Shown one piece after another: positions 1 to 47,521 of a DNA stretch of 47,521 nucleotides. The position numbers and the translations under genes were made by a program. The notes under the pieces are model-generated. The model worked only from the letters and a program-made list of their open reading frames with translations, was not told the DNA's origin and ran no database searches. Position 1 is the first letter of the stretch; every line of letters begins with the position of its first letter. Location of the stretch: positions 1 to 47,521 of the forward strand of contig JAGQHJ010000010.1 in assembly GCA_020431915.1 (NCBI GenBank), given 5' to 3'. This DNA comes from Cyanobacteria bacterium HKST-UBA04 (lineage in GTDB: Bacteria > Cyanobacteriota > Vampirovibrionia > Vampirovibrionales > JAGQHJ01).

Positions 1-169
1 CTTGTCTGAGGCCGGACCCATACACGCCGTTGGCGTTGTTTTGGGCACCGTACTGAGACAACAAGGCCCGCAGAATATTGTAGGCGTTGTTGCTGCCGCC
101 TTGCTGAAGCCCTACGAAATTACGGCCGGTAATGGTATTACGGCCACCAAATTGACTGACAAACGTCAT
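1..169 (-). CDS. Gly/Asn/Gln-rich hypothetical protein, 5' end only (runs off the left edge)
   Basis: The minus strand is open from an ATG at 169 to the window edge, giving 56 codons. The protein begins MTFVSQFGGRNTITGRNF and is rich in Gly, Asn, Gln and Ser, with no signal peptide or membrane segment. A clear AGGAG lies about 10 nt before the ATG, which together with the AT-rich upstream region makes this a real gene start. Composition resembles the N-terminus of the protein at 999-2027 (few charges, many N/Q/G/Y), and the two genes share an 18-bp upstream motif, so they may be co-regulated. The family is not recognised and the C-terminal part is outside the window. Confidence 0.6.
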   Translation of the reverse strand, partial: MTFVSQFGGRNTITGRNFVGLQQGGSNNAYNILRALLSQYGAQNNANGVYGSGLRQ

Positions 170-250
170 GGCACACACACTCCTGATTATGAAAAACTCT
201 GCCTAATCACACACTTTTGTTGAATATCACCAAAAAATAAAGTTATTAAT

Positions 251-268
251 ATAAAAACAGTTATATAG
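251..268 (-). promoter_or_regulatory. Shared 18-bp upstream motif, copy 1
   Basis: The plus strand reads ATAAAAACAGTTATATAG. It matches 16 of 18 bases at 2125-2142, in the same orientation relative to a downstream minus-strand gene for an N/G-rich protein. It ends about 80 nt upstream of the ATG at 169. It could be a promoter element or a regulator site, and the AT-rich setting makes some similarity expected by chance. Confidence 0.35.
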
Positions 269-323
269 CCCCCGTTGCTAGGGTTTATAAAATGCTAAGG
301 TTTTTGGGGAGGGTGGGGAGATC

Positions 324-941
324 CATACTGGTCATTATCGGCTGCGCCGAAGGCTTTTCTTTTTTGATCCTTGCCAGGGGGTTGACTGCCCTTGGCGAAG
401 GCTTAAAGCTTTTTTCTTTGGTAGGGGGCCAGCCCCCTACCAACCCCCGCTGAGGGGAGGGGGGTGTTCGCCGAAGCGCGTGGCTCAGGCAATCCTGCCC
501 TCGCCAACGCCTGCTCGCCATAAAGAGAACCGATTTGTTTCTTGCCTGTTATGGGGTAGGCTCCGCGGCTCGCTGCTGCGGCTCACCCTAGCCGCATCGC
601 TTGGCCGTCCTGGCCAAGCGTGGGCGGCTAGATCCCCCCTCCCCCTCGGCACCCCCTCCCCCAGTTGGCTGTTCGGTGCTACGGAAAACGAAGGAATATT
701 ATCGGTCAACTTTCGCCAAGGGCGAGGGCGGGGTGTGTGGGCTTCGATAGATGGCGGGCGCAACGGAAGGAGGCCAAGCAAATGCTTAACGGCTCTTCGT
801 TTCGCCGACGGCAGGAGGCGCAAACGACTAGAGCCGGTTGTGTATTTGGTGGCCGGGAGTAGGCAGCGCCACGACACAAGAAGCCCACACACCCCAACCT
901 TGGCCCTTGTCATAATCCTGCGTCCCATAATGACCAGTATG
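324..941. repeat. 618-bp non-coding element bounded by perfect 15-bp inverted repeats
   Basis: CATACTGGTCATTAT at 324-338 recurs as its exact reverse complement at 927-941. The interior is GC-rich and has no convincing gene. The open frames inside it lack ribosome sites and have shadow-like composition. It is unusually rich in secondary structure: a 10-bp hairpin at 420-429/432-441; a two-part hairpin at 588-595/624-631 enclosing 598-606/612-620; and an imperfect long-range pairing of about 719-747 with 880-909. It ends two bases before the terminator of the gene at 999-2027. It could be a MITE-like element with terminal inverted repeats, or a large structured RNA closed by a terminal stem. 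I see no target-site duplication that would decide. Confidence 0.5.
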
Positions 942-943
942 TA

Positions 944-977
944 AAAACCGCTCTTGAGCGAACTCAAGAGCGGTTTT
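944..977 (-). terminator. Rho-independent terminator of the 999-2027 gene
   Basis: A perfect 15-bp stem (944-958 with 963-977) closes a loop that reads TTCG on the minus strand, a stable tetraloop. It is followed on that strand by a run of five T. It lies 21 bases beyond the stop codon of the minus-strand gene. The plus strand also ends the stem in TTTT, so it could act in both directions. Confidence 0.9.
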
Positions 978-998
978 AAGGTTGAATAGCCAAACGTT

Positions 999-2027
999 CT
1001 AGAAGTTGGCAAAGCCTTTGTTGAAGTTGGTGTTGCGGTAGGCCGCGCTATCAAAGTTAACAATCATAGCGGGGTTAATCGCGCTGGTCACCAAGCCCCA
1101 GGATTCGGGACCGGAGACCTGAACACCACCGAGGCCAACACTGGCGACACCGCCACTGGGGCCAACGTAGCCGTAGTAGTTACCGAACTCGTTGCGCAAC
1201 ACGGAGGTCACACCACGAAGGCTCGGGTCGGTTTGGGAATTACCCTGGAACAGACCGGCGTTGACACCGTTGGTCAGGTTGGTGAACTGGTTGGCAAACG
1301 GACCGGCGTTTTGGGTGAAGACTTGGCCGGAACCATCCAATACACGGGGCGGAACAGGACCGAACAGCGCAGGGTTGCTGAAGAAGTTCGGGAAGCCACC
1401 GTAATTGGGTTGGCCATAACCACCGCCACCGCCGTAACCGGAGGGCGCACCGTAGCCGCCACCACCGCCGTAACCGGCAGGGGCACCGTAGCCACCGCTA
1501 CCACCGCCGTAACCGGCAGGGGCGCCGTAGCCGCCACCGTAACCACCGCCGCTGTAGGCACCGGGGTTACCGAGGCTGCCGCCGGGGGTACCAAAGATAC
1601 CGCCTGGCTGGTTGCCACCAAAGAAATTGTTCAGGGGGTTGCCCAGAATGCCACCCAGGGCGTTCGGGTCCAGAACGGAACCGGACAGGGGGCTGAACGG
1701 GTTGGTTAACCCGAAGCTTCCGGGCGGAATCCGATCGGTAACTTCCTGACGCGTGGCAAACGGGGTGCCCAGGCCAAGGTTGTTACCAATCGTGGCAGCG
1801 TTAATCACGCTCGGATCGAGTACGGGAATGGACAAGGAAAGACCACTCTGGCCATACTCGGCGGTAAACTGGCCAACGCCTCTTGCAAAGAAGTTGCTGC
1901 CAGGACCATTAAAGGACGTGCTACCTACCGCATAAGGCCCTTGGGCCAAGCTGGCAGGATTCACTAATTGTGCATTTTGATTTCCGTAGAAATTATAGGA
2001 CGGCGCATATTGCCCAACTGAAGACAT
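999..2027 (-). CDS. Gly/Tyr-rich low-complexity hypothetical protein with GYGGG-type repeats
   Basis: This 342-residue protein has an ATG preceded by GGAGA about 9 nt upstream. Residues 1-155 are rich in Asn, Gly, Phe, Pro and Ser. Residues about 155-210 form a run of imperfect repeats of the type GGYGAPAGYGGG. The rest is again Asn/Gly-rich and ends in aromatic-containing GFANF. There is no signal peptide, no transmembrane helix, very few charged residues and no Cys. It is followed by a strong terminator and preceded by about 490 bases without a gene, so it looks monocistronic. Composition suggests a structural, adhesive or surface-exposed polymer, or a disordered assembly protein, but no family is recognised and export is not shown by the sequence. 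Confidence 0.7.
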   Translation of the reverse strand: MSSVGQYAPSYNFYGNQNAQLVNPASLAQGPYAVGSTSFNGPGSNFFARGVGQFTAEYGQSGLSLSIPVLDPSVINAATIGNNLGLGTPFATRQEVTDRIPPGSFGLTNPFSPLSGSVLDPNALGGILGNPLNNFFGGNQPGGIFGTPGGSLGNPGAYSGGGYGGGYGAPAGYGGGSGGYGAPAGYGGGGGYGAPSGYGGGGGYGQPNYGGFPNFFSNPALFGPVPPRVLDGSGQVFTQNAGPFANQFTNLTNGVNAGLFQGNSQTDPSLRGVTSVLRNEFGNYYGYVGPSGGVASVGLGGVQVSGPESWGLVTSAINPAMIVNFDSAAYRNTNFNKGFANF

Positions 2028-2515
2028 CTGTGTTTCTTCTCCAAATCATCTTATTACCATCTAACAAGGGCTAAATATATATCGGGGTTATATATACTTA
2101 TATCGGGTATTCTATTGTATAAGCATAAAAACAATTAAATAGATTCTTGTGACTGTTTTTATAAAATAAACATTAAGAAAGTTAATATTTACCGGTCTGG
2201 CAAGGAAAAAGCGCCTAGGGTAGCGGGACAACCGCCCTTGGGGCCCCTTGCACGCCCTGGTGGTTTTGGTCATACTGAGAGGCAGTCAGCATCGTTCTTT
2301 ACCGGCGCACCTATTGATACCCACTTTGATGCCCACTAGACACCCCCCTACCCCTTTTGGTAGGCTGTAGGACTGTCTTTCCCAACGCGTCGGCGTGTCC
2401 ACGTCCCCTTTCAGGCAAACTGCCCGCTAGCGTTTATTGGCTTTGTTTTTAACGGCTACCTGCGCCTTTTTAGTGGCCCGGCAGCCCTTCCTCAGAATCA
2501 GGAGATACCAACACT
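2028..2515. other. Intergenic region between two divergent genes (488 bp)
   Basis: The left part (about 2040-2200) is strongly AT-rich and must carry the promoter of the minus-strand gene. It includes the motif at 2125-2142 and the repeated words TATATCGGGG and TATATCGGGT. The right part is GC-rich and forms the leader of rplS. It contains a small hairpin, CCTACC/GGTAGG at 2347-2364. I do not recognise a known ribosomal-protein leader RNA, and no tRNA or other RNA gene is visible. Confidence 0.4.
2125..2142 (-). promoter_or_regulatory. Shared 18-bp upstream motif, copy 2
   Basis: The plus strand reads ATAAAAACAATTAAATAG, differing from 251-268 at two positions. It ends about 97 nt upstream of the ATG at 2027. 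The same orientation and similar distance to two compositionally alike genes suggest a common regulatory element. Confidence 0.35.
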
Positions 2516-3106
2516 ATGTCCCGCCAGATTATCGACGAAGTCGAACAAAAGTATTTAAAAGCCAAGGTACCCACCGTTTACCCTGGTGACACGGTTCGCG
2601 TGAAGCTGCGCATTAAGGAAGGCACCAAAGAACGGGTACAGGCCTTCGAAGGCGTGGTCATCAAGCTGCAGGGCTCCGGCACCAGCAAAACCATGACCGT
2701 CCGCCGGGTGTTTCAAGGTATTGGCGTAGAACGGGTTTTCCTGATCAACTCGCCGTTGGTCGAAAGCATCAAGGTCATGCGCCGGGGTGTGGTTCGTCGC
2801 AGCAAGCTGTACTACCTGCGCCAGCGCAGCGGCAAGAGCGCCCGTATTCAAGAAAAAGTGGGTGCCGCTTTGGGTAAAATCCAAGGCAAGGAAGATGCCC
2901 GCATGAGCAAGATTGAAGCCGAAGAGCAAGCCTTGATGGAAGCCGAGCAAAAAGCGGCCGCCCAAGCCCTGGCTGCCGAAGAAGCCACCAAGAAGGCCGA
3001 AGAGGAAGCTGCTGCCAAGGCTGCTGAAGCCGCGGCCGCCGAGGAAGCCCCCAAGGCTGAAGCCCCGGCTGAAGAAGAAACCGCCGAAGACAAACCGGCT
3101 GAATAG
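2516..3106 (+). CDS. rplS: 50S ribosomal protein L19 with a long acidic/Ala-rich C-terminal tail
   Basis: L19 sits at the 30S-50S interface of the ribosome. Residues 1 to about 118 are a standard L19: PGDTVRVKLRIKEG, RVQAFEGVVI, TVRRVFQGIGVERVF and RRGVVRRSKLYYLR. The usual protein ends there (about 115-120 residues). This one continues for roughly 78 residues made almost only of Ala, Glu and Lys, ending in AEEETAEDKPAE, likely a charged helix or disordered tail. AGGAG about 11 nt upstream supports the ATG. rbgA follows 8 bases after the stop. In Firmicutes rplS is followed by ylqF (rbgA) and rnhB, and the same order is seen here with one insertion. Confidence 0.95.
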   Translation: MSRQIIDEVEQKYLKAKVPTVYPGDTVRVKLRIKEGTKERVQAFEGVVIKLQGSGTSKTMTVRRVFQGIGVERVFLINSPLVESIKVMRRGVVRRSKLYYLRQRSGKSARIQEKVGAALGKIQGKEDARMSKIEAEEQALMEAEQKAAAQALAAEEATKKAEEEAAAKAAEAAAAEEAPKAEAPAEEETAEDKPAE

Positions 3107-3114
3107 GGCACGCT

Positions 3115-4032
3115 GTGTGCGCTGCTTCCAAATCGCCTGCCTCAACGGAACCATCTGTTGAGGTCTTGAAGGGTACCATTCAGTGGTATCCCGGTCACAT
3201 TGCCAAGGTCGAGCGTGAGCTGAAAGATCGCCTGGCCCATGTCGACGTGATACTGAACGTGCTTGATGCCCGGCTGCCACAAACCACGTTTAACCAACGC
3301 GTGGTGGCCCAGCTTAGCCCCAACAAGCCGATGGTGCTGCTGCTCAACAAGGCCGACCTGGCCGACCCGGCCCAAACCAACCTGTGGGTTAGCCAGTTGG
3401 AAACCAATGAACGGTACACCCTGGTTGTACCGGTTACGGCCACCAGCCCCAAGGCCCGACAACGCATTATTAAAGCCATACTTGACGGCGCCAAGCCCTT
3501 ACTCGACAAGCTGGTCGCCAAGGGCTTACGTCGCCGTCCTGTCCGGGCCGCCTTGATTGGCATGCCCAACGTGGGCAAAAGTACCCTGATTAACATGCTG
3601 GTGGGCAAGAAAAAAACCCAAACCGGTCACCGCGCCGGAGTAACCCGCGGGCAGCAGTGGGTAAGCCTGCACAAGGACATCCAGCTGTTGGATCTACCGG
3701 GCCTGATTCCCCCGCAGCTTGAAAGCCCCGAAGCCGGATTAAAGCTGGCCAGTGTCTTTAGCGTGGGTGACGCTGCCTTTGACGAAGAAACCGTGGCCCA
3801 GTACTTGATTGGCAAGGTCGAGGCCCTGTACCCCGGCCGACTGCACCGCGTTTACGAGGTACCCGAGGCCACCGAACTGGCCCTGAAAACATTGGCCGAG
3901 CAACGCAACCTGCTGATGGCCGGCGGGGTGCCCGACACGAAACGCATGGCCCAAATGCTGCTCAAAGACTTTCGCCTCAACCGCTGGGGTGGAGTAACCT
4001 TGGAACATACAAACGAACCGGTTGTCTCATGA
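3115..4032 (+). CDS. rbgA: Ribosome biogenesis GTPase (YlqF/RbgA)
   Basis: This is a circularly permuted GTPase that helps complete the 50S subunit. The G-motif order shows the permutation: G4 NKAD at residues 78-81, then G1 GMPNVGKS at 149-156, the G2 Thr near 177 and G3 DLPG at 193-196. The usual G3 is DTPG, so Thr is replaced by Leu. The typical N-terminal box IQWYPGH lies at 22-28, with WYPGH in place of the common WFPGH. Length (305) is normal. The start used is a GTG with only a weak ribosome site. A TTG nearer the IQWYPGH box (3164) is possible but its GAGG is too close. Its stop overlaps the next start as ATGA, so the channel gene is probably translationally coupled. Confidence 0.9.
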   Translation: MCAASKSPASTEPSVEVLKGTIQWYPGHIAKVERELKDRLAHVDVILNVLDARLPQTTFNQRVVAQLSPNKPMVLLLNKADLADPAQTNLWVSQLETNERYTLVVPVTATSPKARQRIIKAILDGAKPLLDKLVAKGLRRRPVRAALIGMPNVGKSTLINMLVGKKKTQTGHRAGVTRGQQWVSLHKDIQLLDLPGLIPPQLESPEAGLKLASVFSVGDAAFDEETVAQYLIGKVEALYPGRLHRVYEVPEATELALKTLAEQRNLLMAGGVPDTKRMAQMLLKDFRLNRWGGVTLEHTNEPVVS

Positions 4033-4709
4033 AAAACCCTGTCCAACACTTCGACGACTTGAAACACCACTACCGCTCGCACCGGTTTATTGTGCTGCTG
4101 GCCGGGCTTATTTTTATCCTGCTGGCCCAACCCATCAGCGAACTGATGGGTCAACACGGTGTGCTGATCCAGGTATTGTACATCCTGCTGATTTTTCTGA
4201 CGGTCTATGGCCTCAGCGACAACAAGCAACACATGCTGCTGGGCCTCGTTCTGGGCATACCCAGCTTAACCCTAAACATTATTGGCATGGCATGGCCCAG
4301 CGCCACAATCGACGTCTGGAACATCGGCCTGCTGATCCTGTTCAATTTGTATGTCATCGCCCAGTTGTTCCAGCGGGTGCTGCTGCACACGCGGGCGGTG
4401 AGCATGGATGTGCTCAACGGCGTGGCCAGCATTTACCTGCTCATGGGTATTACCTGGGCCCTGTTGTATATGTTTATCGAAGTCATGCAACCGGGCTCCA
4501 TTGGCTTTAGCAACAGCAAGGACGCCATTGTAAGCTGGAGCACCATGATTTATTACAGCTTTACGGCCCTGACCACCCTGGGTTTTGGCGATGTGGTACC
4601 GCAAAATGCACTGACCCGGATCCTGGCCGTCATTGAAGCCTCCATTGGGGTGCTGTACCTGGCCATCACCATTGCCCGTCTCGACAAGCTTTACGATCGG
4701 CGATCTTAA
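4029..4709 (+). CDS. Two-pore-helix type potassium channel protein
   Basis: This 226-residue membrane protein has hydrophobic segments at about 20-34, 45-62, 69-88, 96-115, 130-151 and 195-216. Between the last two lies a pore helix and the selectivity filter TLGFGD (183-188), the GFG variant of the K+-channel signature TVGYGD. No RCK/TrkA regulatory domain follows; the protein ends in a short basic tail. The number of helices before the pore resembles voltage-gated-like (six-helix) channels, but I see no clear Arg-repeat S4 helix. The gene overlaps rbgA by 4 bases and lies between rbgA and rnhB, so it travels with translation genes. The ion and physiological role are inferred from the filter only. 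Confidence 0.85.
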   Translation: MKNPVQHFDDLKHHYRSHRFIVLLAGLIFILLAQPISELMGQHGVLIQVLYILLIFLTVYGLSDNKQHMLLGLVLGIPSLTLNIIGMAWPSATIDVWNIGLLILFNLYVIAQLFQRVLLHTRAVSMDVLNGVASIYLLMGITWALLYMFIEVMQPGSIGFSNSKDAIVSWSTMIYYSFTALTTLGFGDVVPQNALTRILAVIEASIGVLYLAITIARLDKLYDRRS

Positions 4710-4784
4710 ATCATGTAAAATACGGGTTATTGATGGGATGTTACTGAACAAAACCTTGAAACAAAACGAGAGAGTACCAACCGG

Positions 4785-5528
4785 TTGGCCAAGCCCCCTT
4801 CACCCAAAGCACAAAAACATGCACAGCGCTGGCAGCGGCTGCGGCAGTTTGACACCGACAAACTTGCCGACGTGGTTGGCCATATCGGCCAGCCGCTTAA
4901 GGGGGTAATCGGCGTGGATGAAGTAGGCCGGGGTAGCCTGGTAGGACCAGTGGTGGCTGCTGCCGTCTGCCTGCCCCACACCCTCTGTGCTACTGAGCAC
5001 GACTGGCTACTGGCCATTGACGACAGCAAAGCCAGCCACCTGAACCGAGCCAAGCGGCTCCGGCTGAAGGACGCCATACAGGCCCATGGGTTGTGGGGCC
5101 TGGGGCAGGCGTCGGTGGAGGAGATTGCCCACCTCAACATCGTCAATGCTTCGCTGCTGGCAGGCCACCGTGCCTTGGCTGCCCTGGCCCAACAGTTTGA
5201 CTGCGACCTAACACATTACTTAACTCTGATGGACGGGCGACATCGTATCCCGCAACACAACGCCCCGCAACTGTCGCAAATAAAAGGCGATGCCCATTCG
5301 GCCGCCATTGCAGCCGCCTCCATTGTGGCCAAGGCCGAACGTGATGCCATGATCGACACCGCCGCCCTGCAGTACCCCGGCTACGGCTGGGAGCAGAATG
5401 CCGGGTACCCCACCCCGGCCCACCAAAAAGCCATTGCCCAGTTGGGCGTTACCCCCATGCACCGGCACAGCTACAAAACCGTACAGGCCGCCTGCCAGGC
5501 CGAAGCCGTGCAGCAAACGCTTTCATAA
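4785..5528 (+). CDS. rnhB: Ribonuclease HII
   Basis: The enzyme cuts the RNA strand of RNA-DNA hybrids and removes misincorporated ribonucleotides from DNA. The conserved GVDEVGRGSLVGPVVAAAV gives catalytic Asp45 and Glu46. DSKASH follows, and LMDG and KGDAHSAAIAAASIVAK provide Asp150 and Asp169, completing the DEDD set. The 247 residues are slightly longer than usual because of an N-terminal basic stretch (about 1-38). The start is a TTG; the nearby ATG is out of frame. A GAGAG sequence lies about 11 nt upstream. It is the third member of the rplS-rbgA-rnhB grouping. Confidence 0.93.
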   Translation: MAKPPSPKAQKHAQRWQRLRQFDTDKLADVVGHIGQPLKGVIGVDEVGRGSLVGPVVAAAVCLPHTLCATEHDWLLAIDDSKASHLNRAKRLRLKDAIQAHGLWGLGQASVEEIAHLNIVNASLLAGHRALAALAQQFDCDLTHYLTLMDGRHRIPQHNAPQLSQIKGDAHSAAIAAASIVAKAERDAMIDTAALQYPGYGWEQNAGYPTPAHQKAIAQLGVTPMHRHSYKTVQAACQAEAVQQTLS

Positions 5529-5659
5529 AAATACAATCATAAACATATTTGGAAGCAAGCCGTCACAAAACCCGCCCCACCCCACGTTTATATGGTTAGG
5601 CAGTATTAGTCGTCCATACGAATCCAGTTCATTTCATTTGGGAAGGGAAATCAGTCACC

Positions 5660-5887
5660 ATGGGGGTACCCAGCGTTACAACCGGCCATGCACCGCAGGC
5701 CACCAAAGCCGGCGTTGCCGCAGCCTTGCAGGGCATCCGAAACCAAATCAACGGTCTGGATCCGGCCGAGCGAAAGGCCCAGAACCAGTATGCCGATTTG
5801 TTGCGCCAGGCCAACGAGCAACCGGCCCAGGATCCCTTCAATCCGTTCCCGAACCTGATTCCGGGCTTGCCCACACCAAACAGCTAG
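5660..5887 (+). CDS. Small hypothetical protein (75 aa)
   Basis: The open frame starts at ATG with a GGAAGGGA sequence about 11 nt upstream. The product begins MGVPSVTTGHAPQATKAG, has a short amphipathic region (GIRNQINGLDPAERKAQNQYADLL) and ends Pro/Phe/Asn-rich (PFNPFPNLIPGLPTPNS). There is no signal peptide, membrane segment or Cys. It stands alone between rnhB and deoC behind an AT-richer stretch (about 5525-5640) that could hold a promoter. The family is not recognised. Reality is supported by the ribosome site and coding-like third-position GC. Confidence 0.5.
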   Translation: MGVPSVTTGHAPQATKAGVAAALQGIRNQINGLDPAERKAQNQYADLLRQANEQPAQDPFNPFPNLIPGLPTPNS

Positions 5888-5996
5888 GGTTGCTCGAATC
5901 CCTTCGCCAATTCGAAAACATTCGGGCATGGGATGTTGGCCATTGGGCCATGTGGTATGGTTAGGCGTGAGTTCCGTTGACGGGGATAACGACCCG

Positions 5997-6791
5997 ATGA
6001 ATGCAATGAATACGATGACGCTTGCCGCGTGTCTTGATGCCACCAAATTGACCTTTAGCGACGACGAAGACGGCTACGAGGTAATTAAGCAACTGTGTGC
6101 CGATGCCGTGGAATACGGCTACCGCGCCGTGTGCGTGCCACCGGATTACGTGGGACTGGCACGATCGTTTCTGACCGAGTTTAACGAAGGGCGTCCTCAG
6201 CCCGGCCCGTTGATTGCCACGGTTATCGGCTTTCCCTTTGACAAGCGTCCCCTTGAAAACGAGCAACAACAGCCTTCGGTGGGCAACGTGCCCGTGGCCG
6301 AAAAAATCGCCACCATTGAGCAGGTACTGATGGTCAACGGACAAAAAGGTGCCGATGAATTGGATGTGGTAATGAACGTGGCCGACTTCAAAGCCACGCA
6401 GGCCCTCGATGAGCTGGACGCCCTGAAAAACGCCGCCGGCCTGACACCCATCAAACTCATTATTGAAGTCGACCTGCTCCGGGACGAGGAAATTAGCTGG
6501 GTCACCCATTTATGTTGCGAAGCAGGTATTGCCTTTGTCAAAACGTCCACCGGTATGGTGGCCGGGGGGCAAGGTGCAACCCGCCAAACCGTCATGCAGA
6601 TTCGCGATGCCATTGACAGCTACCCGCGCATGGTCAAACCTGGTATCAAGGCCAGCGGCGGAATTAAAACCGCCGAGCAAGCCCAGGCCCTGCTGGATGC
6701 CGGTGCATCAGTGCTGGGCACCAGTTCGCCCAAAGCGCTGCTGGGCCTGGAATATTCCTCGACCTCCTCAACCACCGCCTCGGCGTATTAA
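5997..6791 (+). CDS. deoC: Deoxyribose-phosphate aldolase
   Basis: DeoC splits 2-deoxyribose 5-phosphate into glyceraldehyde 3-phosphate and acetaldehyde. The TIM-barrel motifs are present: GADELDVVMNV (Asp123), FVKTSTG with the Schiff-base Lys182, and IKASGGIKT with Lys218. I start at the ATG at 5997 because GGGGA lies about 10 nt upstream and the conserved N-terminus (MTLAACLDATKLTF) follows directly; the frame is open further up to an ATG at 5928 but those residues look non-coding. Length is 264 residues. An insert-like stretch around 85-103 (NEQQQPSVGNVPV) is longer than in the usual enzyme. Its stop overlaps the stop of the convergent metF by four bases. Confidence 0.93.
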   Translation: MNAMNTMTLAACLDATKLTFSDDEDGYEVIKQLCADAVEYGYRAVCVPPDYVGLARSFLTEFNEGRPQPGPLIATVIGFPFDKRPLENEQQQPSVGNVPVAEKIATIEQVLMVNGQKGADELDVVMNVADFKATQALDELDALKNAAGLTPIKLIIEVDLLRDEEISWVTHLCCEAGIAFVKTSTGMVAGGQGATRQTVMQIRDAIDSYPRMVKPGIKASGGIKTAEQAQALLDAGASVLGTSSPKALLGLEYSSTSSTTASAY

Positions 6792-7783
6792 CGCTTAAAC
6801 ACCTGCTGACGGTGGCATGTTTCCATCAGCACCGGTGCCGATTTTTCCATGCCCACGGGCATGATATGGAAGCCATCGACATAGGGGGCAAACGTGGCCA
6901 TCAAATCGGCACAATAGGTAATAGCCTCCTGCTTCGGGTCGGCGCTCTTCTCAAGCTTCTCAATAAAGCGATCGGGGATTTCGATGCCCACGATGTTCTT
7001 GTTCATAAACCGGGCAAACTCAGCCGATTTGGGCGGAATAATACCAATGAGCAGTTTGGGTACGGCCACCCCTTCCTTGTCGGCTAGGTGGGTAATAAGT
7101 TCCAGGGTGTGCTTGACCGGTGTCAGGTCGTAGACCGGCTGGGTCTGGAAAAACTGCACCTGTTTGGCAATCTTGGCCTGAATGCGGGTAATCTGGGCCT
7201 GGCGCGACATGCGGTGCGGGTTGAGGGCAGCCCCGTAGGTAAAGCGGGTGCCCCCCTTCGGCAGGGTCTTGCCGGTGGCATCCAAATCCTGGTTCATCTC
7301 GCGAATCATGTCAATCAACCGCAGGCTGTCGAGGTGGCTGACGGCCTTGGCCACGTGGGCATGATCGCCAATCTGCACCGGGTCGCCCGTCAGCGGCAAA
7401 ATGGTGCGAATCCCCATAGCCCACGCCCCCAACACGTCCCCCTGCAGGGCCAAGAGGTTGCGATCGCGGGTGGTCAACTGCCACACGGCCTCTATGTTCA
7501 ATTCGTCCTGAATGAGTTTGCTGGCCGCCAACGATGACATTTTAAGGATGGCCCGCTGGCAGTCGGGCACGTTAATGGCATCAACCAACCCCGCCAACGG
7601 CTTGATCCGGGCCAGGAAGGCTGCGGCATCGCTGCCCTTGGGCGGCGAAATCTCGAGCGTCAGGGCATGGGTGTTTGTGTCGGCCAGGCGTTGGGCAAAG
7701 GTAGGGCCCGCCACCGAAGGCGGTGGCTGTGTGCTGGGGGGCATATCCTTGTCGGCCGTACTGCCTACAGTTTGTTGAGCCAT
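6788..7783 (-). CDS. metF: Methylenetetrahydrofolate reductase family protein
   Basis: MetF-type flavoproteins reduce 5,10-methylene- to 5-methyl-THF for methionine synthesis. The barrel motifs are visible: ALTLEISPPKGSD with the Glu of strand 1, LTGDP (usually LRGDPP), KQVQFFQTQPVYD (the AD-FLITQ position) and LIGIIPPKS. A Pro/Thr-rich N-terminal tail of about 30 residues precedes the barrel, total 331. The gene starts 19 bases inside the end of csaB, suggesting coupled translation, and is the last gene of the rfbB-rfbD-csaB-metF run. The relation to glyA, ahcY and the cystathionine synthase elsewhere in the window is metabolic. The divergence from canonical MetF leaves the exact electron donor open. 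Confidence 0.82.
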   Translation of the reverse strand: MAQQTVGSTADKDMPPSTQPPPSVAGPTFAQRLADTNTHALTLEISPPKGSDAAAFLARIKPLAGLVDAINVPDCQRAILKMSSLAASKLIQDELNIEAVWQLTTRDRNLLALQGDVLGAWAMGIRTILPLTGDPVQIGDHAHVAKAVSHLDSLRLIDMIREMNQDLDATGKTLPKGGTRFTYGAALNPHRMSRQAQITRIQAKIAKQVQFFQTQPVYDLTPVKHTLELITHLADKEGVAVPKLLIGIIPPKSAEFARFMNKNIVGIEIPDRFIEKLEKSADPKQEAITYCADLMATFAPYVDGFHIMPVGMEKSAPVLMETCHRQQVFKR

Positions 7784-8856
7784 TGGTCCAGTTGTTCAAA
7801 TCCTTGTTGTGCGGCACGCTTCAGGTCAATAATGCCTTTCAGTGTATCAGGTTTAAGCCAATCCTGTACGTTATGGTCATCGGCCACGGTCTGGGCCAGG
7901 GTTTCCCACTGGTCGGGCTCAAAACAAAGGCCGTTGATCTGCCCCATCAGGTAACGCACCTTGGGATCGTACGCCAACCCCACAACCGGCCGGCTAAGGG
8001 CAGCCGCCACCAGCAGGGCATGAAACCGCATGGCCACCACCAGCTCGCTGGCCAAAATCCCCTCGATGACCTGATGGCTGTGGAACCAGCGGTAAGGCAC
8101 CTTGAGCCTTTTTAGGTGCGCTTCGAGCCGAGCCAACGCCGCCATGTCCGTGCCGGCATGGCAGTCAATCAGGTTAACGCCATGATCCTGAACACCGGGA
8201 ATCTGCATCAGGGTTTCGGCCACCTGCCCAATGGCCTTGCTGGTCAGGTCCGGCCATGGGCGCAACGACACCCCAATGCCTTTGGGTGGCACCGTCAAGT
8301 CCGTGGTCTTCGGAATTAAGTTACCCACCAACCACCCAGGATCGGCCATTAAGTACACCCCTTTTTTCGTGCAGGTTTTCAAGTACTCCTGGCTGGCCCG
8401 GTCGCGCACCACAATCAGGTTGGCCCGGTTAATAACGAAACCCAGTATCCACTGGCTCAGCAAGCGTTTCAGAGGCCCCACACCCTGGGCAAAAAAGGCA
8501 ATGGGCCGACGCGCAACAGTCGCCATCATCATCAACCCACCGTAATACACCGGGCTTAACGGGCCGGTTTTATCCTGAAACAACCCGCCACCGCCAATGA
8601 TAAACCCATGGCAGTGTTTCATGGTGTGCCAAATGGCTTTGACATCGGTCCGTCCAACGGCCTCGACCCCATACTGCCGGGCGGTTTTTTGGGGTTCGGC
8701 CGACAACAGCACCGGCTCGGCCCCATATTGGCGCAGATGGTCGATAATTACCTGGGCAATCAGTTCGTCGCCAAAGTTCTCAAAGCCATAGTACCCCCCA
8801 ATCAGTATCCGCTTACCGGCAGTAGCAGGGGACGTATCTTGAGCAAGGTTGGTCAC
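7765..8856 (-). CDS. csaB: Polysaccharide pyruvyl transferase, CsaB type
   Basis: CsaB adds pyruvate ketal to cell-wall-linked polysaccharide, the anchor for SLH-domain surface proteins. Recognisable elements are ILIGGYYGFENFGDELI near residues 17-33, IIGGGGLFQDKTGPLSPVYY, FFAQGVGPL and a VVRDRAS segment, all typical of the family. Length is 363 residues. Translation starts at GTG, 12 bases after the rfbD stop, with only an AGG-type ribosome site. Position after two dTDP-rhamnose genes suggests it modifies a rhamnose-containing envelope polymer. Presence of SLH proteins cannot be checked here. Confidence 0.85.
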   Translation of the reverse strand: MTNLAQDTSPATAGKRILIGGYYGFENFGDELIAQVIIDHLRQYGAEPVLLSAEPQKTARQYGVEAVGRTDVKAIWHTMKHCHGFIIGGGGLFQDKTGPLSPVYYGGLMMMATVARRPIAFFAQGVGPLKRLLSQWILGFVINRANLIVVRDRASQEYLKTCTKKGVYLMADPGWLVGNLIPKTTDLTVPPKGIGVSLRPWPDLTSKAIGQVAETLMQIPGVQDHGVNLIDCHAGTDMAALARLEAHLKRLKVPYRWFHSHQVIEGILASELVVAMRFHALLVAAALSRPVVGLAYDPKVRYLMGQINGLCFEPDQWETLAQTVADDHNVQDWLKPDTLKGIIDLKRAAQQGFEQLDQWLNKL

Positions 8857-8868
8857 GGTGGCTGGAGC

Positions 8869-9822
8869 CTACGTGCTGACAGGGGACAACTTGGATTCGA
8901 GCGCATCAGGCCGTTTGGCATTATGCAGATCGTTATAGGAACAAAAAGCACGCAAACCGCCGTCCCAACCGGGCATGCTCTCAAAAGAAGTTTCCATGGC
9001 CGTATTGGCGGGCCGAGGGGCAGCAAAGTTAAAGTCGGCCGTGGCCTGCGGCACCATAAAGTCGGGGGGCACGGTCATGGCCTGGCACAACAACAACGCC
9101 TGCTCGTACCGGGTGGTTTGCCCCGTGGCACAGCCGTGCACAATACCGTAAACCGGGTGCTGCAACACGTCTATAATCACACTGCACAAATCCGACACAC
9201 AGGTTGGTGTGCCCGTTTGGTCATGGGCCACCTTAATGGGGTCGGGCTTGGAACATTTATTGGGGTACAGGGCATGGTTGCGGGCCGCTTGGGCGGCATT
9301 AATCACAAACCAGACAAACCCGGTCTGTTTTTGGCCATAGAGCCAACTGGTTCGAATAATCGTGCTGCGCTCGGGGTAGACGGCCATGATGGCCTCTTCA
9401 CCCAGGGCCTTGGATTTGCCATAGGCATTGATGGGACAGGTCGAATCTTGCGGGGTATAGGGCGCCCCCTTCTTGCCGTCAAACACGTAATCCGTACTGA
9501 TATGAATCAACCGCTTGCCGTTGTCCCGGGCCCACTCGGCCATGGCCCTGACGGCAACGTGGTTTACCTGATCGGCCAGTTCCGGCTCCGACTCGGCTTG
9601 GTCCACATTCGTGTAAGCGGCAGCGTTAATAATAATGGGCGGGTTTATCTGGTCCAGAGCCGATTTAATGGCATGGGGCGGGGCACTGAGGTTGACCTGG
9701 TTTCGACCAACGCCAGACAGAAACCCCGTAAAACAAGGCAAATCGACCAGCATTTGCAGTAGTTCACTGCCCAAGTTGCCCGTACCACCCGTGATAATGA
9801 TTGATTCTTCGACAATATGCAT
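8869..9822 (-). CDS. rfbD: dTDP-4-dehydrorhamnose reductase
   Basis: RfbD carries out the last step of dTDP-L-rhamnose synthesis, reducing the 4-keto sugar with NAD(P)H. The Rossmann loop TGGTGNLGSE lies at the N-terminus; STDYVFDG and the catalytic YxxxK as NAYGKSKALGE are clear. Length is 317 residues, slightly longer than usual, with a C-terminal extension past the substrate domain. A plausible AAGG lies upstream of the ATG. It sits 30 bases after rfbB and 12 before csaB, so these are one transcription unit. The partner genes rfbA and rfbC are not in the window. Confidence 0.9.
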   Translation of the reverse strand: MHIVEESIIITGGTGNLGSELLQMLVDLPCFTGFLSGVGRNQVNLSAPPHAIKSALDQINPPIIINAAAYTNVDQAESEPELADQVNHVAVRAMAEWARDNGKRLIHISTDYVFDGKKGAPYTPQDSTCPINAYGKSKALGEEAIMAVYPERSTIIRTSWLYGQKQTGFVWFVINAAQAARNHALYPNKCSKPDPIKVAHDQTGTPTCVSDLCSVIIDVLQHPVYGIVHGCATGQTTRYEQALLLCQAMTVPPDFMVPQATADFNFAAPRPANTAMETSFESMPGWDGGLRAFCSYNDLHNAKRPDALESKLSPVST

Positions 9823-9852
9823 CGCTTTGTTTACCTTGTAGGGGCTCCTAAA

Positions 9853-10977
9853 TTAATCGGCCGTCGCGGTCAACGCCATCGAATCCGACAGCCAGCCGGC
9901 GCCCGTCGTGGCGGCATGTTGTTCGGGACGATGCTTGAGTCCTTCAAGCCAAGCAGTGTGCTTCTGATACCAGGCAATAGTCTCGCAGAGGCCGGTCTCA
10001 AATTCAATGGCATGAGACCATCCCAGCTGATGCCGTATTTTTTGGGTATCCAGGGCATACCGTCGATCGTGGCCGGGCCGGTCCGTGACATATTCAATCA
10101 GGTCGTCGGGCTTGCCCAGCGCCTTGAGAATGGAAAGGGTCACCACCATGTTGCTTTGCTGGTTGTTGGCCCCAATGTTGTAGACCTGACCCGGTGTGCC
10201 CTGGAGCAGCACGGCAATCAAGCCACTGACATGATCCTTGACGTGGATCCAGTCGCGAATGTTCAGCCCGTCGCCATAAACCGGCAGTGGCTCGTTGTTG
10301 GTGGCCCGCAGGATAAAAAACGGAATTAGCTTCTCGGGAAACTGGTAGGGGCCATAGTTGTTGCCGCAACGGGTAACCAGCACGGGCAAACCGAATGTTT
10401 CGAAGTAGCTGCGGCATAACATATCGCCGGCAGCCTTAGTGGCCGAATACGGACTGTTGGGCGCCAGCGCCGAGGTTTCATCAAACTGGGTGTCTTCCCC
10501 CAGGGCCAACGATCCGTACACCTCGTCGGTAGAGACCTGCAAAAAGCGTGTAATGCCATGACAACGGGCACTTTCAAGCAGCACGTGGGTACCCAGCACG
10601 TTGGTTCGGGTAAAGGCCATCGGGCCGGTAATACTGCGATCGACATGGCTTTCGGCCGCCACGTTGACGACCATCGTCGCCTCGGCCATCAACGCATCGA
10701 CCAGAGCCGGGTCGCAAATGTCGCCGTGCACAAACCGGTAGCGACCCGCTTCCATCAGGTCGGGGTTCTGCTCCACATCGGCCAAATTGGCCCGGTTCCC
10801 GGCGTACGTCAGTGCATCAAGGTTAATGACACGCGAATCGGGCAAGGTTTCAAGCAGGCCGCGAACCAGCCAAGAGCCAATAAAACCGGCCCCACCGGTT
10901 ACCAGAATGGTTTGGGGCTGTGTGCTCAACGTACTGTCGGTAATATGGGTAATGTGGGTATGGTCGGTACGATCCAT
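9853..10977 (-). CDS. rfbB: dTDP-glucose 4,6-dehydratase
   Basis: RfbB converts dTDP-glucose to dTDP-4-keto-6-deoxyglucose, the first committed step to dTDP-rhamnose. It has the NAD-binding TGGAGFIGSWLV, the STDEVYG motif, the catalytic SPYSATKAAGD (YxxxK) and RCGNNYGPYQFPEKLIP, all diagnostic. The N-terminus carries about 23 extra residues rich in Thr, His and Asp before the Rossmann fold. I use the ATG at 10977; a TTG immediately before it (10980) is also possible. No strong ribosome site is seen for either. It is the first gene of the minus-strand envelope run. Confidence 0.93.
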   Translation of the reverse strand: MDRTDHTHITHITDSTLSTQPQTILVTGGAGFIGSWLVRGLLETLPDSRVINLDALTYAGNRANLADVEQNPDLMEAGRYRFVHGDICDPALVDALMAEATMVVNVAAESHVDRSITGPMAFTRTNVLGTHVLLESARCHGITRFLQVSTDEVYGSLALGEDTQFDETSALAPNSPYSATKAAGDMLCRSYFETFGLPVLVTRCGNNYGPYQFPEKLIPFFILRATNNEPLPVYGDGLNIRDWIHVKDHVSGLIAVLLQGTPGQVYNIGANNQQSNMVVTLSILKALGKPDDLIEYVTDRPGHDRRYALDTQKIRHQLGWSHAIEFETGLCETIAWYQKHTAWLEGLKHRPEQHAATTGAGWLSDSMALTATAD

Positions 10978-11266
10978 CAAGGGAAGACATCCGCCTGTTT
11001 TGGGCTTGTTTAACGGGGCTGGCTAACGGAGTAGGGGTTAACCATGTGCCGGTGTTGGCCACCCTAAGTTCGCTATAGGGTCGCCATCGCCCCTTAGCAT
11101 AAGGGAAACGGACGGTAATGAAAACCGTTTCGGGCGGTTGCCATGGCACAGAGTACCGGCAAGACACCAAACTGTGTTGCGCCTTAGGCGTCCACCCGCC
11201 TTTATGCTAGGCTGGGCAGTGCAAGCTGAACACACTCGTCTTGATTAGCAGAGGGGCCCGAACGCC

Positions 11267-11758
11267 GTGACACCACCAGATGCTTCATCCACCAGTCAGC
11301 CCAACCAGCGGATTATTTCCGTCGGAGCAGACCATGCCGGCTTTGAGTTAAAGGAATTCCTGAAAAACAGCCTTGAAAACTCCGGGTTCGAGGTGATTGA
11401 TGTCGGCTGCGACTCCAACAACAGCGTGGATTACCCCGACTTTGGCTACAAGCTGACACAAACCATCGAGTCCGGTCGGTCGCCTGCCGGTATTTTGTGC
11501 TGCGGCAGCGGTATCGGCATGGCCATGGCGGCCAACCGAAACCCGGCCATACGCGCCGTGGTGTGCAGCAACAACGATGACGCTCGGATGAGCCGGCTTC
11601 ACAACAATGCCAATGTCATCTGTTTTGGCCAGCGGTTTGTGTCGGCCCCGTATGCCCTGGAAATCCTGGAAACTTTCCTTAATACCCCCTTCGAAGGCGA
11701 GCGCCACCAGACGCGGATCGACAAGCTCAGCGCACCGCCGACCCCTACCTCCGTCTAA
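11267..11758 (+). CDS. rpiB: Ribose-5-phosphate isomerase B
   Basis: RpiB interconverts ribose 5-phosphate and ribulose 5-phosphate. It shows the family signature: [15 protein letters not shown] near the N-terminus, then [17 protein letters not shown] with the catalytic Cys, and [15 protein letters not shown]. Translation starts at GTG, preceded by AGAGGGG at a normal distance. The 163 residues include short Pro/Ser/Thr-rich tails at both ends. glyA follows 32 bases later, an arrangement also common in other bacteria (rpiB-glyA). Confidence 0.95.
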
Positions 11759-11790
11759 GTTTACGTGATCAGAAAGGACGCCACCCCTCT

Positions 11791-13050
11791 ATGGATCCCC
11801 TTGCCCCCATTCGTAAAACCGACCCGGACGTTGCCGAGTTGCTGCAACAGGAATTGGAACGCCAACAGCAGCATATTGAGCTGATTGCCAGCGAAAATTT
11901 TGTGAGCCCGGCCGTACTGGCTGCAGCCGGCACGGTGTTAACCAACAAGTATGCCGAAGGCCTGCCGGGAAAACGCTACTATGGTGGCTGCCAGATTGTA
12001 GACGGGGTGGAGCAACTGGCCATTGACCGGCTCAAGCAGTTGTTTGGCTGCTATCATGCCAACGTGCAACCGCACAGCGGCGCCAACGCCAACCTGGCGG
12101 CTTTCATGGCCGTAGGCCTGCACGAAGGCGATACCATTCTGGGGCAGGACTTAAGCAACGGGGGCCATTTAACCCACGGCTCACCGGCCAACTTCTCCGG
12201 CAAGATTTACAACGCCCAGCATTATTCCGTCGACCCCGACACGGGCCGATTGGACATGGACCAGGTACGCCAAAAAGCCCTGGACGTAAAACCCAAATTG
12301 ATTATCTGCGGCACGAGCGCCTATTCGCGTACCCTCGACTTTGCCCGCTTCCGTGAAATTGCCGACGAGGTGGGTGCCGTGCTGATGGCCGACATTGCCC
12401 ACATTGCCGGCCTGGTCGTCACGGGGCTGCATCCCAGCCCGGTCCCCCATGCGCACATCGTTACCACCACCACCCACAAAACCCTTCGTGGCCCTCGAGG
12501 CGGGGTTATCATGAGCAACGCCGACTATGCCAAAGCCATCGACAAGGCAGTTTTCCCCACACTACAAGGCGGCCCGCTAATGCATATCATTGCCGCCAAA
12601 GCCGTGGCCTTCAAGGAAGCCCTGTCCGACGAGTTCAAGACCTACAGTCAGCAGGTAATCGACAACGCCCAAGCCCTGGCCGGCGGCCTGCTTGAAGAAG
12701 GTATCGATATCGTCAGCGGCGGCACGGACACTCACCTGATGATGGTCGACCTGCGTCGCCTGGGCCTGACCGGCAAGGAAGCCGAAGCCCGCCTGGAGCG
12801 CATTTACATTACAACCAACAAGAACACCGTCCCGAACGACCCGCAAAGCCCGTTTATTACCAGTGGTATTCGGCTTGGCAGCCCGGCCGTAACCACCCGC
12901 GGGTTTAAGCAGGACGACATGCGCGAACTGGCCCGCATTATTGCCACCGCCCTGAAAGACGAGTCGCAGCTCGACGGACTTAAAAACAGCGTGGCCCAAC
13001 TCACCGGCAAACACCCGCTTTACGCCGAATTGGCTCCGGTGGCGTGCTAA
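11791..13050 (+). CDS. glyA: Serine hydroxymethyltransferase
   Basis: GlyA is a PLP enzyme that converts serine and THF to glycine and methylene-THF, feeding the MetF step. Conserved pieces are [41 protein letters not shown] and the PLP-lysine region [14 protein letters not shown]. At 419 residues it has the normal length. AAAGGA lies upstream of the ATG. It forms an operon-like run with rpiB; the next gene begins 90 bases on, behind a possible promoter. Confidence 0.97.
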
Positions 13051-13087
13051 ACACAGGTGTTTTAGGCGGTTTGAACTGTTCTTGCGG

Positions 13088-13093
13088 TATAAT
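13088..13093 (+). promoter_or_regulatory. Possible -10 box (TATAAT) for the WecA/TagO gene
   Basis: A perfect TATAAT lies 47 bases before the TTG start at 13141. No good -35 box is seen at 16-18 bases; TTGAAC is only 11 bases upstream. It is therefore a weak promoter call. Confidence 0.3.
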
Positions 13094-13140
13094 AGGGCAG
13101 TCGTTTTTTGTTTGCCTAAAACCCTGACAGGACAGCCCCA

Positions 13141-14322
13141 TTGGACTTTTTTGATCTCCTGAACCTTATTTCCACCAAATTATCCTCACCCTGGGTAATT
13201 GCGGGCGGCTTTATGCTGGCCCTGGTGGCCTCGGGTATTTTAACGCCAATCATCCGATCGTGGGCCATTGATGCCGGGCTATACGATATTCCCAATGACC
13301 GAAAAATCCACAAATACCCCATTCCGCGCCTGGGCGGTGTGGCCATTTGGGGCGGGTTCTTGGCCGCCCTGGCCTTGATGAGCCTGGCCTTTCGGAACCA
13401 GTTGGGGGATGCCACCATCATCGGCACCATTCTCGGTGGCACCATCATCTTTTTTGTGGGCCTGATTGACGACATTTACAACCTCTCGCCTTACCTCAAG
13501 CTGTTTGGCCAAATGCTGGCTGCCCTGGTTGCCATTAACATGGGGGTGCACATCACAGCCCTGGACCTGCCTTTCAGCAAGATCCTGCTGCTGCAGATTC
13601 TAAGCGTCCCCTTCACCCTGGTTTGGCTGATTGGTGTCAGCAACGCCTTCAACTTTATTGACGGCGTCGACGGCCTGGCCGGAGGCGTGACGATGATCAG
13701 CGCCTTGACGATGGCCGTGGTGGGGCTGTACATGAACCAACCCGTGGCCGCCCTGGTTTCTGCCTGCCTGGCCGGGGCCACGCTGGGGTTTTTAAACTTC
13801 AATTTCTATCCCGCCCGTATTTTTATGGGCGACAGCGGGGCGCTGTTTTGCGGCTTTGTTTTGGCCTGCATTTCCATTACCGGGGTACTCAAAACGCTGA
13901 CGATGTCCATGCTGTTGCCGGTGGTGGTGTTGACGGTCCCCATTCTCGACATCACCTTTTCCACGCTGCGACGGCTCTTCAAGCTGCAGAGCCCCTTCCA
14001 GGCCGATGCCGATCACCTGCACCACCGGTTGCTAAAAGCGGGCCTGTCGCAGCTTTGGGTGGTGTTTGCCTTGTATGGTATCTGTGCCGTGGCCGGCATG
14101 CTGGCCACCTATTACATCGGGCACCTGGGCAACTACCTGATGGTACTGTTCTCGGTTGTCGTGCTGGCCGCACTGACCGTTTTCCTGTCACGCCTGCTCT
14201 CCGGCCGCGAGGCACCCCGGCGCAACCTGACCGCCACCATGGAACATCCCTCTCCGGCCAGCCCCACCTCTGCGAAGGTTCCGACGAATACCGAGCCTGT
14301 CATCGGCAACCACAACCCCTGA
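13141..14322 (+). CDS. Undecaprenyl-phosphate sugar-1-phosphate transferase (WecA/TagO/MraY family)
   Basis: This multispanning enzyme moves a sugar 1-phosphate (usually GlcNAc-1-P) from its UDP form to undecaprenyl phosphate, starting a surface polymer. Signatures are GLYDIPNDRKIHKYPIPRLGG, FVGLIDDIYNLSP (the DD motif), NAFNFIDGVDGLAGG, RIFMGDSGALF and the HLHHRL motif after DAD. These fit WecA/TagO rather than MraY. About ten hydrophobic segments fill the first 335 residues; the tail is Pro/Thr-rich and soluble. Translation starts at TTG with AGGA 8 nt upstream. It lies 50 bases ahead of coaBC. uppS and ispG in this window supply its lipid carrier, and rfb/csaB would act on the same polymer class. 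Confidence 0.88.
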   Translation: MDFFDLLNLISTKLSSPWVIAGGFMLALVASGILTPIIRSWAIDAGLYDIPNDRKIHKYPIPRLGGVAIWGGFLAALALMSLAFRNQLGDATIIGTILGGTIIFFVGLIDDIYNLSPYLKLFGQMLAALVAINMGVHITALDLPFSKILLLQILSVPFTLVWLIGVSNAFNFIDGVDGLAGGVTMISALTMAVVGLYMNQPVAALVSACLAGATLGFLNFNFYPARIFMGDSGALFCGFVLACISITGVLKTLTMSMLLPVVVLTVPILDITFSTLRRLFKLQSPFQADADHLHHRLLKAGLSQLWVVFALYGICAVAGMLATYYIGHLGNYLMVLFSVVVLAALTVFLSRLLSGREAPRRNLTATMEHPSPASPTSAKVPTNTEPVIGNHNP

Positions 14323-14372
14323 TTTTCCGACACTGACCTGAACCGACTTCTCAATAGGGTGTCCCTGCGCTT

Positions 14373-15611
14373 ATGTCCGTATTTTCGAACCTGAACATAC
14401 TGGTCGCCGTAACCGGTGGCATTGCCGCCTACAAGGCCTGCGACGTCATACGGCAATGCCAGAAACTAGGGGCCCACCGGGTCAAGGCCCTGCTTAGCCC
14501 TTCGGCAGCCAAATTCGTCACCCCCCTAACCTTCGAAAGCCTGACGCGCGAAGCGGTCATGATAGACCCGTTCGAAAACGACGCCCATGGTACCCCCACC
14601 CACATTGCCGCTGCCCAGCAGTTCGACGTAATGGTGATTGTTCCGGCCACAGCCAATACCCTGGCCAAACTGGCCGGTGGATTGGCCGACAATATTTTGA
14701 CCACCACCGCATTAACCTTTACCCACAAGCCGGTGGTGGTGGCACCGGCCGCCAACACCCGAATGTGGCAGAACCCGGCTACCCAGCGCAACATTGCCCT
14801 GCTTGAAGCCTACGGCAACTACACCATTGTGCCGCCCGATACCGGCGATCTGGCCTGTGGCGAATCGGGGGAAGGCAAGCTGGCCCCCCTCGACACCCTG
14901 CTGCTTTATATACAACAAGCCACCCACCCGTATGCCGGCCTACTCAAGGGACAGCGAATCGTGATCAGCGCCGGTGGTACCCAGCAGCCGCTCGACCCGG
15001 TGCGGTACCTGGGCAACCACAGTTCCGGCAAAATGGGGGTCGCCTTGGCCGACGAATGCTTTGCAATGGGAGCCGACGTGGTGCTCGTCCATGCCCAGCC
15101 AGGCTCGTTGCAACGGCCCTACCCTATTCACCATACCCCCACGGTTCAGGCCATGGCCGACGCCGTTAGCCAAGCGTTTGCCACCGCCACGGGTCTCATT
15201 ATGGCGGCGGCCGTCAGCGACTACGCCCCCGACCAGGTAGCCGGGCACAAGCTGAAAAAATCGGGTAACCAAGCGTTGACCTTAACCCTGACACCCACCA
15301 TCGACATACTAAAAACCATGTCGGCCACCAAAACCGCCGATCAATGGACGGTGGGGTTTGCGGCCGAGACCAACGATCTGGCCCAAAACGCCCAGACCAA
15401 GCTGGTGGCCAAGGGGTGCGACATGCTGGTGGTCAACGACGTAAGCCGCTCGGACATTGGCATGGGCAGCGACCACAATGAAGTGACCCTATACCTGCCT
15501 AACCACGAAGCCATTCTGGTGCCCAAAACCAGCAAGTCGCTTATTGCCCGCCAGCTTCTCCTGCGCCTGGCCCAGCATGTGCTCAGCAAACCGCTCGTCA
15601 CCACGCCTTAA
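14373..15611 (+). CDS. coaBC: Bifunctional phosphopantothenoylcysteine decarboxylase / phosphopantothenate-cysteine ligase
   Basis: CoaBC adds cysteine to 4'-phosphopantothenate and decarboxylates the product on the way to coenzyme A. The N-terminal flavin half has AVTGGIAAYKACDVIR, the His of TPTHIAA, PAANTRMW (usually PAMNxxM, so Met to Ala) and the active-site Cys in GDLACGESGEGKLA. The C-terminal half has VISAGGTQQPLDPVRYLGNHSSGKMG, AAAVSDY and VGFAAET, and CDMLVVNDVSR near its end. At 412 residues, both activities appear intact. The ATG has an AGGGTG about 11 nt upstream. Confidence 0.95.
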   Translation: MSVFSNLNILVAVTGGIAAYKACDVIRQCQKLGAHRVKALLSPSAAKFVTPLTFESLTREAVMIDPFENDAHGTPTHIAAAQQFDVMVIVPATANTLAKLAGGLADNILTTTALTFTHKPVVVAPAANTRMWQNPATQRNIALLEAYGNYTIVPPDTGDLACGESGEGKLAPLDTLLLYIQQATHPYAGLLKGQRIVISAGGTQQPLDPVRYLGNHSSGKMGVALADECFAMGADVVLVHAQPGSLQRPYPIHHTPTVQAMADAVSQAFATATGLIMAAAVSDYAPDQVAGHKLKKSGNQALTLTLTPTIDILKTMSATKTADQWTVGFAAETNDLAQNAQTKLVAKGCDMLVVNDVSRSDIGMGSDHNEVTLYLPNHEAILVPKTSKSLIARQLLLRLAQHVLSKPLVTTP

Positions 15612-15676
15612 TTCACACTTGGTGGTTTGACCGACACCCAATGGCGTTACGGCCATGATGCCGCGCAGCCCAGCCA

Positions 15677-15712
15677 CAAAAATGCCGAGACCAGTAGGAA
15701 GGCGGTCTCGGC
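15677..15712 (-). terminator. Rho-independent terminator, minus strand
   Basis: The 9-bp stem GCCGAGACC/GGTCTCGGC (15684-15692 with 15704-15712) has an 11-nt loop. On the minus strand it is followed by ATTTTTG. It would end transcripts coming from the gene at 15972-16325. Confidence 0.7.
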
Positions 15713-15797
15713 AACACGTTCACGGATTAATGAAAGGCAACACTCACTTTATATTCGTGGGTGTCTATCTCATCACATCACAGTCAACCGTGTAAGG

Positions 15798-15970
15798 TTA
15801 GCGTAAGGAGATGCCCCCCTCGTTCCATTGGATTAGGGGTAAACCTTTATCTCTCGAGTGAAACGAGATAGGTCATTGGGGCAGATAGGGGTTTAGGAGT
15901 AAACGAAGAAAAAGGACTTCAGTCAGAATCGTTACAGGGTATTGGCTAGTGGGTTTCGGTTAGGAGTAAA
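15798..15970. repeat. Direct repeats TTAGGRGTAAA
   Basis: Three copies lie at 15833-15843 (TTAGGGGTAAA), 15893-15903 and 15960-15970 (both TTAGGAGTAAA). A degenerate fourth (TTAGCGTAA) is at 15798-15806. Spacings are 60 and 67 bases. All are in one orientation, just past the stop of the minus-strand gene at 15972. They are candidate protein-binding sites or a decayed repeat. Confidence 0.45.
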
Positions 15971-15971
15971 G

Positions 15972-16325
15972 CTAGTCGTAGAGAAAGGGCATCAGCTTTT
16001 CAACCCGGCCCGGTTCAGGCTCGCCGAGGTTTTCAAGCAGAATGGGCACAACCTTGTCCATCTGGCACTCAAAAGAGTAGTTGCCGCGATAGATGGAGCA
16101 GTTCAGGCAATCGGCCTTGGTCATGTGGCACTTAATGGCCTGGTCGGTCCAGGTTTGTGAAATGGAAGTCGAAATCCGGTCACGCTCTTCCGAACTCACC
16201 GCTTGGCGTTCCAGCGGCTTGGGACGGGTCGTGGTGGCAGCACCCGACTCGTTGAGCCACGGCAGGGACTCGTCACCTGTCGGTTTGGGCGTAGGGGTAC
16301 GGGTGGGCTTGGTGGTTAATCCCAT
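15972..16325 (-). CDS. Conserved-looking small Cys-cluster protein (117 aa), function unknown
   Basis: The first 45 residues are Pro/Thr-rich and probably disordered. The C-terminal half is compact and contains a Cys/His-rich segment, IKCHMTKADCLNCSIYR followed by GNYSFECQMDK, with Cys spacing C-x6-C-x2-C-x9-C plus a His. Such spacing suits a zinc site or a small iron-sulfur site, but no known family is recognised. There is no signal peptide, so it should be cytoplasmic. The ATG has a strong GGAGGT but at an unusually long 15 nt, and no alternative start lies between. Its own terminator is at 15677-15712. It stands alone between coaBC and ahcY. Confidence 0.65.
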   Translation of the reverse strand: MGLTTKPTRTPTPKPTGDESLPWLNESGAATTTRPKPLERQAVSSEERDRISTSISQTWTDQAIKCHMTKADCLNCSIYRGNYSFECQMDKVVPILLENLGEPEPGRVEKLMPFLYD

Positions 16326-18141
<1,816 letters not shown>

Positions 18142-18180
18142 TCCCCGGCCTTACCAACATACTGGTATCGTTATACCTAG

Positions 18181-18216
18181 ACGCCGTTGCCTTATCTTGT
18201 AGGGCAGCGGCGTTTA
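18181..18216 (+). terminator. Hairpin terminator after ahcY
   Basis: The 11-bp stem ACGCCGTTGCC/GGCAGCGGCGT (18181-18191 with 18203-18213, one G-U pair) is followed by TTTAGCTT. It begins 39 bases after the ahcY stop. The T-tract is short, so efficiency is uncertain. Confidence 0.6.
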
Positions 18217-18232
18217 GCTTAGGCCACCCAAT

Positions 18233-19300
18233 CTAAGGCGTTACGGAAGGGGTTCGGCTTTCCTGGTAGGCATCCATATAGGCAATAAACCGGGCCAGAC
18301 GATCCACATTGGGCTGCAACACATCGGGGCGCTCGTAGATTACCTGGGTCTGTGTGCTGTCGGCCAAAGCCTTGGCATCCATGCGCACAAACCCCATGCC
18401 CACCAACAGGTCATCAATGGCATGGCGCTGCAAATCAAACTGGCTGGACACCAGAATCGCCCCCGGTTTCATATGAACAGCCAGTTGGCGGGCCACCGTC
18501 ATTTGATCGGCCCGAGGCAACAGATACAGCAGATTGTCGGCCAACACCACACCGTATTGCTCCATTCGCGTGGCATCGGCCGTTACCTGCCGCACATCGC
18601 CCACTTCGTAGTGAATCCGCTGGGCCAGGCGGGGCGACAAAGCCACGGGAGCCAGGGCGTCATAAGCCTGCTCAAGCGAGGCCGTTAACGGAACATCCAC
18701 GATATCGTTCTTGTCCAGCTCGGCATAGTTGGCCAACAGCACCGATCGCAGTGCACGGTGCAACGAGGCAGGAACCGCCTCAAGCCGGGGAGGCACCGGT
18801 GCCACCACCCCCTTGGCATAGGCTTGGCCAAACAGGTTCTGAATCGACGTCATATCGGATCGGCTCAGCAGTTTCAGGTTGGCTACCCCCACAATGTCCG
18901 AGTCAATATCAATGCCGGTAATGGGGTACGTCTGGGCACGGGCATCGAGAAGGGGATGCTTGTCAATGACCATGGCCGTCGTCAGAACGGTTGCCTCGCC
19001 GGTACTGCAACCCAGGGCCAAAATCGGGGTCCCATGAGGAAAGCGTGAAACCAGCAACCTGGGAACGGCAAACACACTGCCGTTACGGCCCATCCAGGTG
19101 CCGTGATGGTTGTCGGGGGTGGCCAGGTTATAGCGATCGCCCGAACCGTTGCTGCTTCGGTGCCCCAGGCCAAAGGCCGGGGCAGAAGTACGGACCAGAC
19201 CAGACACCGGAAGCGGGCGCGGGCGCTGAAAAGGAGTGAGGGACAAGATATGCATCGAAAAAACCAGTGGAGAGCAGTGGCGATCGTTGGTACCAGCCAT
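18233..19300 (-). CDS. CheR-like SAM-dependent methyltransferase
   Basis: The central part follows the CheR pattern: ILALGCSTGEATVLTTAM is the SAM-binding motif I (CheR: GCSTGEE), ITGIDIDSDIVGVANLKLLS is the second strand with its acidic residues, and VLADNLLYLLPRAD then MKPGAILVSSQFD match the CheR region usually reading NVLIYF and LKPGG. True CheR methylates glutamates of chemoreceptors, but no other chemotaxis gene is present and the N-terminal CheR helical domain is not obvious, so the substrate is unknown. Length is 355 residues from the first ATG. An internal ATG (MHILSLTPF, 19255) is an equal candidate, since neither has a good ribosome site. Confidence 0.65.
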   Translation of the reverse strand: MAGTNDRHCSPLVFSMHILSLTPFQRPRPLPVSGLVRTSAPAFGLGHRSSNGSGDRYNLATPDNHHGTWMGRNGSVFAVPRLLVSRFPHGTPILALGCSTGEATVLTTAMVIDKHPLLDARAQTYPITGIDIDSDIVGVANLKLLSRSDMTSIQNLFGQAYAKGVVAPVPPRLEAVPASLHRALRSVLLANYAELDKNDIVDVPLTASLEQAYDALAPVALSPRLAQRIHYEVGDVRQVTADATRMEQYGVVLADNLLYLLPRADQMTVARQLAVHMKPGAILVSSQFDLQRHAIDDLLVGMGFVRMDAKALADSTQTQVIYERPDVLQPNVDRLARFIAYMDAYQESRTPSVTP

Positions 19301-19479
19301 AGGGGGATCTTACCCTAATCAAGGCGGTGTCTGTCGAGAAGTTGCCACAGGCCATACTTTTAGACAAGGGGTGAGGGTTGTTGTTTAGGCTGCTGTTTGG
19401 GCAGGCTTTTGATAGACTCTATAGTAATAGGCGTATTTGCCCCCTTGGATGTATCCGTGTTTTGGAGAGGTTCCCTGTC

Positions 19480-20676
19480 ATGTCCTACTTTGATGATCAT
19501 TTTGATGCCAGCCAGTCCGGCTTTGCCACCATTGCCATCCACAGCCACCAGAAACCTGACCCGACGACGGGGGCCGTGATACAGCCCATCTACCAAACCT
19601 CCACCTTTGCGCAGGAAACCGTGCTGGAAGCCGGTGAGTTTGACTACACCCGCTGTGGAAACCCCAACATGAACGCCCTGGAAGGCGTGTTGGCCGATTT
19701 GGAAGGGGGCGTGCGCGGGTTTGCCTTTTCCAGCGGCCTGGGGGCATTAACCACCCTGACCACGGCCCTGTTCAAACCGGGCGATCATATCGTCAGCTGC
19801 TCCGACGTGTACGGCGGCAGCTTTGGGGTGTTCGACAAGATATTGCGCAAGTACGACGTACAGACGGACTTTGTGGATTTCCGCGACATGGCGGCCCTTG
19901 AGGCGGCCCTAACCGACAAAACCAAGGCCCTGCATGTGGAAACCCCGACCAACCCCAACCTCAAGCTGATTGATATCGCCGCAGTAGCCAAGCTGGCCAA
20001 GGCGAACGGGCTTTTGACCATTGTCGACAACACCTTTGCCACCCCATGCCTGCAACGGCCCTTTGAACTGGGGGCCGACATCGTGTGGCACAGTACCACC
20101 AAGTACATTGGCGGTCACAGCGACGTGGTGGGCGGGGCCATCATCATCAAGGACAAACGCTACGAAGAGGTGCTGTTCATGCACCAGAAACTGATTGGCG
20201 CCAACCCCGACCCCTTTGCATGCTGGCTGGCACTGCGTGGCTTGAAAACCCTGCCCATCCGCATGAACGCCCACCAGCAAAACGCGATGGCCGTGGCCGA
20301 ATTTTTGAAAACCCACCCGGCCGTCGACCAGGTTATTTATCCCGGCCTGCCGGAGCACCCCGACCATGAACTGGCCAAGCGACAAATGAACGGCTTTGGC
20401 GGCATGGTCACCCTCACCATTAAGGGCGGCCCGTCCGAAGTGGTCAAGGTCACGCAGGCCCTCAAACTCTTTACGGTGGCCGTTTCTCTGGGCGGGGTGG
20501 AGTCGTTGGTCTGCTACCCCTATAAAATGACCCACGGCAGCATGCCCGACGATTTCAAGCTGAAAACCGGCATCCTGCCCAACATGCTCCGGCTGTCCGT
20601 GGGGATTGAAGACATCGATGACCTGAAACGGGATCTCAAGCAGGCCCTTGATGTGGTGGTGGGTGCCACCGTCTAG
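19480..20676 (+). CDS. metB: Cystathionine gamma-synthase/beta-lyase family PLP enzyme
   Basis: This Cys/Met-metabolism PLP enzyme joins or cleaves cystathionine in the link between cysteine and homocysteine. Signatures are PDPTTGAVIQPIYQTSTF, YTRCGNPNMNALEG, FSSGLGA, ETPTNPNLK, DNTFATP and the PLP lysine in HSTTKYIGGHSD. I start at the ATG at 19480 because GGAGAGG lies 9 nt upstream; the frame extends 34 codons further without sense. The length of 398 residues is normal. Sequence alone does not separate synthase from lyase; the symbol is provisional. An octamer tandem repeat begins at its stop codon. Confidence 0.88.
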   Translation: MSYFDDHFDASQSGFATIAIHSHQKPDPTTGAVIQPIYQTSTFAQETVLEAGEFDYTRCGNPNMNALEGVLADLEGGVRGFAFSSGLGALTTLTTALFKPGDHIVSCSDVYGGSFGVFDKILRKYDVQTDFVDFRDMAALEAALTDKTKALHVETPTNPNLKLIDIAAVAKLAKANGLLTIVDNTFATPCLQRPFELGADIVWHSTTKYIGGHSDVVGGAIIIKDKRYEEVLFMHQKLIGANPDPFACWLALRGLKTLPIRMNAHQQNAMAVAEFLKTHPAVDQVIYPGLPEHPDHELAKRQMNGFGGMVTLTIKGGPSEVVKVTQALKLFTVAVSLGGVESLVCYPYKMTHGSMPDDFKLKTGILPNMLRLSVGIEDIDDLKRDLKQALDVVVGATV

Positions 20677-20702
20677 CTGTCTAACCGTCTAACCGTCTAA
20701 AG
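20671..20702 (+). repeat. Four tandem GTCTAR-type octamers at the end of the metB-like gene
   Basis: The units GTCTAGCT, GTCTAACC, GTCTAACC and GTCTAAAG start at 20671, 20679, 20687 and 20695. The first contains the stop codon. A similar array overlaps the end of carA (45845-45868). Each unit carries TAA or TAG, so the array offers stop codons in successive frames. Confidence 0.6.
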
Positions 20703-20747
20703 CCACCCGAAGAAAGCGCGAAAAAAAGGTCGTTTACCCCCACCCCG

Positions 20748-21635
20748 ATGTTCAAGTTTGCCGTCATTGGCCACCCCATCCACCATTCCATGTCGCCCCT
20801 GCTGCACCGAACCCTGTTCGAACTGACGGGGCTCGAAGGGTGCTACGAGGCCGTGGATGTGGCCCCCGACAACCTGGACTCGTGGCTGTCGGAGGCTGCT
20901 CAGAGTGGGGTGATGGGCTTCAACGCCACCATTCCCCACAAGGTGGGGCTGCTGTCGGCCTGCGACCGCGTTTCGGACGAAGCACGCCTAATTGGGGCGG
21001 TTAACACGGTCAAGGCCCATGCCCCGACCGGAGCCGTTGAATGGCATGGGCTAAACACGGATCACACCGGGTTTATCAGCGCCCTTAGCCCGGCCCAACA
21101 AACCAAACTAAAGGAAACGGCCATGGTCATGATTGGCAGCGGTGGGTCCAGCCGAGCCGTTGCCTTGGCCCTGTTGGACCTTCGGCCGGCCCAGTTGACC
21201 ATAGCCGTGCGCAACCTCGATCGTGCCCAAGCCACTATGGAGAAAATTTACGCCATGGACGACGCGCGTTACCAGGGCCGCACGCCAATACTGGCTATCC
21301 CGCTCGACCAGCTCGACTCGACGATTCTGCCCCCTTCGGCCCTGGTGGTCAACACCACCCCCTCGGGCATGACGCCAGACACCGAGGCTATGGCCGTTAG
21401 CAACGGATTTGTGGAACGCCTGCCCAAAAACTGCCTGGTTTACGACCTGATATACAACCCGGCCGAAACCCGGCTGCTACGCACGGCACGAAACGCAGGA
21501 CTTCAAACCCTCAACGGCCTGCCCATGCTTGTTGGCCAAGGCATTGCCGCTTTCGAGCACTGGACGGGGGCAAGCATCACGGCCGAACAACGGCAGATAT
21601 GCCTCGAAAGGCTACAAGCGGCTTACACCCCGTAG
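20748..21635 (+). CDS. aroE: Shikimate dehydrogenase (NADP+)
   Basis: AroE reduces 3-dehydroshikimate to shikimate in aromatic amino acid synthesis. Typical motifs are FAVIGHPIHHSMSPLLH (substrate pocket), ATIPHKVG with the catalytic Lys, GAVNTV, NTDHTGF with the catalytic Asp, and the nucleotide loop GSGGSSRAV. At 295 residues it is near normal. The nearest ribosome site (AAAGGT) is about 17 nt from the ATG, so initiation may be weak. The 3' end overlaps the end of convergent uppS by 13 bases. Confidence 0.94.
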   Translation: MFKFAVIGHPIHHSMSPLLHRTLFELTGLEGCYEAVDVAPDNLDSWLSEAAQSGVMGFNATIPHKVGLLSACDRVSDEARLIGAVNTVKAHAPTGAVEWHGLNTDHTGFISALSPAQQTKLKETAMVMIGSGGSSRAVALALLDLRPAQLTIAVRNLDRAQATMEKIYAMDDARYQGRTPILAIPLDQLDSTILPPSALVVNTTPSGMTPDTEAMAVSNGFVERLPKNCLVYDLIYNPAETRLLRTARNAGLQTLNGLPMLVGQGIAAFEHWTGASITAEQRQICLERLQAAYTP

Positions 21636-22435
21636 CGTCGCTGCCGACCGGCAAAGGTTGAAATGGTGTCCAACAGGACACCGGGGGTAAAGTCGGGCCA
21701 CAGCTCCTGGCGCACCATAATCTCGGCATAGGCGCTCTGCCACAGCAAGAAATTGCTCAGCCGGCTTTCGCCGCCCGTGCGAATAATCATGTCCGGGTCG
21801 GGCACTTCGGCCGTGTACATGGCCGCCGTAAGCATGGCCTCGTCAAAGGCGTCGGCGCGCAACTGCCCGGCTTCAACCTGCCCCATCAACCGGCGGCAGG
21901 CAGCCACAATTTCGGCACGCCCCCCGTAGTTCAGGGCAATTTGAAAGCGCATACCCGTGTTCAAAAGGGACTGCTCGTTAAGCTTGTGGCAGGCCGCCTC
22001 AATGGCCGGGGGGAAGGCGGATAGGTCGCCAATAAACCGAACCTGGATGTTGTTCTGAATCAGTTGGCTAAACTCGTCATGAATGGCGGTTTTCAGCAGT
22101 TGGGTCAGAAAGGTGACCTCCGGCGGGGTTCGGTTCCAGTTCTCGGTGGAAAAGGCATAGACCGTCAACACCGGTAAATGAAGCCTGTCCTGGCAAAACC
22201 GTACCAGCTCGCGCAAGGCGCCATAGCCCTGCACGTGCCCTTGAAAACCGGGCTTATTGTTTACCTTGGCCCAACGCCGGTTGCCGTCCATAATAACGGC
22301 AATATGGTTCAGGCGTCCTTCGGCAACCAGGCCAACCGCCTGTTCCAACGCCTCCGGGCAAACAGGCAAAGAGGTATCGGACGAAGACGTCTGATCCAGG
22401 GTCAGGCCAGAAAGCAGGGTCAAGGAGGGTATCAT
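21623..22435 (-). CDS. uppS: Undecaprenyl diphosphate synthase (cis-prenyltransferase)
   Basis: UppS condenses isopentenyl diphosphates onto FPP to make the C55 carrier lipid for wall and surface polymers. The signature HIAVIMDGNRRWAK carries the catalytic Asp, and GHVQGYGALRELVRFC, YAFSTENWNR and RTGGESRLSNFLLWQSAYAE complete the set (usual RTSGE, here RTGGE). Length is 270 residues with about 35 extra at the N-terminus. No good ribosome site is seen before the ATG at 22435. It pairs functionally with ispG and the WecA/TagO enzyme. Confidence 0.94.
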   Translation of the reverse strand: MIPSLTLLSGLTLDQTSSSDTSLPVCPEALEQAVGLVAEGRLNHIAVIMDGNRRWAKVNNKPGFQGHVQGYGALRELVRFCQDRLHLPVLTVYAFSTENWNRTPPEVTFLTQLLKTAIHDEFSQLIQNNIQVRFIGDLSAFPPAIEAACHKLNEQSLLNTGMRFQIALNYGGRAEIVAACRRLMGQVEAGQLRADAFDEAMLTAAMYTAEVPDPDMIIRTGGESRLSNFLLWQSAYAEIMVRQELWPDFTPGVLLDTISTFAGRQRRYGV

Positions 22436-22712
22436 AGGGGTCGGGATTACCGATTGGGTCTATACCGTTTGCCAGCAGCCGCTTCGGGCCGAAGCAACGG
22501 GGGGCTTGAACCTTGGGGGAGACGGCTGGCCGCCTCACACCCCATGTATTCAACCATTAATATGGGTTGGCGTCGAGATTGCCTTTAGTGCATCATGGGG
22601 GATACCATAAGCTGGCTGCCGTTCGTTACCCCGAGATCCCAATAACTCCCACAGACACCAGCTTCCCCCAATAACCCCAAGCCCCCTTAACTGCCAGGAT
22701 ATTGCCTCGCCC

Positions 22713-24173
22713 ATGCCGGTTCGACCCTCTGCATTCAGCCTAAATACCATTGTCATCGGGGTTCGGCATGCCAACGCCGCCATTGATGTGCGCGAGCAGC
22801 TGGCTTTTTCCGGCCCCACCCTAGAGCAGGCGTGCCAAGCCTTAACCACCTACCGTGGGATTGAAGAAGCCGCTATTTTAAGCACCTGCAACCGAACCGA
22901 ACTGTATGCCACCGTCAGTGACACGGCATTAGGCATCCAGTCGCTGAAACGCTTCCTCAAAGAGTACAAGCAGTTTGACTACGATGCCCACCACGGCCAC
23001 GGGTTTTTGCTGCTGCACGAAGATGCCATCATCCACCTTTTCCGGGTCGCTTCGGGCATTGACAGCATGATTCTGGGCGAGGGCCAGATTTTAAGCCAGA
23101 TTAAAGACGCCCTCCATGCGGCCATGGCCGGAGGCACTGCCGGCGAAATTATCGAGAAGCTTTTCAAAACGGCATTAACCGTGGGCAAGGCCGTTCGCAG
23201 CGAAACCGGCATTGCCCACCGCGATCCCAATATTCCAAAAGCCGCCCTGGCGTTTATTGGCCAGCAATATGGGCAATTGAACGGCATGCCCACCGTCGCC
23301 CAGCCCGCACTGGTGCTGGGGGCCGGCCGCATTGCCGACATTATGCTGGCCGAATTAACCACGGCCCGGGCCTCGCTGGGAGCCAAGCCTGCCGAAATAA
23401 CCCTGATTAACCGAACAATGGACCGCCTGGCCCCGTTGGCCGAGCAGTACGGCATACAAACGGCAGCCTGGGATCAGCTCCCTGCACTGGCCGCCTGTCA
23501 TCCGCTGATTCTGGTAGCCACCAGTGCCAAGCACTACCTGCTCAAGCCCGAGCATTTCAGCCAACACCAGGGCCAGCATGACACGCTGATTATGGACATC
23601 TCCGTGCCGCGCAACGTGGATCCGGCCATTGGCCAGCATCCCCACGTCAAGGTATACAACACCGACGACCTGCAAGGGTACGGCAGCCTAAGCGAAGCCA
23701 ACCGCCTGCGCCTGACCCACGAAGCCAACCAGGTCATCGAACGCGAGTACAAGGCCTTTCACCAGTGGCGCGTGGGACGCCCCGCCATCCCCGTCATCAG
23801 CCAACTGCGCGCCCGTATCGAGGATGCCCGGCGAACCGAGGTGGCCGACTTCGTGTCCTACTGCCCCGAAACCAAGAAAAGCTGCGGCGTGATTGACGCG
23901 ATGTCGCGCAGCCTGGTCAACAAGCTGCTGCATGACCCGACCATCCAGTTACGCAGCACGCCACAGCTCGATGAAATCTACAAGCAAGCCGAGATGCTGT
24001 CGACCATGTTCAACATTCCCGCGCCACCGGCTGCTTGCAGTACCACCGTGCCAGCCGGCAGCATCCGCAACACCGGTAACACCCCCTATCCAGACCATGA
24101 AGCAGACGCCGCCCCCTCCGGTTCACCTTCCTCCGATGCGGCCGACATGGTCTCGGTCAACCCACGGCCGTAA
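22713..24173 (+). CDS. hemA: Glutamyl-tRNA reductase
   Basis: HemA is the first enzyme of C5-pathway heme synthesis, reducing glutamyl-tRNA to glutamate 1-semialdehyde. It shows the catalytic Cys in AILSTCNRTELY, SGIDSMILGEGQIL, the NADPH-binding LGAGRIADIML, and the C-terminal dimerisation helices. At 486 residues it carries an unconserved Pro/Ser/Asp-rich tail of about 45. AGGAT lies about 12 nt before the ATG. hemC follows 24 bases later as an operon partner. Confidence 0.95.
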   Translation: MPVRPSAFSLNTIVIGVRHANAAIDVREQLAFSGPTLEQACQALTTYRGIEEAAILSTCNRTELYATVSDTALGIQSLKRFLKEYKQFDYDAHHGHGFLLLHEDAIIHLFRVASGIDSMILGEGQILSQIKDALHAAMAGGTAGEIIEKLFKTALTVGKAVRSETGIAHRDPNIPKAALAFIGQQYGQLNGMPTVAQPALVLGAGRIADIMLAELTTARASLGAKPAEITLINRTMDRLAPLAEQYGIQTAAWDQLPALAACHPLILVATSAKHYLLKPEHFSQHQGQHDTLIMDISVPRNVDPAIGQHPHVKVYNTDDLQGYGSLSEANRLRLTHEANQVIEREYKAFHQWRVGRPAIPVISQLRARIEDARRTEVADFVSYCPETKKSCGVIDAMSRSLVNKLLHDPTIQLRSTPQLDEIYKQAEMLSTMFNIPAPPAACSTTVPAGSIRNTGNTPYPDHEADAAPSGSPSSDAADMVSVNPRP

Positions 24174-24197
24174 CCCCATGGGCGAGAGACTGGTTTT

Positions 24198-25124
24198 ATG
24201 ACACGCCTGGTTGCCGGTAGCCGAAAAAGCCCACTGGCCATGGCACAAACCCGGCTGGTTATTGAAGCCCTTCGACAACACTTCGGGGAGCTTCAGGTGG
24301 ATATCGAGCCCATCAGCACCCAAGGTGACGAACGGCTTGACGTGGCCCTGTCAAAGGTTGGCGACAAGGGCCTGTTCGTCAAGGAACTTGAAACCGCTCT
24401 GCTCGAAGGCCGTATTGATTTTGCCATCCACAGCATGAAGGACATGCCCGGCCTGACACCGGAAGGCCTGACCTTGATGAGCACCGGCAAACGGGCCAAC
24501 CCCTTCGACGCACTGGTTAGCCATAACGGACACCGCCTTGAAACGTTGCCCCCCGGCGCCCTGATTGGAACCTCCTCCTTGCGGCGCCAGGCCTTTTTGT
24601 CTGCCATCCGACCGGACCTGCGCTTTACCGTCATACGCGGCAACGTGCAAACCCGGCTGGCCAAGGTCGATGATGGCCAGATTGATGCCACCCTGCTGGC
24701 CGCAGCCGGCCTGCAGCGCCTGGGGCTGGACACCCGCATAACCCAGATTCTCGATACCGGCACCTTGACCCCCGCATGTTGCCAGGGAACACTGGCCGTG
24801 GAGTTTGCCAACCCCGCCCTGGCCCACTACTTTCAGGCCCTCGTGCATGGCCCCACCGAAATCTGCTGCAAGGCGGAACGCGCGTTTTTGCTCACCCTCG
24901 AAGGCGGGTGCCAGGTTCCGATGGCCGCCTTTGCCCAGCCGATTGACGAAAAAGGAACCTACCGGCTCCAAGGGGTGGTCTGCTCGCTGGACGGCAGCCG
25001 AATACTGCGCCATGAGATAGACTTTGAAGAAGAAAACGCCCATCTGGCAGGGCATCAGGTAGCCTCAATCCTGCTTGAGCAAGGAGCCGCTGATATTATT
25101 GCCCACCTGGCCAGTCGAAACTAG
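24198..25124 (+). CDS. hemC: Porphobilinogen deaminase (hydroxymethylbilane synthase)
   Basis: HemC joins four porphobilinogens into hydroxymethylbilane. It has RLVAGSRKSPLAMAQT, GDKGLFVKELE, DFAIHSMKDMPG (catalytic Asp region), IGTSSLRRQA and EGGCQVPMAAFA, whose Cys holds the dipyrromethane cofactor. At 308 residues it is complete. It is expressed with hemA. The next 186 bases contain an imperfect hairpin (about 25136-25200) of unclear role. Confidence 0.96.
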   Translation: MTRLVAGSRKSPLAMAQTRLVIEALRQHFGELQVDIEPISTQGDERLDVALSKVGDKGLFVKELETALLEGRIDFAIHSMKDMPGLTPEGLTLMSTGKRANPFDALVSHNGHRLETLPPGALIGTSSLRRQAFLSAIRPDLRFTVIRGNVQTRLAKVDDGQIDATLLAAAGLQRLGLDTRITQILDTGTLTPACCQGTLAVEFANPALAHYFQALVHGPTEICCKAERAFLLTLEGGCQVPMAAFAQPIDEKGTYRLQGVVCSLDGSRILRHEIDFEEENAHLAGHQVASILLEQGAADIIAHLASRN

Positions 25125-25310
25125 TCCCTTTCGGCAACAATAGACCCCTCCTTGCCCCAGCGCATTGCTTTGACCGGGGGTTGATGGTCTTCTATTGATA
25201 CCGACGATTCGTAAAGACGCCTTTTTCCCGTTTATCCCATTATTCCTCAATGTCTGTTATGTCGTTGGAAAGCCTGTCACCCGGCCTAAGGAACGGAGGA
25301 GCATTTACCC

Positions 25311-26129
25311 ATGAGCCAGCCCCACCTAAAGTTCAACCCCAACCAGTTCAAGAACCCTAACCTGCTGGTAATTGCCGGAGCAGTGCTTGTCGGCATCCTC
25401 CTCCTGAGTGAGTCCTTTGTGGTGGTTAACCCCGGACAGCGGGGTATCCGGGTCACGCTGGGGGCCGTATCGCACAACCTGCTGCCTGAAGGCCCCAACC
25501 TAAAACTGCCGTTCATCCAGAAGATCCAGGTTCAAAGCATCAAACAGCAGTCGCAACCCGGCACCACCAGCGCGTTTAGCAGCGATCTGCAAACCATGCA
25601 GGTGGAATACCAGGTGCTGTACCGATTGCCGGAAAAAAAGCTGGTGGAGCTGTACCAGAAATACCAGGGTGATCCGTACCAGAACCTGATCCTGCCCCGT
25701 ATCGAAGAAACCGTCAAACAGGTGTCGGCCGAATACCGGGCCGAAGATTTCGTCAAGAAACGCGAGGCCGCCAAGGTTCGTGTGCTGGCGGAGCTGAAAA
25801 ACAGCTTGCATGGCCTCATTAACATCGATGACTTCCCCATTAAGAACATCGATCTCAGCGATGACCTTGAGCATGCCATCGAACAAAAGCAAATCAAGGA
25901 ACAGGAAGCCCTGGCCAAAAAATACGAACTGGACAAGGCCCGGCGCCAGGCCGAGATTACCATCGTTGACGCCGAAGCCGAGGCCAAGGCCGTCCGCATC
26001 AAGGGCGATGCCATTAAGGCCTCGCCGGAAGTCATCAATCTGGAGATCGCCAAGAAGTGGGACGGCAAATCACCCACCACCGTGGTGGTCGGCAAAGGGG
26101 GCAGCAACGTACTGCTGCCGTTGCGCTAA
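25311..26129 (+). CDS. Prohibitin/SPFH (band 7) membrane protein
   Basis: A single N-terminal membrane helix (about residues 17-36) is followed by the SPFH domain beginning SFVVVNPGQRGIRVTLGAV and continuing with LPEGPNLKLPFIQKIQVQSI. The C-terminal half (about 175-235) is a long charged helix rich in Ala, Glu and Lys, as in prohibitins, where it drives ring assembly. Prohibitin-like proteins form membrane scaffolds that hold proteases and other complexes. GGAGGAG precedes the ATG by about 10 nt. It is flanked by genes with no evident functional link. Confidence 0.9.
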   Translation: MSQPHLKFNPNQFKNPNLLVIAGAVLVGILLLSESFVVVNPGQRGIRVTLGAVSHNLLPEGPNLKLPFIQKIQVQSIKQQSQPGTTSAFSSDLQTMQVEYQVLYRLPEKKLVELYQKYQGDPYQNLILPRIEETVKQVSAEYRAEDFVKKREAAKVRVLAELKNSLHGLINIDDFPIKNIDLSDDLEHAIEQKQIKEQEALAKKYELDKARRQAEITIVDAEAEAKAVRIKGDAIKASPEVINLEIAKKWDGKSPTTVVVGKGGSNVLLPLR

Positions 26130-26139
26130 TCAACGGCCG

Positions 26140-26370
26140 CTAGGCCGGCATCATGTCGGCAATGGCTTGGAGGTCGTTGATAATTTGCACACTGCCATCG
26201 AGCTTGTTGGCCGCCATGTGCTCAAACGGCGAGGGTTCGTTGTTCTGCCGAACAAAAGACGGTTTCGGCTGCTCGGGGGCCGATGTCTGTTTGGCTTGGT
26301 AGGTGTTCTGGTACACGTCTTGTTTGTTGACGCCTACACCAAAAAATGCCTGTTTAAACGCTAAGCTCAT
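26140..26370 (-). CDS. Small hypothetical protein (76 aa)
   Basis: The product begins MSLAFKQAFFGVGVNKQDVY, has a Gln/Pro/Ser-rich polar middle and ends in a short amphipathic segment (GSVQIINDLQAIADMMPA). There is no signal peptide or Cys. TAGGGC lies about 10 nt before the ATG. It converges on the SPFH gene with 10 bases between the stops. No family is recognised; the frame and ribosome site make a real gene plausible. Confidence 0.5.
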   Translation of the reverse strand: MSLAFKQAFFGVGVNKQDVYQNTYQAKQTSAPEQPKPSFVRQNNEPSPFEHMAANKLDGSVQIINDLQAIADMMPA

Positions 26371-26563
26371 TGCCTGTTTGCCCTACGCTCTAACTCGCTA
26401 TCCTATCCTGCTTCATGAATGTCGGCTGTTTCGAGCAGGCCTATAGGCCGTTCATGCCAAATGTTAAAAAAATCTTACATACAAGCCGACGCACCGGCGC
26501 CAACCCCGTCTGGAAGCTGCCCCCTTCAAGCTTTTTTGGTAAGCAACACCCCCTCTAACGGTG

Positions 26564-27673
26564 TTACCGGGCAAAGCGGCGCAGGATGTTGTAGGCCGTA
26601 TCACGTTGGGCCGCATCCTTGCCGGTTTTGTGAATCAGCTTGACCATCGTCTCCAGGCTCTGGGTTTCGTCCTTAATGCCAGCCTGGGTCACCACATTCT
26701 CTTCGAGCACCAGCCCGCCCACATCGTCGGCCCCAAAATACAGGCCGGTCTGGCAGAGCTTCAGGCCCTGGGTGAGCCACGACGACTGGATGTGATCAAA
26801 GTTGTCCAGCACCAGGCGGCTGACAGCCAGCACCCGCAGGTACTCCTCGCCGGTTGCCATATGCCCAAGCTTGGCCAGGCGAGTGTTGGGTGCCTGGAAC
26901 GTCCACGGAATAAAGGCTGTAAAGCCGCCGGTACGATCCTGCACCTCGCGCAGACGGAAGAGGTGGTTGATGATGTGCTCGGGCTGCTCGATCATCCCGA
27001 ACATCATGGTTGCCGTGGTGCGCAAACCCAGTTGGTGAGCCGTTTCCATTACCCGTAGCCAGCCATTGGTGTCCACCTTTTTGCGGCTGACCTTCTGACG
27101 CACGGCGTCATCCAGGATTTCGCCACCCGCACCGGGAATGGAAGACAACCCGGCCTCGACCAGTTTTTGAAGGGTCGTTTTCAGGTCATAGCCAGCACCG
27201 TCGGCCATCTGCTGAATTTCGGTGGGTGAAAAGCCGTGGATGGTCAGCTCGGGGTAGTGGGCCCGAATCTGACTGATGAGGTCGGTGTAGTACGAAAACG
27301 GCAGCTCCGGGTTCACCCCGCCCTGCAACAGCAGTTGCGTGCCGTTCATATCCACCAGTTCCTGGATTTTGGGCTGCAGCGTCTCGAAGCTGTGCACGTA
27401 GGCCTCTTCGTGGCCCGGCGGGCGGTAAAAGGCACAGAACATGCAATCGATGGTACAAACGTTGGTATAGTTGACGTTACGGTCAATGACGAACGTGACC
27501 GGGTCATCAGACCCAAAGCGCTTGGCCTTTTCGGCTTCGGCTTGCAAGCCCAGCGACAGCAGGGGTTCGTCAAGTAGCAGCTTGAGCGCTTCCTGGCGGG
27601 TCAAGCGATTTTTTGGGGGCTCGGCAACGGGCACAGAAAGCGGGGCGGCGGTATCAAGCAATTGCGACGACAT
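26564..27673 (-). CDS. mqnC: Cyclic dehypoxanthinyl futalosine synthase (radical SAM)
   Basis: MqnC is a radical SAM enzyme of the futalosine route to menaquinone, cyclising dehypoxanthinyl futalosine. The cluster motif is RNVNYTNVCTIDCMFCAFYR, a CxxxCxxC at residues 73, 77 and 80 from the ATG used. LLLQGGVNPELPFSYYTDLI, SSIPGAGGEILDD, SRKKVDTNGWL and FIPWTFQAPNT identify MqnC rather than MqnE or CofH. I start at the ATG at 27673. An AGGAG is 16 nt away and fits an in-frame TTG at 27685 better; the frame also reaches a TTG at 27718. The other mqn genes are not in the window. Confidence 0.9.
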   Translation of the reverse strand: MSSQLLDTAAPLSVPVAEPPKNRLTRQEALKLLLDEPLLSLGLQAEAEKAKRFGSDDPVTFVIDRNVNYTNVCTIDCMFCAFYRPPGHEEAYVHSFETLQPKIQELVDMNGTQLLLQGGVNPELPFSYYTDLISQIRAHYPELTIHGFSPTEIQQMADGAGYDLKTTLQKLVEAGLSSIPGAGGEILDDAVRQKVSRKKVDTNGWLRVMETAHQLGLRTTATMMFGMIEQPEHIINHLFRLREVQDRTGGFTAFIPWTFQAPNTRLAKLGHMATGEEYLRVLAVSRLVLDNFDHIQSSWLTQGLKLCQTGLYFGADDVGGLVLEENVVTQAGIKDETQSLETMVKLIHKTGKDAAQRDTAYNILRRFAR

Positions 27674-27809
27674 GGGGACGAACAAGGCGCTCCTGAAAAC
27701 GGGCTGTCTATGGGTCAATTTAAGGGGGACTCCGGGCTTAGTTTACAATAGAGCCACGACGATTTCAGCGTGCATGCTCATATCCGGCCCCTGAAGGAGG
27801 CTTGAATCC

Positions 27810-29504
27810 ATTAGCCCGTCACAAGAAACCCTGCTTTACACACCCACGCCCCCCGATACCGATGCGTTACGGATGGCTTGGCTGTATCCGTATACCTACC
27901 CGGTGGCAGCCAGCGCCCTGGGCTACCTGAGCTTGTTTGCCACGCTGGATCAACGCCGAGACGTGGCCATAAGACGCCTGACGACCGATACGCTGGAAAA
28001 CGAGTCGCTACACACAGACGAAGCGCTAGGGGTTTCCTTCAGCTTTGAACTTGACGCCATTGAGCTGATTAAGGCCCTCGACACCCTCGGCATGCCCCTG
28101 TTTGCCGCAGACAGGGATGAAACCGCCCCACTGGTGTTTGCCGGTGGCCCGGTGGTAATGACCAACCCGGAACCCTACGCCGATTTCTTTGATTTTTTCC
28201 TGGTGGGCGAAGGTGAAGCCACCCTCGGACCGCTCATTGATCAGCTCAAGGCCCTGCGGGGGCTGCCAAAAGCCCAAAAACTGCTAAAATTGGCCGAATC
28301 GGTGCCAGGTATTTACGTGCCCAGCCTGTACCGTGTCGACTATGAACCAGGAGGCCCCATTCAGGCCATCACCCCGTGCCATGACACCCTGCCTTTGCCT
28401 ATCCGAAAGCAGTATGTAGGCGATATGTCTGCCACCATCGCCTCATCGCCCATCCTGAGCCCAGATGCCTACTTTGCCAATACGTTTCTGGTGGAAGTCA
28501 TGCGGGGATGCCCCCACCGTTGCCGCTTTTGCCTGGCCAGCTACAGCATGCTGCCGGCTCGAGGACCGGATTTCGGCCTGATTCGGCAACACATTGAGCG
28601 GGGGCTTCAGTACACCCGAAAAATCGGGCTGGTGGGGGCACTTATTAGCGAACACCCTGAATTTGAGGCACTATGCGACTACTTGCGCACCATCCCCGAC
28701 CTGCAAATCGGCTCGGCCTCGCTGAGGGCCGACACCTTAACCGACGACATTGCCCGTACGTTTGTCCATGGCGGACAAAAAACGGTAACCCTTGCCGTTG
28801 AAAGCGGTTCGGAGCGGCTGAGAAAGCGTATCAACAAGCACCTGAGCACCGACGCCATCCTGAATGCGGCCGACGTGGTCGCCCGAAACGGCATCCCAAA
28901 GCTGAAATTGTACATGATGGTCGGGCTACCGGACGAGACGCCCGACGATCTGGAAGCCAGTATCGCGCTGGTTAAAACCCTCAAACAGACGCACCCGGCC
29001 CTCAACATCCAGTTTGGCTGCTCCACCCACGTGCCCAAGGCCGCCACACCCTTCCAGTGGGTAGCCCGAGAAACCAGCACCGAGCTTGGCAAGAAACACC
29101 GGTATTTACAGAAACAACTGGCCCATATCGCTCAATTCAGGCCCTCCAGCAGCAAATGGGACACCCTTCAAGCGGTTTTAGCCCGTGGCGACCGACGATT
29201 ATCCCGGTGGCTGGTTGAATTCGTTCGGCAAGGAGCCAATTTAGGGGCTATTAATCGGGCCAGCAAGGCGTTACAAGACCTTAACACAGGCAACGGGGGG
29301 CTTGAGCCGATTCCGCCGCTGGCCTGGTATGCCGAGCGCGAGCGCCCCTTTAATGAAGTCTTGGCTTGGGATACACTACATTTGGGCGTGGACAAGGCCG
29401 TTTTGTACACCGAATCGGGCCTGAGTGCCACTGCCCGCACCGCAGTCTTTCAAGCCAAGGATCGTGCGTATGTCGATCGCCCAACCGCTCCAACCCCGCC
29501 GTAA
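27810..29504 (+). CDS. B12-binding-type radical SAM protein, probably using an ATT start
   Basis: The N-terminal 180 residues (FLVGEGEATLGPLIDQL, GIYVPSLY) resemble the cobalamin-binding-like domain of this class. The radical SAM core follows with MRGCPHRCRFCLASY (CxxxCxxC at residues 234, 238 and 241), VESGSERLRKRINK and YMMVGLPDETPDD. Function is unknown; relatives occur widely and some modify RNA or lipids. The first ATG (27873) has no ribosome site. A perfect GGAGG sits 9 nt before an in-frame ATT at 27810, and the 21 extra codons (TLLYTPTPPDTDAL) look like conserved N-terminal sequence. No ATG, GTG or TTG lies between. From ATT the protein is 564 residues. It overlaps ispG by 35 bases. 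Confidence 0.82.
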   Translation: MSPSQETLLYTPTPPDTDALRMAWLYPYTYPVAASALGYLSLFATLDQRRDVAIRRLTTDTLENESLHTDEALGVSFSFELDAIELIKALDTLGMPLFAADRDETAPLVFAGGPVVMTNPEPYADFFDFFLVGEGEATLGPLIDQLKALRGLPKAQKLLKLAESVPGIYVPSLYRVDYEPGGPIQAITPCHDTLPLPIRKQYVGDMSATIASSPILSPDAYFANTFLVEVMRGCPHRCRFCLASYSMLPARGPDFGLIRQHIERGLQYTRKIGLVGALISEHPEFEALCDYLRTIPDLQIGSASLRADTLTDDIARTFVHGGQKTVTLAVESGSERLRKRINKHLSTDAILNAADVVARNGIPKLKLYMMVGLPDETPDDLEASIALVKTLKQTHPALNIQFGCSTHVPKAATPFQWVARETSTELGKKHRYLQKQLAHIAQFRPSSSKWDTLQAVLARGDRRLSRWLVEFVRQGANLGAINRASKALQDLNTGNGGLEPIPPLAWYAERERPFNEVLAWDTLHLGVDKAVLYTESGLSATARTAVFQAKDRAYVDRPTAPTPP

Positions 29505-30612
29505 AAGCCGCCAGCTCCATGTGGGCCGCGTGGCCGTGGGCGGCGATGCCCCGGTTTCCGTGCAATCGATGACCGTCACCGATACGCGCGACGTGGTGGC
29601 CACCCTCGACCAGATTGAGCAGCTGGCCGAAGCCGGTTGCGACATCGTTCGGCTGGCCGTGCCCGACAAGGTGGCCGCCGACGCCCTGAAGCAAATTACC
29701 GCCCGCTCCCCCATCCCCGTTATTGCCGACATCCACTTTGACTACCGCCTGGCCCTGATGGCAGCCGACAACGGCGTGCAAGGCCTGCGCGTGAACCCCG
29801 GCAACCAGCCCAAGAAAGACTTTATTCGCCAGATTGCCGACAAGGCCAAAGCCTGTGGCCTGCCCATCCGCATTGGCGTTAATGCCGGCTCGCTGGAAAA
29901 ACCGGTCAAGGAAAAGTTTCCCAACGACATGGTCAGCGCCCTGGTGGAAAGCGCGCTGCTCAACGTCCGGCTGCTTGAAGAGCAGGCATTTTTTGACATC
30001 AAGGTGTCCGTCAAAGCCAGCGACCCGATGACGATGATCCGAGCCTACCGCCGGGTGGCCGAAGCCATGCCTTACCCGTTGCACCTGGGGGTGACGGAAG
30101 CCGGTACCCTCAAGCGCGGCCTGATCAAGTCGAGCGTGGGCATTGGCATGCTGCTGGCCGAAGGCATTGGCGATACCATCCGCGTGTCGCTGACGGCCGA
30201 CCCGGTCGAAGAGGTTACGGCCGGCCACGAAATCCTGAAGGCCGTCGGGCTTCGAATGGACAGCGCCGACCTGATTAGCTGCCCCAGTTGCGGCCGGGCC
30301 GAAGTGGATCTGCATGGGATGGCCAACCAGGTCGAGGCCCTCATTACCCAAATTAAGCTACCGGTTCGGGTGGCCGTAATGGGCTGCTTCGTCAACGGCC
30401 CGGGCGAAGCCGAGCAAGCCGACATCGGCATTGCCGGCGCTAAGGACGAGTTTTTTATCTTCGAGGGGCTTGAAGTCATCAAGCGTGTGCCGCAGGCCGT
30501 AGCCCTTGAGGAGTTCAAACACGAGCTGGATCGCTTTGTGCGCGAAAACGAGACGATGCTGCGCCAGCGGATGGACCAAAGCAAACAGGCCCAGGCCGTG
30601 CTGCTGGCCTAA
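29470..30612 (+). CDS. ispG: 4-hydroxy-3-methylbut-2-en-1-yl diphosphate synthase
   Basis: IspG is an iron-sulfur enzyme of the MEP isoprenoid pathway that makes HMBPP. It has VGGDAPVSVQSM near the N-terminus, RLAVPDK, GVNAGSLEK, and the cluster Cys residues in SCPSCGRAEVDL and MGCFVNGPGEAE. At 380 residues it is the short bacterial form without the insertion seen in plants. AAGGA 8 nt before the ATG at 29470 fixes the start inside the preceding gene; an upstream in-frame ATG at 29425 lacks such a site. kdsD follows after 24 bases. Confidence 0.95.
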   Translation: MSIAQPLQPRRKSRQLHVGRVAVGGDAPVSVQSMTVTDTRDVVATLDQIEQLAEAGCDIVRLAVPDKVAADALKQITARSPIPVIADIHFDYRLALMAADNGVQGLRVNPGNQPKKDFIRQIADKAKACGLPIRIGVNAGSLEKPVKEKFPNDMVSALVESALLNVRLLEEQAFFDIKVSVKASDPMTMIRAYRRVAEAMPYPLHLGVTEAGTLKRGLIKSSVGIGMLLAEGIGDTIRVSLTADPVEEVTAGHEILKAVGLRMDSADLISCPSCGRAEVDLHGMANQVEALITQIKLPVRVAVMGCFVNGPGEAEQADIGIAGAKDEFFIFEGLEVIKRVPQAVALEEFKHELDRFVRENETMLRQRMDQSKQAQAVLLA

Positions 30613-30636
30613 CCCATCGGAGTACCCACTGCACAG

Positions 30637-31662
30637 ATGACCACCACCGATTTGAAAAGCCGAACCATTCAAAGCCAGGCAACGGCCTGCGACACCGAGG
30701 TTGTGGCCCATGGCCGCGAGGTGCTGGATATTGAAATTAAGGCCCTGATGCAATTGCGCAACCGTCTCGACGCCCGCTTCGAGCAGGCTGTCGATTTGAT
30801 GGGGGCCTGCATGGGCCGCATCATCATTACGGGCATGGGCAAAAGCGGCATTATTGGCAAAAAGATTGCTGCCACCCTGTCCAGTACCGGTACGCCCAGC
30901 TTTTTCCTGCACCCCGGCGAGGGGATGCACGGTGACCTGGGGCTGCTGATGTGGGGCGACGTGGTGGTGGCCATCAGCAACAGCGGCGAAACACCCGAGC
31001 TGCTCAACGTCCTGCCGGTGGTCAAGAAATTCGAGTGCCCGCTGATTGCCATGACCGGAAAAACCGCTTCCACACTGGCCAACCGAGCCGATGTGGTATT
31101 GGATGTGAGCGTGGAACAGGAAGCCTGTGCGCTGAACCTCGCCCCCACAGCCAGCACCACCACCACACTGGCCATGGGCGATGCACTGGCCGTGGCCCTA
31201 ATGAAAAAACGCGGATTTACCGAAGAAGACTTTGCTGTTTTCCACCCGGCCGGTTCGTTAGGCAAACGGTTGCTGTTACGGGTGGAAGATGTGATGCGCC
31301 GTGGGGATCAGGTGCCGTTTGTGCAAGACACCGATTCCTTCAAGGACGCGTTGATGGAAATTACCACCAAGAAGATGGGCATGACCCTGGTTCGGCGCAA
31401 GGACGGCAAGACCGTGGGTATCCTGACCGACGGTGACGTACGCCGGATCCTGATGCAGGATACCATACCGGATCTGGCTTGTACCACGGTCGAAGCCGTG
31501 ATGTCGGGTAATCCAAAAACCATTGCCCCGGATGCCATGGCCGCCGAGGCGCTACAGCTGATGGAAGCCCACAAAATTACGGTCCTGCACGTCGTCGACA
31601 GCGCCCAACAAACAGTGGGCGTGTTGCACTTGCACGACATTCTGGACAACGGCATTCAATAA
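30637..31662 (+). CDS. kdsD: Arabinose-5-phosphate isomerase (KdsD/KpsF family)
   Basis: KdsD makes D-arabinose 5-phosphate from ribulose 5-phosphate, the first step to KDO of lipopolysaccharide. The SIS domain carries IIITGMGKSGIIGKKIAATL, FFLHPGEGMHGDLG, AISNSGETPE and the ASTTTTLAMGDALA loop, then FHPAGSLGKRL. Two CBS domains occupy about residues 205-341. The 341 residues are slightly longer than the usual 320-330 because of the N-terminus. A GGAG is about 14 nt from the ATG, a little far. Its presence is the main sign of an LPS-type outer membrane. Confidence 0.93.
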   Translation: MTTTDLKSRTIQSQATACDTEVVAHGREVLDIEIKALMQLRNRLDARFEQAVDLMGACMGRIIITGMGKSGIIGKKIAATLSSTGTPSFFLHPGEGMHGDLGLLMWGDVVVAISNSGETPELLNVLPVVKKFECPLIAMTGKTASTLANRADVVLDVSVEQEACALNLAPTASTTTTLAMGDALAVALMKKRGFTEEDFAVFHPAGSLGKRLLLRVEDVMRRGDQVPFVQDTDSFKDALMEITTKKMGMTLVRRKDGKTVGILTDGDVRRILMQDTIPDLACTTVEAVMSGNPKTIAPDAMAAEALQLMEAHKITVLHVVDSAQQTVGVLHLHDILDNGIQ

Positions 31663-31692
31663 AACCGCCCCCCACTATGTTGCTTTGGGTCT

Positions 31693-32151
31693 CTAAAGCG
31701 GTTGGCCCGAACGGCTGTCGATGAGAAACGTAACCGGCCCGTCGTTGAGCAGCTCGACTTTCATATGGGCGCCAAATTCGCCGGTTTCTACCGGTACACC
31801 ACAAGCCGCGCGCAACTGATCCAGAAAGCGGGCAAAGGTGAGCTTGGCTTCGTCGGGTGCCATGGCCAACGTAAAACCGGGCCGGTTTCCCTTATGCACA
31901 TCGGCAGCCAAGGTAAACTGCGAAACCACCAGCAGCGACCCGCCCGCATCGGCTACGCTTAAATTCATCCGGCCCTGGGCATCGGGAAAGTAGCGCATGT
32001 GACTCAGCTTTTTGGTGTGATAGTCCAAATCCGCCTGCGTGTCACCGACTTCCAACCCCACCAAAACCAGCGCCCCCGGCCCAATTTTGCCTACCACACG
32101 ATCGTCCACCATCACGCTCGCATGGGCCACGCGCTGAATCAGGCTCTTCAT
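31693..32151 (-). CDS. dtd: D-aminoacyl-tRNA deacylase
   Basis: DTD removes D-amino acids wrongly charged on tRNA. The active-site motif SQFTL (VVSQFTLAADVHKGNRP) and the Gly-cisPro motif NDGPVTFLIDS are both present. At 152 residues it is normal. Its ATG overlaps the stop of the upstream secreted-protein gene as ATGA, so translation is probably coupled. It is the last gene of the minus-strand run and faces kdsD with 30 bases between. Confidence 0.95.
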   Translation of the reverse strand: MKSLIQRVAHASVMVDDRVVGKIGPGALVLVGLEVGDTQADLDYHTKKLSHMRYFPDAQGRMNLSVADAGGSLLVVSQFTLAADVHKGNRPGFTLAMAPDEAKLTFARFLDQLRAACGVPVETGEFGAHMKVELLNDGPVTFLIDSRSGQPL

Positions 32152-32579
32152 GGGCTGTCGCTGTCCGAATGACGGCGCTTCTTTTTCGGCTCACAGTCAA
32201 GAATATAATCGCACTGGTTCATATCAAACGCCCGGTTGGGCACGCACTGAAAACCACAATGCTTCATCCGTATCCAGCGCACCGGATACTGACACTGCAT
32301 GTTGTTGACCCGATCCTGCGTCAGCCACGCTTCGGCTTCCTTCTCAAAAGCCTTATTGACGGGCTCTTTGCGGTTGCAGCCCCGGTTGGCAAAAATCTGG
32401 GCCGACCGCGTGTCGGTGCAGTCGTCTGCCGTCTGGCACATCACCCACTCGGGGTGGGCCTCGTTCAAGGGCTGCGAAGAAGACGAACGAGCCTGGCTAT
32501 GGGCCCTGGGTGGCTGCGTCACCACAAACAACAACCCCAGCAGCAGCGCCAGTACCCAGCACCATAACAAACGTCCCAT
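32148..32579 (-). CDS. Secreted Cys-rich hypothetical protein
   Basis: The N-terminus is a signal peptide: MGRLLWCWVLALLLGLLFVV followed by TQPPRAHSQA, with likely cleavage near AHS-QA. The mature part has eight Cys (MCQ, DDC, GCN, QCQ, HCG, QCV, QCD, DCE), enough for four disulfides, and a Lys/Arg-rich C-terminus (EPKKKRRHSDSDSP). It is therefore probably periplasmic or outer-surface. GGAGGT lies about 12 nt before the ATG. It sits between dut and dtd, overlapping dtd by 4 bases. No family is recognised. Confidence 0.65.
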   Translation of the reverse strand: MGRLLWCWVLALLLGLLFVVTQPPRAHSQARSSSSQPLNEAHPEWVMCQTADDCTDTRSAQIFANRGCNRKEPVNKAFEKEAEAWLTQDRVNNMQCQYPVRWIRMKHCGFQCVPNRAFDMNQCDYILDCEPKKKRRHSDSDSP

Positions 32580-32649
32580 ATTGGTGGCTTGACCTCCTTG
32601 ACGCCTGATATCCTAATACCGTGATACCATCACGAGCCTTGGTGCCGTT

Positions 32650-33126
32650 TTACCGGCCTGTCGAACCAAACCCGCCACTGCGCGATTCGACCACGTCAAT
32701 GCTGGCCACTTCGTGCCACACACCGCGCGTAACCGGGGCAATGACCAGCTGGGCAATCCGGTCGCCAGGTTCAATGGTATAAGCCTCGTTGCTCAGGTTG
32801 ACCAAGGCCACCTTCACTTCGTGGCGATAATCCCAATCAATGGTGCCGACGCCGTTGACGAGCCCCACTCCATGCTTGATGGACAACCCGCTACGGGCAC
32901 GGACCTGGGCCTCGTAGCCTTCGGGCAGGGCAATAATCAGCCCCGTGGGAACCAGAAAACGCTCCAGCGACCCCAGGGTCAGGGGCGACTCGATGGCCGC
33001 CTGCAAGTCCATACCCACCGCCCCGTCGGTTTTATAGGCGGGCAGCTCGGCCGGGGCATGCGGCAAGCGCTGAATGGCAATCTCAACGGTTTCAATCTGG
33101 CGGGGGGTTAAAGTGGCAACCATCAT
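32650..33126 (-). CDS. dut: dUTP diphosphatase
   Basis: Dut hydrolyses dUTP to dUMP, keeping uracil out of DNA. The five trimeric dUTPase motifs are visible: AVGMDLQA (I), RARSGLSIKHGV (II), NGVGTIDWDYRHEV (III), EPGDRIAQLVI (IV) and RSGGFGSTGR (V). Motif III has YRHE where YRGE is usual; the catalytic Asp of TIDWDY remains. Length is 158 residues. AGGAG is 8 nt before the first of two adjacent ATG codons. Confidence 0.94.
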   Translation of the reverse strand: MMVATLTPRQIETVEIAIQRLPHAPAELPAYKTDGAVGMDLQAAIESPLTLGSLERFLVPTGLIIALPEGYEAQVRARSGLSIKHGVGLVNGVGTIDWDYRHEVKVALVNLSNEAYTIEPGDRIAQLVIAPVTRGVWHEVASIDVVESRSGGFGSTGR

Positions 33127-33195
33127 CGGGGTCTCTCCTGTCCTCTCTTAAATAAAATACAAGCAAAACTTTTTGGGCGGAATTTTGGAGGGGGT

Positions 33196-33969
33196 TTAAG
33201 CAGTAACCGGCACGGCAGCTGCAACCAGCTGCATGAAACTGTCCACATCCAGGCTCGCACCCCCCACCAGGCCGCCGTCAATGTCGGGCTGTTTCATCAG
33301 CTCGGCCACGTTGTCCGGCTTCATGCTGCCACCGTACAAAATACGGGTATGTGCCAACCCGATTTCCCGGCGAATCACGGCAATGGTGCGATTGGCTTCG
33401 GCCGCGTCACACACCTTGCCCGTCCCAATGGCCCAAATCGGTTCGTAGGCAATAACCAGCTGCTCGCGCTGCTGGGTGGTCACACCGTCCAGAGCCATAC
33501 GCATCTGGCGCATCACCACCACGTCGGTTTGCCCGGCCTCGCGTTCTTCAAGGGTTTCGCCCACGCACAGAATGGGAATCAGGTTGTGCTTAAAAGCAGC
33601 ATGCAGCTTTTTGTTACAGGTTTCATCGGTTTCGTTGTAATACTGGCGCCGTTCGCTGTGACCTACCAGCACACTGGTAATCCCCAGGGCCTGGAGCATG
33701 TCGCCCGAAATTTCGCCGGTATAGGCCCCGCTGTCATGAAAGTCCATGGTTTGGGCCCCCAGGTGCCAGGCCGACGAGCAGTTCAGCCGGTGCTCGCTGG
33801 TAGCAGGCAACGCCGTAAACGGGGCAAACAGCACAATATCCGGGCCAGTAGCACCGGGCAACTGCTTCTCGTCCAGGGCATCATCCAGGGCTTCGGCAAA
33901 GGCCACCGCCTCGCGGTGGGTTTTATTCATCTTCCAGTTGGCGGCCATCAGCGGGCGACGTTGGGTCAT
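33196..33969 (-). CDS. tpiA: Triosephosphate isomerase
   Basis: TpiA interconverts dihydroxyacetone phosphate and glyceraldehyde 3-phosphate. Active-site residues are clear: MAANWKMNKT with Asn11 and Lys13, VLVGHSERR with His104, AYEPIWAIGTG with Glu176, and the phosphate loop ILYGGSMKPDN. From the ATG used the protein has 257 residues. An in-frame GTG directly before (33972) is about 10 nt after a GGAG and may be the true start. A terminator hairpin separates it from gap. Confidence 0.95.
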   Translation of the reverse strand: MTQRRPLMAANWKMNKTHREAVAFAEALDDALDEKQLPGATGPDIVLFAPFTALPATSEHRLNCSSAWHLGAQTMDFHDSGAYTGEISGDMLQALGITSVLVGHSERRQYYNETDETCNKKLHAAFKHNLIPILCVGETLEEREAGQTDVVVMRQMRMALDGVTTQQREQLVIAYEPIWAIGTGKVCDAAEANRTIAVIRREIGLAHTRILYGGSMKPDNVAELMKQPDIDGGLVGGASLDVDSFMQLVAAAVPVTA

Positions 33970-34000
33970 CACGGGGCTATGTCTCCACAATCCAAGGGAT

Positions 34001-34036
34001 AAAACACCCCCTTCCCTGTTGTCTAAGGGAAGGGGG
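34001..34036 (-). terminator. Hairpin terminator between gap and tpiA
   Basis: The 10-bp stem CCCCCTTCCC/GGGAAGGGGG (34007-34016 with 34027-34036) has a 10-nt loop and is followed on the minus strand by TGTTTTAT. It lies 9 bases after the gap stop and before tpiA. It may limit read-through from gap into tpiA rather than fully end transcription. Confidence 0.75.
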
Positions 34037-34045
34037 TAAAACCAG

Positions 34046-35071
34046 TTACGCGGTAACGGGCAGACGCTGACCCACGTACTCGGTCAGTTCGAGCAGGCGG
34101 TTGCTATAACCCCACTCGTTGTCGTACCAGCCAACCACTTTCAGGGTGTGCTCGCCCATGGTCATCGTCAAGGCGCTGTCCACAATACAGCTGTGGGCAT
34201 CGCCAATAAAGTCGGAAGACACCAGCGGCTCATCGCAATAGCGCAGCACACCGTTAAGAGGGCCCTGGGCCGCATCGCGCAATTTTTGGTTGGCCAGCTC
34301 GGCGGTAACGGGTTTTTCGGTTACCACCACCAAATCCACCAGGCTTACGTCGGGGGTGGGCACACGAATGGCAAAGCCGTCGAGCTTGCCTTTAAGATCG
34401 GGCATTACCAGGCCAATGGCTTTGGCAGCCCCGGTGGTGGTCGGAACCATGTTCAGGGCAGCAGCACGGGCACGGCGCAGATCGCTGTGGGGGGCATCCA
34501 GCAGGCGTTGATCACCGGTGTAGCTGTGGATGGTCGTCATGAAGCCTTCCTTGATACCAAAGGCTTCGTGGATGATCTTGGCCATGGGGGCCAGGCAGTT
34601 GGTGGTGCAGCTGGCATTGGAAATAATATGGTGCTGCTCTGGGTTGTAGCTTTCGTGGTTGATGCCGACAGCAAACGTACCGTCCTCGTTCTTGGCCGGG
34701 GCACTAATAATGACCTTCTTGGCACCGGCGTCAATGTGGGCCTTGGCCTTGGTGGCATCGGTAAAAAAGCCGGTGCACTCCAGCACCACGTCAATGCTGT
34801 TGGCTTTCCACGGCAGGTTGGCGGGGTCTTTCTCGGCAAATACCTTAATCTCGGTGCCGTTGACCACCAGCGATTTCTCGGTGTAGGAAACATCCCCTTC
34901 AAACGGCCCCATAACCGAGTCGTGCTTGAAGAGGAAGGCCAAATCCTTGGGCGACATCAGATCGTTGAGGGCCACAATGTCGTAGTTCAACTGGCCATGA
35001 TCAAAATAAGCACGCAGGGTGTTACGGCCAATGCGGCCAAAGCCGTTAATGGCAATACGGGGTCTGGACAT
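34046..35071 (-). CDS. gap: Glyceraldehyde-3-phosphate dehydrogenase
   Basis: Gap oxidises glyceraldehyde 3-phosphate with NAD(P)+ and phosphate. It has the Rossmann start RIAINGFGRIGRNTLRAYF, the catalytic SNASCTTNCLAP, THSYTGDQ-like (IHSYTGDQRLLDAPH) and the C-terminal YDNEWGYSNR. I start at the ATG at 35071 (MSRPRIAING) because AGGAG is 9 nt upstream; nine codons of upstream open frame are ignored. The length of 341 residues is normal. It lies between fba and tpiA, a triose-phosphate cluster without pgk. Confidence 0.97.
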   Translation of the reverse strand: MSRPRIAINGFGRIGRNTLRAYFDHGQLNYDIVALNDLMSPKDLAFLFKHDSVMGPFEGDVSYTEKSLVVNGTEIKVFAEKDPANLPWKANSIDVVLECTGFFTDATKAKAHIDAGAKKVIISAPAKNEDGTFAVGINHESYNPEQHHIISNASCTTNCLAPMAKIIHEAFGIKEGFMTTIHSYTGDQRLLDAPHSDLRRARAAALNMVPTTTGAAKAIGLVMPDLKGKLDGFAIRVPTPDVSLVDLVVVTEKPVTAELANQKLRDAAQGPLNGVLRYCDEPLVSSDFIGDAHSCIVDSALTMTMGEHTLKVVGWYDNEWGYSNRLLELTEYVGQRLPVTA

Positions 35072-35206
35072 TTGAGGGGTCTCCTGTGAATTCGTCATTC
35101 AAATGGGGTCTTTATTCGATTCTTGTTACTGAAGGAAATAGAGAAGCGAGAGAGAGAAAAAAAACGGTACCGGGCCGTACAGGCCCAGAACAGGTCGAGA
35201 ACAGGC

Positions 35207-36205
35207 CTAATAGCCTTTCAGGATGGTTTTGACTTCCTGGCTGACTTTCAGTGCCTCGCTATACGGACGCTGCCACATGTTGCGGCCAAAAATAAGGCCC
35301 GTGGCCCCGGCCTTCATGCAGGCATTGACACTGCCCACGAGCTCGTCGTGGCTCATTTTGCTGCCGCCGGAGAACACCACCATGGTTTGGCCGGCCGAGC
35401 GGGTGACCTTGTTCAGGCTTTCCTGGAAGTCCAGTGACAAGTCACGGTACTCCTTGGGCTGATCCTTGTACTGATCGTACTGGCCGTTGACCTGGGGCAT
35501 GTTGATCTTGACCACGTCGGCCCCCAGTTCGCAGGCAACCCGGGCTGCATAGTCAATGGCATACAGGCTGTTCTTACCACCTTTTTTCTCGATGTACTCG
35601 CCGCGCGGGTAGGCCCACATAATGACGGGCATCCCGTAACGCTCGGCCTCGCGACGCACCTCGCGAAACTGGGCAATGTCGCGATCCTGGGCCGGGGAGC
35701 CCACGTACAGGGTGTAGCCAATGGCGTCGGCACCCAGGCGTACGGCATCTTCCACCGTGCCGGTCAGCGGCGAAAAGGCCGCATCGGCATTGGGAACACA
35801 CGTTTTACCGTTAATTTTCAGCACCAGCGGCACCTGGCCTGCATAGGGGTACATATACTTGTCGGCCAGGCCGTAGTGGTACACCACAGCCGAGTAGCCG
35901 GCCTCGACGGCCAGTTTTACCTGGTACTGCGGATCGGCCGATTCCCAGGCATCGGTTTTCTCGATAAAGTCGATGGGGCCATGCTCGAGGCCCTGGTCGA
36001 TTGGCAAAAACATCAACGTCCCATTGCCGGGGCCATGCTGGTACAACAGCCGATAAAGCCGGGCACGCTTGCCACAAGACAGGTGCGGCATCGCATCTAG
36101 GGCCATGCGCTCAATGGGCTTGACCAGATGGGCGGCAGCGGCTTGGGGGTTTTCGGCAGTTTGGGTCATGGGGGCAGATCCTGTTTGACTTACGGCAGTG
36201 GCCAT
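35207..36205 (-). CDS. Class I fructose-bisphosphate aldolase (DhnA/FbaB type)
   Basis: This is a Schiff-base aldolase of the archaeal/FbaB type, cleaving fructose 1,6-bisphosphate to triose phosphates. Seen are [48 protein letters not shown], the [11 protein letters not shown] segment with a candidate Schiff-base Lys, and [14 protein letters not shown] followed by [11 protein letters not shown]. The length of 332 residues fits. A Ser/Thr/Ala-rich N-terminal tail of about 25 precedes the core. GAGAGG lies about 13 nt upstream of the ATG. It is first in the fba-gap-tpiA order, so hexose splitting and triose handling are grouped. Confidence 0.92.
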
Positions 36206-36325
36206 GATGGTAAAACGTCCTCTCTGAAAGGGTTAAACAGAGTACTTGCTGTTATATCCATTGCTGGGCACCGATAAACGGCCTATATGCGATGGCCGGT
36301 ACAGCCCACTTACCTTAACACACAC

Positions 36326-36367
36326 AAGGCCCGGTGTCTCTTGAAACATGGGTGTTTCAGGCCTTTT
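36326..36367. terminator. Two-part hairpin between tadA and fba
   Basis: The outer stem AAGGCC/GGCCTT (36326-36331 with 36360-36365) encloses TGAAACA/TGTTTCA (36342-36348 with 36353-36359). On the plus strand it ends in TTTTAAA; on the minus strand the tail is GTGTGTG. It lies about 40 bases past the minus-strand tadA stop, so it may end tadA transcripts, but the better T-tract is on the plus strand. Confidence 0.45.
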
Positions 36368-36404
36368 AAACACAGCCAGGCCAGGTGGTTTGCCCGCCTC
36401 GGGC

Positions 36405-36890
36405 CTACCGCTTTTCTTCAAAAAATGAAGTTAAAAGTTGGCGGCACCGGGCCTCTTCAATCCCGCCGAGCACCTGCAGACCACAATCGGCCAAGGGCTT
36501 GCCCGGCCAGTACAGTTGGCGCAAATCCGTGGCCGATCCCAGCGCCCCAACCACCGGATCCCAGGCCCCGAAAACCACTTGGCCGATTCGGGCCTGGATA
36601 ATGGCGCTGGCACACATCGGGCACGGCTCGAGGGTTACAACGAGCGTACATGCTTGCAGGCGCCATTGCCCCAGTTTTTCATTCGCCTGCTGTATGGCAA
36701 GCATTTCAGCATGCGCTATGATGGAATTATCGAGCTCACGACGATTCCAGCCTTCCGAGATAACCTGATGGCTGTTGTCGAGAATAATACAGCCTACCGG
36801 AACATCTCCGGGCAAGGCCTGCTGGGCTACTTCAATGGCCCGGTCCATCCAGGCCGTGGCCATGGCCATGGCAACAGTTATGTCGGCCAT
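36405..36890 (-). CDS. tadA: tRNA-specific adenosine deaminase
   Basis: TadA converts wobble adenosine 34 of tRNA-Arg to inosine. The zinc deaminase motifs are HAE (His60, Glu62, in IIAHAEMLAI) and PCPMC (Cys90, Cys93, in LEPCPMCASAIIQARI). The FGAWDP.VGALGS segment also fits TadA. From the ATG at 36890 the protein is 161 residues; the frame is open 39 codons further but that part is Pro/Gly-rich and unlike TadA. A GGGGGTGG sequence precedes this ATG. Related guanine deaminases share the motifs but the length and C-terminus favour TadA. Confidence 0.88.
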   Translation of the reverse strand: MADITVAMAMATAWMDRAIEVAQQALPGDVPVGCIILDNSHQVISEGWNRRELDNSIIAHAEMLAIQQANEKLGQWRLQACTLVVTLEPCPMCASAIIQARIGQVVFGAWDPVVGALGSATDLRQLYWPGKPLADCGLQVLGGIEEARCRQLLTSFFEEKR

Positions 36891-37012
36891 ACCACCCCCT
36901 GCCGGGCCCGAAACCCAACCGGCTCCCCCAGTCGGAGGAGGGGCAAACAGCAACTTGGGCTGTTGAGGGGAGCCGTCATGTTGAAAAATTCCATACCATA
37001 AATACACTCACT

Positions 37013-37063
37013 ACAAAGCCAGGTTAACACCTGACAGCGACAAAGCCAGAATAACACCTGACC
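37013..37063. repeat. Two 27-bp-period direct repeats in the tadA / small-gene divergent region
   Basis: The unit acaaagccag followed by two variable bases and taacacctgac occurs at 37013-37035 and 37040-37062, differing only at those two bases. A third partial copy (aacacctgaac) follows. The phase of 27 bp and location between divergent starts suggest a tandem operator. Confidence 0.6.
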
Positions 37064-37129
37064 AACACCTGAACACCGCCATTGAGTTTCTCTCCAATCA
37101 TAACCGCCCAGGGAGGGCCACCGCCAACC

Positions 37130-37417
37130 ATGATTGTAAAAGCCGCCAAAGCACTGCTCGAAGGTTTCCTGCTCCGTTCTCTCGACGAACGTCCAGTCGG
37201 CCTGCACAACCTTGAATACATGAACGACGAAGATGCCCTTGCCGCCATTGCCCGTCCCACATCACGCAACACCAGCACCCCCCTGTCCACCTCCGTGGAT
37301 CGAATCACCCGGCAAATCGGCCGGCAGCCTGCCCCCGCCTTTAGCCGGGCTCCCAATTTTACCTACCGCTACAGCCAGTTCAGCAGCAAGCGCGTGTTTA
37401 CCACCGCTGGCCGGTAA
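37130..37417 (+). CDS. Small hypothetical protein (about 95 aa)
   Basis: From the ATG at 37130 the product begins MIVKAAKALLEGFLLRSLDE, a likely amphipathic helix, continues with YMNDEDALAAIARPTSR and ends basic and aromatic (RAPNFTYRYSQFSSKRVF). GGGAGGG is about 12 nt upstream. The frame extends to a TTG at 37082. There is no signal peptide or Cys. It is divergent from tadA across the tandem repeat and is followed at 37575 by a strong terminator. No family is recognised. Confidence 0.5.
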   Translation: MIVKAAKALLEGFLLRSLDERPVGLHNLEYMNDEDALAAIARPTSRNTSTPLSTSVDRITRQIGRQPAPAFSRAPNFTYRYSQFSSKRVFTTAGR

Positions 37418-37574
37418 CCCCACTGCACAGCTATAGCCCTCCTCCCTTTTACTCTCTTACCCCAAAACGACCAACCCCACCGGTGTGGATGCCTACAATC
37501 TGTGCTCCTGAACCTCTTGAGCCGGTTGATACCCACACACAGGCTGTTTACTTAATTTCCCCCTATCATCACGT

Positions 37575-37608
37575 TGCAATGAACCTTACCTAGGGTTCAT
37601 TGCATTTT
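37575..37608 (+). terminator. Rho-independent terminator, plus strand
   Basis: The perfect 11-bp stem TGCAATGAACC/GGTTCATTGCA (37575-37585 with 37594-37604) is followed by TTTT. It lies about 155 bases after the small gene and just before the end of the convergent pentapeptide-repeat gene. Confidence 0.8.
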
Positions 37609-37642
37609 CATATCCGGGCCATTAACGGCAGGAACAACGGCC

Positions 37643-38008
37643 CTATTCTTCCAGCTTCATGCCTTTTTGTCGGGGGTCAAAGCCGCGCGAAAAGCGCGTG
37701 GCGTAGTTGTACTTGGCCCCGCTAAAATTGGCCAGCCGAGTTTTGGCCTTCCAAAGCCGGGCCCCGCGCAAATCGGCATCACTCAAGTCGGCCCCGCGCA
37801 AGTCAGTGGCCCATAACTTGGCATCGCGCAGGTTGGCGCCAGCCAAATCGGCCTTTTCCAGGTTGGCGTAACACAGGTCAGCCCCCTCCAGGTCGGCCCC
37901 GTTCAAGCTGGCCTGGCGCAAATCGGCTTTCTGAAGGCACACGCCGTCCGCGTCATCGTATGTCGTCAGGGTCTGGCCGGCCTTGTCCTTAATGGGTGTG
38001 GTGGTCAT
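37643..38008 (-). CDS. Pentapeptide-repeat protein
   Basis: From the ATG at 38008 the protein has 121 residues, of which about 25-97 are A(D/N)LxX-type pentapeptides (KADLR, GADLE, GADLC, YANLE, KADLA, GANLR, TDLRG, GADLS, DADLR). These fold into a right-handed four-sided beta-helix. Such proteins range from DNA mimics that protect gyrase to membrane or sheath proteins, so the role is open. GAGGAG is 7 nt before this ATG; the frame extends 26 codons further. There is no signal peptide or membrane helix. It is divergent from the reverse transcriptase locus. Confidence 0.85.
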   Translation of the reverse strand: MTTTPIKDKAGQTLTTYDDADGVCLQKADLRQASLNGADLEGADLCYANLEKADLAGANLRDAKLWATDLRGADLSDADLRGARLWKAKTRLANFSGAKYNYATRFSRGFDPRQKGMKLEE

Positions 38009-38099
38009 ATGCGGGCTCCTCACGTACTGAAAAAACAACCCCGCCCGCACCATCGGCCTGTACAGAGCCCTTTCATCGGGCACCAACCACCGGCAAGAG

Positions 38100-38345
38100 C
38101 GGGTAGAGAAGAAACAGGAAGATCCATCCGCCTCCTTCCAATGCGGTCTCCTGGTGATGGGAAAGAAGGAGTCAAACCGCAGGTTGATCCTGGGTTAAGC
38201 AGGAGCCGCGGCCTCTTGAAAGGCCCACTCTCAGGTTCTGCGCTGCAAGCGCAGGTTCTCGAGAGTGGCATGCCTCATCCTGACACACAGGCCCAACAGA
38301 GTTGGGGACCGGGGCCAAGCCCGGTTCTTTACTGCTTTCTACTAT
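38100..38345 (+). ncRNA. Candidate structured RNA / leader upstream of the reverse transcriptase
   Basis: This 395-bp divergent intergenic region (38009-38403) folds into a series of stems on the plus strand. They are: TGCGGT plus CTCC (38142-38151) with GGAG and ACCGCA (38168-38171, 38176-38181); GGCCT/AGGCC (38210-38214/38221-38225); CCACTCTC/GAGAGTGG (38225-38232/38261-38268) enclosing CTGCGCT/AGCGCAG; CCCAAC/GTTGGG (38292-38297/38301-38306); and ACCGGG/CCCGGT (38308-38325) followed by TTCTTTACTGCTTTCT, terminator-like. The octamer CAGGTTCT occurs twice inside (38232, 38252). The 113-residue plus-strand frame here looks non-coding. It may be an RNA partner or an attenuator of the reverse transcriptase. 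No retron, DGR or intron family is recognised. Confidence 0.45.
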
Positions 38346-38403
38346 ACTAGAGCTAGCCCGTGATCACAAACCCAAACCCACGATAACCGAAAGCCCCGCC
38401 CTA

Positions 38404-39789
38404 ATGATGACCGGCCCACCCAGCAACCACCCCTTTACCGACTACCTTGACCACCTTGACGTGAACAGCGTGGCCCAGTCGCTTGAGGCCCACTTTTTCG
38501 ACCCCATTCTTGGCCGAGACAAACCCTACACCGGCCCCGACGGCATCGCCTGGCAGCACGTAAAGCCCAACCTGCTGGCCCATGTGGAAACCGTCCGCCA
38601 GCAGCTGCGCAAGGGACGCTTTACCTTTACCCCCTTCCAGCGCACCCCACTCAACTCACTCACCCCGCCAACACCCAACCGCCATGGCAAACCAATGAAA
38701 AAGAAGGGCCCAGACCCCTCCCCCAATAAAGTCCGGGTGGTCTACAAACCCAGTATCCGAAACGTCACGGCACAAACCTGCCTGCTGGCGTATCTGGCAC
38801 CCCGGCTCAACAGCCAGTTTTCGGCAGCCAGCTATGCCTATCAACCCGGCAAGTCGGCCCACGGAGCCGTAAAACGCCTGTGGCGATCCCTGACGGCCGA
38901 CCGACCATGTGGGCTGGTATTTGACATTGTGGGGTTCTTCGACCACCTCGATCATGATCGCCTGCTGGCCGACGCTCAGCAACTGCTGGGCACGGACTGG
39001 GATCCGCTGCTTGAGGCCATGCTGCGCCGCTACCTGAAAACCGGATCGGTGCAACGCCCCCGTAAGCACCAACCCGCGCATGGCCGGCTCAACAGCCAAC
39101 ACCCCAGCCGGGGATACCAGCCACGCCATCAGGGCGTCCCCCAGGGCGGAGCCTTGTCGGCCCTGCTCAGCAATGTGGCCCTGCATGGCCTCGATACCTA
39201 TGCCGCCGGGCACTGGTACGACGTAACGTACATTCGCTATGCCGACAACATTGCCCTGCTCGGCAGCAGCATGGCCCAAGTCAAGGCCTGCTACGACGAC
39301 CTGACCCACGTTCTGGACAACGACTACGGCTTGGCCGTCTACGGTCCCGACGAGGCCGCCAACAGCGACAAGTTTCAGTGGGTTAACCTGGCCAAGCCCA
39401 CCGATGCGCACACAGCCACCCCCTACCTGACGTTCCTGGGGTACCGCATCGAGCGCGACAGTATAAAAATTGCACCGGCCAACGTGGCGGCCTTTAAGCT
39501 GAAGGTGCGCCACCTGTGCCAGGGCTGGCAGCGGCGGTGCGATCCGCCGGAAAAACTGCTTGAACAACTGGGCCGGTTAATTGACGGCCCCGTACAGGCC
39601 CAGACCGGCGAGCCAATGGGGTACGGCTGGCGCCACTACTTCTCGCTGTGCAGCAACCGGGGACAATTCCGCGAATTGTCGGCCTGGCTGGCACGGACGC
39701 TTCAAAAAACCCTTCATGCCACCAAGCATGACACCAACCAAGACATCCCCTACGACACCACCCCCCTGACCCTGACACTGCTTAAATAG
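38404..39789 (+). CDS. Stand-alone reverse transcriptase of group-II-intron type with a YADN active-site box
   Basis: The 461-residue frame shows the RT blocks in order: GPDGIAWQHVKPNLLAHV (about 44-61, RT0-like), QQLRKGRFTFTPFQR, RVVYKPSIRNVTAQ, YAYQPGKSAHGAV (145-157), the motif-A Asp174 in FDIVGFFDHLDHDRLL, HQGVPQGGALSALLSN (242-257), YIRYADNIALL (276-286) and YLTFLGYRI (341-349). In place of YADD it has YADN (279-282; AAC at 39247-39249). A short thumb-like region follows; no HNH endonuclease and no clear maturase domain X are seen. It is not inside a recognisable group II intron. The first of two adjacent ATG codons is used; the ribosome site is poor and the frame runs up to 38302. Candidates are a domesticated group-II-like RT or a defence-type RT. 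Confidence 0.85.
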   Translation: MMTGPPSNHPFTDYLDHLDVNSVAQSLEAHFFDPILGRDKPYTGPDGIAWQHVKPNLLAHVETVRQQLRKGRFTFTPFQRTPLNSLTPPTPNRHGKPMKKKGPDPSPNKVRVVYKPSIRNVTAQTCLLAYLAPRLNSQFSAASYAYQPGKSAHGAVKRLWRSLTADRPCGLVFDIVGFFDHLDHDRLLADAQQLLGTDWDPLLEAMLRRYLKTGSVQRPRKHQPAHGRLNSQHPSRGYQPRHQGVPQGGALSALLSNVALHGLDTYAAGHWYDVTYIRYADNIALLGSSMAQVKACYDDLTHVLDNDYGLAVYGPDEAANSDKFQWVNLAKPTDAHTATPYLTFLGYRIERDSIKIAPANVAAFKLKVRHLCQGWQRRCDPPEKLLEQLGRLIDGPVQAQTGEPMGYGWRHYFSLCSNRGQFRELSAWLARTLQKTLHATKHDTNQDIPYDTTPLTLTLLK

Positions 39790-39812
39790 CCTTTGCCTTC
39801 TTTATACCCGGT

Positions 39813-40964
39813 CTATTCGTCAGGCTTGCCCGTATGGCGCTTGATGGGATGACCCAGCGGTTCGCCGTTGAGCTTGTCGAAAACCCAGCCGACAAGAGGC
39901 TGGTAATGCTTGTGCAACCAGCGGTTAAAGGCCCGGTCAAACTTGGGCAGGAAGGCAATGATAATCAGGCCGTTGAGGGTCATTGGCAAGGCGGTACGAT
40001 GCTTCAGGGGAACATGGTCGTACTTGAGGGCCGACTGCTTGATGTGGTTCATGAAGCTTTGCAGGCGCTCGTGGCGTTGTGCCCACTGCCGGCTGCCGTC
40101 AAGCAGTTTTTTGAAGACGGGACTGACGTGGTAGAGCCCCTTGATTTTGATACCTGGCCCCTTGGGCCAGCGCTTCAGAAACTCGGTTTGCTTGCGGAAG
40201 GACTGAATCAGGAAGACCTCGCGCTGGACCTCGTGCAAAAACTTGCCCATATGAAAATGGCCACCGTCGAGCAGGATTTTAAGCCCCTGGTTGGCAGCTT
40301 CAATGGCAATGGGGGGCACAAAAAGATTGGCGATAAACTGGAAACCGGCCTCATTGGTGCCATTGCGCATGGCAATCCACTTGCGATCACTCTTGGGCAA
40401 CCACGGATCGTGCTTGGCCTGGTTATACCCATGGTAGCCGGCAATACCGGCCGTCACGGTCATATACACCACGCTGAGCAAATCCAGGGGATAATAGGCC
40501 CAGCGAAAATACGGCTTGATGGCCTGGGCAATCTCGTTAAGCAAACCGCCTACCCGCAGGTTGTGCTTAAAGAAGTACAGCAGTTTCTTGGAATGCTCCG
40601 GAACGGGGCAGTTCAGGGTATCCGACACCGTTTGGCTGTTCTGGGCAGCTTCCGGCGTGTCGGCCTTGGGGGACGGTTTGGCAGACGGTTTGACCGTGGA
40701 CGCAACAAACTGCTTGGGTTTACTCAGGACCGAATCCGACGGCGGATTGATCGCCAGCAAGTTGCGGTTAACGGGGATAAACAAGGGCCGGGTGGGCTCG
40801 GCGGCCATCGAGGCGGAGGAAGCAGTCGGGTAGGCATACCCGTAACCGTACCCATACCCAGACCCGTACCCTCCGTAACCTGCTGCGGTACCGGGCGGCC
40901 ATAACCAAGACGGAACGGCCGTAACCGTCATCACCGGCGAAACGAATTGTGTGGGCAGCACCAT
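39813..40964 (-). CDS. Hypothetical protein with Gly/Tyr-rich N-terminus and membrane segments
   Basis: The 383-residue product carries a low-complexity stretch GYGGYGSGYGYGYGYAYP (about 30-47), then a Ser/Pro/Lys-rich linker to about 115. The C-terminal two thirds are more ordered and contain hydrophobic stretches around DLLSVVYMTVTAGIAGYHGY, FIANLFVPPIAIEAA and ALPMTLNGLIIIAFLP, possible membrane helices, between basic segments. No family is recognised. Its stop faces that of the reverse transcriptase with 23 bases between. No good ribosome site is seen before the ATG at 40964; the next ATG (MTVTAVPSW) is an alternative. Confidence 0.6.
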   Translation of the reverse strand: MVLPTQFVSPVMTVTAVPSWLWPPGTAAGYGGYGSGYGYGYGYAYPTASSASMAAEPTRPLFIPVNRNLLAINPPSDSVLSKPKQFVASTVKPSAKPSPKADTPEAAQNSQTVSDTLNCPVPEHSKKLLYFFKHNLRVGGLLNEIAQAIKPYFRWAYYPLDLLSVVYMTVTAGIAGYHGYNQAKHDPWLPKSDRKWIAMRNGTNEAGFQFIANLFVPPIAIEAANQGLKILLDGGHFHMGKFLHEVQREVFLIQSFRKQTEFLKRWPKGPGIKIKGLYHVSPVFKKLLDGSRQWAQRHERLQSFMNHIKQSALKYDHVPLKHRTALPMTLNGLIIIAFLPKFDRAFNRWLHKHYQPLVGWVFDKLNGEPLGHPIKRHTGKPDE

Positions 40965-40981
40965 AAGAAACAGTCGATCCT

Positions 40982-41046
40982 AAAGGGCATCGGCACAGGA
41001 TATTGGCAAAAGGCTTTGGAAAAGGGCTTTGGCAAAGGGCATCGGC
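40982..41046. repeat. Short direct repeats upstream of the 383-aa gene
   Basis: AAAGGGCATCGGC occurs at 40982-40994 and 41034-41046, with related AAAGGGCTTTGGC words between. The 249-bp region to the carB end holds no gene. Confidence 0.4.
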
Positions 41047-41213
41047 GGATTTGCCGGACTAGGCGCATTGAACGGGCAGCGCGAATTGCGTGTAAAACAT
41101 CCCCGTTGTAACAGCCCGGACTACGGGCAGTCTAGGATAAACAGGTATCCGTAAATACCTCTTGTAAAGGGAATATTACTGTTACGCCCGCGTGCTCAAG
41201 CCCGTGCCAACGG

Positions 41214-44200
41214 CTAGGCCGTTACCACCGCCCGACCACTCAAGCCCAGGTAATCCTGCAGGCTGGTTACGTCAAAGTCGTGGTTGCGCAACTCGACAAT
41301 GGCTTCGAGCATAGCCTGGGCACCGGCCATGGTCGTCATCATTGGCACGGCATGGGCTACGGCCGCCTTGCGAATATAGGAATCATCCTGCAAGGCCCCT
41401 TCACCAATGGGGGTGTTAATAACCAACTGCACCGCCCCTTCCTCAATCATGCTTTCGGCATGGGGACGACCTTCGGATTTTTTGTTGATGACCGTCACAG
41501 CCAGGCCGGCCTGTTGCAACACCTGGGCCGTGCCCGTGGTAGAAACCAGACTAAACCCAAGGTCCACCAGTTGCCGGGCAATGTCGACGGCATGGGGTTT
41601 GTCGAAGTCGTTGACACTGATAAACACGTTGCCCGACATCGGGATGGTCGAGCCGGCAGACACCTGGGCCTTGGCAAAAGCCAGGGCGGCGGTTTTGTCC
41701 AAGCCCATCACCTCGCCGGTACTCTTCATCTCGGGCCCCAGCTTCGGATCGGCCCCCCGAAACTTGTTGAAGGGAAAGACCGGTCCCTTGACCGCCACGT
41801 AGTTGCTGGGCAGCACCGGCACCAGATGCGCCACGTCGGCCAGCGATCGACCGAGCATGATTTCCGTGGCCATTTTAACCAAGGGCACCCCGGTGCATTT
41901 GCAGATGAAGGGAACCGTTCGGCTGGCACGGGGATTGACCTCAATGACATACAGCGCCCCGTCCTTGACGGCAAACTGAATATTGAGCAAGCCACGCACG
42001 TTCAGACGTCGGGCCAACTGTTCGGTGGCTTGTACCACCTGGTCATGCAAGGCCTGGGGCAGTCGCTGCGGTGGCCACAGGCTGGTACTGTCACCGCTGT
42101 GGATACCCGCGTGCTCGATATGCTCAAGAATACCGCCAATGTACGTATCGGTCCCGTCACTGACGGCATCCACATCAAGCTCCATGGCTTCCTCAAGGAA
42201 GCGCTCAATCAGGATGGGGTAATCCGGCTCCACCCGGACCACCTCGGTGACGTAGTCGCGCAGGCTGGCTTCCGAATACAAAACCCGCATGGCCCGACCA
42301 CCCAGAATATAGCTGGGCCGGACAATCAGGGGATAGCCGACTTGTCGGGCCACGGCAAAAGCCTCGTCTGCCGACCGCGCCGTACCGGAGGCCGGGGCCT
42401 TCAGGCCCAACTCCTTGAGCACGGCACTGAAACGCTGGCGATCCTCGGCCTCGTCAATGCTGTCGAGCGAGGTACCCAGCAACGGGTAACCGGCGTCATG
42501 GATATGCTTGGCCAGCTTCAACGGGGTTTGGCCGCCCAACTGCACCACAACACCCCGAGGCTGTTCTTGCGCCAGAATGTTCAGTATCCGCTCGGGCGAC
42601 AGGGGTTCGAAATACAGCCGGTCGCTGATGTCGTAATCCGTCGACACGGTCTCGGGGTTGGAGTTGACCATCACCGCTTTCAACCCGGCCTGCTGCAGGG
42701 AAAAGGCCGCATGGACACAGCAGTAGTCAAACTCAATGCCCTGCCCAATCCGGTTGGGCCCGCCGCCGATAATCACAACCCGATCACTCGATGCGGGGCC
42801 ACCGGTCGATTCAAAGATCGGGGCCTCCTGCAGGCTGCTGGCAAAGGTGGAGTAGTAATAGGGGGTGGAAGCGGCAAACTCGCCGGCACAAGTGTCAACG
42901 GCATTAAACACCGGGGCAATACCCAGTTCGGCCATCCGGCGGGCCAACTGTTTATCCAGGTCGGGGGCCGGCGCCAGCAGCTTAAGGATATGGGCCTGGC
43001 TGAATCCTTGTCGTTTTGCCTTGCGCAGCAGCTCGTCGTCCAGCTTGCTTAACGGGCAGTGCCACAAGGCACGCTCCGTTTCGACCAGATCGCGCATGTT
43101 GTTGATAAACCAGGGGTCAATACCGGTAAGGGTATACAGCTCGTCAGTCGACCAGTTCTCTTGCAGGGCGTGGTAAACCCAACGCACGCGATCGGAGGAG
43201 GGATGCTTAAGCTTGGCCTCCAGTTCCTGGCGACTGAGTTTGCAAGCCGGAAAATGAAACCCTTCCAGCCCCGTTTCCAGGCTTTGCAGGGCCTTCTGGA
43301 AACTTTCCTGAAAAGTGCGACCGATGGCCATGGCCTCGCCAACGGATTTCATTTGCGGCGACAGGGTGTCGGGCGACCCGGCGAATTTCTCGAAGGCAAA
43401 GCGGGGAATTTTGGTTACCACGTAATCAATGGCCGGTTCAAAGCTGGCCGGGGTGCTTCGGGTAATATCGTTCTCGATTTCGTCGAGGGTCATGCCCACC
43501 GCCAGCTTGGCGCTGATCTTGGCAATGGGAACCCCCGTGGCCTTGCTGACCAGGGCCGAACTGCGCGACACGCGCGGGTTCATCTCGATAACAACCACCC
43601 GGCCCGTCTGCGGATGAATGGCAAACTGGATGTTGCAGCCCCCGGCATCAACCCCCACGGCCCGAATGATATCGATGCTGGCGTTTCGCAGCACATGGTA
43701 CTCGCGATCGGACAACGTCATGGCCGGGGCCACCGTAATGCTGTCGCCGGTATGGATACCCATCGGGTCAAGGTTCTCAACGCTGCAGACAATCACCACG
43801 TTATCGCGACCGTCGCGCATCACCTCAAACTCGTACTCTTTCCAACCCAGGGCGCTCTCTTCCATCAGCACCTGCTTGATGGGCGACTGGGCCAGGGCAT
43901 GACTGGCGGCGGCTTCAAGCTCGCGCTCGTCAAACACCACCCCACCACCGGATCCGCCCAGGGTAAAGGCCGTGCGCAAAATCAGCGGGTATCCCAAATC
44001 AGCGGCAATGGATCTTGCCTCGTCGACCGAACCGGCCACTTCGGAGCGCAGCACACCCAACCCCAGATCCTCGACCAGGTGCTTAAAGGCCGACCGATCC
44101 TCGGCCGTATGGATGGCGGACTCGTTGGCACCAATCAAGGTCACGTTGTATCGGGCCAACACCCCCTGGTCCTTTAGGGCAAAGGCCAGGTTCAGGGCCG

Positions 44201-44480
44201 TCTGCCCCCCCATGGTCGGCAACAGGGCGTCAGGGCGCTCCGTATCGATAATCTTGGTCAGAACCTCGACGGTCAACGGCTCGATGTAGGTCCGGGTCGC
44301 CAGGTTCGGGTCGGTCATAATGGTGGCGGGGTTGGAGTTAACCAGCACCACCTCGTACCCTTCATGCATCAGGGCACGGCAAGCCTGTGAACCGGAATAG
44401 TCAAACTCGCAGGCCTGGCCTATTACAATGGGGCCGGCCCCGATGATGAGGATGCGTTTAATGTCGGTTCGTTTGGGCAT
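41214..44480 (-). CDS. carB: Carbamoyl-phosphate synthase, large subunit
   Basis: CarB makes carbamoyl phosphate from ammonia (delivered by CarA), bicarbonate and two ATP for pyrimidine and arginine synthesis. The two homologous ATP-grasp halves are evident: [18 protein letters not shown] and [22 protein letters not shown], then [20 protein letters not shown] and [17 protein letters not shown]. Motifs [16 protein letters not shown] and [16 protein letters not shown] close each half. A C-terminal MGS-like allosteric domain (about 940-1080) follows. At 1088 residues the protein is full length. The ribosome site before the ATG is weak. It is divergent from carA rather than downstream of it. Confidence 0.97.
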
Positions 44481-44509
44481 GGTCGGGTAAACTCAGGGGC
44501 AAGGGCGGG

Positions 44510-44569
44510 TTTTATTGGGTAGACAGGTAACCATTTTGAAACATCCTGTCCGTCGTCACTTTTATTGGG
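44510..44569. promoter_or_regulatory. Nested repeats in the carB-carA divergent promoter region
   Basis: TTTTATTGGG occurs twice, at 44510-44519 and 44560-44569, exactly 50 bp apart. Between them lies the inverted repeat GACAGG/CCTGTC (44522-44527 with 44545-44550). The 176-bp region serves both divergent car genes, so these are candidate sites for shared control by a pyrimidine or arginine regulator. Confidence 0.45.
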
Positions 44570-44656
44570 CCTGCGTCTCTGGAATACTAATGACCAGGTC
44601 GGCATCGCCCGAATCAAGCCCTATCAAACCATAAGCCCAGCAACAAGGAAACCCTG

Positions 44657-45850
44657 ATGCATAGCGTTTCGGCAGGATTTAACCAAACGCAACAATTCCC
44701 CTCCCCCCAGCATGCCCGACTCGTGCTGTCGGATGGCAGTGTTTACGAAGGCCGCTCCATTGGGGTACCAGGCACCACGTTTGGCGAACTGATGTTCAAC
44801 ACCGGTGTAACCGGTTATCAAGAAGTGCTGACCGACCCCAGCTACAACGGCCAACTGGTCATGCTCACCACGCCCGAGGTGGGCAACTACGGCGTCAACC
44901 TGCAGGACTACCAGTCCAGCGCCATTCACCTCAACGGGTTCGTGGTTACGCGCCTGAGCCCCTACACCAGCTCGTGGCGCGCCGAAATCAGCTTGCAGGA
45001 ATTCCTGGTCAAGAACGGTATTGTGGGTATCGAAGGCGTAGACACGCGTGCCCTGACCCTCAAGATTCGTGACGAAGGGGAGATGATGGCCGCCATCACC
45101 ACCACTACCCTCGGTATCGACGAGCTGGTGGCACAAATCCATGCCGCCCCCAAGCTGGCCGAACAGGATCTCGTTGGGCAGGTATGCTGCAAACAACCCT
45201 ACACCCTGATTGGTAGACCCATGGCCAAGGCTATTGCCGACGGAGCCGTGGTCCAGCATTTTTGCCTGGTTGATTTTGGCGTCAAACGAAGCATCATCGA
45301 CTACCTGCTGGAGCACACCCACCAACTGACCGTGCTGCCCGGCAACCGAACCACCTACAACGACATCGTCGCCCTGAAGCCGGATGGGGTCATGTTGTCC
45401 AACGGCCCCGGCGATCCGTCCATTCTGGCCCCGCAAATCGAGTTGGCCCGACAGCTTGTCCAGAACCGGGTACCGACTGTCGGTATTTGCCTGGGGCACC
45501 AACTGCTGGGGCTGGCCAGTGGGGCCACCATGAAAAAAATGCCCTTTGGCCACCATGGCGGCAACCACCCGGTTCAGGATGTCGAGACAGGCCAGATTTT
45601 TATTACCAGCCAGAACCACGGGTATGCCGCCGATCTCGAATCGTTACCCGACCAGTTGAAGGTCACCCACGTCAACCTCAACGACGGATCCGTCGAAGGC
45701 TTCCGGCACCTACAGGCCCCGGTAATGAGTGTGCAGTTTCACCCCGAAGCCAACCCCGGCCCGCACGATGCCAACGTGATTTTTACACGGTTCATGCAAG
45801 CCATTGTGACGGCGGCCAAGTCAACCCCGACCGCATTGGCGGGTGTCTAA
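44657..45850 (+). CDS. carA: Carbamoyl-phosphate synthase, small (glutaminase) subunit
   Basis: CarA hydrolyses glutamine and channels ammonia to CarB. The N-terminal domain has LVLSDGSVYEGRSIG, FNTGVTGYQEVLTDPSY and GIEGVDTRALT. The class I glutaminase domain has the nucleophile Cys278 in VGICLGHQLLG and the His362/Glu364 pair in VQFHPEANPGPHD. The 397 residues start with about 20 extra. AAGGA is 7 nt before the ATG. A GTCTAA octamer array begins at its stop. Confidence 0.97.
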   Translation: MHSVSAGFNQTQQFPSPQHARLVLSDGSVYEGRSIGVPGTTFGELMFNTGVTGYQEVLTDPSYNGQLVMLTTPEVGNYGVNLQDYQSSAIHLNGFVVTRLSPYTSSWRAEISLQEFLVKNGIVGIEGVDTRALTLKIRDEGEMMAAITTTTLGIDELVAQIHAAPKLAEQDLVGQVCCKQPYTLIGRPMAKAIADGAVVQHFCLVDFGVKRSIIDYLLEHTHQLTVLPGNRTTYNDIVALKPDGVMLSNGPGDPSILAPQIELARQLVQNRVPTVGICLGHQLLGLASGATMKKMPFGHHGGNHPVQDVETGQIFITSQNHGYAADLESLPDQLKVTHVNLNDGSVEGFRHLQAPVMSVQFHPEANPGPHDANVIFTRFMQAIVTAAKSTPTALAGV

Positions 45851-45868
45851 ATGTCTAAGTGTCTAAAG
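45845..45868 (+). repeat. Three tandem GTCTAA-type octamers at the end of carA
   Basis: The units GTCTAAAT, GTCTAAGT and GTCTAAAG start at 45845, 45853 and 45861, the first containing the carA stop. The same kind of array, also ending in GTCTAAAG, is at 20671-20702 after the metB-like gene. Confidence 0.6.
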
Positions 45869-45892
45869 TCAGTCTCTGGATAAACAGCACTT

Positions 45893-47224
45893 GTGCGGCC
45901 CCCGGTTCTCTTCAGTAAGGCCTCTGTTGCCCGGACGCTGACCTCGCTGCTCGATTGCGAGTCGTCCGACATTGCCCGCCTGCTCCCGTTCTTTGGCCTG
46001 TACGGCCTGATCTTCATCCTGATCACGATGGGCAACGTGGCCGTCCAAACCCTGTTTGTCAAAAAGGTCGGTGTCGCCGCCCTGCCCCGTTACTACGGCT
46101 ACATCGCCATGATCAACCTGGCCGCCATGATGTTGTACTGGTGGGTGTTGGATCGGGTCTCGTCGCGCAGCATCTTCATCACCATCGTCAGCTTCCTGGT
46201 CATCCTGACCTTTGGCAGTTGGCTCAGCTGCCGGGTAATGGCCAACGCCTGCACCACCGTTTACGGGGTGTTGTTTATCGGGCGGGAAGTGGCTTCTTCG
46301 ATGATCCTGCTGCACTTTGGCAACTTTCTGCAACAGTACCTAAGCAAAGCCGAGATGTCGCGGACCCTGCCGGCCATATACAGCGGCGGCCGGTTGGGCG
46401 GCATGGTTTGTGCGGCGTTAATGGGACTGACCACCCCGTTTATTGCCATTATGGACTACGTGGGCATGGTGGCTCTGTTGGGCCTGGTGGCCATGGGCTA
46501 CGTGGTTTGGCTGGATCGCAGCGCCTTGTTTATCAATGCCCCCATTTCCACCTCCATTGCCTCCGAGGAACCCGTCAGCCCCAAGCCGGCCCCCGTGCTG
46601 GTAGCTTCCAACCGACGGTTCTGGGTGTACATGGCCAGCAACCCCATCATCCTGTGGATGTCGATTGCCACGTTCCTGTTCATCATGTGCCGCTGGTTCG
46701 TCAACTACCAGTACAACCACGTGTTCGACGCCGAGTTTGCCACCACCCAGGCCTTTGGGCAAAACCTGTCGTGGATTACCTCAGGGGGACTGGTGTTGTC
46801 TCTGCTGCTGCAGGTGGGCGGGGTCACCCGGCTCGTGAAGCGGTTTAGCCTGGGTCCGTGCTTCTGGGCCTACCACCTGGTTATGATGGTAATGATGGCT
46901 TGGCTGTGGCTGTCCCCCTCGCTGCTGATTGGCGTGGCTAGCCGTTTTTTTGGCAACGAGATTCGCCTCGGCTTTAGAAACCCTTTGAGCCTGCTGATTA
47001 CCAACCAGTATCCAAGGCAAATCCGACCCAAGGCACGCACCTTCAGCCTGGGCATGGTCATTCCCCTTGGTACCCTGCTGGCTTCGTGGATACTGGTGAT
47101 GCTGACCGAGATGCCCGTCCAGAACCCCATGGGCCTGATTGGCGCAGTGGCCTGCGGCTTTGGGGTCTTGCTGCTGGTGTCCACCTTCCTGTTGAGCCGG
47201 GCGCTTAACACGCTTAAAGTTTGA
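45893..47224 (+). CDS. Multispanning transporter-like protein, ATP/ADP translocase (Npt/Tlc)-like
   Basis: About ten to twelve hydrophobic segments fill the 443 residues, beginning LLPFFGLYGLIFILITMGNV. The pattern of a first helix followed by FVKKVGVAALPRYYGYIAM, then YWWVLDRVSSR and a short loop, resembles nucleotide-transporter-like proteins of the Npt/Tlc type within the major facilitator fold. A soluble Pro/Ser-rich loop lies at about 215-240, in the middle, as in 6+6 transporters. Substrate is not determinable. The GTG start at 45893 has no ribosome site and is uncertain. It follows carA by about 40 bases, but a functional link is not evident. Confidence 0.6.
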   Translation: MRPPVLFSKASVARTLTSLLDCESSDIARLLPFFGLYGLIFILITMGNVAVQTLFVKKVGVAALPRYYGYIAMINLAAMMLYWWVLDRVSSRSIFITIVSFLVILTFGSWLSCRVMANACTTVYGVLFIGREVASSMILLHFGNFLQQYLSKAEMSRTLPAIYSGGRLGGMVCAALMGLTTPFIAIMDYVGMVALLGLVAMGYVVWLDRSALFINAPISTSIASEEPVSPKPAPVLVASNRRFWVYMASNPIILWMSIATFLFIMCRWFVNYQYNHVFDAEFATTQAFGQNLSWITSGGLVLSLLLQVGGVTRLVKRFSLGPCFWAYHLVMMVMMAWLWLSPSLLIGVASRFFGNEIRLGFRNPLSLLITNQYPRQIRPKARTFSLGMVIPLGTLLASWILVMLTEMPVQNPMGLIGAVACGFGVLLLVSTFLLSRALNTLKV

Positions 47225-47283
47225 CCCCGCCATGGCCGATACCCTTGGCACAGAGATTTGTCGTTTTAAGGGTTTATGCGCCG

Positions 47284-47521
47284 TTGGACTGGATTGGCTG
47301 GTTACTGCATCCCATTTTTAGCGTCTTGGTACCCTCCAAGCGTATTTTCGGGCTGTATCTGCTCTCTGCGTTGTTGATTGCCGCCGTCAGCTACCTGATG
47401 ACGTGCTGGCAGGCCCGGCAAGCCGATAATACCAGTAACGCCAGTGAGGCTAGCAGCACCGGTGAGGTGCAGGAAACGACCAGTCTGTGGGCCTACCTGT
47501 TTCCAAAGGCCGTGTTTACCC
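47284..47521 (+). CDS. Sterol-desaturase-like membrane protein, N-terminal part (runs off the right edge)
   Basis: The frame reads DWIGWLLHPIFSVLVPSKRIF, then GLYLLSALLIAAVSYLMTCW, an Asn/Ser/Glu-rich linker and LWAYLFPKAVFT. This pattern (short amphipathic start, PSKRIFxLYLLSALLIA helix, then LFPK) is what I associate with the N-terminus of fatty-acid-hydroxylase/sterol-desaturase family membrane proteins; the diagnostic His boxes would lie beyond the window. The TTG at 47284 has TTAAGGG about 11 nt upstream. An upstream in-frame TTG at 47245 is possible, and the ATG at 47232 is in another frame that soon stops. Confidence 0.5.
   Translation, partial: MDWIGWLLHPIFSVLVPSKRIFGLYLLSALLIAAVSYLMTCWQARQADNTSNASEASSTGEVQETTSLWAYLFPKAVFT

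Follow-up and report, generated by a model that had tools for sequence, protein, structure and literature searches.

A stand-alone reverse transcriptase with a YADN catalytic box in Cyanobacteria bacterium HKST-UBA04

Can a reverse transcriptase (RT) whose catalytic box ends in asparagine rather than aspartate still be a working enzyme, and with which RTs does it belong? The question is raised by a gene on contig JAGQHJ010000010.1 of Cyanobacteria bacterium HKST-UBA04, where the stretch of 47,521 nucleotides analysed here (the window) encodes an RT with a YADN box.

The gene and its catalytic box

The features of the RT gene are as follows.

38404..39789, + strand: RT gene, an open frame of 461 amino acids
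38923..38925, + strand: codon GAC of Asp174 in motif A (FDIVGFF), read from the sequence; the column is invariant in alignments A3 and A5
39043..39141, + strand: long RT3-RT4 stretch, approximately residues 214-246, placed by a phmmer alignment to 6ar1
39238..39249, + strand: Y-A-D-N box, residues 279-282, with the Asn282 codon AAC at 39247-39249

An earlier sequence-only reading had described a YADN RT at this position with its blocks in place, and the frame, Asp174, QGGALS (residues 247-252), Y279-A280-D281-N282 with its AAC codon, and FLGYRI were all confirmed in the sequence. The protein matches Pfam RVT_1 with an E value of 4.5e-17, above the cut-off, and Pfam identified no HNH domain in it. 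A longer version starting at an in-frame TTG at 38302 is unsupported by the alignment to relatives. Third-position GC is 0.758 in the RT gene and 0.71-0.76 in its neighbours; thus, the coding composition is native and gives no hint of very recent import. The 2.7 Mb draft genome yielded no second RT.

In one profile alignment of 157 distinct homologous RTs, the last box residue is Asp in all but four proteins. Two of the four are plainly misaligned; the window RT and a protein designated L046 make up the remainder. The box reads YADD in 123 of these RTs, and YVDD, YGDD, YMDD, FADD or similar in the others. Judged from this alignment, YADN in the window RT is a rare variant, more than chance. 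L046, which is unrelated to the window RT, is a group II intron protein whose HNH domain is truncated (L072, 2987-4633, + strand); an intron domain V/VI lies 3' of its ORF at 4877-4953, and the neighbouring intron protein of L072 (5901-7607) has YADD. Since the HNH domain of L046 is cut short and YADD stands in the next intron copy, a seemingly decaying copy carries the same change. On these comparisons, Asn282 is unshared by the nearest relatives of the window RT, and the one other protein carrying it looks as if it were decaying.

Conservation was scored by leaving the window RT out of one alignment and taking the 31 columns in which the other 29 rows show at least 90% conservation. The window RT keeps 26 of these 31 positions, including the metal-binding Asp174 and Asp281, and departs at five (I83L, K104D, L113V, R147Q and D282N), so that the earlier description of the motifs as otherwise undamaged was slightly too strong. 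K104D adjoins an insertion and is probably an alignment effect, whereas R147Q and D282N are losses of charged residues at reliably aligned positions. L046 loses only D282 among the 31.

These two charged changes agree with recent inactivation, which we regard as a serious contender: an acquired stand-alone RT, of which this gene is the last copy, would have lost the second aspartate of the box and be drifting with its frame unbroken. The truncated HNH of the sole other YADN protein points the same way, as do the lack of a recognised partner gene or detected RNA and the absence of an RT match in the three other family genomes examined. The sequence-only reading had taken the intact frame to exclude decay, which is unsupported given that the nearest homologues have YADD and the other YADN stands in a truncated-HNH protein. 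Against inactivation, the window RT has kept its frame, 26 of the 31 conserved positions and its predicted fold despite very low identity to any relative, so selection acted on it through most of its divergence.

Another origin of the asparagine would be a one-base mistake in sequencing or assembly, or else a private polymorphism, in a lineage that really has YADD. AAC differs from GAC by one base, the nearest relatives are all YADD, and the source genome is a fragmented draft (180 contigs, 87.65% complete); however, the gene carries no other sign of error and its frame is intact over 461 codons, and we consider this explanation improbable.

Predicted fold and relationships

The AlphaFold model of the window RT, built with 25 sequences, has a mean pLDDT of 85 and a pTM of 0.83, with low confidence in the RT3-RT4 stretch (residues 221-240). 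In the Foldseek ranking the group II intron RT GsI-IIC came first (TM 0.65/0.71), followed by DRT9 and the G2L4 RT. The likeness to RTs of the GsI-IIC type (PDB 6AR1, 7K9Y) covers the fold from RT0 to the thumb, and group_II_RT_mat is the best NCBIfam match; the differences are the YADN box, the lack of an intron RNA, and a longer RT3-RT4 stretch (RT3a), which exceeds that of GsI-IIC RT by 17 residues in the phmmer alignment to 6ar1. The group II model TIGR04416 of NCBIfam gave 128.6 bits, below its curated cut-off of 300. The predicted fold and the sequence together place the window RT, within the RT tree, on the side of the group II and class 2 UG RTs.

Several assignments to known systems were rejected. 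As a group II intron protein the window RT fails, with no Rfam match in the window and a convergent gene 23 bases past its stop codon; the claim that it lies outside such an intron therefore stood. As the RT of a diversity-generating retroelement (DGR) it has QGGALS as its RT4 motif, as opposed to the IG..TSQ type, and no long repeat pair lies near it (37000-41200). A retron is contradicted by a retron_St85 score of 33 bits against a cut-off of 235 and by the lack of an Rfam match, and an RT-CRISPR origin by the lack of a Cas1 fusion and of neighbouring cas genes.

Among stand-alone RTs, UG17 (DRT10; PMC12632851) resembles the window RT in that its profile matches residues 39-436 with 87 bits (2.6e-25), but this profile has no curated cut-off and also scores 156 bits on the RT-Cas1 protein L040, so it does not discriminate. 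Relatives of the window RT are likewise stand-alone, three of them with an upstream structured RNA. In contrast to DRT10, there is no SLATT gene beside the window RT, no related RNA was detected in the window, and the box is YADN as opposed to YVDD. The domesticated G2L4 RT (PMC12337344; PDB 9D4S, 9D5X) is also free-standing and group II-like, departs from YxDD as well and carries additional RT3a residues; its TM to the window RT model is 0.63/0.71. However, in G2L4 it is the second residue of the box that is changed (YIDD) and both aspartates are kept, and it is not the nearest match by sequence.

The protein matches GIIM (maturase domain X) weakly (17 bits, cut-off 23). This residual match and the altered box in an otherwise folded RT would suit a protein of RT fold that no longer catalyses and is retained to bind RNA or DNA, like maturases whose RT activity was lost. 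We judge such a role unlikely, since Asp174 and Asp281, which are needed for metal binding, are retained, and no RNA partner was identified.

Searches for relatives returned no close homologue, with identities mostly of 20-36%. The best matches in a collection of 84,980 species were only 24-32% identical, in a pattern search that needs exact 8-mers and could miss relatives at roughly 40%. Across the class (382 genomes) and the phylum (292 genomes) identities were mostly 22-36%, with short local stretches up to 41%; when the class was searched again with the family profile, the query, itself part of the profile, scored 504 bits and the next best match 165. Identities were 22-31% to phages and under 60% to plasmids. 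Viral contigs gave no match with the protein alone and matches of 20-31% with the profile.

In the first tree the window RT stood beside L039, a cyanobacterial RT, from which a clade of stand-alone, intron-less RTs was traced (L070/L039, L073, L074, L084 and L114); L084 gave the best phmmer score among the relatives. The window RT is sister to the clade of L039, L073, L074, L084 and L114 with support of 85/69 and a branch length of 1.95. In AU tests its placement with the L002 type was rejected (p 0.012), and placements with C-like (p 0.139), CRISPR (p 0.111) and HNH-bearing group II RTs (p 0.088) were not. This weakly supported sister position, drawn from sequence comparison, is a lead rather than a result because the branch is long. 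The clade, like the window RT, shows QGG-x-[LI]-S-[GA] where other RTs usually have QGG-x-x-S-P, and L070, L073 and L114 share its long RT3-RT4 stretch. Its members differ from the window RT in being only 22-27% identical to it and in having YADD throughout. The sequence-only reading had named YADD in all nearest homologues, with this copy alone mutated, as evidence against its proposal; the comparisons formally returned that pattern, although at identities this low.

L070 adjoins genes that by inspection read as DarT and DarG, L073 is carried by a Nostoc plasmid, where type I restriction genes and a DarT-family fragment adjoin it, L074 lies on a Thioflavicoccus plasmid near BREX genes, and L114 on a viral contig. 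The suggestion of a domesticated or defence-type RT is borne out to the extent that the nearest clade is stand-alone with several members beside defence genes, but the kinship to that clade is weak. Same-clade stand-alone RTs occur in the viral contigs L113 and L114 (4899-6404, + strand), with an integrase-like gene upstream.

Upstream RNA and neighbouring genes

The RT gene is flanked as follows.

37643-38086, - strand: pentapeptide-repeat gene (Pfam), divergent from the RT
38087..38403, + strand: stem-loop-rich intergenic stretch between the pentapeptide gene and the RT, fold z-score -2.2
39813-40964, - strand: protein of 383 amino acids, convergent with the RT, no family match

The 317 bases upstream of the RT are folded more stably than most shuffled versions (1 of 100 shuffles was as stable), and no relative of this stretch was found in the order. 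Within it, the CAAACCCAAACCCA repeat (38367-38380) was set aside as a template: 52 of 1000 shuffles match it, and it sits within the alternative reading frame.

In L070, L073 and L084 a clearly conserved, covarying RNA lies directly upstream of the RT, which in these loci is a cyanobacterial one. RNAalifold assigned it 60 pairs, 13 of them with compensatory changes, from three sequences of which two are closely related, and the RNA model scores 184-244 bits on the three loci from which it was built. It found no match in the window (best hit 2.8 bits, E 0.33, filters off), nor in L074 or L114. Thus, the kinship to the clade comes without a demonstrated shared RNA, and neither folding nor the RNA-model searches established an upstream template RNA for the window RT. 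The RNAs are approximately 220-240 nt long (L070 7234-7471, - strand; L073 5757-5974, + strand; L084 1149-1389, + strand), with a 3' pseudoknot recognised by eye. That of L084 holds ATCAT-GG-ATCAT, an A-B-A' layout resembling the DRT10 template. Together with their RTs, these RNAs possibly form an undescribed DRT10-like system.

The window reads from its translations as a housekeeping region, with class I aldolase, glyceraldehyde-3-phosphate dehydrogenase, tRNA adenosine deaminase and the large chain of carbamoyl phosphate synthase. No tRNA, Rfam match or recognised defence gene was found in the window, and no DGR-type long repeat pair in 37000-41200; as the earlier reading had stated, HNH and DGR-type repeats are lacking. 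The RT is single-domain, and the window ORFs read as housekeeping rather than cas genes. The convergent gene, on the opposite strand, terminates 23 bases beyond the RT stop. Its 383-residue product contains a Gly/Tyr-rich N-terminal region as well as hydrophobic stretches, and no homologue was found when 17 other genomes of the order were searched.

The carbamoyl phosphate synthase large chain, assigned by inspection (41214-44480, - strand), is matched only weakly and in part (23-28%) in the three other family genomes, even though completeness exceeds 90% in two of them. Family synteny around an empty RT site was accordingly abandoned: the matches to this downstream carB-like gene are too weak to define a comparable site.

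Chemistry of the second aspartate and possible function

Mononegavirus polymerases carry a GDN box. The earlier argument from them, that asparagine can be tolerated, is sound in principle, as the Ty1 RT illustrates. Its D211N variant, altered at the same residue, still polymerises in vitro with a 223-fold lower k_pol and a preference for Mn2+, but transposition in vivo is abolished; changes of D129 and D210 abolish activity (PMC2148107). The second aspartate faces away from the active site in G2L4, GII and HIV RT structures (PMC12337344). Early work on retroviral RTs, as cited in PMC2148107, reported severe disruption of function when any of the three aspartates was changed, and the HIV D185N/D186N double mutant is dead, a result that does not isolate the effect of the second residue (PMC5498913). 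The activity of Ty1 D211N and the outward-facing second aspartate therefore make a weak but real polymerase plausible, and a dead one too. By this analogy, altered chemistry of the window RT is possible, and inactivation about as likely.

Our preferred reading, held tentatively, is a free-standing, single-copy RT of the group II and class 2 UG part of the tree that has acquired D282N and still works in weakened form. Asp174 and Asp281 would still hold the metals, and the enzyme would retain slow, Mn2+-favouring DNA synthesis and serve a cellular or defence role on some template. The long RT3-RT4 stretch could, by analogy only, gate the active site, as the G2L4 RT has an RT3a plug there (PMC12337344). 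The intact 461-codon frame, the native codon composition, the 26 conserved positions and the confident model argue for a working variant, as do the genes beside the weakly supported nearest clade (DarTG, type I restriction, BREX) or its phage contig. Against it, Asn282 is shared only with the unrelated, truncated L046, R147Q fits weakening selection, the clade support is 85/69, the RNA of the kin and a defence gene were not recognised in the window, and Ty1 D211N does not transpose in vivo.

The early retroviral results cited in PMC2148107 favour inactivation, whereas the activity of Ty1 D211N in vitro speaks against it. A weakened working enzyme and an inactivated one are thus about equally probable, with a non-catalytic role and a base error behind. 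There is a slim chance that the window RT represents an undescribed stand-alone bacterial lineage in which YADN is fixed and functional, as an Mn2+-preferring counterpart of the mononegavirus GDN.

As it stands, the window RT is a rare variant known from a single sequence. Should YADN turn out to be both fixed and active, this would be a natural example of an RT that works with one carboxylate fewer in its catalytic box, and would join the few known YxDD departures among domesticated RTs, of which the YIDD of G2L4 is one.
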